DNA from: Streptosporangium minutum | GTDB taxonomy: Bacteria > Actinomycetota > Actinomycetes > Streptosporangiales > Streptosporangiaceae | Reading direction: 5' to 3' | Length of the DNA stretch: 33,249 nucleotides | Assembly (NCBI RefSeq): GCF_002149035.1 | Contig: NZ_NGFP01000085.1 | Span: 1 to 33,249, forward strand | Shown here: positions 1 through 33,249 of the stretch, one piece after another | How the letters are laid out: each line of letters starts with the position of its first letter | Numbering within the stretch: position 1 is the stretch's first letter | Notes under the pieces: model-generated | What the model was told of the DNA's origin: nothing | Databases searched by the model: none | The model's input: the letters and a program-made list of their open reading frames with translations, nothing else | Program-made: the position numbers and the translations under genes

Positions 1-362
1 GTGTAGAAGGGGCGGGCGGCCGGGGCCCGCCAGTCGGTGAGGATGATGTCGTGGCCGGCGTCGCGCATGCCGATCCGGCCGATGTAGCAGGTCTCGCCGT
101 CGCGGTCGTCGATCCTGCCGAAGCACAGGCCGTGTTCCACCCCCGACAGCCGGGCCAGGTGGCGGGCGTGCTCGTCCGCGGAGACCTCCCGCTCGACCCT
201 GGCCTGGCGGGTTCCGCCGGGCTCGCCGCTCGCGTAGATCCGGCCGAGCGAGGCGCGGACCTGCTCCCTGAGGGTGTCGAGGCGGTCGTAGAGCCTGGTG
301 AGGCGGGACTGTTCGGCTCTCAGTGCTGCGGCACGGGCGGACGCGTGTTGACGGGACTCCAT
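1..362 (-). CDS. HelD-like superfamily 1 helicase/ATPase, N-terminal part (runs off the window)
   Basis: The first 120 codons of a minus-strand gene that continues past base 1. The protein starts with a charged helical stretch rich in Arg, Glu and Leu (about residues 1-70), as expected for the N-terminal coiled coil of HelD proteins. It then has FGRIDDRDGETCYIGRIG and ILTDWRAPAARPFY, which I recognise as the conserved entry into the helicase core of actinobacterial HelD-like proteins. Family role: ATP-driven removal of stalled RNA polymerase from DNA, with some members (HelR) giving rifamycin tolerance. The ATG at 362-360 is preceded by AGGAG at a 12-base spacing, somewhat long. No Walker motifs can be checked because they lie outside the window. 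The assignment to the HelD group is fairly firm; whether it is HelR is not decided. Confidence 0.75.
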   Translation of the reverse strand, partial: MESRQHASARAAALRAEQSRLTRLYDRLDTLREQVRASLGRIYASGEPGGTRQARVEREVSADEHARHLARLSGVEHGLCFGRIDDRDGETCYIGRIGMRDAGHDIILTDWRAPAARPFY

Positions 363-688
363 TTGTTTGGTAGACTCCTGTCTAATGGGTTATTACTAAC
401 CTTAGAGGTGATTGAGCATAGCGCTCTCATCTCGCCGTGTCGGCGTCCCGGTGACATCCGGCCGAAATTTCCGCTAAGCGATGAGGCATCGGTCAGCGCG
501 GTCCGTCCCGGGCGGTCCAGTCATGCTCGGGGTGCCCGGGGTCTTGGCCGGAAATCCAACGGACCCACTCGGGCGGGCGCCCGGATGCAAAATGGTCTGC
601 GTTCGTCTGTCGTGTCGATCCGCGGCCGCCCCGTTCGACCTTGGAGTGAGAAGGTCGAGTGGCGACCCCGACGACGAGGAGTTCGAAG
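363..688. promoter_or_regulatory. Divergent intergenic region between the helD-like gene and the yciI/ECF42 operon
   Basis: This gap of about 325 bases holds no convincing gene. The left part (363-430) is unusually AT-rich for this DNA and probably contains the promoter of the minus-strand helD-like gene. It includes a short dyad, GGTTA-N4-TAACC, at 388-401. The right part holds the ECF42-type promoter listed separately. I looked for the inverted-repeat rifamycin-associated element known upstream of some helR genes and did not see one. Confidence 0.5.
613..639 (+). promoter_or_regulatory. ECF42-type promoter of the yciI/sigma operon
   Basis: TGTCGA at 613-618 is followed after 17 bases by CGAC at 636-639. 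From memory of the family literature, ECF42 sigma factors recognise TGTCGA in the -35 region and CGA/TC in the -10 region. The site lies about 50 bases upstream of the yciI start, giving a 5' leader of roughly 40 bases. It implies that the sigma factor encoded second in the operon drives its own transcription. The match is by eye. Confidence 0.6.
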
Positions 689-1108
689 ATGGCGAAGTAC
701 ATGCTGATCATGCGGGGCACGGACGAATCCGTCGCGAAGATGATGGAGACGCCCTTCGAGCAGATGCTCGAGACGATGGGCCGTTTCAACGACGAGCTGA
801 TCCGGGCCGGGGTGCTCGTCGCCGCCGAGGGCCTGGAGGACGCGGCCCAGGGGGTGGTGGTCGACTTCAGCGGTGAGGCGCCGGTGGTCACCGACGGCCC
901 GTATGGCGAGACGAAGGAGCTGTTCGGCGGCTTCTACGTGCTCGATGTGGCTTCGAAGGAGGAGGCGGTCGAGTGGGCCAAGCGACTGCCCGCGGTCACC
1001 GGCACGAAGTGTGAGATCCGCCGGGTGCCGGGCATCGAGGAGTTCCCGCAGGACAACGAGTGGATCGTCAGGGAGCGGGCGTGGCGCGAGCGGACCGGCC
1101 AGCTTTGA
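689..1108 (+). CDS. YciI-family (DGPF domain) protein, partner of the ECF42 sigma factor
   Basis: A 139-residue protein of the YciI-like/DGPF family, small ferredoxin-like-fold proteins of uncertain chemistry that are the standard neighbours of ECF42 sigma factors. The family signature is seen as VVTDGPYGETKELFGGFYVL around residues 73-92, followed by the helical segment that ends the fold (EEAVEWAKRLP). I chose the ATG at 689 over the upstream in-frame ATG at 659 because GAGGAG lies 8 bases before it and the family normally begins MKYMLL-like, as here (MAKYMLIM). The end overlaps the sigma factor reading frame, so the two are translationally coupled. The operon is probably transcribed from the ECF42-type site at 613-639. 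Exact function unknown; it is thought to act with the sigma factor in stress or secondary-metabolism responses. Confidence 0.9.
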   Translation: MAKYMLIMRGTDESVAKMMETPFEQMLETMGRFNDELIRAGVLVAAEGLEDAAQGVVVDFSGEAPVVTDGPYGETKELFGGFYVLDVASKEEAVEWAKRLPAVTGTKCEIRRVPGIEEFPQDNEWIVRERAWRERTGQL

Positions 1109-2412
1109 CGCCCGCGGCCACCGGCGGCCCGCTGAGCACCGAGTCGGCGCGGCGGGCCGTCGAGGCCGTCTGGCGGATCGAGTCCGCGCGGATCGTCGGT
1201 GCGCTGGCCCGCTACACCGGGGACTTCGAGCTCGCCGAGGACGTCGCGCAGGAGGCGGTGGCGGAGGCGCTGGTCACCTGGTCGCGCGAGGGTGCGCCGG
1301 CGAACCCGATGGGTTGGCTGCTGGCGACCGCGCGGCGGCGCGCCATCGACTCCTTCCGCCGCCGGTCGGCGCTCGACGAGCGGTACGCCGTGCTCGCCGG
1401 CCGGCTGGCCGAGGGGGAGACGAGCTCGGGCGCGACGACCCCGCGAGACCGGCCGGACGACCTGCCGTGGGATCCCGACCGGGTCGACGACGACGTTCTC
1501 GCGCTGATGTTCGTGGCCTGCCATCCGGTGCTCTCGCCCGAGGCTCGCGTGGCCCTGACGCTGCGCGCGGTCGGCGGCCTGTCGAGCGAGGAGATCGCCC
1601 GGGCGTTCCTCGTGCCCGTGCCGACCCTCCAGGCTCGGATCACGCGCGGCAAGAAGACGATCGCCGCGGCGCGAGTGCCGTTCGAGCTGCCACCGCCCGA
1701 GGAACGGCGCCAGCGGCTCGGCGGTGTCCTGAGCGTGCTGTATGTGATCTTCACGGAGGGTTCGACGGCAACGGCCGGTGACCGCCTGCTGCGCACCGAT
1801 CTCGCCTACGAGGCGATCCGGCTGGCCAGGACGCTGGCCGCGTTGCTGCCCGATGAGCCGGAGGTGTACGGACTGCTCGCCCTGTTCGAGCTCACGGCCG
1901 CGCGCTTTCCCGCACGCACCGGGCCCGACGGCGAAGCGGTGCTCCTGGAGGATCAGGACCGGCGCCTGTGGGACCGGTCGGCGATCCGCCGCGGCCTGGC
2001 CGCGATCGGCCGGGCCTCGGCCGTCGGACGCGGCCTGGGACCGTACGGCCTGCAGGCGGCGATCGCCGCCTGCCACGCGTCGGCGTCCTCGGTGCCGGAG
2101 ACCGACTGGGAGCGTGTCGTGCTGCTGTATGAGGTGCTCGGCCGGGTGGCTCCCTCACCCGTCGTCGAGCTCAACCGGGCCGTCGCCGTCGCGATGGCGA
2201 ACGGGCCGCAGCAGGCGCTGTCCGTCGTGGACGAGCTGGTCGCCGCAGGCGGGCTGTCGGGGTCGTACCTGCTGCCCAGCGTGCGCGGCGAGCTGCTCGC
2301 CCGGCTCGGCCGGACCGCCGAGGCCCGGGCCGAACTGGAGCTCGCCGCCCGGCTGTGCCGTAACGTCCGCGAGCGGTCGGTGCTGCTGCGCAAGGCGGCC
2401 GCGCTGGCGTGA
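1081..2412 (+). CDS. ECF42-group RNA polymerase sigma factor with C-terminal TPR-like domain
   Basis: Sigma-70 family factor of the ECF42 group. Sigma region 2 is in the first ~110 residues (AVEAVWRIESARIVGALARY, then a DFELAEDVAQEAVAEAL segment and NPMGWLLATARRRAID). Region 4 follows (SPEARVALTLRAVGGLSSEE and VPVPTLQARITRGKK). The long C-terminal half (about 240-443) is the DUF6596/TPR-like extension typical of ECF42, with VVLLYEVLGRVAPSPVVELN and the final SGSYLLPSVRGELLARLGRT repeat. ECF42 members lack an anti-sigma factor, and the C-terminal domain is considered the regulatory part. Start choice is open: GTG 1081 has AGGGAG 5 bases upstream, TTG 1105 overlaps the yciI stop as TTGA, and ATG 1060 is also in frame. 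All overlap or touch yciI, consistent with coupling. Confidence 0.9.
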   Translation: MARADRPALTPAATGGPLSTESARRAVEAVWRIESARIVGALARYTGDFELAEDVAQEAVAEALVTWSREGAPANPMGWLLATARRRAIDSFRRRSALDERYAVLAGRLAEGETSSGATTPRDRPDDLPWDPDRVDDDVLALMFVACHPVLSPEARVALTLRAVGGLSSEEIARAFLVPVPTLQARITRGKKTIAAARVPFELPPPEERRQRLGGVLSVLYVIFTEGSTATAGDRLLRTDLAYEAIRLARTLAALLPDEPEVYGLLALFELTAARFPARTGPDGEAVLLEDQDRRLWDRSAIRRGLAAIGRASAVGRGLGPYGLQAAIAACHASASSVPETDWERVVLLYEVLGRVAPSPVVELNRAVAVAMANGPQQALSVVDELVAAGGLSGSYLLPSVRGELLARLGRTAEARAELELAARLCRNVRERSVLLRKAAALA

Positions 2413-2479
2413 TGTCCGGCCGCCCCCCGCGTGGTCGGCGTGTCCCGGCGCCTGCGCGACCGCGGGAAAAGCGATCACC

Positions 2480-2653
2480 TCACCGGGAGCCGAGGAACGC
2501 AGGCGTCCGGTCGGGCAGCAGCGCGGCGCCCCCGGCATCGTAGGAGGGCGGCGAGCTGCCGGCGAACAGGTGCTGGTCGCCGGGGTAGAGGTACGGCTCG
2601 CCGTCGGCTGCCTTCTCCACCGGCGCCCGTGCGGCGTCGGCGTCGCCCTCGTC
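2480..2653 (-). pseudogene. 3' remnant of a dienelactone hydrolase-family gene
   Basis: In the minus frame ending at the stop 2482-2480, the last 57 codons read like the C-terminus of a dienelactone hydrolase: DEGDADAARAPVEKAADGE, then PYLYPGDQHLFAGSSPPSYD and a closing AALLPDRTPAFLGSR. The histidine in GDQHLF is at the position of the family's catalytic His. No start codon or N-terminal alpha/beta-hydrolase body is present. The homology runs up to 2653 and stops exactly at the terminal repeat of the Tn3-like element. The rest of the gene is not found on the other side of the element, where the DUF418 gene lies, so this is a dead fragment. Several Ala/Pro substitutions suggest decay. Confidence 0.7.
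2649..2653 (+). repeat. 5-bp target-site duplication, left copy (TCGTC)
   Basis: TCGTC directly abuts the outer end of the left 41-bp terminal repeat. The same five bases follow the right repeat at 4667-4671. Five-base duplications are the hallmark of Tn3-family insertion. Confidence 0.6.
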
Positions 2654-2694
2654 GGCCCTCTGCTCCCGAACATGTCCCCAACCGCCAGGTAGCG
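2654..2694 (-). repeat. Left terminal inverted repeat of the Tn3-like element
   Basis: Read on the minus strand it begins CGCTACCTGGCGG and ends GAGCAGAGGGCC, matching the right-end repeat at 36 of 41 bases. Homology between the two ends stops at 2653/4667, exactly where the TCGTC duplication begins. Confidence 0.8.
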
Positions 2695-2703
2695 GAATGA
2701 GAA

Positions 2704-2724
2704 ATCACGATTGCGGATCGTGAT
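2704..2724. promoter_or_regulatory. Perfect 8-bp dyad just inside the left end of the element
   Basis: ATCACGAT-N5-ATCGTGAT is a perfect inverted repeat located 9 bases inside the left terminal repeat. It is much more AT-rich than its surroundings. It could be an operator, a resolvase subsite or a relic of one; nothing else in the element identifies the binding protein. Confidence 0.4.
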
Positions 2725-2800
2725 CGTTTCGGAGCGGTGAATGCGGCTGGTTGGGTGGGGTTTCTGCTTGATCGTGTTCGTGTCGGAGACGATCGGGTGG

Positions 2801-2905
2801 AGGGCGGGTCAGGCGGCCACGCTGCTGGCCACCGTGCGGCATCTGGAAACCTCCTCAGTCCACGACGCCCTGGACGTGCTGGACCTGCTGTTCACCTCGA
2901 AACAA
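2801..2905 (+). pseudogene. Internal fragment of a Tn3-family transposase, inverted relative to the N-terminal part
   Basis: In the plus frame this stretch encodes RAGQAATLLATVRHLETSSV followed by HDALDVLDLLFTSKQ. It matches the conserved internal region of Tn3-family transposases where family members read like LLATVRHLE..DDALDLFDLLM. The adjacent transposase N-terminal part (2900-3438) is on the opposite strand, so the two pieces have been inverted against each other, with the join at about 2900-2905. No complete reading frame remains. The stretch between here and the left terminal repeat (2725-2800) is open in the same frame but I do not recognise it. Confidence 0.65.
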
Positions 2906-3438
2906 CCGCTTGGTCGTGTCATCGCGGACCCGCGCGACCAGCCGCGCCAGCACCGTCACCCCCGGCAGCAGCACCTTGCGCTCCCGCAGCCACCCCACCC
3001 CGTCAGTGAAGATCGCCTTCGGGCCGTCGCCCGACGTCCACGACCGCGCCGCACTCACGCGGTGAACTCCCCGCCGACGTCGGTGAAGTCCTTCCACCCA
3101 TACGCCCGCCGGATATCACGCTGATGATCGAACGGCGTCTCCCGCCGCTCGGCGTACCGCTTCACCTGCGAGGCGTCCTCGACACCCAGCTGCTCGGCCA
3201 CGAACTCCAGCACCGCACCCGGCACACCCAGAGGATCTTCCATGAACGTCCCCAGCCGGCGCACCGTCACCAGCTGAAGGGCGAACCCCAGCCTCATGTG
3301 CACGCCGCGCCGCTGCCCGACCAGCGCCCGATCCTCATCATCGAGGAAGAACACCCGCTCCAGATCAGCCTGCGCCGGCGGCCCCGCGAACCGCCCGTAA
3401 GCAGCCGCCTCATCATCCGCCAAGAACTCCACCGGCAT
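2900..3438 (-). pseudogene. Tn3-family transposase, N-terminal (DUF4158) part, broken
   Basis: Starting at the ATG at 3438 the frame reads MPVEFLADDEAAAYGRFAGP, RVFFLDDEDRALVGQRRGVH and RLGFALQLVTVRRLGTFMED. This is the DUF4158 N-terminal, DNA-binding domain of Tn3-family transposases. The frame ends at a TGA (3057-3055) where the family has a Trp codon. A one-base shift within the next ten bases moves the remainder (RSWTSGDGPKAIF, GWLRERKVLLPGVTVLARLV) into another frame. Homology stops near 2900, where an inverted piece of the same kind of protein begins. Stop, frameshift and truncation together make this a clear pseudogene. A normal transposase of the family is about 950-1000 residues, so four fifths are missing. 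Confidence 0.85.
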
Positions 3439-3665
3439 AACCCGCAAAGTAGGACCAACCAACAGGCCGACCACTCGGAGCGATCAAACCGCTACAAGAC
3501 CCCCGCCCACTCGACGCCACCCGCATCTGATTGGCGGCTCGCCGTAGATATAGGAGTTCCGGGCCCGAACTGGTGCCGGGTGACATCGAACATGGCGCGT
3601 TGCCATCGAAGGTTGGTGACCAGTAGGTTCGCGCCACCAAGGTTTGAGGGGGAGGGATTGCTGAA

Positions 3666-4277
3666 GTGCTCACACTGGCGGCGGTCGCCGAAGACCCGCT
3701 TGTACTGACGCGTCGCCTGAACCTGAAGGACGGTTCGGACGTCGTCTTCCGACCGCTCATGCACACTGACGCGGAGCGTCTTGCGGCCTTCCTGGAGGGG
3801 CTGTCGGCCGAATCGAGGCGACTGAGTACCTTCGACGGGTACGACCTCGAGGCTGCCCGGAAGCTGTGTGACGCGATCGCGCGCTACGACAAGCTCAGGC
3901 TGGTGCTTGAGGACGTGCTGTCCGGCAGGATCGTCGGACTTGTCGAATTCAGTCTCGATCTCCACCCGGCGGACATCGCCCGCTACCAGGAGGCCGGCAT
4001 CCACCTGACGGCGACGGACTGCCGCTTCGGGCCCACTCTGTCCGACGACTACCAGGGGAGGGGGGTGGGAACGCAGATCTTCCCGCTCATCGCGGACGTC
4101 GCTCGGCATTTCGGCAGGACGAGAATCATCCTGTTCGGCGGCGTTCTCGTCGACAACCCACGCGCCGTTCGCTACTACAAGAAGCACGGCTTCCAGCTCG
4201 TCGGCTCCTTCACCGGGAGTGACGGCGCACAGTCGTTCGACATGATCCTGGACCTGCATCCGCTTTCAGGCCAGTGA
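3666..4277 (+). CDS. GNAT-family N-acetyltransferase
   Basis: A complete 203-residue GCN5-related N-acetyltransferase, expected to transfer an acetyl group from acetyl-CoA to an unknown amine. The pyrophosphate-binding loop is visible as DDYQGRGVGTQIF (Q130-x-x-G-x-G135 pattern). It is preceded by the beta-4 strand region and followed by the conserved late segment NPRAVRYYKKHGFQLVGSF. The GTG start at 3666 has GGAGGG 9 bases upstream. The gene lies inside the Tn3-like element and is probably its cargo; it looks intact although the transposase is dead, which suggests selection for it or recent acquisition. The sequence resembles GNATs fused to acetyl-CoA synthetase-like proteins or stand-alone stress acetyltransferases. 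I cannot assign the substrate, and antibiotic modification is possible but unproven. Confidence 0.85.
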   Translation: MLTLAAVAEDPLVLTRRLNLKDGSDVVFRPLMHTDAERLAAFLEGLSAESRRLSTFDGYDLEAARKLCDAIARYDKLRLVLEDVLSGRIVGLVEFSLDLHPADIARYQEAGIHLTATDCRFGPTLSDDYQGRGVGTQIFPLIADVARHFGRTRIILFGGVLVDNPRAVRYYKKHGFQLVGSFTGSDGAQSFDMILDLHPLSGQ

Positions 4278-4625
4278 CGCCTTCGTCCAAGCTTCGGTGG
4301 CACACGCTTAACCTTCGCCAACGCGGGACATCTGGGTTGGGCATGTGGGGGTTATGCGAAGCAGCTGACTCGGGAATGCATGTCCTACGCCGATCGCGCA
4401 GCGCGGACCGAATGGGCGTCCTTCTCCCGAAGCTGTCCCCAGCCCCAAAGTGGATCGATCGGTGCAGGTCACGGGGTCTGTGCCGAGTGTCGCGGAGACC
4501 AGGTTTCGGCGCCGGATGGCGGCGCCGAGCATGCGGCCGAATTGGCGCGGAGAACAAGCGCGATGCGCTGACCTGCGGCTATGCCGTTCCAAGGACCGAA
4601 CAGACCAGTGGCTCTGTCCGGTCAA
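4278..4625. other. Unrecognised lower-GC sequence between the GNAT gene and the right end of the element
   Basis: About 350 bases with clearly lower GC and less biased codon third positions than the neighbouring genes. Open frames cross it on both strands but none shows a good start, ribosome binding site or family I recognise. It is probably passenger DNA or a decayed gene within the element. Confidence 0.4.
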
Positions 4626-4666
4626 CGCTACCTGGCGGCTCGGAACATGCTCGGGAGCGGAGGGCC
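4626..4666 (+). repeat. Right terminal inverted repeat of the Tn3-like element
   Basis: Begins CGCTACCTGGCGG and ends GAGCGGAGGGCC; 36 of 41 bases match the left repeat on the opposite strand. A TCGTC duplication follows at 4667-4671. Confidence 0.8.
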
Positions 4667-4671
4667 TCGTC
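4667..4671 (+). repeat. 5-bp target-site duplication, right copy (TCGTC)
   Basis: Directly adjacent to the right terminal repeat and identical to 2649-2653. Together they suggest that the element entered by a single Tn3-type transposition event. Confidence 0.6.
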
Positions 4672-4699
4672 GGTGATCTCCTCGACAGCCCGGGAGCGG

Positions 4700-5764
4700 T
4701 CAGGAGGTGCGGCGCAGGGACGGACGCTGCGCCCAGGTGGCCCAGCGCCAGAGCCATTCCAGGGGCCCTTGACGGTAGCGGCGCAGCCAGAGCGTGGACA
4801 CCAGCCACTGGGGGACGAGGATGGCCCCGGCGATGAGGAGCACCGTCGTCTGGGACCAGCCGTCCGGCGAGCCGCCGATGAGGCGTGCGGCCACCAGGAC
4901 GAGGACCGTGGCGGACAGGTAGTTGGTCAGCGCCATCCGGCCCAGTGGCGCGAAGGCCCCCTGGAGCACCGGCCGGAGCGGCGTTCTCAGCAGGAGCAGC
5001 AGGGCGCACACGTACGCGCCTGCGGTCAGCAACCCGGCGAGGGCGAACCAGGAGGTGAAATCGTCGGTGCCGGCGGCCCCGGACCGGATCTGCAGCCACG
5101 TGGCGGGCACCGCCCCCGCCGCGAAGACCAGGCCCAGCACGGCCGGCACGCGGGCGGAACGCCCGATCCGGTCGATCACGCCGTACCGGGTCAGCGCCGA
5201 GCCCAGCAGGAACAGCCCCGGCACCACCGACACGCCGTTGCCGCCGAGGATCAGCGGCGTCGCGACGAGGCAGGCGGCGAGCCCCGCCACGGCCCGGCGC
5301 GGCAGCCAGGTCGAGGGAAGCAGCACCAGCAGGCCGACGACGGCGTAGACGGTCAGGATGTCGCCCCGCCACAGCAGGAACATGTGAGCCAGGCCCATCG
5401 CCAGCAGCACCAGGATCCGGCGCAGCAGGAGCACCCGCGGGCGGGGGACACGGCGCCGCGCGGAGTCCAGCAGCAGCGAGAAGCCGATGCCGAACAACAG
5501 GGAGAAGATCGGGAAGAAGCGCTGGTCGACGAATAACCCCAGCCCCAGCCAGGCGTCGTCCTGACCCGCCACCACCACAGGCTGGGTGGCTTCTCCGGTG
5601 TGGACCATGTGAGCGATCGGCTTGACGTTGGCCAGCAGGATTCCGCACAGGGCGAACCCGCGCAGCACATCGAGCGCGGCGATACGCGGCCTGCCGGAGG
5701 CGGTCGTAGCGGGCTGCCCCGATCCCGTAGGTGCCGGCGTCGGGGGGAGCGTTTCATGTGGCAT
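4700..5764 (-). CDS. DUF418 domain-containing multi-pass membrane protein
   Basis: A 354-residue integral membrane protein. After a Pro/Thr-rich N-terminus, [20 protein letters not shown] is the standard opening of the DUF418/YeiB family (acyltransferase-3-like topology). [16 protein letters not shown] and a block of further hydrophobic helices follow. The C-terminal DUF418 part contains [20 protein letters not shown] and a closing [15 protein letters not shown] motif, which is typical. The family is assigned to transport or cell-envelope modification without a firm biochemical role. ATG 5764 has AGGATGAGG 4 bases upstream. It is divergent from the two-component system, so it may be a target of that system. 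The Tn3-like element ends about 30 bases after its stop codon. Confidence 0.85.
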
Positions 5765-5831
5765 GGGGCCTCATCCTGCAAACCGGGGCCGGCTGCCCAC
5801 ATCGACACAAAGCAGGGAACGTAACAGTACT

Positions 5832-5855
5832 TTCGGCCGGTACAGGCCGGCGGAA
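5832..5855. promoter_or_regulatory. Inverted repeat in the DUF418/histidine kinase divergent region
   Basis: TTCGGCCGG-N6-CCGGCGGAA has 8 of 9 paired positions matching. It sits immediately upstream of the kinase -10 box, overlapping its -35 region, and about 70 bases from the DUF418 start. It is a plausible binding site for the NarL-type response regulator encoded downstream. Confidence 0.4.
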
Positions 5856-5864
5856 CCCTTGTCC

Positions 5865-5870
5865 TAGCCT
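5865..5870 (+). promoter_or_regulatory. -10 box for leaderless transcription of the histidine kinase
   Basis: TAGCCT ends 7 bases before the GTG start at 5878, the usual distance from a -10 hexamer to a transcription start. No ribosome binding site is seen, so a leaderless mRNA is likely. Confidence 0.45.
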
Positions 5871-5877
5871 GGGTGCC

Positions 5878-6987
5878 GTGGTTTTTCCCGATCGGCTCGA
5901 GGCGGCGGTCGACGCCGGGCTCGGCGTGGTGTTCGCGGCGGCCGTCGCCTTCCAGGCATACCAGGTCGCCGGCAGCTGGGGCGAGGGCTACTGGCTGTTC
6001 GGCGCGGCCGTCGGCGCGTCGGTGTGCGTGCTCGCCCTGGTGCGCCGCCGCAACCGGTTCTGGACCGCGGTCGCGGGCGCGGCCGTGGCGGCGCTCGCCG
6101 TGCTCGCCGCCCGCCTCGTTCACCTGCCCGCCGAACCCGGCCCCGCCACGTCCCTGGCTCTGGCGGTGCTCGTCGGCTCCGCGGTCAGGACACTGCCCGC
6201 CCGTACGGCCCGCGCCGTCGCCGTCGCGGGGCTGGCCGTGATGACGGGCGGGCTCCTGGCCAGCCCCCGCTCGGCCGTACCGGTGCTGGGCGGCCTGCTC
6301 TGGCTCGCCGCCCTGGCCGGCGGGCTCGGCCTGCGGCTGCTGGCCGCCCGCCGCCACGCCGCCGCCGAGCGGGTACGGCGTGCCGAACGCCTGGAGCTGG
6401 CCAGGGAGCTGCACGACGTCGTCGCCCACCACATCACCAGCATCGTGCTCCAGGCCCAGGCCGCCCGGCTCCTCACCGCCAAGCACCCGGACAGCACAGC
6501 CGGCTCCCTGGCCGGCATCGAGACCGCGGGTTCCGAGGCCCTAGCCGCCACCCGCCGCGTGGTCGGCCTCATGCGCGACACCGGTGCCGGTCCGGCGGGC
6601 CGCGAACGGCTCGCCGAGCTGATCGAGGGCTTCGAAAGCCACGGCCGGCGGGCGCGCCTGCACCTGGCCGCCGAGCCGGACAGCTGGCCGCCCGAGGTGC
6701 GCGGCACCGTGTACCGCGTCGTGCGCGAGTCGCTGACCAACGTCTCCCGGCACGCCCGGCAGGCCCGCGCGGTCACCATCGACGTCACCCAGGACGAGGA
6801 GGCCGTCACGGTCGTGGTCGAGGACGACGCCCCGCAGGCGCCCTTGCGCCGTCACCGCCGCGCCGGATACGGCCTCGTCGGCATGCGCGAACGCCTCGAC
6901 GCCCTCGGCGGCACCCTCAGCGCCGGCCCCCGCCCCGGCTCCGGCTGGTCGGTGCGTGCCACCATCCCCACCGGCGAGCGCCGATGA
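5878..6987 (+). CDS. Two-component sensor histidine kinase, NarL/DesK type
   Basis: A 369-residue membrane sensor kinase. The N-terminal half has four to five hydrophobic segments with almost no extracellular loop (for example AGLGVVFAAAVAFQAYQVAG and VPVLGGLLWLAALAGGLGLR), so it probably senses within the membrane. The HisKA_3 phosphorylation motif is ARELHDVVAHHITSIVLQAQ, with the phospho-acceptor His in ELHDVVAHH. An N-box follows (RESLTNVSRHARQA). The ATP-lid G-box is GYGLVGMRERLDALGGTLSA. The usual DxGxG part of the ATPase is weak here (VVEDDAPQAPL), which may lower activity. GTG 5878 was chosen over an upstream ATG at 5731 because the protein then starts with the first membrane helix and a -10 box lies 7 bases upstream. 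The cognate regulator follows after 28 bases. Confidence 0.9.
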   Translation: MVFPDRLEAAVDAGLGVVFAAAVAFQAYQVAGSWGEGYWLFGAAVGASVCVLALVRRRNRFWTAVAGAAVAALAVLAARLVHLPAEPGPATSLALAVLVGSAVRTLPARTARAVAVAGLAVMTGGLLASPRSAVPVLGGLLWLAALAGGLGLRLLAARRHAAAERVRRAERLELARELHDVVAHHITSIVLQAQAARLLTAKHPDSTAGSLAGIETAGSEALAATRRVVGLMRDTGAGPAGRERLAELIEGFESHGRRARLHLAAEPDSWPPEVRGTVYRVVRESLTNVSRHARQARAVTIDVTQDEEAVTVVVEDDAPQAPLRRHRRAGYGLVGMRERLDALGGTLSAGPRPGSGWSVRATIPTGERR

Positions 6988-7015
6988 CGCCGCCCGTGCC
7001 CGTGCGGGAGCGGCG

Positions 7016-7663
7016 GTGACCATCCGGGTGCTGCTGGCCGACGACCAGGCGATGATCCGGGCCAGCCTGCGGATCATCCTCGAGGACCAGCCCGACATCA
7101 CCGTGGTCGCCGAGGCGTGCGACGGAGTCGAGGCCATCGAGCAGGCCCGCGAGACACACCCGGACGTGTGCCTGGTGGACGTCCAGATGCCCCGCCTCGA
7201 CGGGATCGAAGTCGCCCGCGCGCTGGCCGACGCGCCGCCCCGGGTGGTCATGGTCACCACGTTCGACCTGGACGAGTACGTCTACGGCGCGTTGCGCGGC
7301 GGCGCGGTCGGGTTCGTGCTGAAGGACGCGGGTCCGAGCCTGCTGGTCGAGGCCGTGCGGGCCGCCCACGCAGGGGACGCGCTCATCTCGCCGTCGATCA
7401 CGTTGCGGTTGCTGCGCCACCTCGCCGACCGCGGCGCCCGGGGCGGGGGCCGCCCGCCCGCGCAGCCCCTGACCGCGCGGGAGATCGAGATCGTGCAGGC
7501 GGTCGCCAGGGGCCGCACCAACCAGGAGATCGCCGACGAGCTGTTCCTCTCGCTGAGCACGGTCAAGGGATACGTGTCGGGCATCCTGGTCAAGCTGGGC
7601 GTACGCAGCCGGGTCGAGATCGCGGCCTGGGCCTGGGAGAGCCGGATGATGGGCGCCGGATGA
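7016..7663 (+). CDS. NarL/LuxR-family response regulator
   Basis: A 215-residue response regulator. The receiver domain shows the acidic pair in VLLADDQAMIR and the phospho-Asp in CLVDVQMPRLDGIE. The conserved Thr is in VVMVTTFDLDEYVYGAL and the Lys in GFVLKDAGPSLL. The C-terminal LuxR-type helix-turn-helix begins at LTAREIEIVQAVARGRTNQE and includes LFLSLSTVKGYVSGILVKLG. GTG 7016 has GGGAG 5 bases upstream and starts directly at the receiver; the in-frame ATG further upstream (6956) lies inside the kinase gene and would add an unlikely Ala/Arg-rich tail. It is co-transcribed with the kinase. The inverted repeat at 5832-5855 is a candidate binding site. The signal and regulon are unknown. Confidence 0.92.
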   Translation: MTIRVLLADDQAMIRASLRIILEDQPDITVVAEACDGVEAIEQARETHPDVCLVDVQMPRLDGIEVARALADAPPRVVMVTTFDLDEYVYGALRGGAVGFVLKDAGPSLLVEAVRAAHAGDALISPSITLRLLRHLADRGARGGGRPPAQPLTAREIEIVQAVARGRTNQEIADELFLSLSTVKGYVSGILVKLGVRSRVEIAAWAWESRMMGAG

Positions 7664-7684
7664 CGTCCGGCGGCCCGGCGGACG
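7664..7684 (+). terminator. Candidate hairpin terminator after the response regulator
   Basis: CGTCCG (7664-7669) pairs with CGGACG (7679-7684) over a GC-rich 9-base loop immediately after the stop codon. There is no U-tract, as is common in high-GC actinomycetes. Confidence 0.4.
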
Positions 7685-7762
7685 GTGGAGGGCGGCGGTC
7701 GGCCTCGGTTCAGGGGCCGCCCGCCCGTTGACGCCGGCACCGGCGGGAGCGGGGGCCGGCGG

Positions 7763-8701
7763 TCAGCGGAAGGAGCGGCGGTAGGCGGCCGGGGTGGTGT
7801 GGAGGGCCTTGTGGAAGCGGCGGCGGAGGTTGACCGCCGAGGACAGGCCCACGCGCTGGGCGATGGTCTCCACGGGCAGGTCGGTCTCCTCCAGGAGGGC
7901 TCGGGTGCTGGCGATGCGCCGGTCGAGGAGCCAGCGGCCCGGGGAGACGCCGAGCTGGTCGGTGAAGTGGCGGCTCAGGGTGCGGGGGGAGAGGCCGGTG
8001 TGGACGGCCATGTCCTCGATGGTCAGCGGGCGGTCGAGATTGGCGGTGATCCAGTCGAGCAGCGGGGCCAGGGAGTCGGGGATGGGGCCCGTCGTCGGCA
8101 GCTGGGGGTACTGGCGCTGGCAGCCCTCGCGGTGCGGGGCAGCCGACAGCTGGCGGCCGATCCGCATCGCCAGCGCGGCGCCGTGCTCCCTGCGGACCTG
8201 GTTGAGGCACAGGTCGACGGTGGTCGCGGACGCCCCCGCGGTCGCCACGTCGCCGTGGTCGACGTACAGGACGCCGGCGTCGGTCCGGACCCGGGGATAC
8301 CGCCGGGCCAGGTCGGCGGTCAGCTCCCAGTGGATGGCGGCGGTGCGGCCGTCGAGCAGGCCGAGCGACGCCGGTACGTAGACCCCGCCGCAGATCGCCA
8401 TGATCCGGGCGCCCCGGGCGTGGGCGGCGAGAACCCCCTCGGCGAGCCCCGACACGAGGTCCGGGCGCAGGCACCAGCCGGCGAGCAGGATGGTGTCGGC
8501 GTCCTCAAGGGCCTCCAGGCCCCGCTCGACGATGATGTCGACGCCCACCGTGGTCCGCACCGGCCCCGGCTTCTCGGTGCACAGCGCGAAGTCGTAGTGC
8601 TGGGGGATGTCGGGCCCGTGGTAGCCGAAGACCGCCGAGGCGCAGGTCACCGGGTACATCTCCTGGATCGTGCCGACCACGGCGACCACACGATGTCTCA
8701 T
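7763..8701 (-). CDS. GlxA-type AraC-family regulator with DJ-1/PfpI-like N-terminal domain
   Basis: A 312-residue regulator. Residues 1-190 form a DJ-1/PfpI-like domain with the nucleophile-elbow Cys in MAICGGVYVPASLGLLDGRT (C104) and the downstream AIHWELTADLARRYP typical of GlxA regulators. Residues about 205-312 are the AraC DNA-binding domain, with LTIEDMAVHTGLSPRTLSRH and VGLSSAVNLRRRFHKALHTT as the two helix-turn-helix motifs. TACATT lies 6 bases upstream of the ATG on the minus strand (8713-8708), so the gene is probably leaderless. It is divergent from an MFS transporter, and a perfect palindrome sits between them. It probably controls that transporter in response to a small molecule bound by the N-terminal domain. 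Confidence 0.92.
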   Translation of the reverse strand: MRHRVVAVVGTIQEMYPVTCASAVFGYHGPDIPQHYDFALCTEKPGPVRTTVGVDIIVERGLEALEDADTILLAGWCLRPDLVSGLAEGVLAAHARGARIMAICGGVYVPASLGLLDGRTAAIHWELTADLARRYPRVRTDAGVLYVDHGDVATAGASATTVDLCLNQVRREHGAALAMRIGRQLSAAPHREGCQRQYPQLPTTGPIPDSLAPLLDWITANLDRPLTIEDMAVHTGLSPRTLSRHFTDQLGVSPGRWLLDRRIASTRALLEETDLPVETIAQRVGLSSAVNLRRRFHKALHTTPAAYRRSFR

Positions 8702-8715
8702 GGCACGAATGTACC

Positions 8716-8729
8716 TAATGATGTCATTA
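8716..8729. promoter_or_regulatory. Palindromic operator candidate between the GlxA-type regulator and the MFS gene
   Basis: TAATGA-TG-TCATTA is a perfect 6-bp dyad in an AT-rich 86-base divergent region. It lies just upstream of the regulator's -10 box (8713-8708), where binding could affect both directions. Confidence 0.45.
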
Positions 8730-8787
8730 CGGACGCCTGTGATCGGCGTGACGGATGTTCAGAATGGGCTTTCATGGAGTTCGTCGA

Positions 8788-10011
8788 ATGACCGCGATTC
8801 TGGACGGCGACCGGCTGCCCGCCGCCCGTGAGAGCCTCTGGACCAAGGATTTCTCGCTCTACTTCGGCGCCCGCTCGGTGTCGCTGCTCGGTGACGCGAT
8901 GATACAGGTGGCCGCCGCGCTGGCCGTCGGGGCCGTCTACGGCGTTTCCGGCGTGGGGTACGTTCTGGCCACCTGGACCTTCCCGTTCGTGATCTTCGTC
9001 CTGTTCGGCGGGGTCTTCGCCGACCGGATCGGCGCCCGCGCCATGATGGTCGGCGCGGACGTCGTCAGGGTCTTCACCCAGGGCACGGTGGCGGTGGCGT
9101 TCCTCACCGGCACCCCGCCGCTGTGGCTGCTGCTGAGCTGCTCCTTCCTCGCCGGAACGGCCGCCGCGATGTTCCAGCCCGGCGTCAACGGCATGGTGCC
9201 GCTGGTGGCGCGGGACCCGCAGCGCGCCAACGCCACCCTAAAGATCGCCGACGCGGCCGCACAGCTCGCCGGGCCCGCGCTCGCCGGGGTGATCATGGCC
9301 GTGAGCGGCGCGGGCATGGTCTACTCCCTCAACGCCGCCGCCTTCGCCCTCAGCGGCCTTTGCCTCGCGCTGCTGCGGCCGACCCCCTCCGCCGCGCGCG
9401 GGGAACGCTCGACGGTCCTGCTCGACCTGCGGCGCGGCTGGACGGAGTTCCGCTCCCGCACCTGGATGTGGTCGGTGATCGTCGTGTGGATGTTCTTCGG
9501 GCTGCTGGTCTTCGGTCCCTACATCCCCCTCAGCTCCCGGCTGATCGGCGAGCGCCTGGGAGAGGCCGCCTACGGCTGGGTGATGGCGGGGCTCGGCGCC
9601 GGCACGGTCGTGGGCGGCTTGATCGCGATCCGCTTCCGCCCGGCCCGGCCGCTCGCGGCGGGCGCCGCCGCGATGACCGGGTTCGCGCTCATCCCGCTGT
9701 CGGTGGCGCTGGAGCTGCCCCTGCCGCTGCTGATGGCCGGGCACCTGGCCGGAGGCATGGCATGGGCGTTCTGGTCGGTGATGTGGTCGACGAGCGTGCA
9801 GACCCAGGTGGCCCCCGACGTCCTCAACCGGGTGACCGCCTACGAGATCGCGGGCTCGGTCTGCGGATCGGCCGTCGGCCAGGCCCTGGTCGGGCCGGTC
9901 AGCGCGGTGGTGGACCCCATCGACCTGTTGTTCGTCTCGGCGGGGGTCAGCGCCGCGGTGTGCGCGGCGCTGCTTCTCACCCGGCCGATCCGCGCCCTGC
10001 GCCGGATCTGA
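8788..10011 (+). CDS. MFS transporter (drug/metabolite exporter)
   Basis: A 407-residue major facilitator superfamily protein with about 12 predicted membrane segments. The N-terminal segment DFSLYFGARSVSLLGDAMIQ and the loop FADRIGARAMMVGADVVRVF (motif A-like between helices 2 and 3) match EntS/MefA-type exporters. GPALAGVIMAVSGAG is the expected helix-5 region. ATG 8788 was preferred to ATG 8755 because GGAG lies 8 bases before it and homologues begin near DFxxYxxAR. The gene is divergent from the GlxA-type regulator and probably under its control. The substrate is unknown. A second, unrelated MFS gene of the same general type lies at 17639-18949. Confidence 0.88.
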   Translation: MTAILDGDRLPAARESLWTKDFSLYFGARSVSLLGDAMIQVAAALAVGAVYGVSGVGYVLATWTFPFVIFVLFGGVFADRIGARAMMVGADVVRVFTQGTVAVAFLTGTPPLWLLLSCSFLAGTAAAMFQPGVNGMVPLVARDPQRANATLKIADAAAQLAGPALAGVIMAVSGAGMVYSLNAAAFALSGLCLALLRPTPSAARGERSTVLLDLRRGWTEFRSRTWMWSVIVVWMFFGLLVFGPYIPLSSRLIGERLGEAAYGWVMAGLGAGTVVGGLIAIRFRPARPLAAGAAAMTGFALIPLSVALELPLPLLMAGHLAGGMAWAFWSVMWSTSVQTQVAPDVLNRVTAYEIAGSVCGSAVGQALVGPVSAVVDPIDLLFVSAGVSAAVCAALLLTRPIRALRRI

Positions 10012-10105
10012 TCAAGGAAGGTGACGCCGCGCACGAGACGGACCCGAGCAGCACGACGAATCCGCTGACGGACGCCGAGAGCTGCCCCGATCACGCCTCC
10101 ACGGG

Positions 10106-10111
10106 TAGGCT
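10106..10111 (+). promoter_or_regulatory. -10 box for leaderless transcription of the TmrB-like gene
   Basis: TAGGCT followed by 6 bases and the ATG at 10118, with no ribosome binding site in between. Confidence 0.45.
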
Positions 10112-10117
10112 GACGCC

Positions 10118-10654
10118 ATGATCATCTGGTTGAACGGGACCTTCGGCGCGGGCAAGACGACCACCGCCGGAGAACTCGTAAAGATCATTCCAGAGACGCG
10201 GATCTTCGACTCCGAACACGTGGGCTTCATGCTGCGCCACATCCAGGGGCTGCCGGAGGTCAGGAACTTCCAGCAGTGGCCTCCGTGGCGCGGGCTGGTC
10301 GTGCAGACCGCTTCCCATCTGCTCGACTATCTCGGCGGAGTGCTCGTCATCCCGCAGACGGTCCTCATCGAGGAGTACTGGGCGGAGATCCGCCTCGGCC
10401 TGGAGAAAAGCGGCATCCCCGTCCACCACTTCACGCTCCACACCGACCAGGCCACCCTTACCCGCCGGATCGAGACGGACGCCGTCGAAACCGGAGCTCG
10501 GCAGTGGCGGCTGGACCATCTTGCCGATTACCGCCGGGCCCTGCCCTGGTTGAGCCGCGAGGCGGAGGTCGTCGACACGACCGAGATCCCGCCGGCTCGG
10601 GTCGCTCGGATCGTCGCGGCCAGCGCGGGAGTGAGAACCGCGCAGGCCGGGTAG
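10118..10654 (+). CDS. TmrB-like P-loop ATP-binding protein
   Basis: A 178-residue P-loop protein of the AAA/shikimate-kinase-like group close to TmrB, the tunicamycin resistance protein of Bacillus. The Walker A loop is at residues 7-15 in MIIWLNGTFGAGKTTTAGEL. The acidic IFDSEHVGFMLRHI segment after the second strand is typical of this group (family members read DPE.VG.ML). A late segment HHFTLHTDQATLTRRIETD resembles the LID region of small kinases. The start is the ATG at 10118, probably leaderless. It may be a kinase or a resistance ATPase, but the substrate cannot be told from sequence. The FabF remnant begins right after it. Confidence 0.75.
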   Translation: MIIWLNGTFGAGKTTTAGELVKIIPETRIFDSEHVGFMLRHIQGLPEVRNFQQWPPWRGLVVQTASHLLDYLGGVLVIPQTVLIEEYWAEIRLGLEKSGIPVHHFTLHTDQATLTRRIETDAVETGARQWRLDHLADYRRALPWLSREAEVVDTTEIPPARVARIVAASAGVRTAQAG

Positions 10655-10699
10655 CCGCGAAGGTCACCCCTCACCTGGCCGGCCCTCATGTCCGGCCGA

Positions 10700-11277
10700 G
10701 ACCGTCCGGCTCCCGGCCTTTCGACGCCGGGCGCGACGGCTTCGTCCTCGGCGAGGGGGCCGCCGTGGTGGTCCTGGAACGCGAAGGGTTCGCCGCGGCC
10801 CGCGGAGCCCGGGCGCACGCCACGCTGGCCGGCGCGGCCACCACCTCCGACGCCCACCACATCACCGGCGCCGACGCGGGCGGGCAGGTGCGCGCGATGC
10901 GGCTGGCCCTGGCCTCGGCCGGGCTGCAGGCCCTCGACGTCGGGCACGTGAACGCCCACGCCACCTCGACCCCGACCGGCGACCTGACCGAGACCCGTTC
11001 GATCATCGAGGCGCTGGGGACACATCCCGCGCTCACCGCCACCAAGTCGATGACCGGCCACCTGTGCGGGGCCGCCGGGGCGGTGGGCGCGATCGCCGCG
11101 ATCCTCGCCCTCCGCGACGGGGTGATCCCCGCCACCCGCAACCTGCAGGAGCTGGATCCTCGGGTCAAGCTCGACATCGTCACCGGGCGGCCGCGCCACG
11201 GCCGGTGGGCGGCGGCGATGACCAACTCCTTCGGCTTCGGCGGCCACAACGCCCCTCTGGCCTTCACCGCCCCCTGA
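10700..11277 (+). pseudogene. 3' half of a FabF-type beta-ketoacyl-ACP synthase II gene
   Basis: From about 10708 the plus frame encodes SRPFDAGRDGFVLGEGAAVV, then NAHATSTPTGDLTETRSI, TKSMTGHLCGAAGAVGAIAA and NSFGFGGHNAPLAF, ending at 11277. These are the second half of a KS II (FabF): both active-site histidines (in NAHATSTPTGD and TGHLCGAAG) and the Lys are kept. The first half with the nucleophilic Cys (TACATG region) is absent and there is no start codon. Upstream the frame runs without homology into the TmrB-like gene. It cannot catalyse condensation and is a truncation remnant. The retained half is well preserved (no internal stop, good GC bias), so loss of the 5' half looks recent, or the fragment was copied from a functional fabF elsewhere. 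Confidence 0.85.
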
Positions 11278-11482
11278 GCCGATCCACGGGCGCCGGCCGA
11301 CCCCGGCGATCTCGCGCGGATGCCGCCGGCGTGCCGCGCCGCCGCGCGAGGGGCGGGCGCGCCGGCCGCCCGGCACCCGCACGGAAAATATACTTGCACG
11401 CGCGTTTTATTTCGAAACATTGGTAGGCTGGGTCGCGAGGACTGCCCGCCTGGACGGGGGAGGACACGAGAAGGAGGCGGCC
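11278..11482 (+). promoter_or_regulatory. Promoter region of the MarR gene
   Basis: The stretch 11385-11425 is sharply AT-rich against its surroundings. It holds an 8-base palindrome TTTCGAAA (11410-11417) and a -10-like TAGGCT (11424-11429). A MarR autoregulatory site could lie here, but no longer dyad is visible. Confidence 0.35.
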
Positions 11483-11947
11483 GTGGCAATCGGAGACGAC
11501 GCGGTGCAGATCCGCACACAGGGCTGGCGGACGCTGGCCGCGCTGCACGGGCTGATCGACGCCGCGATGGAGAGGGCGTTGCAGGCCGGCCACGAGCTGT
11601 CGGTGGTCGAATACACCGTCCTGGACGCGCTGTCACGCCAGGACGGCTGGCACATGCGGATGCAGCAGCTGGCCCGTGCCGCGGCCCTGTCCGGCAGCGC
11701 CACCACCCGGCTGGTCAACCGGCTCGAAGACCGCGGGCTGCTGACCCGCATCCTGTGCCAGGACGACCGGCGCGGCATCTACACCGAGCTCACCGAGCAA
11801 GGGTGGGCGCTGCTGACGCAGGCCCGGCCGACCCACGACGAGGTCCTGGCCAGGGCGCTGGGCGAGGCGGAGCGGACCCCGGAGCTCGCGCCGCTGGTCG
11901 AGGCCCTGAACAACCTGCCCGCCGCCTCCGATCCGCTGACCGTCTGA
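11483..11947 (+). CDS. MarR-family transcriptional regulator
   Basis: A 154-residue winged-helix regulator. The MarR fold is recognised from GHELSVVEYTVLDALSRQDG, the recognition region RMQQLARAAALSGSATTRLV and the wing with RGLLTRILCQDDRRGIYTEL, followed by the dimerisation helices (ALLTQARPTHDEVLARAL). The GTG start at 11483 has a strong AAGGAGG 5 bases upstream. No intact target gene is adjacent: the FabF fragment lies upstream and a degraded stretch downstream, so its original neighbour may have been lost. Ligand and targets are unknown. Confidence 0.9.
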   Translation: MAIGDDAVQIRTQGWRTLAALHGLIDAAMERALQAGHELSVVEYTVLDALSRQDGWHMRMQQLARAAALSGSATTRLVNRLEDRGLLTRILCQDDRRGIYTELTEQGWALLTQARPTHDEVLARALGEAERTPELAPLVEALNNLPAASDPLTV

Positions 11948-12300
11948 GGGCGACGGGGCGAGAAACGGGTCGTCTCCCGCCCCGGGGGAGCCGCGTAAGA
12001 CCGGAAGAGCCGCGAAGAAGCGCAGGGCCCCCGGTCAGGAGACCGGGATCAGGTCGGGGCCGACGATGTGCCCCTGGTGGTCGTCGGGAGCGTTCTGGTC
12101 ATACCCGGTACCAGCCGACGGCCAGTTCGGTGTCGCCGTCGACCCCGCGCAGCCGCGGGTGCGGACCGAGTGGGAACCGGACGAGCTGATCAACGCCTGG
12201 ACGCCGGTAGAGGGCGGCTGGACCTGGCGGGCCACCGCCTGTACGGCTTCCGTATGGGCCGTGAGATCGTCGCGTTCTGATCCGTGGTGGAATAAGCCGA
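11948..12300. other. Gene-poor stretch with a possible transposase trace
   Basis: No complete gene is seen in these 350 bases. In one plus frame, 12159-12221 encodes VRTEWEPDELINAWTPVEGG, reminiscent of the N-terminal region of some DUF4158 Tn3-family transposases (family members read REW.PEDLI..WTLVE.DW). Homology does not continue in any frame. This is a weak hint of another mobile-element scar, in keeping with the truncated FabF and TetR pieces around it. Confidence 0.25.
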
Positions 12301-12858
12301 ATGAGGTTGTACAAGACGCTGATGAGCGAGATGCTCGTCTACTGTTTCGTGGTCGTCCTGCTCACCGGCGCCTTCCTCGCATTCTTCTACACGCCGAGCG
12401 ACCGGGTGATCTATGACGGCTCCTACGAGCCGCTGCGCGGAGTCGAGATGAGCGCCGCTTACGCCGCGGAGCTGCCGACCAGGTTCGAGGTGCGTGGTGG
12501 TCTGCTCATGCAGCAGTTGCACCGGTGGTCGTCGCTGCTCTTCCTGGTGGGAACCGTCCTGCGCGCAGTGCCCACCCGTGCGTTCCGCCAGTCGTCGCCC
12601 TGGCTCGCACTGCTGGGGCTGGGCGTGCTCACCATGGTCGCCGGCCATGCGCTGGCCGGCGACCTGACTGTCGGGGAAACCCTGGGGGATGCGCCGATCC
12701 CCTGGTGGTACGGCATGCATCTGCTGTCGGCACTCGTGACGGCAGCCACCCTGGTGATCGCCTGGCGACAGACAGCAACCCGGTGGCCCAAGAGGGGCTA
12801 CTTCGTGATGGCCTGCCTCGGCCTCACGCTGGCGAGCGTCGTTTCCCCGTTCATCTGA
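12301..12858 (+). CDS. Miniature QcrB-like cytochrome b with one haem-ligand pair
   Basis: A 185-residue membrane protein related to the N-terminal part of actinobacterial QcrB, the cytochrome b of the bc1-aa3 supercomplex. YTPSDRVIYDGSYEPLRGVE and RFEVRGGLLMQQLHRWSSLL match the QcrB loop and helix B closely. In QcrB each of helices B and D carries two axial His residues, serving two b haems. Here helix B keeps H74 but has Arg at 88, 14 residues on, and helix D keeps H140 (WWYGMHLLS) but has A154/W155 where its second His should be. One complete haem site thus remains and the other is gone. The loop after helix C is shortened and the C-terminal subunit domain is absent. ATG 12301 has only a weak ribosome site. 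Role unknown: perhaps a quinone- or superoxide-linked single-haem b protein. Confidence 0.7.
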   Translation: MRLYKTLMSEMLVYCFVVVLLTGAFLAFFYTPSDRVIYDGSYEPLRGVEMSAAYAAELPTRFEVRGGLLMQQLHRWSSLLFLVGTVLRAVPTRAFRQSSPWLALLGLGVLTMVAGHALAGDLTVGETLGDAPIPWWYGMHLLSALVTAATLVIAWRQTATRWPKRGYFVMACLGLTLASVVSPFI

Positions 12859-12864
12859 AACCGT

Positions 12865-13140
12865 ATGCCCTCGGTGGCCTGCGGCAGGCACTGCAGATCG
12901 CCGCCTGCTCCCGTCCTGCGCGGCAGGTGTCCGGCCGGCGCGCGGCCGGGCGCCGAACGGCTGCCGCGCGCGTTCGGCGCGTGGTTCGACTACATGGCCG
13001 ACGACCGCAGAGGCTGCTTCCTCACCTCGGTCGCCACCGAGTTCGACGACCGCCCCGGCCCGGTCAGGGACGCCGTCATCGCCGCCCTGTCCCGATGGTC
13101 GGCCTACGTCCTGGACGAGCTCGGCGCCGCCCTCGAATGA
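12865..13140 (+). pseudogene. C-terminal fragment of a TetR-family regulator
   Basis: The frame ending at 13140 encodes FGAWFDYMADDRRGCFLTSV and ATEFDDRPGPVRDAVIAALS, the ligand-domain signature of a large TetR subgroup (GGCFL...EFDDRPGPVRD). The N-terminal helix-turn-helix is missing: the upstream codons in this frame are Arg/Pro/Cys-rich and unlike any protein. The C-terminus also seems short by some tens of residues. Its end faces the convergent DUF4865 gene 35 bases away. With the FabF fragment it marks 10.7-13.1 kb as a decayed region. Confidence 0.7.
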
Positions 13141-13175
13141 TCATTGAACAATGCACCGGCGTGGGAGGCGGGGGC

Positions 13176-13790
13176 CTACCAGGCCTGCCCTTCCGGCAGG
13201 CCGGCCAAGCCTGGCGCGGACAAGTGCAGCACCTCGTAGCGCTCGGTGGCCGCCTCGTCCGGTGCGACAGCGTTCTTCCACAGGACGAACCGCATCAACT
13301 GCCAGTGATGGGGGTCGACGGCCAGCGCGACGGTGTGCACGTCTTCGCGACGGGCGAGCAGGCGAAGCTCCTCTGTCTCCCGTTCGATCAGCTCGGCAAG
13401 CCCCAGGCCGGTGCCGCCGGGATCGGATTCGGCGGGGATCGGGGTGAGGCGGCGTGAGGCCGCCTGGGGGGACGCCGTGCGAGCCGGCCCCGCGTGACAG
13501 GCCAGACCGGTCCAGTGGCGTACGGCCGGGCGCCCGAAGTCACGCACGATGTTGTGGAACCCACCGCCGCCGACGAGGAAGCGGGCCATCTCCCCGGTGT
13601 CGTTCCACAGATAGAAGGGGGCGTACTGGTTGACCGGCGAGCCGTCGCCGCCGCGCTCGCGGATGGCATACGCCTTCAGGCCCAGCCCGGCGCGGTCGTC
13701 GAGGACGTGGCCGCCGGCAGCCACCCGTCTGCGGATGATGCGCATGTCGTAGTCGGCGGGCAGAGTGATCTCGTACTGCTTGGCGTACAT
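13176..13790 (-). CDS. DUF4865 family protein
   Basis: A 204-residue protein of the DUF4865 family, recognised by MYAKQYEITLPADYDMRIIR, the GLGLKAYAIRERGGDGSPVN segment and QYAPFYLWNDTGEMARFLVG near the centre. I know no established function; the fold looks monooxygenase/dimeric alpha-beta barrel-like and members often sit beside cupins and TetR regulators, as here. The ATG at 13790 has a GGAAAGG-type site about 11 bases upstream. It is the last gene of the TetR-cupin-DUF4865 operon, 36 bases after the cupin. A strong hairpin overlaps its last codons. Confidence 0.8.
   Translation of the reverse strand: MYAKQYEITLPADYDMRIIRRRVAAGGHVLDDRAGLGLKAYAIRERGGDGSPVNQYAPFYLWNDTGEMARFLVGGGGFHNIVRDFGRPAVRHWTGLACHAGPARTASPQAASRRLTPIPAESDPGGTGLGLAELIERETEELRLLARREDVHTVALAVDPHHWQLMRFVLWKNAVAPDEAATERYEVLHLSAPGLAGLPEGQAW
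13182..13202. terminator. Hairpin overlapping the 3' end of the DUF4865 gene
   Basis: GGCCTGCC-N5-GGCAGGCC forms an 8-bp GC-rich stem inside the last ten codons. It lies between the converging TetR fragment and DUF4865 gene and may serve as a bidirectional terminator. Confidence 0.35.
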
Positions 13791-13826
13791 GGAAGGTGCA
13801 GCCTTTCCCGATGGCCGGCCGGACGG

Positions 13827-14243
13827 TCACAGGACCGGCGGATGGGCGAGGTATTCGGTGTCGGTCACCGCGGCGCCGCGTTCGGCTTCGGTGCCGTCCT
13901 CGGCGATCTCCTCGATGGCCAGATGGGTCATGGAGGTAGTGGGAGCGGCACCGTGCCAGTGCCATTCGTCCGGGGCGATACGCACCCTGTCGCCGACGCG
14001 GATGGCTTCCACCGTGCTGCCACGGCGCTGGACGAGTCCGGCTCCCTGGGTGACGTGCAGCACTTGGCCCAGGGGGTGGCGGTGCCAGACGGTGCGGGCG
14101 CCGGGCGCGAAGTGAACGCTGTCGACCCGGATGCGCGAAGGGCTTTCAGGGGCGGCGATCTCCTCGACCCATGCGGCGCCGGTGACCCACTCGGACGGGG
14201 CGGTGGCGGTGGCGGTGGACGGTGGCGTGCGGGATATGCGCAT
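13827..14243 (-). CDS. Cupin-domain protein
   Basis: A 138-residue single-domain cupin. The two cupin motifs are visible: HFAPGARTVWHRHPLGQVLH (metal-ligand His-x-His and Gln/His) and DRVRIAPDEWHWHGAAPTTS (second-motif His residues). It belongs to the small (R)-mandelonitrile lyase-like/tellurite-resistance-like cupins that often accompany DUF4865 and carboxymuconolactone decarboxylase genes. It probably binds a divalent metal in the cytoplasm and acts on an unidentified small molecule. The ATG at 14243 has GAGGGAG upstream. It is the middle gene of the operon, 18 bases after the TetR gene. Confidence 0.82.
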   Translation of the reverse strand: MRISRTPPSTATATAPSEWVTGAAWVEEIAAPESPSRIRVDSVHFAPGARTVWHRHPLGQVLHVTQGAGLVQRRGSTVEAIRVGDRVRIAPDEWHWHGAAPTTSMTHLAIEEIAEDGTEAERGAAVTDTEYLAHPPVL

Positions 14244-14261
14244 GGAAGGGCAAGGCTCCCT

Positions 14262-14837
14262 CTACTTGGGGGCGGTTGAGGTGTGCGCGGCCAGCAGGCC
14301 CAGCACACCCGTGATCGCCTGGTCGAACGGGGCCGGGGAATCGGCGGCCCGGGCCAGCACGTAGCCGCCCTGCAGAACCGCGACGACCGTAGCCGCGGTG
14401 GCCTGCGGATCCAGCGCGGCATCCAGTTCGCCGCGCTCGCGCCCCTCGGCCAGGATCTCGGCGAGACGGTCGCGCAGCCAGGCAAGGGTCTCCTCGACCG
14501 GCGCCCGCAGCATCGGATCGGCCATGACGTCCGGATCCTGGGTGAGGCGGCCGATCGGGCAGCCCTTGAGGACCTCCCGTTCGCGACGCAGATACGCGGT
14601 GATCCGCTCGGTGGCGTCACCGGAAGCGGAGAACTGCTCCTCGGCCTTGGCCCGCATCTCCTGGGCGGTGCGGTTGATCGCAGCGAGCGCCAGATCCGGC
14701 TTGCCGGCGAAGTGGTGGTACATGCTGCCCTGGCCGACTCCGGCCCGCTGCTGGATGGCCTTGGGGCTGGTGCCGATGTAGCCGCGTTCCCACAACAGGT
14801 CCCGAGTGCTTTCGACGAGGCGTTCGGCGGTACTCAT
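14262..14837 (-). CDS. TetR/AcrR-family transcriptional regulator, first gene of the cupin operon
   Basis: A 191-residue TetR regulator. The N-terminal helix-turn-helix is STRDLLWERGYIGTSPKAIQ followed by RAGVGQGSMYHHFAGKPDLA. The ligand domain contains KGCPIGRLTQDPDV and a C-terminal stretch ATVVAVLQGGYVLARAAD, as in the YxaF/LmrA-like group. I chose ATG 14837 instead of 14852: TATAGT on the minus strand (14849-14844) ends 6 bases before it, giving a leaderless transcript, and the upstream ATG lies inside the palindromic operator. That operator overlaps the -10 box, so the protein most likely represses its own operon and is released by a small ligand that the cupin and DUF4865 protein then process. 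Confidence 0.9.
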   Translation of the reverse strand: MSTAERLVESTRDLLWERGYIGTSPKAIQQRAGVGQGSMYHHFAGKPDLALAAINRTAQEMRAKAEEQFSASGDATERITAYLRREREVLKGCPIGRLTQDPDVMADPMLRAPVEETLAWLRDRLAEILAEGRERGELDAALDPQATAATVVAVLQGGYVLARAADSPAPFDQAITGVLGLLAAHTSTAPK

Positions 14838-14847
14838 GCAATCACTA

Positions 14848-14863
14848 TACATACTAGTAGGTA
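14848..14863. promoter_or_regulatory. TetR operator candidate overlapping the operon's -10 box
   Basis: TAC-A-TACTAGTA-G-GTA is a 16-base palindrome with 7 of 8 pairs matching. It overlaps the minus-strand -10 box TATAGT (14849-14844), placing it ideally for repression. Confidence 0.6.
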
Positions 14864-14993
14864 CAGGCGGTGTGGACGGCTCCGCCCGGGGGTGTCGGCA
14901 AGGCCGGCCCCACCAGCCGCCATCTGTGCGTTCTTGCAGGTCAGTGGAGTGCTAGGAGGTCCGCGGGTGGTGGGTGCGGTTCTGGCGCTTCGA

Positions 14994-16406
14994 TCAGCGC
15001 GTGCCGGCGGCGTGCTCGTGAGCGGAAGCGAGTCGGTGTGCGGCTTCGATCAACTCGGTGCGATCGGCGGTGGCGGCGAAGCCGAGGCGTAGGTAGGCGG
15101 CCGGGAGCTCGGTGGCGAAGTAGCGGTTGCCGGCGCTGACGGCGACGCCGTGCTGACGGGCCGTGTCGGCGATCACGGTGTCGTCGGTGCCGTAGGGCAG
15201 GCGGACCCACAGGTGCAGTCCGCCCGCGGGGATACGGGTGAGGGTCCAGTGGGGGAGTTCGTGCGTGACGGCGGACGCCAGCGCTGCGCACCGCTCCCGC
15301 AGGGCTGCGGCCAGGATGCGGACATGCCGTTCCCAGGTGGGAGAGCTGAGGAGTTCGAGCGCGGTCTCCTGGAGCGGGCGGGTGACGAAGAAGTCGTCGA
15401 CCAGACGGGTGGCGCGCAGGCGTTCCATCACCGGGCCTCGGGCCACCAGGGCGCCGATGCGCAGGCTCGGCGCCGCCGGTTTGGTGAGCGAGGTCAGGTA
15501 GACCACGGTGCCGTCACGATCGTCGGCGAGCAGGGGTGGCGGCACCGGCGTGCCGTGGCCCAGGTGCCGCGCGAAGTCGTCCTCGATCACGAATGCGCCC
15601 GCCGCCCTGGCCACCTCGATGATCTGCCGGCGGCGCTGCGGGGCCAGCACGGTGCCGGTGGGGTTGTGATAAGCCGGCTGGCAGTACAGCAGGCGTGCGC
15701 GGGTCATGGCGAAGGCGTCGGCCAGCAGGTCGGGTTGCAGGCCGTCGGCATCCATCGGTACCGGTACCGGGCGCAGGCCGGCTGCCCTGGCGGCGGCGAT
15801 GGCTCCCGGGTAGGTGGGCGACTCCATCAGGATGGGGTCGCCGGGTGCGGCGATGGCGCGCAAGGCCATGGACAGGGCGCTCTGCCCGCCGGCCGTGACC
15901 AGGATGTCGTCCGCGCTCACGCCGCCGCCGGCCATGGTGGCGAACACGCTGCGCAGGGCCGCCAGGCCGGTGGCGGGGGCGCGGTCCCAGGCGTCGGGGC
16001 GGCGTGCGGCGCGGGCCAGCGCCGCGGTCAGGATCTGGGTGGGCTGGAGCGATCGATGCAGGTAGCCGCCGTCCAGCATGATCGTGCCCTCGGGTGGCGT
16101 GCCGACGGGGCCGGTGAGGATCCGGGTGTCCACGCTCCGGTCGGCGAGGGTGACGCTCTGCCAGGCGGTGTCGGCCACTTCGGCGCGCCGCTGGGCGCGT
16201 GCCGCGACGTACGTACCGCTGCCCGGACGGGTGACCACCAGGCCCTCGGCGGCGAGCGTGGCGATCGCCTGTGACACCGTTGCGGGGCCGACCTGGTAGC
16301 GCCGGATCAGCTCGCGGCTGCTGGGCAGACGGTCGCCCGGTGACAGCCGGTCGATCATCACACGCATCCTGGTCGCCAACTCCCCAGAACTGCTACTGTC
16401 CGACAT
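14994..16406 (-). CDS. MocR/PdxR-type GntR regulator with aminotransferase-like domain
   Basis: A 470-residue MocR regulator. Residues 1-75 are a GntR winged helix (RLPSSRELIRRYQVGPATVS, then GLVVTRPGSGTYVAAR). The rest is a fold-type I aminotransferase domain with LYCQPAYHNPTGTVL (substrate/PLP loop), FVIEDDFARHLGHG and the PLP-lysine region VYLTSLTKPAAPSLRIGALV. The usual S-K before the lysine is T-K here. MocR proteins use PLP or its adducts as ligand to control neighbouring genes. The start ATG at 16406 overlaps the divergent aminotransferase start, and TATTAT lies 8 bases upstream on the minus strand, so the gene is probably leaderless. CCAGAA boxes nearby are candidate binding sites. 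Confidence 0.92.
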   Translation of the reverse strand: MSDSSSSGELATRMRVMIDRLSPGDRLPSSRELIRRYQVGPATVSQAIATLAAEGLVVTRPGSGTYVAARAQRRAEVADTAWQSVTLADRSVDTRILTGPVGTPPEGTIMLDGGYLHRSLQPTQILTAALARAARRPDAWDRAPATGLAALRSVFATMAGGGVSADDILVTAGGQSALSMALRAIAAPGDPILMESPTYPGAIAAARAAGLRPVPVPMDADGLQPDLLADAFAMTRARLLYCQPAYHNPTGTVLAPQRRRQIIEVARAAGAFVIEDDFARHLGHGTPVPPPLLADDRDGTVVYLTSLTKPAAPSLRIGALVARGPVMERLRATRLVDDFFVTRPLQETALELLSSPTWERHVRILAAALRERCAALASAVTHELPHWTLTRIPAGGLHLWVRLPYGTDDTVIADTARQHGVAVSAGNRYFATELPAAYLRLGFAATADRTELIEAAHRLASAHEHAAGTR

Positions 16407-16453
16407 GAGAATCGATAATAGCGCTTCCAGAACTTCGCCAGAATCGCTTCTGG
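16384..16453. promoter_or_regulatory. CCAGAA boxes at the divergent MocR/aminotransferase start
   Basis: CCAGAAC occurs at 16384-16390 and 16427-16433. CCAGAA-TCGC-TTCTGG forms a perfect palindrome at 16438-16453, its left half one helical turn (11 bases) after the second copy. The boxes flank the two overlapping start codons (16404-16407). MocR proteins commonly bind such combinations of direct and inverted repeats. Confidence 0.55.
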
Positions 16454-17652
16454 ACGTTGCCGCCCTGCGCGCGGACACCCCCGGCGCCGGCGACGTCGTG
16501 CACTTCAACAACGCCGGTTGCGGCCTGCTGGCCGCGCCCGTGCTGGCCGCGATGATCGACCACCTGCGGCTGGAGGCGAGTATCGGCGGCTACGAGGCCT
16601 CGGCCGCCCGCGCCGAGCAGGTCCGCGAGTTCTACGCCGAGACCGCTGCCCTGATCAACTGCACTCCCGAGAACATCGCCTTCGCCGGCAGCGCCACCCA
16701 CGCGTTCTCCACCGCCCTGTCGGCGATACCGTTCGAGGCCGGTGACGTCATCCTCACCACCCGCAACGACTTCATCTCCAACCAGATCGCCTTCCTGTCG
16801 CTGAGCAAGAGGTTCGGCGTGAAGGTCGTACACGCGCCCGACCTGCCCGAGGGCGGGGTGGACGTGGCGGCGATGGCCACCCTGATGCGCCAGCACCGGC
16901 CCCGGCTGGTGGCCGCCACCCACATCCCCACCAACTCCGGCCTGGTCCAGCCGGTCGCCGACATCGGCCGCCTCTGCCGCGAACTGGATCTGCTGTACCT
17001 GGTCGACGCCTGCCAGTCGGTCGGCCAGTACCCGATCGACGTCGCGGAGATCGGCTGCGACCTGCTCACCGCCACCTGCCGCAAGTTCCTGCGCGGCCCC
17101 CGCGGCTCTGGCTTCCTGTACGTGTCCGACCGCGTCCTGAGCGCCGGCTACGAGCCGCTGTTCATCGACATGTACGGCGCGCGCTGGGTCGAGCCGGGCC
17201 GCTACCAGCCCGTCGAGACGGCAGCCAGGTTCGAGGACTGGGAGTTCCCCTACGCCATCGTCCTCGGCTGCGCCGCCGCAGCACGCTACGCCCGCCAGGT
17301 CGGCATGGACGCCATCGCCCGCCGTACCCCCGCCCTGGCCGCCGGCCTGCGCGACAGGCTCGCCGGCCTGCCGGGAGTCCGCGTGCTCGACCACGGCCGG
17401 CAACTGGGCGCCCTGGTCACCTTCGCCATCGACGGCTGGCAGCCGGAGGCGTTCAAGGCCGCCATGGACGCACGCCGTATCAACTCGGCGCTCAGCTTCC
17501 GCCACTTCGCGCAGTTCGACTTCGGCGACAAGGACGTCGACTGGTGCCTGCGCCTGTCGCCGCACTACTACAACACCGAACAGGAGGTGGACCAGGTCGT
17601 CGCGGCGGTCGCCGACCTCAGCGTCGCGGGCGGTAGCCGTGACGACCGCTGA
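16405..17652 (+). CDS. Class V aminotransferase-family PLP enzyme
   Basis: A 415-residue PLP-dependent enzyme of the class V (NifS/isopenicillin epimerase-like) group. Key segments are VVHFNNAGCGLLAAPVLAAM at the N-terminus and AATHIPTNSGLVQPVADIGR. The PLP-phosphate/aspartate region is YLVDACQSVGQYPIDVAEIG and the Schiff-base Lys is in LLTATCRKFLRGPRGSGFLY. Members act as aminotransferases, racemases, lyases or desulfurases. Cys-desulfurase function is less likely because no clear late catalytic Cys loop is seen. The ATG at 16405 overlaps the MocR start, so both genes start from the same point in opposite directions. It is followed by an MFS gene that overlaps its end by 14 bases. The operon may degrade or make an amino-compound and export or import it, under MocR control. 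Confidence 0.88.
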   Translation: MRIDNSASRTSPESLLDVAALRADTPGAGDVVHFNNAGCGLLAAPVLAAMIDHLRLEASIGGYEASAARAEQVREFYAETAALINCTPENIAFAGSATHAFSTALSAIPFEAGDVILTTRNDFISNQIAFLSLSKRFGVKVVHAPDLPEGGVDVAAMATLMRQHRPRLVAATHIPTNSGLVQPVADIGRLCRELDLLYLVDACQSVGQYPIDVAEIGCDLLTATCRKFLRGPRGSGFLYVSDRVLSAGYEPLFIDMYGARWVEPGRYQPVETAARFEDWEFPYAIVLGCAAAARYARQVGMDAIARRTPALAAGLRDRLAGLPGVRVLDHGRQLGALVTFAIDGWQPEAFKAAMDARRINSALSFRHFAQFDFGDKDVDWCLRLSPHYYNTEQEVDQVVAAVADLSVAGGSRDDR

Positions 17653-18949
17653 AGCCCTCACCGAGCCGGGTGCCGCCTCCGCGCGGGAAGGACTGTGGCG
17701 CAACAGCGACTTCCTGAAGTTCTGGCTCGGTGAAACCCTGTCGCTGCTCGGCACCCAGGTCACCAACCTCGCGCTGCCGCTGACCGCGATCTACGCCTTC
17801 CACGCCACCGACGAGCAGGTCGGTCTCCTGCGGTTCCTGCAGCTCGCGCCCTACCTTGGGCTCGCGCTGCTGTTCGGGGTCTGGGTCGACCGGGTCAGGC
17901 GGCGGCCCGTCATGGTGTGGGCCAACCTCACCCGGATGCTCCTGCTCGCCTTGATTCCGGTCCTGGCCTGGCTGGATATCCTCAGCATGGCACCGCTGCT
18001 GGTCATCGCCTGCGTCATCGGCGTCGCGTCGGTGCTGTCCGACGTGAGCTGGATGTCTTTCGTACCCACCCTCGTGAAGGACCCCAAACACTACGTCGAG
18101 GCCGGCGCCAAGATGGGCATCAGCTCGTCGGCGGCCGACGTGGCCGGTCCAGGGCTCGCCGGTGCCCTGATCAGTGCGCTGACGGCGCCGGTGGCGTTGG
18201 TCGTCGACGCCTTCTCCTACCTGGTGTCTCTGGCGTCCCTGCTGCTGATCCGCACGCGCGAGCCACGCCCGGAACCGCCTGCGGCCAACAGACGCCTGCT
18301 GACCGAACTGCGCGAAGGTCTGCGCTGGGTGTTCGGCAACCCGATCCTGCGGGCGCTGGCCCTCGCCGGGTTCTGCTGCAACTTCTCCATGGTCACCGTC
18401 TGGACCATGTTCCTGCTGTACGGCACGCGTGACCTGCAGCTGGACTCCACGACCCTGGGCGGCGTCTTCGCGACGGCCTCCGTGGGCGGCTTGATCGGCG
18501 CGGTGATCTCCCGGAAGATCATCGCCCGATTCCCGCTCGGGCCGGTCTATCTCGTGGCTCAGACGGCCCTCCTGCTGGGCCCGACACTGATCGTCGTGGC
18601 CGGCGGCCCGAGGCCGGTGATGGTGGGGATGTTCGTCCTGTCCTTCTTTGCCACCTACCTGGGCCTCGGCGTCGCCAATGTCATCATCGTCAGCCTGCGC
18701 CAGACCAGCACCCCGCAGGCGATGATGGGCCGCATGACCGCGGTCTTCCGCACCTTGCTCTTCGGCGGCGGCGCACTCGGCGGTCTGTCCGCCGGCCTTC
18801 TCACGGGTGCGGTCGGCGCCGAGGGCGCGCTCACCACGGCGGCCATCGGCTCGGCCGCCGTAGTGATCGGGCTCGTCATCTCCCCGGTGAGCCGCCTCCG
18901 CACCCTGCCACTGGCGCCGCCGGAATCCGCCGCTGCCGGAAACGGCTGA
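17639..18949 (+). CDS. MFS transporter coupled to the aminotransferase
   Basis: A 436-residue MFS protein with about 12 membrane segments. FLKFWLGETLSLLGTQVTNL and FGVWVDRVRRRPVMVWANLT (motif A between helices 2 and 3) place it with the EntS/MefA-type exporters (PF05977-like). ISSSAADVAGPGLAGALISA is the helix-5 exporter-type segment. The GTG start at 17639 lies 14 bases inside the preceding aminotransferase gene, which means tight coupling. It likely exports the product (or imports the substrate) of that enzyme. A hairpin follows the stop codon within 5 bases. Confidence 0.88.
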   Translation: MTTAEALTEPGAASAREGLWRNSDFLKFWLGETLSLLGTQVTNLALPLTAIYAFHATDEQVGLLRFLQLAPYLGLALLFGVWVDRVRRRPVMVWANLTRMLLLALIPVLAWLDILSMAPLLVIACVIGVASVLSDVSWMSFVPTLVKDPKHYVEAGAKMGISSSAADVAGPGLAGALISALTAPVALVVDAFSYLVSLASLLLIRTREPRPEPPAANRRLLTELREGLRWVFGNPILRALALAGFCCNFSMVTVWTMFLLYGTRDLQLDSTTLGGVFATASVGGLIGAVISRKIIARFPLGPVYLVAQTALLLGPTLIVVAGGPRPVMVGMFVLSFFATYLGLGVANVIIVSLRQTSTPQAMMGRMTAVFRTLLFGGGALGGLSAGLLTGAVGAEGALTTAAIGSAAVVIGLVISPVSRLRTLPLAPPESAAAGNG

Positions 18950-18953
18950 GCAG

Positions 18954-18975
18954 AACCTGTCGTCGAGAACAGGTT
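18954..18975 (+). terminator. Hairpin after the MFS gene
   Basis: AACCTGT-N8-ACAGGTT is a perfect 7-bp stem starting 4 bases after the stop codon. There is no U-tract. Confidence 0.45.
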
Positions 18976-19269
18976 GTAAGTGGCGGCTCCAGGGCCGGGG
19001 GGTGACGAGGTCGATTGTTCTGCACAAGCAGTGATCCCACGGCTGCGGCAACGGTGGTCAAGCACCGCGCCCGGTCGTGGACGAGCGCGGCACGCGCCCG
19101 GCCGTCCCGGGCCCTCGCCTCCTTGAGCGAGGAGCCCGGGCCGGCCGAGCGCGCCGGGTGTGGCGTGTCCGGCCGGCCCCGCGTGAGGCCTACGGGTCAG
19201 GAGGCGTAGGCGGTGACTCTCCACAGACAGCCGTCCGGACCCACACTCGCCGCAGGCTTTCCCCGCCGG
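18976..19269. other. Convergent intergenic region
   Basis: No gene seen between the MFS gene and the convergent VOC gene. The main structure is the strong hairpin at 19106-19140. Short open frames here have no ribosome sites and no recognisable protein. Confidence 0.4.
19106..19140. terminator. Strong bidirectional hairpin between convergent genes
   Basis: CCCGGG and CCTCGC on the left pair with GCGAGG and CCCGGG on the right around an 8-base loop, with only a small bulge. Its position between converging genes suggests a two-way terminator. Confidence 0.5.
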
Positions 19270-19683
19270 CTACTCCGCGTAGGGCTGCTCCGTTGCCTGG
19301 GCGCTGTAGCCCAGACTCCAGATGTAGCCGTCCGGGTCGGCGAAGGTGCCGCCGTACCCGCCCCACGGCAGGGCGCCGGCGGGCTTGAGGATCGTGGCGC
19401 CGGCCTTCTCGGCCTCCGCGATGATCTCCTCGACCCGCGCCTCGCTGCGGACGACGTAGGTGAGGACCAGTCCGCTGAAGCCGCTGCCCTCCGGGCCCGT
19501 GCCCACCTGGCCGGCCAGGCCTTCGCGGCCGTAGAAGCCGACGGGCGAGGCGCCGTCGGACTCGAAGAACACCGAGATGCCGTAGTCGTCCTTGACCTTC
19601 CAGCCGAGCCCCTCGGTGTAGAACCGCTTGGCCCGCTCCATGTCCCGGACGCCGAGGAGGATCGAGCTCACGTGCGCTTTCAT
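19270..19683 (-). CDS. VOC (glyoxalase/bleomycin-resistance fold) protein
   Basis: A 137-residue vicinal-oxygen-chelate protein. MKAHVSSILLGVRDMERAKR opens the first beta-alpha-beta-beta-beta unit, with FYTEGLGWKVKDDYG; the second unit ends with GGYGGTFADPDGYIWSLGYS, where the Asp-Pro-Asp-Gly turn is the family hallmark. Not all metal ligands can be assigned, so it may bind a ligand rather than catalyse. It lies divergently from the SnoaL-fused sigma factor, and on the minus strand a TGTCACA-N16-TGTC promoter (19818-19792) points towards it, so it is probably a target of that sigma factor. The ATG at 19683 leaves a leader of about 100 bases. Confidence 0.88.
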   Translation of the reverse strand: MKAHVSSILLGVRDMERAKRFYTEGLGWKVKDDYGISVFFESDGASPVGFYGREGLAGQVGTGPEGSGFSGLVLTYVVRSEARVEEIIAEAEKAGATILKPAGALPWGGYGGTFADPDGYIWSLGYSAQATEQPYAE

Positions 19684-19755
19684 GTCTGTCTCCCAAGTGC
19701 TTCAGATGTGTGTGCCGCCTGAACCGGCAGGCCGGGCATCCGGGCCGGGCCCGGA

Positions 19756-19782
19756 TGTCACATCGGCGCGGGTTCGCCGGTC
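19756..19782 (+). promoter_or_regulatory. ECF41-type promoter for the sigma/VOC operon
   Basis: TGTCACA (19756-19762), 16 bases, then GGTC (19779-19782). The ECF41 consensus, from memory, is TGTCACA-N16-CGTC, so the -35 is exact and the -10 is 3 of 4. It points to the sigma factor gene at 19820. Confidence 0.5.
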
Positions 19783-19791
19783 AATCGATAT

Positions 19792-19818
19792 GACAGGCCC
19801 GGATGGAGGAATGTGACA
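19792..19818 (-). promoter_or_regulatory. ECF41-type promoter for the divergent VOC gene
   Basis: On the minus strand TGTCACA (19818-19812) is followed after exactly 16 bases by TGTC (19795-19792). It drives towards the VOC gene ending its start at 19683. It also overlaps the region just before the sigma factor start codon. Confidence 0.5.
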
Positions 19819-19819
19819 G

Positions 19820-20710
19820 ATGGTTGAGCAGGACTGGCTGAGCGAGCGGTTCGCCGAGCACCAGGGCCGCTTGCGGGCGGTGGCCTACCGGATGCTCGGC
19901 TCACCCGGCGAGGCCGAGGACGCAGTGCAGGAGGCGTGGCTGCGGGTCAGCCGCGCCGACACCGGCCAGGTGGAGAATCCGGCCGGGTGGCTGACCACGG
20001 TCGTCGCCCGGGTCTGCCTGAACATGCTCGAGGCACGCCGGACCCGGCGTGAGGAGTCGGCCGGGGCGCTGCCGCCCGAGCCGGCCGCGCCGCACCCGGG
20101 CATCCGCCCAGCCGGCCAGGCCGACCCCGAGGACGAGGCGCTGCTGGCCGATTCGGTCGGTGTCGCGCTGATGGTGGTGCTGGACACGCTGACTCCCGCC
20201 GAACGGCTCGCGTTCGTCCTGCACGACGTCTTCGCCGTCTCCTTCGGCGAGATCGGCGCCATCATGGACCGCTCCCCGGTGGCGGCCCGGCAACTGGCCA
20301 GCCGGGCCCGGCGCCGGGTGCGGGGAGCGGCCGGGGCATCCGACGCCGCGCGATCGGCGAAGCGGGAAATCGTCGCCGCCTTCCTGGCCGCCTCCCGGAG
20401 CGGGGACTTCGCCGCCCTGCTCGAACTGCTCGATCCGGACGCCATGGCCGTCGAGGTCCGCGGCGCCCACGCGGTGGCGGCTTTCTTCGCCGGGCGAGCC
20501 CAGGCCGCCCGGCTCGCTCTGGTCGACGGCGTCCCGGCGGCCGTCTGGTCGCACCGCGGCCGGCCGAAGGCCGTCTTCACCTTCACCTTCACCGTCAGCG
20601 GCGAGAAGATCACCCGCATCGCCGTCGACACCGACCCCGACCGGCTCCGCGACCTCGACATCGTCTTTCTCGGCGCCAACAGCAACGCCGACGACAAGGA
20701 GCGGCGATGA
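19820..20710 (+). CDS. ECF sigma factor with C-terminal SnoaL-like domain (ECF41/SigJ-like)
   Basis: A 296-residue sigma factor. Region 2 contains RAVAYRMLGSPGEAEDAVQE and NPAGWLTTVVARVCLNMLEA; region 4 is LTPAERLAFVLHDVFAVSFG plus RSPVAARQLASRARRRV. The linker holds a LPPEP variant of the WLPEP motif of ECF41. The C-terminal NTF2/SnoaL-like domain (about 185-285) ends in DTDPDRLRDL, equivalent to NPDKL. The central DGGGR-type segment usual in this domain appears to be deleted. In ECF41 this domain replaces an anti-sigma factor. ATG 19820 has GGAGG about 10 bases upstream. It overlaps the next gene as ATGA. Both its own operon and the divergent VOC gene have TGTCACA promoters. Confidence 0.9.
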   Translation: MVEQDWLSERFAEHQGRLRAVAYRMLGSPGEAEDAVQEAWLRVSRADTGQVENPAGWLTTVVARVCLNMLEARRTRREESAGALPPEPAAPHPGIRPAGQADPEDEALLADSVGVALMVVLDTLTPAERLAFVLHDVFAVSFGEIGAIMDRSPVAARQLASRARRRVRGAAGASDAARSAKREIVAAFLAASRSGDFAALLELLDPDAMAVEVRGAHAVAAFFAGRAQAARLALVDGVPAAVWSHRGRPKAVFTFTFTVSGEKITRIAVDTDPDRLRDLDIVFLGANSNADDKERR

Positions 20711-21216
20711 GCCGTACCCCCCGACCGGCCCGCAGCGCGAGCGGAACGAATCTCACGCTGTCGTCTTGCACTCTCGCCGTCCACGACGTCGACGAGGCGC
20801 TCGCCTTCTACCGTGACGTGCTCGGCTTCGAGATACGCGATGACATCGAATCCGAGGGGATGCGGTGGGTGCGCATCGGCCCGCCGTCGCAGCCGGACGT
20901 GCGGATCTCACTCCGGTCGCCCGGCGCGGCCCCGGGCGCCTCGCCGGCCGACCGGCGGATGATCGAGGACCTGACGGCCAAGGGCCTGCTGGGCCGTCTT
21001 GTCTTCGTGACCGGCAACTGCGACGCCACCTTCGAGCACATCGAGGCAGCGGGCGCCGAAGTGATGCAAGAACCGATCGACCGGCCCGACGGCGTCCGCG
21101 ACTGCGCCTTCCTCGACCCCTCCGGCAACATGCTGCGGTTCACCCAGCCGCGGCAGGCGGTCCCGGCACCCGCGCTGCGGCAGGCACACGCCGCGAGGTG
21201 CCGCCAGGCGCCCTGA
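20707..21216 (+). CDS. VOC-family protein coupled to the sigma factor
   Basis: A 169-residue VOC (glyoxalase-fold) protein. TLAVHDVDEALAFYRDVLGF starts the first unit and DGVRDCAFLDPSGNMLRFTQ closes the second. The last ~20 residues (Ala/Arg/Gln-rich) are a low-complexity tail. Its ATG overlaps the sigma factor stop (ATGA at 20707-20710), so both are translated together. ECF41 factors usually sit next to a carboxymuconolactone decarboxylase, oxidoreductase or epimerase; here VOC proteins take this place on both sides. Function is probably detoxification or binding of a small molecule. Confidence 0.9.
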   Translation: MSRTPRPARSASGTNLTLSSCTLAVHDVDEALAFYRDVLGFEIRDDIESEGMRWVRIGPPSQPDVRISLRSPGAAPGASPADRRMIEDLTAKGLLGRLVFVTGNCDATFEHIEAAGAEVMQEPIDRPDGVRDCAFLDPSGNMLRFTQPRQAVPAPALRQAHAARCRQAP

Positions 21217-21526
21217 ACGCGGCTGGGCCGCGACCGGTGCCGGCAATCTCCCGCGACACACCGCGGCAGAACCCAACCGCACAGACACTTACCGCTTAAC
21301 CTGCAGAAATAGGATCACGCGGAGGTCAATCGATATACCGCTCCGTCGGCCTTCCACCGTCAAGTGGCCGCACGCGATGAGCGCACCACCTGACACGGTC
21401 GGTCTGCCACGCACCGCCCGGGACGACGCTTCCGGCGCGGGACGCCCCCCTGTGGCGATTCACCCGGCAGATTTCACAGGTCAATCGGCTCGGGCCTCCG
21501 GCGAGGTCCGCGAGGAGGGCAGTCTG
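21217..21526 (+). promoter_or_regulatory. Leader region of the lipoprotein gene with GGTCAATCG repeats
   Basis: This gap of 310 bases has no gene I can support; the frame from ATG 21377 is open but lacks a ribosome site and its product is unlike a protein N-terminus. It contains GGTCAATCGATAT at 21324-21336 and GGTCAATCGG at 21479-21488. The same 13-mer occurs before the sigma factor at 19779-19791. Confidence 0.4.
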
Positions 21527-22204
21527 GTGCGTAAGCGCTATCCCATCGTGACGAGCACGGGCGTGCTGTGCCTGGCACTGGCCACCGCCTGCGCGGGCGG
21601 CGGCTCGATCAACCTGGCCAAGGCCCCCACCGCGAGCCCGGGCACCGCGACCGGCGGGGCCGGCGACGTGCCCAAGGGATTCGAACAGGTCGGCAGCCCC
21701 GCCAACGGGCTGTCGGTGGCCGTCCCCGGCCCCTGGGTCGCGCTCGACCTGACCAAGAACGACCTCGAACAGGGCCTCAAGCGCAGCGGCCTGTCGGGCA
21801 AGGCGCTGGAGCAGGCCAAGGAGGACCTGCAGCCGCTGGTGACCAACAAGGCCGTCTGGGCCTTCGACCCCAAGTCACGCCAGAGCTCGCCGAACAAGTT
21901 CACCACCAACCTCAACGGCTACTGCCAGTCCAGCGGAAACATCTCCGCCGACCAGCTGATCGGCGCGGCCACCAAGGACCTGGAGCAGGTCAAGGCCAAG
22001 GTCACCGAGGCCACCAAGGTCACCGTCGGCGGCGTCGAGGCGGCCAAGCTGGTCTACACCTTCCCCGCCGGCGGCATGGAGATCAAAGGCACCCAGTTCT
22101 ACCTGCCCGGCTCGGGCCGGACCTGCACCGTCACGCTCAGCACCGACCAGAACGGCAAGCAGCGGCTGTTCGACCGGATCGGCCAGACGATCCGCCTGCG
22201 GTGA
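21527..22204 (+). CDS. Secreted lipoprotein, LpqN/PsbP-like fold suspected
   Basis: A 225-residue exported protein. The N-terminus RKRYPIVTSTGVLCLALATA followed by Cys is a lipoprotein signal (basic n-region, hydrophobic core, lipobox-like LATAC). A Thr/Pro/Gly linker follows, then an amphipathic domain opening FEQVGSPANGLSVAVPGPWV, with a central CQSSGN region and a closing GGVEAAKLVYTFPAGGMEIK and FDRIGQTIRL. The pattern resembles actinobacterial lipoproteins with a PsbP/LpqN-type fold that often measure 'surface-exposed' stress, but I would not name it. GTG 21527 has AGGAGGG 7 bases upstream. Three candidate regulatory repeats precede it or its neighbours. It stands alone; a hairpin follows. 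Confidence 0.75.
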   Translation: MRKRYPIVTSTGVLCLALATACAGGGSINLAKAPTASPGTATGGAGDVPKGFEQVGSPANGLSVAVPGPWVALDLTKNDLEQGLKRSGLSGKALEQAKEDLQPLVTNKAVWAFDPKSRQSSPNKFTTNLNGYCQSSGNISADQLIGAATKDLEQVKAKVTEATKVTVGGVEAAKLVYTFPAGGMEIKGTQFYLPGSGRTCTVTLSTDQNGKQRLFDRIGQTIRLR

Positions 22205-22537
22205 GGCGGCCCGGGCAGTCGGCCGGCGGATGAGGCAGGGGACGAGGCAGGGAGCGCGGCAGGCGGGCCCCCGGGACGGCGCCCACCCGCTCTTGCGCGG
22301 TGCGGGTGCGGGTGCGGCCCAGCGGAAGGCCGCCCGGGGAGGCGGCGGCCGCGTTCCCGGCGGCAGGGGAGGGAGGAGGGGGAGAGGGACCTCAGCTCCG
22401 ACCGGCGAGCCGTGTTTCGCGAAGTGTCGGTATGTGCGCGTATCGTCCGCGAGACGGCCGAAACCCCGCCAACTGATCAGCGGCCGCCCGCCACTGCTCT
22501 ACCCTGGCCCGGGAAGGCTAGGAGAGAGGTTTTTTCC
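22205..22537 (+). promoter_or_regulatory. Intergenic region before the RecD-like helicase
   Basis: No gene seen. A small hairpin lies at 22329-22346. Near the right end TACCCT at 22500-22505 is a plausible -10 for the helicase gene, with a short leader containing AGGAGAGAGG. Confidence 0.35.
22329..22346 (+). terminator. Small GC hairpin downstream of the lipoprotein gene
   Basis: GCCGCC-N6-GGCGGC; 6-bp stem about 125 bases after the stop. Weak candidate terminator. Confidence 0.3.
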
Positions 22538-24754
22538 GTGAACCCTGGATCGGGTGGTCCCCCTGGCGCGTCCATCGAGGCCGTCCTCGAACGCATCACC
22601 TACGCCAACGAGGAGACCGGCTACACCATCGCCAGGGTGGCCACCGAACGCTCGGGCAGCGATCTGCTGACCGTGGTCGGGCCGCTGCTGGGCGCCCAGC
22701 CCGGCGAGTCGCTGCGGCTGACCGGGCGCTGGACCTCCCACCCCAAGTACGGCAAGCAGTTCGAGGTGTGGTCCTACGCCACCGTGCTGCCCGCCACCGT
22801 CCAGGGCATCCAGCGCTACCTCGGCTCCGGGCTGATCAAGGGCATCGGGCCGAAGATGGCCGAACGGATCGTCGACCACTTCGGCGCCGACACCCTGCAG
22901 ATCATCGAGACCGCCCCCGAACGGCTGGTCGAGGTCCCCGGCCTCGGCCCCAAGCGGACCAAGATGATCGGCGTCGCCTGGGAGGAGCAGAAGATCATCA
23001 AAGAGGTGATGATCTTCCTTCAGGGGGTCGGCGTGTCGACCTCCATCGCGGTGCGGATCTTCAAACAGTACGGCGACGCCTCCATCACGGTCGTCAAGAG
23101 CGAGCCCTACCGGCTGGCCGACGACGTGTGGGGCATCGGCTTCAAGACCGCCGACACCATCGCCCAGGCCGTCGGCATCCCGCACGACAGCCCCGAACGG
23201 GTCAAGGCGGGCCTGCGCTACACCCTGTCGCAGGCGGCCGACGACGGCCACTGCTACCTGCCGGCCCCCAACCTCGTCGCCGACGCGGTGAAGATCCTGC
23301 AGGTCCCGGCCGAACTGACCGTCCGCTGCCTGGAGGAGCTGGTCGCCGAGGAGGGCGTGGTCCGCGAGGAGGTCCCCGCCGGCGACAGCCTCGTGCCCGC
23401 GGTCTACCTGGTCCCCTTCCACCGCGCCGAGCTGTCGCTGGCCGGCTCCCTGCGCGCCCTGCTGACCTCCGGCCACGACCGGCTGGGCGTCTTCGGATCG
23501 GTGGACTGGCAGGTGGCGCTGCAATGGCTGCACAAGCAGACCGACGCCGAGCTCGCCCCCGAGCAGGCCCACGCCGTACGGCTGGCGTTGTGCGAGAAGG
23601 TCGCGGTGCTGACCGGCGGGCCCGGCTGCGGCAAGAGCTTCACCGTGCGCTCCATCGTCACCCTCGCACGAGCCAAGAAGGCCAAGGTCATCTTGGCCGC
23701 ACCCACCGGCCGGGCCGCCAAGAGGCTCGCGGAGCTGACCGGCCACGAGGCCACCACCGTGCACCGGCTGCTGCAGCTGCGCCCCGGCGGGGAGGCCACC
23801 TTCGACCGCGACAACCCCCTGGACGCCGACCTGGTCGTGGTCGACGAGGCCTCGATGCTGGACCTGCTGCTGGCCAACAAGCTGGTCAAGGCCATCGCGC
23901 CGGGCACGCACCTGCTGTTCGTGGGGGATGTGGACCAGCTGCCCTCGGTCGGCGCGGGCGAGGTGCTGCGGGACCTGCTGGCCGCCGAGGAGGAGATCCC
24001 CCGGGTGCGCCTGACCCACATCTTCCGCCAGGCCCAGGAGTCGGGCGTGGTCGTCAACGCCCACCGCGTCAACACCGGCCTGCCCCCGGCGCTGGAGGGC
24101 ATGGGCGACTTCTTCCTGTTCCCCTGCGAGGAGCCCGAGGAGATCGCGGCGCTGACCGTGGACGTGGTGGCCAACCGGATCCCCCGCAAGTTCGGCCTCA
24201 ACCCGCGCCGGGACGTGCAGGTGCTGGCGCCGATGCACCGCGGCGCGGCCGGAGCGGGCAACCTCAACAACGCGCTGCAGGAGGCGCTGACCCCCTCCCG
24301 GGAGGGCATGCCCGAGCGCCGCTACGGCGGCCGCGTCTACCGCGTCGGCGACAAGGTGACCCAGCTGCGCAACAACTACGACAAGGGCGCGGCGGGGGTG
24401 TTCAACGGGACCGTGGGCGTCGTGGTCGACATCAAACCCGACGACCACAAGCTGACCGTGCTGACCGATGAGGACGAGAACGTCGAATACGCCTTCGACG
24501 AGCTGGACGAGCTGGCGCACGCCTACGCGGTGTCCATCCACCGCTCCCAGGGCAGCGAGTACCCGGCCGTGGTCATCCCGCTGGCCACCAGCGCGTGGAT
24601 GATGCTGCAGCGCAACCTGCTCTACACCGCGATCACCCGGGCCAAGAAACTCGTCGTCATCGTCGGCTCACGCCGGGCGCTGGCGCAGGCGGTGCGCACC
24701 CGCGGCGCCGGACGGCGTCACACCAGCCTCACCCACCGGCTGCGCTCGCCCTGA
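22538..24754 (+). CDS. recD2: RecD2-type ATP-dependent DNA helicase (SF1)
   Basis: A 738-residue superfamily 1B helicase of the RecD2 type, 5'-3' DNA unwinding without RecBC. The N-terminal part has the OB-like and helix-hairpin-helix regions (GSGLIKGIGPKMAERIVDHF, VEVPGLGPKRTKMIG). Motif I is LTGGPGCGKSFTVRSIV (~359-366); motif II is VVDEASMLDL (~433). LFVGDVDQLPSVGAGEVLRD and THIFRQAQES follow as motifs III and IV. The C-terminal UvrD_C_2 part has SIHRSQGSEYPAVVIPLATS and LLYTAITRAKKLVVIVG (motifs V and VI). All ATPase motifs are intact. GTG 22538 was taken over the ATG at 22412 because the protein then begins near the family's usual start and AGGAGAGAGG precedes it. The gene ends 26 bases inside the convergent ArsR gene. 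Confidence 0.92.
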   Translation: MNPGSGGPPGASIEAVLERITYANEETGYTIARVATERSGSDLLTVVGPLLGAQPGESLRLTGRWTSHPKYGKQFEVWSYATVLPATVQGIQRYLGSGLIKGIGPKMAERIVDHFGADTLQIIETAPERLVEVPGLGPKRTKMIGVAWEEQKIIKEVMIFLQGVGVSTSIAVRIFKQYGDASITVVKSEPYRLADDVWGIGFKTADTIAQAVGIPHDSPERVKAGLRYTLSQAADDGHCYLPAPNLVADAVKILQVPAELTVRCLEELVAEEGVVREEVPAGDSLVPAVYLVPFHRAELSLAGSLRALLTSGHDRLGVFGSVDWQVALQWLHKQTDAELAPEQAHAVRLALCEKVAVLTGGPGCGKSFTVRSIVTLARAKKAKVILAAPTGRAAKRLAELTGHEATTVHRLLQLRPGGEATFDRDNPLDADLVVVDEASMLDLLLANKLVKAIAPGTHLLFVGDVDQLPSVGAGEVLRDLLAAEEEIPRVRLTHIFRQAQESGVVVNAHRVNTGLPPALEGMGDFFLFPCEEPEEIAALTVDVVANRIPRKFGLNPRRDVQVLAPMHRGAAGAGNLNNALQEALTPSREGMPERRYGGRVYRVGDKVTQLRNNYDKGAAGVFNGTVGVVVDIKPDDHKLTVLTDEDENVEYAFDELDELAHAYAVSIHRSQGSEYPAVVIPLATSAWMMLQRNLLYTAITRAKKLVVIVGSRRALAQAVRTRGAGRRHTSLTHRLRSP

Positions 24755-25490
24755 GCTCACCGGCGATCCCATCGGCGAGGTCGCCGGTGGGGTCGCGCAG
24801 GCCCAGCAGCGCGCTCAGGGCCTGCCGGCCGGTCCCGGTCAGGCGCAGCGCGCGCCCGGACCCGATCCGGCTGACCCACCGGCGTTCCAGTGCGGTCGCG
24901 CACAGCACGGCCCCGGCGGTCCCGGCCAGGTGATGGCGGCGTTCGGTCCAGTCCAGGCAGGGCCGGGCCAGGGGGCGCCTGCCGCCGGACGCCGGCAGGA
25001 CCGCCCCCAGCTCCGCCGCGAACCACGCCAGCCCGTCGTCGCTGAGGGCGAAGCCGGCGTCCTGGCGCAGCAGCCCCCGCGTGGTGAGCGCGTCGGTGAT
25101 CGCCACCCCGAGCCGGCCGGCCAGATGGTCGTAGCAGGTGCGCGCCGCCGCCATCGCCCTGGCCGCGCTCGCCGCGCGCAGCGTCGGCGGCCCGGCGGCG
25201 GCCCCGGCGCGCTCGGCGTGAGCCGTCATGTCCTCGATGAGCTGGGCCACCTGCGGCCCGGCGAGCCGCACATACCGGTGGCGTCCCTGCCGTTCCTCGG
25301 CCAGCAGCCCTCCCCGCACCAGGTGCGACAGGTGCTCACTGGCCGTGGAGGCCGCCACCCCGGCGTGCCTGGCCAGCTCCCCGGCGGTCCAGGCACGCCC
25401 GTCCAGCAGGGCCAGGCAGAACCGCGCACGGGTGGCGTCGGCCAGCAGCCCGGCCAGCGTGGCCAGCGAGATCGGCGTCGTGGATGTCAT
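24729..25490 (-). CDS. ArsR-type winged-helix regulator with C-terminal extension
   Basis: A 253-residue regulator, about twice the length of a minimal ArsR. The N-terminal winged helix is clear: LAGLLADATRARFCLALLDG, then ELARHAGVAASTASEHLSHL and GGLLAEERQGRHRYVRLAGP. The C-terminal half (about 100-250) contains ARTCYDHLAGRLGVAITDAL and CLDWTERRHHLAGTAGAVLC, a conserved arrangement in one actinobacterial ArsR subgroup; its Cys and His residues could bind metal or a ligand, but I see no classical ArsR metal site. The ATG at 25490 was chosen; an in-frame ATG lies at 25514. Divergent from the mini-P450 operon, with a TTCGGCG/CGCCGAA palindrome between them as likely operator. Its 3' end overlaps recD2 by 26 bases. 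Confidence 0.88.
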   Translation of the reverse strand: MTSTTPISLATLAGLLADATRARFCLALLDGRAWTAGELARHAGVAASTASEHLSHLVRGGLLAEERQGRHRYVRLAGPQVAQLIEDMTAHAERAGAAAGPPTLRAASAARAMAAARTCYDHLAGRLGVAITDALTTRGLLRQDAGFALSDDGLAWFAAELGAVLPASGGRRPLARPCLDWTERRHHLAGTAGAVLCATALERRWVSRIGSGRALRLTGTGRQALSALLGLRDPTGDLADGIAGELRASAAGG

Positions 25491-25514
25491 CGTTCCATCA
25501 TGGCCTGCGCACAC

Positions 25515-25530
25515 TTCGGCGGGCGCCGAA
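25515..25530. promoter_or_regulatory. ArsR operator candidate
   Basis: TTCGGCG-GG-CGCCGAA, 7-bp arms without mismatch, lies in the 65-base divergent gap between the ArsR gene (start 25490) and the P450 gene (start 25556), at the -35 position of the P450 promoter (-10 TACCGT at 25543-25548). Confidence 0.55.
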
Positions 25531-25542
25531 ACCTCCCGCGCC

Positions 25543-25548
25543 TACCGT
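25543..25548 (+). promoter_or_regulatory. -10 box for leaderless transcription of the mini-P450
   Basis: TACCGT followed by 7 bases and ATG 25556, without a ribosome binding site. The operator candidate lies directly upstream. Confidence 0.45.
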
Positions 25549-25555
25549 GAGGGCC

Positions 25556-26401
25556 ATGACCTCACCACCGCTGATCCTCAGCCGCCACCACGAGGTGCGC
25601 GCGGCCCTGGCCGACCCCGCTCTCACCGTCGTGGCGGCCCCCCGGCCGCCCTTCGCCCTGACGGTCGCCTGGCTGCGCGGCGCGGTCGGCCGTTTCGCCG
25701 ACGGCGCCCCGCACGCCGCACGCCGGGCCGCGGCGGTACAGGTGCTGGCCGGGCTGGATACGCGGGCGCTGCGCGCCGAGGCCTTCACCCGGGCCTCGCA
25801 CCGCCAGGCCGGGGCGCCGCCGGTCGAGCTGGTCCCGATCGAGGTGCTGGCCGTCGCGCTCGGGGTCGACGCCTCCGAGGCCGGCCAGGCGGCGCGGGCG
25901 GTCGCGGCGATCGCCCCGTCCTACCTGCCCGCCCCGTCCGGGCGCCCCGGCGAGGACACGGCGCCGGCCGATGCCGCTGTGGCACGGCTGTCGCGGCTGC
26001 TGGGCGACCCGGACCCCGAGCGGCTGGCCGTACTGGCCGGGCTGCTGGCCCAGGCATGCGAGGCGACGGCCGCTCTGATCCGCAACGCGCTGGCGGCCGA
26101 CGCCCCCCGCTGCCCGGTGGAGGATCTGCTGGCCGAGACGCTGCGCCACGACCCGCCGGTCCGGGTGCTGCGCCGCGGCGCGGCACGGCCGGGACCCGCC
26201 GGCGCCGCCGCCGCCGAGGTGACGGTGCTGCTCGACCTGGCCGCCGCCAACCGCGACCCGCTCATCTTCGACGACCCCGGCCGTTTCCGGCCCGGCCGCC
26301 CCCAGGAGCATCTGACCTTCGGGGCGGGCCCGCGTCCCTGCCCCGGGCAGGAGGTCGCGCTGGCCCTGGCGGCCGGTGTGGTCGAGGCGGTACGGCGATG
26401 A
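25556..26401 (+). CDS. Miniature cytochrome P450
   Basis: A 281-residue P450 instead of the usual ~400. The heme-binding loop is intact: EHLTFGAGPRPCPGQEVALA with the thiolate Cys262. ExxR of helix K is at E194-R197 (AETLRHDPPVRVLRR). The helix-C propionate motif HxxxR is at H53-R57. Helix I is LLAQACEATAALIRNALA, with E169-A-T171 in place of the usual acidic-Thr pair. Missing are much of the N-terminal sheet and the F/G substrate-lid region. It is likely still a heme thiolate protein, perhaps with an open active site or a peroxygenase-like role. ATG 25556 is preceded by a -10 box. It overlaps the next gene as ATGA and is divergent from an ArsR regulator. Confidence 0.85.
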   Translation: MTSPPLILSRHHEVRAALADPALTVVAAPRPPFALTVAWLRGAVGRFADGAPHAARRAAAVQVLAGLDTRALRAEAFTRASHRQAGAPPVELVPIEVLAVALGVDASEAGQAARAVAAIAPSYLPAPSGRPGEDTAPADAAVARLSRLLGDPDPERLAVLAGLLAQACEATAALIRNALAADAPRCPVEDLLAETLRHDPPVRVLRRGAARPGPAGAAAAEVTVLLDLAAANRDPLIFDDPGRFRPGRPQEHLTFGAGPRPCPGQEVALALAAGVVEAVRR

Positions 26402-27192
26402 CGTTCGAGCGGTTCAGGGCGCTGCACCACGGCCCGCAGCCGTTGCTGCTGCCCAACGCCTGGGATCACGCCTCGGCGGCGGCGCTGGCGGCGGCCGGGT
26501 TCGCGGCGGTGGGGACCACGAGCCTGGGGGTGGCCGCCGCCGCGGGCCTGCCGGACGCCGAGCAGGCCACCCGGGCCCAGACGGTGAGCCTGGCGCGCGG
26601 GATCGCGACGCTGGGCGTGCCGGTCACCGTGGACATCGAAGGGGGTTTCGGCGGCCCGCCCGCCCAGGTGGCCGAACTGGCCGCGCAACTGGCGGCCGCG
26701 GGGGTGGCGGGCGTCAACATCGAAGACGGCCGCGGCCAGGGACTGGCGGAGACGGCCGAGCAGGTGGCGCTGATCGGCGCGATCAAGCAGCGGGCGCCTC
26801 GGCTGTTCGTCAACGCGCGCACCGACCCGTTCTGGCTGCGCGCCCCCGACGCCCTGGCCACGGCCGTCCACCGCGTCAAGGCCTACGCCGACGCGGGGGC
26901 CGACGGGGTCTTCGTGCCGGGAGCCACCGGGGAGCGGCAGGTGCAGGCACTGGTCGCCGCGGCCCCGGTGCCGCTGAACGTGCTCATCCAGGCCGAGGTG
27001 CCGGTGTCGAAGCTGGCGGCGCTGGGCGTGGCCCGCATCAGCTACGGCTCCCTGCTGTTCCGGGCCGCGCTGCGGGCGGCCGTCACCACGGCGCTTCAGG
27101 TGGCCGACGGCGCCCCGGTCCCCGGCGACCTGCCCTCCTACGAGCAGGTCCAGCGGCTGTGGCACCGGCCGGCGGGAGCCGACCCGGCCTGA
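26398..27192 (+). CDS. Isocitrate lyase/PEP mutase-family enzyme
   Basis: A 264-residue TIM-barrel protein of the PEP mutase/isocitrate lyase superfamily (PF13714-like). LLLPNAWDHASAAALAAAGF opens the barrel. VPVTVDIEGGFGGPPAQVAE gives the D79-x-E81 metal motif, GVNIEDGRGQGLAETAEQVA the E109-D110 pair, and LFVNARTDPFWL the N139/R141 segment. The catalytic KKCGH loop of isocitrate lyase is absent, so C-C lyase activity of the ICL type cannot be assumed; oxaloacetate hydrolase-, 2-methylisocitrate lyase- or phosphonate-type chemistry are alternatives. ATG 26398 overlaps the P450 stop (ATGA), so both act together. The cluster is probably induced through the ArsR regulator. Confidence 0.88.
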   Translation: MTFERFRALHHGPQPLLLPNAWDHASAAALAAAGFAAVGTTSLGVAAAAGLPDAEQATRAQTVSLARGIATLGVPVTVDIEGGFGGPPAQVAELAAQLAAAGVAGVNIEDGRGQGLAETAEQVALIGAIKQRAPRLFVNARTDPFWLRAPDALATAVHRVKAYADAGADGVFVPGATGERQVQALVAAAPVPLNVLIQAEVPVSKLAALGVARISYGSLLFRAALRAAVTTALQVADGAPVPGDLPSYEQVQRLWHRPAGADPA

Positions 27193-27199
27193 GCCGCAC

Positions 27200-27268
27200 C
27201 CTGGGATCCCCGCCGCCGGCCGCGGCCCCGCACGACGGTACGGCACCGCGACCGGCGGGAACCCCAGG
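27200..27268. terminator. Long inverted repeat between convergent operons
   Basis: The 16-base arms at 27200-27215 and 27253-27268 match at 14 positions. They lie between the P450 operon and the convergent STAS operon; this may be a two-way terminator. Confidence 0.35.
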
Positions 27269-27327
27269 CGTGCCCGGCCACCACCCCGGCCGCGGCCGCC
27301 TGATCGGCGCACGAGCGCCGCGCGCCG

Positions 27328-27657
27328 CTAGACGGGCGGCAGCTCGAAGACCTGGTCCAGGGCGGTCACCTTGAACAGGTGCCGCAGGTAGGGGGTCAGG
27401 GCGATGATCCGCATGGCGGACTCACGGGTGCGGGCGGTGTTGTAGACGTTGATCAGGGCCGCCACACCGGAGGAGTCGACGAAGTCCAGACCGGACAGAT
27501 CCAGCTCCAGCAGGCGCAGGTCAGGCGAGAACAGCTCCTGCACCAGCGTGAAGAGCTCGGCGGCCGTGTCGTAGTCCAGGTCACCGGTGAGCACCAGGCG
27601 GGTGGTGCCCTCAGCGGTGCTCTGCACCTCGGTACGGAGCGGGGTCTTCTCGAGCAT
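27328..27657 (-). CDS. STAS-domain anti-sigma factor antagonist
   Basis: A 109-residue single STAS domain of the SpoIIAA/RsbV type. TTRLVLTGDLDYDTAAELFT is the N-terminal strand-helix region. LELDLSGLDFVDSSGVAALI holds the phosphorylatable serine (Ser62 or Ser63 in DSSG), the switch residue that an anti-sigma kinase phosphorylates and a SpoIIE/PP2C phosphatase resets. The ATG at 27657 is 6 bases after the stop of the B12-binding sensor gene. The phosphatase that could act on it is two genes upstream in the same operon. No anti-sigma kinase (RsbW type) is in the window, so the partner must be encoded elsewhere. Confidence 0.92.
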   Translation of the reverse strand: MLEKTPLRTEVQSTAEGTTRLVLTGDLDYDTAAELFTLVQELFSPDLRLLELDLSGLDFVDSSGVAALINVYNTARTRESAMRIIALTPYLRHLFKVTALDQVFELPPV

Positions 27658-27663
27658 CTGTCG

Positions 27664-28719
27664 TCAGGTCTCCAAATCGGCGCCGCGGTCGTGAGCCGCC
27701 TCGATCCCCCGGACCAGCATGTGGCGGGCACGGGGGAAGTCTCGCAGCTCATCACGGAAAATACGCAATCCCACCGCCAATGCCCTCGCCGGGACCCCGC
27801 GCGCCTGCAGCACGCCGCGGGTCCAGGTGACGAAGCCGGTGAAGACCTCGACGTCGTCGACGTAGAGGGCGGCGGCCAGGAAGTCGAGAATGTGACCGAG
27901 ATCCTCGGCGGTGGCGTCGAGCTGGTGGGCGGTGTAGGCGGCCATCGGCGGGTAGGCCCCGGCCAGGGCGGCCATCGCACCGGTGAGCAGCTCACCGCGG
28001 CGGCGCGTCAGATGGGTGTACTCCTCATCGGCCAGGTGGGCCGGCGCCTGCGACGGCGTGGCGAAGGACGGCAGCCCGCCCGCCAGACGGTCGGCGGCGG
28101 CGTCGGCGGTGGGAGCCCACGCGTCGGCGCCCAGCAGCCGGGCGAAGCGGCCGTCGGCGCCGAACCCGGGGCCGCCGGCCAGGACCGGCACGCCGACGGC
28201 CTGGCAGGCGGTGAGCGTGGCGTGCGCCCGGGGCAGCCGGGTGGCCAGGGCGCAGCCCAGCGCGACCGCGTCGGGCCCGCTCTGGTGCAGGTGGGTGATC
28301 AGGTGCGGGCCGGGCACGTTGGCGCCCAGGAAGTCGACCCGCCAGCCGCGCAGGCGCAGCACCTCGGCCAGCAGCCGGGTGGGCAGCGCGTGGTACTCGC
28401 CGTCGGTGCAGGCGACGGTGACGCGGCCCAGGGTCGGCTCGGGCCGGACACGGGTGGCGATCGCGGCGACGGCGCGCTCGCTGACGGCCGTGGCCCCGTG
28501 CTCGCGGGCGACCGACCAGCGGTTGGCCGCCCACAGCTCGCCGACGCGCCGCTGGGCGGGCGCGATGAGCTCCAGCAGCAGGCGCTCGGCGGGCACGCCG
28601 TCGGCCAGCAGGCCGACCACCAGGTCGACGGCGCCGAACTCGTCGGCCCGGCCGATGCACCGCAGGTAGTCCTCTCCGGCGGCGAGCAGGTCGCCGGCCA
28701 GCAGCCCGGTGCCGCTCAT
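27664..28719 (-). CDS. Cobalamin-binding sensor with CarH-type W-x9-EH motif
   Basis: A 351-residue soluble protein. Residues about 10-90 form the helical B12-cap domain; residues 97-210 are a Rossmann-type B12-binding domain. The cap holds W63 and E73-H74, an exact W-x9-EH motif. In CarH this trio packs over the adenosyl group of AdoCbl and makes it light-sensitive. The lower axial His is H110 in TDGEYHALPTRLL (E-x-H, with Pro for the usual Gly). The loop AGGPGFGADG fits the nucleotide-tail side. There is no MerR DNA-binding domain. Instead, the C-terminal ~120 residues form an all-helical domain (PMAAYTAHQLDATAEDLGHI, VGLRIFRDELRDFPRARHML) that resembles RsbR-type N-terminal sensor helices. 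ATG 28719 overlaps the phosphatase stop as ATGA. Probable role: a cobalamin/light input to partner switching. Confidence 0.88.
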   Translation of the reverse strand: MSGTGLLAGDLLAAGEDYLRCIGRADEFGAVDLVVGLLADGVPAERLLLELIAPAQRRVGELWAANRWSVAREHGATAVSERAVAAIATRVRPEPTLGRVTVACTDGEYHALPTRLLAEVLRLRGWRVDFLGANVPGPHLITHLHQSGPDAVALGCALATRLPRAHATLTACQAVGVPVLAGGPGFGADGRFARLLGADAWAPTADAAADRLAGGLPSFATPSQAPAHLADEEYTHLTRRRGELLTGAMAALAGAYPPMAAYTAHQLDATAEDLGHILDFLAAALYVDDVEVFTGFVTWTRGVLQARGVPARALAVGLRIFRDELRDFPRARHMLVRGIEAAHDRGADLET

Positions 28720-30368
28720 CGGGCGGCCCTGGCCTGTACGGCGAGCAGCACCCGGTCGTCCTGGACGTCGCCGCCCAGCCATTCGGTGCTGATCTGCTCC
28801 AGCCGTTCCACCGCCGCCGAAGCCGGCATGCCCGCGCAGGTGGACAGGGCCTGCATCAGCCGCTGCCCGCCGTACATCTGCCGGCCGGTGGGGCCGCCGA
28901 CGGCCTCGGTGATGCCGTCGCTGTAGAGCAGGCACAACTCGCCGGGGGCCAGATCGACGGTGACCGGGGTCATGACGGTCTCCTGCAGCGCGCCGAGCAG
29001 GGAGCCCCCGGCGGTGACCTCCTGCACGGTGCCGTCCCGGCGCAGGACGAGCGGCGGGGGATGCCCGGCGACGGCCAGGTCCAGCAGCACGTGGCCCTGC
29101 TGCCCGGTCCGCAGCGCGCCCAGGACCAGGGTGACGAAAGGGTTGGGGGAGGGGGAGGCCAGCAGGGAGCGGTTGAGCAGCGACGTCAGCCGCTCGGGGC
29201 GCCTTTCCAGCAGCAGCAGCGTGCGCAGGGACTGGCGGACCTGCCCGGCCAGGACGGCGGCGCGCGCCCCCTTGCCGCAGACGTCGCCCAGGACCACCAG
29301 CGGCTCGCCCGCGGCGCCGGGGCCGGGCAGGTAGAGGTCGTAGAAGTCGCCGCCGATCAGCCCGGCCTGCTGGGCCGAACGCAGTGAGCCGGCCAGCTCC
29401 AGCCCGGCCAGGGCGGGCAGGGCGGGCGGCAGCAGGTCACTGGTCAAGATCGCGTTGGTGGCGCTCTGCTCCTGGTACAGGGCGGCGGCCGAGATCGCCG
29501 CGCCCGCGCGGGCGGCGAAGACCCGCACCAGGACCTCGTCCTCCTCCTCGAAGGCCGGGCCGCCCTCACGGCGGGCGAGCACCAGCGCCCCGGCCGGGAC
29601 GCCGTTGCCGGGCAGCGGGGTGACGAGCAGGTGGCCGGCCTGGCCGAACCCGTCGGGCAGCAGCCATCGGGGGGCCTGGCCGGGATCCAGCCACCGGCTG
29701 GGCACCGGCGGGAAACCCGCCAGCGCCTCGGCCAGGCCGGGCACCTGCGCGGTGGAGGCCGCGGTGACCGCACCCTCCTGCAGGCTGTGCTGCCCGGCGA
29801 CCGAGCGCAGCCAGCCCGCCTGGCGGCGCCCGGTGGGCGGCAGCACGACCATGGCGGCGTCGGCCAGGAAGGAGACGGCGAGCTCGACCGCGGTGCGGGC
29901 GCAGCGGCGGGTGTTGAGCGAGGCCGACAGCCGCCGGCCGGCCTCCACCAGGAACTCGGTGCGCCGGCGCTCGGCCAGCAGCGCGTCGGTCCTGGCCGAC
30001 TCGGCGGTGACGTCGCGCAGGTACCAGGCGTGGTGGGCGACGCCGAAGGCCTCCCGGCGCACCCGCAGGCGCAGGTGGCCGCGGCCGACCTCCCTGCTGT
30101 CGCCCTCGGGGTGGTCGTGGCCGAACAGCGCCGCAGCGCGGCCCGAGGCCGCGGGGCGTCCGGGCAGGATCTCCGGCGCCATCCGCGCCGCCGCGGCGTT
30201 GACCATGACGACGACACCGTCGGTGTCGCAGAGCACCACGCCCTCGCTGCAGGCCTCCACGATGGCGCGCAGCAGTTCCTCTCCCGGCCCCGCAGGGGGC
30301 GGCTCGTCTGCCACGTGAGTGCTCTGCCGCATGCGATCGGTGCCGCCGGCGGGCCGTGTCGTGGTCAT
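28716..30368 (-). CDS. PAS-GAF-SpoIIE serine phosphatase
   Basis: A 550-residue phosphatase. Residues ~30-130 are a PAS domain (IVEACSEGVVLCDTDGVVVM). Residues ~140-320 are GAF-like (EFLVEAGRRLSASLNTRRCA onward). The PP2C/SpoIIE domain follows with all metal-binding motifs: SAQQAGLIGGDFYDLYLPGP, VVLGDVCGKGARAAVLAGQV, CLLYSDGITEAVGG and QDDRVLLAVQ. Such phosphatases dephosphorylate STAS antagonists like the one encoded at the end of the operon. The start was placed at ATG 30368, which has GGAAGG 8 bases upstream; a GTG at 30398 adds 10 residues and has no ribosome site. A palindrome lies at 30399-30415 just upstream. Confidence 0.9.
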   Translation of the reverse strand: MTTTRPAGGTDRMRQSTHVADEPPPAGPGEELLRAIVEACSEGVVLCDTDGVVVMVNAAAARMAPEILPGRPAASGRAAALFGHDHPEGDSREVGRGHLRLRVRREAFGVAHHAWYLRDVTAESARTDALLAERRRTEFLVEAGRRLSASLNTRRCARTAVELAVSFLADAAMVVLPPTGRRQAGWLRSVAGQHSLQEGAVTAASTAQVPGLAEALAGFPPVPSRWLDPGQAPRWLLPDGFGQAGHLLVTPLPGNGVPAGALVLARREGGPAFEEEDEVLVRVFAARAGAAISAAALYQEQSATNAILTSDLLPPALPALAGLELAGSLRSAQQAGLIGGDFYDLYLPGPGAAGEPLVVLGDVCGKGARAAVLAGQVRQSLRTLLLLERRPERLTSLLNRSLLASPSPNPFVTLVLGALRTGQQGHVLLDLAVAGHPPPLVLRRDGTVQEVTAGGSLLGALQETVMTPVTVDLAPGELCLLYSDGITEAVGGPTGRQMYGGQRLMQALSTCAGMPASAAVERLEQISTEWLGGDVQDDRVLLAVQARAAR

Positions 30369-30756
30369 CACCCAGGCCTTCCGTCTCGAATCGGTCACAT
30401 CGGCTGCGAGCCGATCACGTCAGCCTAGCTGCCCTGTCGGAGGGCACGGCGGACCCGTCACAGCCGGAGCGGGGCGCTCACGCACCCCGCCTGTGCCCCG
30501 CCGCGGCGCTTTGATGCGCGCGGCCGACGACAACCGCCGAGCCGCCCCGACGCGGGGCATCGGCGCAGTTGGGGCCGTAGTGGCCACGCCGGACGCCCCG
30601 GCCTGGCCACCATGCTCTCCCTTGACTCCCGGTTGGCATGTTATTGACTCTACGAAGTGACCTAAATGTGACTCAACTCTCCCGAACCAGGTGTACTCAT
30701 CGCGCATCTCCTATTAGGGTCTTTAAACGCAGTTTGCTGTAGTGGGGGAGAAAGTT
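30369..30756. promoter_or_regulatory. Divergent region between the partner-switching operon and the L,D-transpeptidase gene
   Basis: No supported gene in 388 bases. Left: a perfect dyad ATCGGCT-N3-AGCCGAT (30399-30415) and TAGGCT on the minus strand (30430-30425), probably the phosphatase promoter. Right: a markedly AT-rich stretch from about 30620 to 30740 with three TGACTC copies (30623-30628, 30645-30650, 30669-30674) and TAGGGT (30714-30719) as a possible -10 for the ldt gene. Confidence 0.45.
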
Positions 30757-31953
30757 GTGCTAAATGTGGAGCGCCGAGGCATGAGGGCGCCACTGGCGGG
30801 GCTGGCGGTAGCGGCAGCGGCCGTACTGGTCACCTCCTGCTCCAGCGGGTCGCCCTCGACGGCCCCCGCCGCCGACGGCGGCAACACCGATGTGAAGACC
30901 ACCCCGGCCGCACCGGTCATAAAGATCAGCCCAGCGGAGGGCAGCGCGACCGTACGCCCGGACAAACGCGTCGTCGTCACCGCGGCCAACGGCTCACTCG
31001 AGCAGGTCACCGTGGAGAGCGGCGGCAAGGCACTGCCGGGCGCCTTCGACGCCAACCGCACCAAATGGGTCTCCAAGGCCCCGTTGAAGCCCTCCAGCAA
31101 ATACACCGTCTCGGCGCGCGCGGTGGGCGGCACGACCGCCAGCAGCTCCTTCAAGACGCTCAAGCCCAAGGTCGAGCTGGCAGTGGCCGACGTGACCCCG
31201 GCACTGAAGGGGGAGAAGGTCGGCGTGGGGGCGCCGATCATCGTCACCTTCAACCAGCCGGTCACCCAGAAGGCCGCCGTCGAGCAGGCCCTGGAGGTGG
31301 AGTCGGAGAAGCCCTCCCAGGGCGCCTGGCGATGGATCAACGACACCACGGTGATCTACCGCACCGCCAAGTTCTGGCAGCCCCACCAGAAGGTGACCTT
31401 CACCGCCCGCCTCAACGGCGTTCAGGGCGGCAAGGACATGTACGGGGTCGAGGACTTCACCAAGAGCATCCGGATCGGCGCGGCCCAGATCGCCACCATC
31501 GACACCCGCAAACACAAGATGATCGTCAAACGGGACGGCAAGGTCGTGCAGACCATGCTCATCAGCGCCGGCAACGCCAGCACCCGCGAGTACACCACCA
31601 CCAGCGGCGTGCACCTGGCGATGGGCAAGGCCAACCCCGAGCGGATGATCTCACCCGGCCGCAAGAAGGGCGACCCGGGCTACTACGACCTGATGATCAA
31701 CCACGCGGTGCGCTTCTCCAACAGCGGCGAATACGTCCACGCGCTCAACAACGTCTGGGCCCAGGGCCGCCAGAACGTCAGCCACGGCTGCATCAACTCC
31801 CGCCCCGACCAGGCCAGATGGTTCTACAACCAGGTCCAGCGCGGCGACGTGATCACCATCACCGGCACCAACCGGGAGATGGAGTGGAACAACGGCTGGG
31901 GTTTCTGGCAGATGCCGTTCAAGCAGTGGAAGAAGGGCAGCGCCCTGGCCTGA
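30757..31953 (+). CDS. L,D-transpeptidase lipoprotein (Ldt/YkuD)
   Basis: A 398-residue cell-wall cross-linking enzyme that forms 3-3 bonds in peptidoglycan. The N-terminus MRAPLAGLAVAAAAVLVTSC is a lipoprotein signal with lipobox VTSC (C28). Two immunoglobulin-like domains follow, as in mycobacterial LdtMt2 (PAEGSATVRPDKRVVVTAAN and KGEKVGVGAPIIVTFNQPVT). The YkuD catalytic domain ends with NVWAQGRQNVSHGCINSRPD, which holds the catalytic His and Cys of the SHGC motif. A conserved post-catalytic helix RWFYNQVQRGDVITITG is also seen. GTG 30757 has GGGGGAG 6 bases upstream; ATG 30781 is an alternative. It acts outside the membrane. Three TGACTC repeats lie upstream. A strong hairpin follows. 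Confidence 0.93.
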   Translation: MLNVERRGMRAPLAGLAVAAAAVLVTSCSSGSPSTAPAADGGNTDVKTTPAAPVIKISPAEGSATVRPDKRVVVTAANGSLEQVTVESGGKALPGAFDANRTKWVSKAPLKPSSKYTVSARAVGGTTASSSFKTLKPKVELAVADVTPALKGEKVGVGAPIIVTFNQPVTQKAAVEQALEVESEKPSQGAWRWINDTTVIYRTAKFWQPHQKVTFTARLNGVQGGKDMYGVEDFTKSIRIGAAQIATIDTRKHKMIVKRDGKVVQTMLISAGNASTREYTTTSGVHLAMGKANPERMISPGRKKGDPGYYDLMINHAVRFSNSGEYVHALNNVWAQGRQNVSHGCINSRPDQARWFYNQVQRGDVITITGTNREMEWNNGWGFWQMPFKQWKKGSALA

Positions 31954-32077
31954 CGGCGACAGCGGGGGAGCGCCCGCCGGCTGCCCCGGCCCGAGGGGGC
32001 GCGCTCCCTCGACGGCGCCCCCCTTTCGGGCTCCGCCGGGCGGACTCGCCGACCATGCCGCCCACCCGACACCCACA

Positions 32078-32106
32078 CGGGGCGGGCCCGATACGGGCCC
32101 GCCCCG
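32078..32106. terminator. Strong bidirectional terminator hairpin
   Basis: A perfect 13-bp GC stem with a 3-base loop (ATA), centred at 32092, between the converging ldt and radical SAM genes. This is the strongest hairpin in the window. Confidence 0.7.
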
Positions 32107-32195
32107 CGGCATGTCCGGCTCTGCCCGGCCCGCGGCGGAGCAGGCCGCGCGGACCGGCGGATCCGCCCGCCGCCTCCGCCCCGCTCTCAGAGCTC

Positions 32196-33158
32196 TCAGA
32201 TGAGGGTGAGCTGCCGGTGGGAGGGCAGAGCCAACGGCAGCGGCTGCTCGGGACGGGTCGGGCTCATGCCGTAACGGGCGGCCAGCTGCAGCACCTGAAC
32301 GGTGACGCCCCGCACATAGGCGGGATCGGCCTCCGGCCCCTTGCCGTACAGCTCCCCGTAACGGGCGGCCAGCCCGGGATGGTGATCACCCAGCCAGGAC
32401 AGGTACCACTCCCGCGCGCCGGGCGGCAGGCGCAGCACATGCGGAGTGAGACTGACGGCCCCGGCGTCGGCGGCACGGCGCACGGTGGCGGCCAGCTGGT
32501 CAGGGGAGTCGGTCAGCAGCGGCAGGATGGGCGCCATCGCCACCCCGCACGGCACACCCCGCTCATTGAGCTCGGCCACCAGCTCCAGGCGCTTTTGCGC
32601 GCTCGGCGCGCCGGGCTCCACGGTACGGCGGATCTGGTCGTCGACGAAGGCGATCGAGATCACCGCACCCGCCCCCGGGGAGGCGGCCAGCAGATCGGCG
32701 TCACGCAGGATCAGCGTGCTCTTGGTGTGCACGGTGAACGGCGCCCCGGCCTCGCGCAGGGCGGCCACCACGCCGGGCATCAGCCGGTAGATCTCCTCGG
32801 CGCCCTGATAGCAGTCGCCCGCCGCACCCACGGTAACCGGCTCGCCGTCCCACCTGGCCGCCAGGTCGGCGCGCAGCCGCCGCACGATGTTGGTGCGCAC
32901 CACGATCTGGGAGTCGAAACCGGCGCCGGCGTCCAGCCCCAGATAGCGGTGGGCACGTCGTACCGCGCAGTAGCGGCAGGCCTGGGCACACCCCCGGTAG
33001 GGGCTGACCGTCCAGCCGCCGGCGGTGCGCTCCAATCCACTGCGGGCCTGCACCTCATAGCAGGTCAGCGCGCCGTGAACCCGGGTCACCGAGGTGCGCT
33101 CGATCCGCGGCCGGGGCCCGGGCGGTCCGGCGAGCAGCGCAGGCGCGTCCCATCGCAT
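32196..33158 (-). CDS. Rv2578c-type radical SAM protein
   Basis: A 320-residue radical SAM protein of the group annotated after Mycobacterium tuberculosis Rv2578c, related to spore photoproduct lyase. The iron-sulfur motif is in VSPYRGCAQACRYCAVRRAH (C57, C61, C64, CxxxCxxC). The Rossmann-like SAM region continues with FDSQIVVRTNIVRRLRADL and TVGAAGDCYQGAEEIYRLMP; later GVPCGVAMAPILPLLTDSPD is typical. It should cleave S-adenosylmethionine to a 5'-deoxyadenosyl radical; the substrate is unknown, though DNA-lesion repair has been suggested for relatives. The start ATG at 33158 is the first in frame. A GAAC-N4-TTTC box lies just upstream (33170-33181). Confidence 0.88.
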   Translation of the reverse strand: MRWDAPALLAGPPGPRPRIERTSVTRVHGALTCYEVQARSGLERTAGGWTVSPYRGCAQACRYCAVRRAHRYLGLDAGAGFDSQIVVRTNIVRRLRADLAARWDGEPVTVGAAGDCYQGAEEIYRLMPGVVAALREAGAPFTVHTKSTLILRDADLLAASPGAGAVISIAFVDDQIRRTVEPGAPSAQKRLELVAELNERGVPCGVAMAPILPLLTDSPDQLAATVRRAADAGAVSLTPHVLRLPPGAREWYLSWLGDHHPGLAARYGELYGKGPEADPAYVRGVTVQVLQLAARYGMSPTRPEQPLPLALPSHRQLTLI

Positions 33159-33249
33159 GCCGATCAGTGGAACACGTTTTCGACACCGCCCGCAAGTGGA
33201 AGCGCGACGGCACCGCCCGGCGACCCGCCCGGCGGCCGCTCACCGCCCC
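33159..33249. other. Window end upstream of the radical SAM gene
   Basis: Ninety bases without a supported gene; probably the promoter region of the radical SAM gene. Confidence 0.3.

Follow-up and report, generated by a model that had tools for sequence, protein, structure and literature searches.

A photocobilin gene paired with a SpoIIE phosphatase gene in Streptosporangium minutum suggests light-dependent partner switching

The Streptosporangium minutum window (33,249 nucleotides, the whole stretch of DNA that was analysed) carries three tightly packed minus-strand genes encoding a PAS-GAF-SpoIIE phosphatase, a photocobilin and a STAS antagonist. Judged by its sequence, the middle product, a B12-binding protein, is a stand-alone photocobilin and not an uncharacterised variant of CarH, and a SpoIIE gene together with a photocobilin gene is the near-constant unit at related loci. 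We consider it probable, at roughly 0.6 for the explanation as a whole, that the photocobilin acts by means of light on the co-encoded phosphatase, and thereby on a STAS protein and a sigma factor.

The three genes and the predicted cobalamin photoreceptor

The features of the locus are as follows.

28716..30368, minus strand: gene for a PAS-GAF-SpoIIE (PPM-type Ser/Thr) phosphatase, 550 aa, from its Pfam domains
30177..30278, minus strand: PAS_8, part of a PAS domain of the phosphatase (residues 31-64; 26.4 bits, cut-off 21.8)
29493..29903, minus strand: GAF domain of the phosphatase (residues 156-292; 24.1 bits, cut-off 22.4)
28731..29300, minus strand: SpoIIE phosphatase domain (residues 357-546, Pfam) with motifs GGDF, GDV-G-G, DG--E and DD intact
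27664..28719, minus strand: gene for a photocobilin with a B12 four-helix bundle, a B12 Rossmann domain and a photoglobin domain, 351 aa
28459..28674, minus strand: B12-binding_2 domain with W63 and E73-H74 of the adenosyl pocket (residues 16-87, over the Pfam cut-off)
28390..28398, minus strand: E108-Y-H110, lower axial cobalt ligand motif, aligned to His108 of SasPcob
28096..28428, minus strand: B12-binding Rossmann domain (residues 98-208, over the Pfam cut-off)
27745..28011, minus strand: core of a putative photoglobin (biliverdin-binding globin) domain, which aligns through its length to SasPcob
27328..27657, minus strand: gene for a STAS anti-sigma-factor antagonist, 109 aa (Pfam STAS_2 and STAS, both over cut-off)

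The phosphatase and photocobilin genes overlap by ATGA, and 6 nt separate the photocobilin gene from the STAS gene. Coordinates and Pfam matches thus agree with a preliminary description of this DNA, which had claimed three overlapping or nearly touching minus-strand genes for a phosphatase, a B12 protein and a STAS protein.

The photocobilin shares its domain order and 180 of 329 aligned residues (55%) with SasPcob, the stand-alone photocobilin of Saccharothrix syringae (PDB 8j2w/8j2x), and the match to 8j2x (E 3e-101, residues 10-341) is full-length. At the named residues there is no difference: SasPcob W61, E71, H72, H108, H137, D270 and W296 align with W63, E73, H74, H110, H139, D273 and W299, so that a corresponding function is predicted. 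The preliminary description had reported W63, E73-H74 and an E-x-H motif containing H110; these are exact in the sequence and conserved in relatives. W-x9-EH arose by chance in 175 of 20,000 shuffles of the protein, and in 22 of 20,000 together with [E/D]xH 20-55 residues further on. Conservation across relatives is more telling than these odds: a close-relative set of 48 loci gave 53 sequence pieces, since each of two loci carries a second copy and L052 and L054 are split, and at each position the W, E, H, E and H of the adenosylcobalamin (AdoCbl) motifs are present in all 50 of the 50 pieces that cover it. Loss of the trio in orthologues, which the preliminary description had named as a point against its reading, was confined to rare degenerate copies (L160, L178 and the fragment L165). 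The SignatureFinder light signature for photocobilins, given as GxxW, EH, GxxH and GxxxP in PMC11796333, is present as G60-x-x-W63, E73-H74, G107-x-x-H110 and G132-x-x-x-P136, and its positions are invariant across 30 aligned proteins save G107 (at least 90%).

The preliminary description had read the protein as a CarH-like AdoCbl light sensor within a partner-switching set. The sensor module and the conserved arrangement stand, but a photocobilin with solved relatives had been missed. Its "helical C-terminal domain" aligns with the biliverdin-binding photoglobin domain of SasPcob, which had gone unrecognised. Against the Pfam Phycobilisome model this region scored below the cut-off of 22.2 (14.2 bits, E 0.043). 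The biliverdin-contacting D270 and W296 of SasPcob correspond to D273 and W299, which are kept in 49 of 49 and 50 of 50 covering pieces of the close-relative set. Given the alignment of this domain to a photoglobin, the protein is likely to respond to red light in addition to green.

The S. minutum genome encodes one heme oxygenase (E 3e-54). In the host's class, PF01126 heme oxygenase was found in 33 of 63 genomes with a photocobilin (31 without the weak matches in G377 and G554) versus 127 of 331 others, a co-occurrence (Fisher p 0.0495, kinship not corrected for) that backs a supply of biliverdin weakly at best. The 30 photocobilin genomes in which a recognised PF01126 heme oxygenase is missing speak against universal use of biliverdin by photocobilins. 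SasPcob deprived of biliverdin is described in PMC11796333 as a monomer in the dark and in the light, and a dimer model may therefore fail where biliverdin is missing.

In the phosphatase, the motifs GGDF, GDV-G-G, DG--E and DD are presumably those of the metal and active site. Residues 319-544 match a solved chain named "Stage II sporulation protein E" (3t91_A, E 9e-6), and the PPM catalytic aspartates D341, D362, D484 and D538 are identical in all 59 aligned SpoIIE proteins (its own, 46 from the close-relative set and 12 from a draw on the phylum). The phosphatase's own PAS and GAF domains may take other signals. The STAS protein matches TIGR00377 (55.9 bits, cut-off 53.45) and has a candidate phospho-acceptor, S62, within FVDSSGV, a position that we take from SpoIIAA/RsbV; D61-S62 is kept in 56 of 56 STAS sequences linked to photocobilins.

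Conservation of the gene neighbourhood

A survey of operon conservation, which the preliminary description had suggested, found the arrangement to be widely conserved. Of 394 genomes drawn from the host's class, 63 (S. minutum included) have a photocobilin, giving 67 loci besides its own. A same-strand SpoIIE gene immediately precedes the photocobilin gene at 56 of these 67, spanning 10 family codes, and at 46 of the 48 loci of the close-relative set; in most loci the two genes overlap or nearly touch. STAS follows the photocobilin at 30 of the 67 class loci and is accompanied by SpoIIE in all 30 (in the close-relative set, L050 has STAS without SpoIIE), and at 26 of the 56 SpoIIE-linked class loci the 2.5 kb that follow contain no match to STAS. 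Since SpoIIE plus photocobilin is the near-constant unit, the phosphatase is the likely target of the sensor. Upstream SpoIIE is absent at 11 of the 67 class loci, among them L161, where only 34 nt of contig lie on that side, and the fragment L165, and was found at 0 of 20 loci in other classes, so that the sensor must have further partners as well. Fusions of a photocobilin to SpoIIE or STAS were not seen in the frames scanned with Pfam (13 proteins, two of them SpoIIE neighbours). One frame in that scan, L112, has a photocobilin fused to GAF-ANTAR.

Neither an anti-sigma kinase nor a sigma factor was seen in the flanking genes scanned at the S. minutum locus, and for this reason control of a sigma factor by the operon is presumptive. 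The genome has 88 HATPase_c_2 matches, none assigned as the cognate anti-sigma kinase. Elsewhere, HATPase_c_2 matched 3 of 66 neighbour genes scanned, from 156 candidate neighbours (148 listed). At L093 and L094 the photocobilin is followed by a pair of STAS genes and, on the same strand, by a HATPase_c_2 frame; the frame shows some resemblance to an RsbA-type anti-sigma regulator, with a score far short of the cut-off for that model. A phmmer search with one HATPase_c_2 neighbour returned further frames of weak similarity, including those at L093, L094 and L146.

A proposed light-controlled phosphatase and competing explanations

In the dark, the photocobilin would be a head-to-tail dimer with AdoCbl bound, H110 lying below the cobalt and W63, E73 and H74 surrounding the adenosyl group; its globin domain would probably bind biliverdin (D273, W299). 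Under green light, or under red light acting through biliverdin, the Co-C bond would break, the adenosyl group would leave and the dimer would split. The change would pass by protein contact to the SpoIIE phosphatase, most likely making it more active in the light; the phosphatase would then dephosphorylate S62 of the STAS protein, or a STAS protein encoded elsewhere, and the dephosphorylated protein would sequester an anti-sigma kinase, releasing a sigma factor. We infer the phosphatase as partner, activation instead of inhibition by light, and the kinase and sigma factor. According to PMC10979010, ligand binding and photochemistry are known for SasPcob and AbDPcob and monomerisation for SasPcob, and light activates the partner enzyme even when the photocobilin is a separate protein; SasPcob without biliverdin had an effect of opposite sign on a foreign enzyme. 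Extension to a widespread light-driven phosphatase system of the class, in which a separately encoded sensor with B12 and bilin chromophores would switch a PPM phosphatase and, by way of it, partner switching, as a general role of stand-alone photocobilins there, seems to us an even wager; a branch without the biliverdin-contacting Asp (absent from 12 of 56 SpoIIE-linked copies) would respond to green light only, and rare copies such as L160, in which most of the chromophore contacts are gone, would not sense light.

The photocobilin could instead sense the supply of AdoCbl and set the phosphatase accordingly, photolysis being incidental in a soil organism. Binding of AdoCbl lowers AbDPcob activity even before light (PMC10979010), and S. 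minutum has one corrinoid adenosyltransferase (E 1e-60). However, close relatives keep the light-harvesting D273 and W299, beyond the needs of cobalamin binding, and SasPcob with AdoCbl alone gave no dark dimer (PMC11796333), and we regard this explanation as unlikely. Equally improbable is that the photocobilin works like the RsbR globin, as a direct binding partner of or scaffold for STAS proteins and kinases, with the phosphatase as a parallel input. PMC10151467 treats photoglobins as homologues of the globin domain of RsbR, and a STAS gene follows at 30 of 67 class loci, but the near-constant neighbour is SpoIIE, STAS is missing from nearly half of the SpoIIE-linked loci, and Pfam found no STAS domain fused to the photocobilin.

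That the three genes are merely neighbours would fit the want of upstream SpoIIE in other classes; adjacency across 10 family codes, mostly with overlapping or nearly touching genes, against no more than 18 SpoIIE matches in the 9.58 Mb of the S. minutum genome, makes coincidence very improbable. A CarH-like DNA-binding light repressor is hardly credible: residues 43-198 match the NCBIfam TransRegCarH model, but at 42.4 bits, far below its cut-off of 400 bits. A DNA-binding role of this kind was rejected, as neither Pfam nor NCBIfam gave a MerR or other DNA-binding match.

Relation to known systems and significance

RsbU/SpoIIE and RsbV/SpoIIAA are a pair of partner-switching phosphatase and STAS antagonist. 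The S. minutum locus resembles them in that a SpoIIE phosphatase with intact catalytic residues adjoins a STAS antagonist with a conserved Ser, and differs in that its sensor is a separate photoreceptor and that neither a kinase of the anti-sigma type nor a sigma factor was seen beside it. The photocobilin and CarH/LitR both have the AdoCbl module for sensing light, including W-x9-EH and E-x-H, but the photocobilin lacks the MerR DNA-binding domain and has an extra photoglobin domain. AbDPcob (photoreceptor part, PDB 8j2y) is built from the same B12 and globin modules, with identity at 106 of 296 aligned residues. Its diguanylate cyclase is fused, whereas the presumed output in S. minutum has a gene of its own, and AbDPcob has a His in the position of the biliverdin-contacting Asp that S. 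minutum keeps. The RsbR non-heme stressosome globin is also a globin-fold sensor in a sigma-switching context (PMC10151467), but the S. minutum globin is of the bilin-binding kind and has B12 domains as fusion partners instead of STAS.

The 2024 photocobilin paper named STAS, SpoIIE and PP2C as potential SasPcob partners (PMC10979010), and this remark was the only mention of a photocobilin-SpoIIE operon that a search of the literature returned, in sources available in part; Schneider et al. 2022, on the photoglobin, may treat gene neighbourhoods. Our addition to what is in print is thus the survey of photocobilin gene neighbourhoods, and its novelty is limited by that possible treatment. The function of stand-alone photocobilins is described as less clear than that of fused ones (PMC10979010), and the conserved pair points to the SpoIIE phosphatase as a specific enzyme through which they may act. 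If this is true, sigma-factor switching in filamentous actinomycetes would be under the control of green and red light, and a separable light-controlled phosphatase would be usable in optogenetics.

The gene trio and the identity of its B12 protein

Gene calls and Pfam domain matches bore out the three-gene layout of the preliminary description, with SpoIIE, B12 and STAS genes all on the minus strand:

30368-28716, minus strand: PAS-GAF-SpoIIE gene, 550 aa
28719-27664, minus strand: B12 protein gene, 351 aa
27657-27328, minus strand: STAS gene, 109 aa

The sequence ATGA is common to the end of the SpoIIE gene and the start of the B12 gene, and 6 nt lie between the B12 gene stop and the STAS start. 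None of the flanking genes scanned (a RecD2-like helicase, an HTH regulator, a P450-like gene, a PEP mutase-like gene, an L,D-transpeptidase and a radical SAM protein) is related in kind to the trio, and no anti-sigma kinase was seen among them.

The motifs claimed for the B12 protein (W63, E73-H74 and E108-Y-H110) are all present; W-x9-EH occurred in 175 of 20,000 shuffles of this protein, and W-x9-EH with a suitably placed [E/D]xH in 22 of 20,000. In a search of solved structures, its best match was the Saccharothrix syringae protein SasPcob, a stand-alone photocobilin (E 3e-101, residues 10-341), followed by AbPcob (8j2y, E 2e-45), which is the photoreceptor part of the diguanylate cyclase fusion AbDPcob, and by two other cobalamin-binding proteins (E 1e-12 and 6e-11); chains named CarH matched at E 6e-6 (5c8a) and 1e-5 (5c8d). 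SasPcob shares 180 of 329 aligned residues with the window protein, and its W61, E71, H72, H108, H137, D270 and W296 are identical to W63, E73, H74, H110, H139, D273 and W299. AbPcob, in contrast, has His at the Asp position (D273 here) and binds biliverdin poorly. Given the SasPcob match and the identity of all residues named for SasPcob, the Asp included, the helical C-terminal domain of the preliminary description is by sequence a photoglobin domain. The photocobilin family is already known: AdoCbl and biliverdin are bound side by side, green light drives photolysis directly and red light does so via biliverdin, the SasPcob dimer is lost in light, and a diguanylate cyclase is activated by light, also via a separate photocobilin protein (PMC10979010).

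Light residues and cofactor supply

Loss of the W-x9-EH trio in relatives, which the preliminary description named as a refuting observation, is not the pattern found. Among 48 loci of close relatives (53 sequence pieces; L052 and L054 are broken), the W, E, H, E and H of the light motifs are present in 50/50 covering pieces, as is the second Trp (50/50), and the biliverdin-contacting Asp is kept in 49/49. Among 67 loci from a draw of 394 genomes of the class, W63 is kept in 64, E73 and H74 in 65 each, H110 in 64, W299 in 66 and D273 in 50 (44 of the 56 SpoIIE-linked loci), the misses including gaps in fragmentary L159 and L165. One locus with an open gene and a SpoIIE neighbour, L160 (G455:C5:360155-369135), no longer has the residues corresponding to W63, H110, D273 and W299 but retains E-H, and its photocobilin is likely a light-blind natural variant. 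At SpoIIE-linked L101, L104, L107, L162, L167 and L172-L175, T, A, S, V or Q replaces the biliverdin-contacting Asp, and all of these except L175 have Arg instead of His139; they are possibly a green-light-only branch.

Because SasPcob without biliverdin is reported to stay a monomer in dark and light (PMC11796333), biliverdin supply matters for the model. The organism's own genome has one heme oxygenase and one corrinoid adenosyltransferase. Across the class draw, heme oxygenase occurs in 33 of 63 photocobilin genomes versus 127 of 331 others, a weak association, and its absence from 30 of the 63, Microbispora included, speaks against biliverdin being made by that enzyme everywhere. The only further B12-binding_2 hits of the own genome fall within two open frames (1206 and 1259 aa) with the size of methionine synthase, so this search found no CarH.

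The gene neighbourhood in relatives

Profiles of the three proteins were run on the 48 loci of close relatives, the class draw's 67 non-own loci (11 plus 56 fetched separately) and 20 loci of other classes from a wider phylum draw. This survey of operon conservation, proposed earlier, found a co-directional SpoIIE gene immediately upstream in 46/48, 56/67 and 0/20 loci, respectively, and a co-directional STAS gene at most 2.5 kb downstream in 25/48, 30/67 and 0/20, the first two sets not being addable because they have species in common. The contig is short upstream in L161 (34 nt), L096 (631 nt) and L112 (1066 nt), and downstream in L028 (152 nt) and L033 (12 nt). STAS without SpoIIE was found at no class-draw locus and at L050 among the close relatives. 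SpoIIE linkage in the class draw spans 10 family codes (f1, f3, f4, f7, f8, f86, f90, f99, f107 and f113). Since SpoIIE has 18 matches in the own genome, so constant a SpoIIE neighbour is unexpected by chance, although related genomes are not independent. Photocobilins were present in 63 of 394 class-draw genomes (E 1e-40) and 28 of 396 phylum-draw genomes (E 1e-20), the own genome included in each.

In the other classes, B12 and photoglobin parts were both matched in 14 of the 20 loci; the order is reversed in L113 and L116, where a phycobilisome-like (photoglobin) match precedes the B12 domains, and the match is confined to the B12 part in L114, L115, L117 and L118, with a SpoIIE gene downstream in L114. 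One frame of another class (L112:823-2775) combines photocobilin, GAF and ANTAR domains. Separately, a tandem photocobilin pair lies between SpoIIE and STAS at L023, L048, L124 and L126; L023 and L048 are from Microbispora, L048 and L124 probably share one contig, and both copies at L023 and L048 have all eight checked residues.

The phosphatase as candidate target

SpoIIE Asp341, 362, 484 and 538 are identical in 59/59 aligned proteins, and a search of solved structures matched the phosphatase domain to a SpoIIE chain. The STAS Asp-Ser is identical in 56/56 (the own sequence, 25 close-relative and 30 class-draw sequences, with some species counted twice). The own genome has 88 HATPase_c_2 matches. 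At L093 and L094, the photocobilin is followed by two STAS genes and, on the same strand, a HATPase_c_2 frame, with a PRC-barrel gene in between at L093; these frames score 40.6 and 46.6 bits, versus a cut-off of 210, for resemblance to RsbA-type anti-sigma regulators. With SpoIIE, photocobilin, two STAS genes and the HATPase_c_2 frame on one strand, both loci hold a nearly complete partner-switching set.

A partnership with STAS, SpoIIE and PP2C has already been suggested in Saccharothrix (PMC10979010); we found no published survey of the SpoIIE-photocobilin pair in the literature searched, the 2022 photoglobin paper being outside its scope. Since SpoIIE accompanies the photocobilin almost constantly whereas STAS is optional, the phosphatase would be the direct target of the photocobilin. 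The direction of the light effect we only infer: the influence of biliverdin-free SasPcob on a foreign enzyme was of opposite sign (PMC10979010). By analogy with AbDPcob, whose activity is lowered by AdoCbl and raised >10-fold by light (PMC10979010), light would activate the phosphatase rather than inhibit it.
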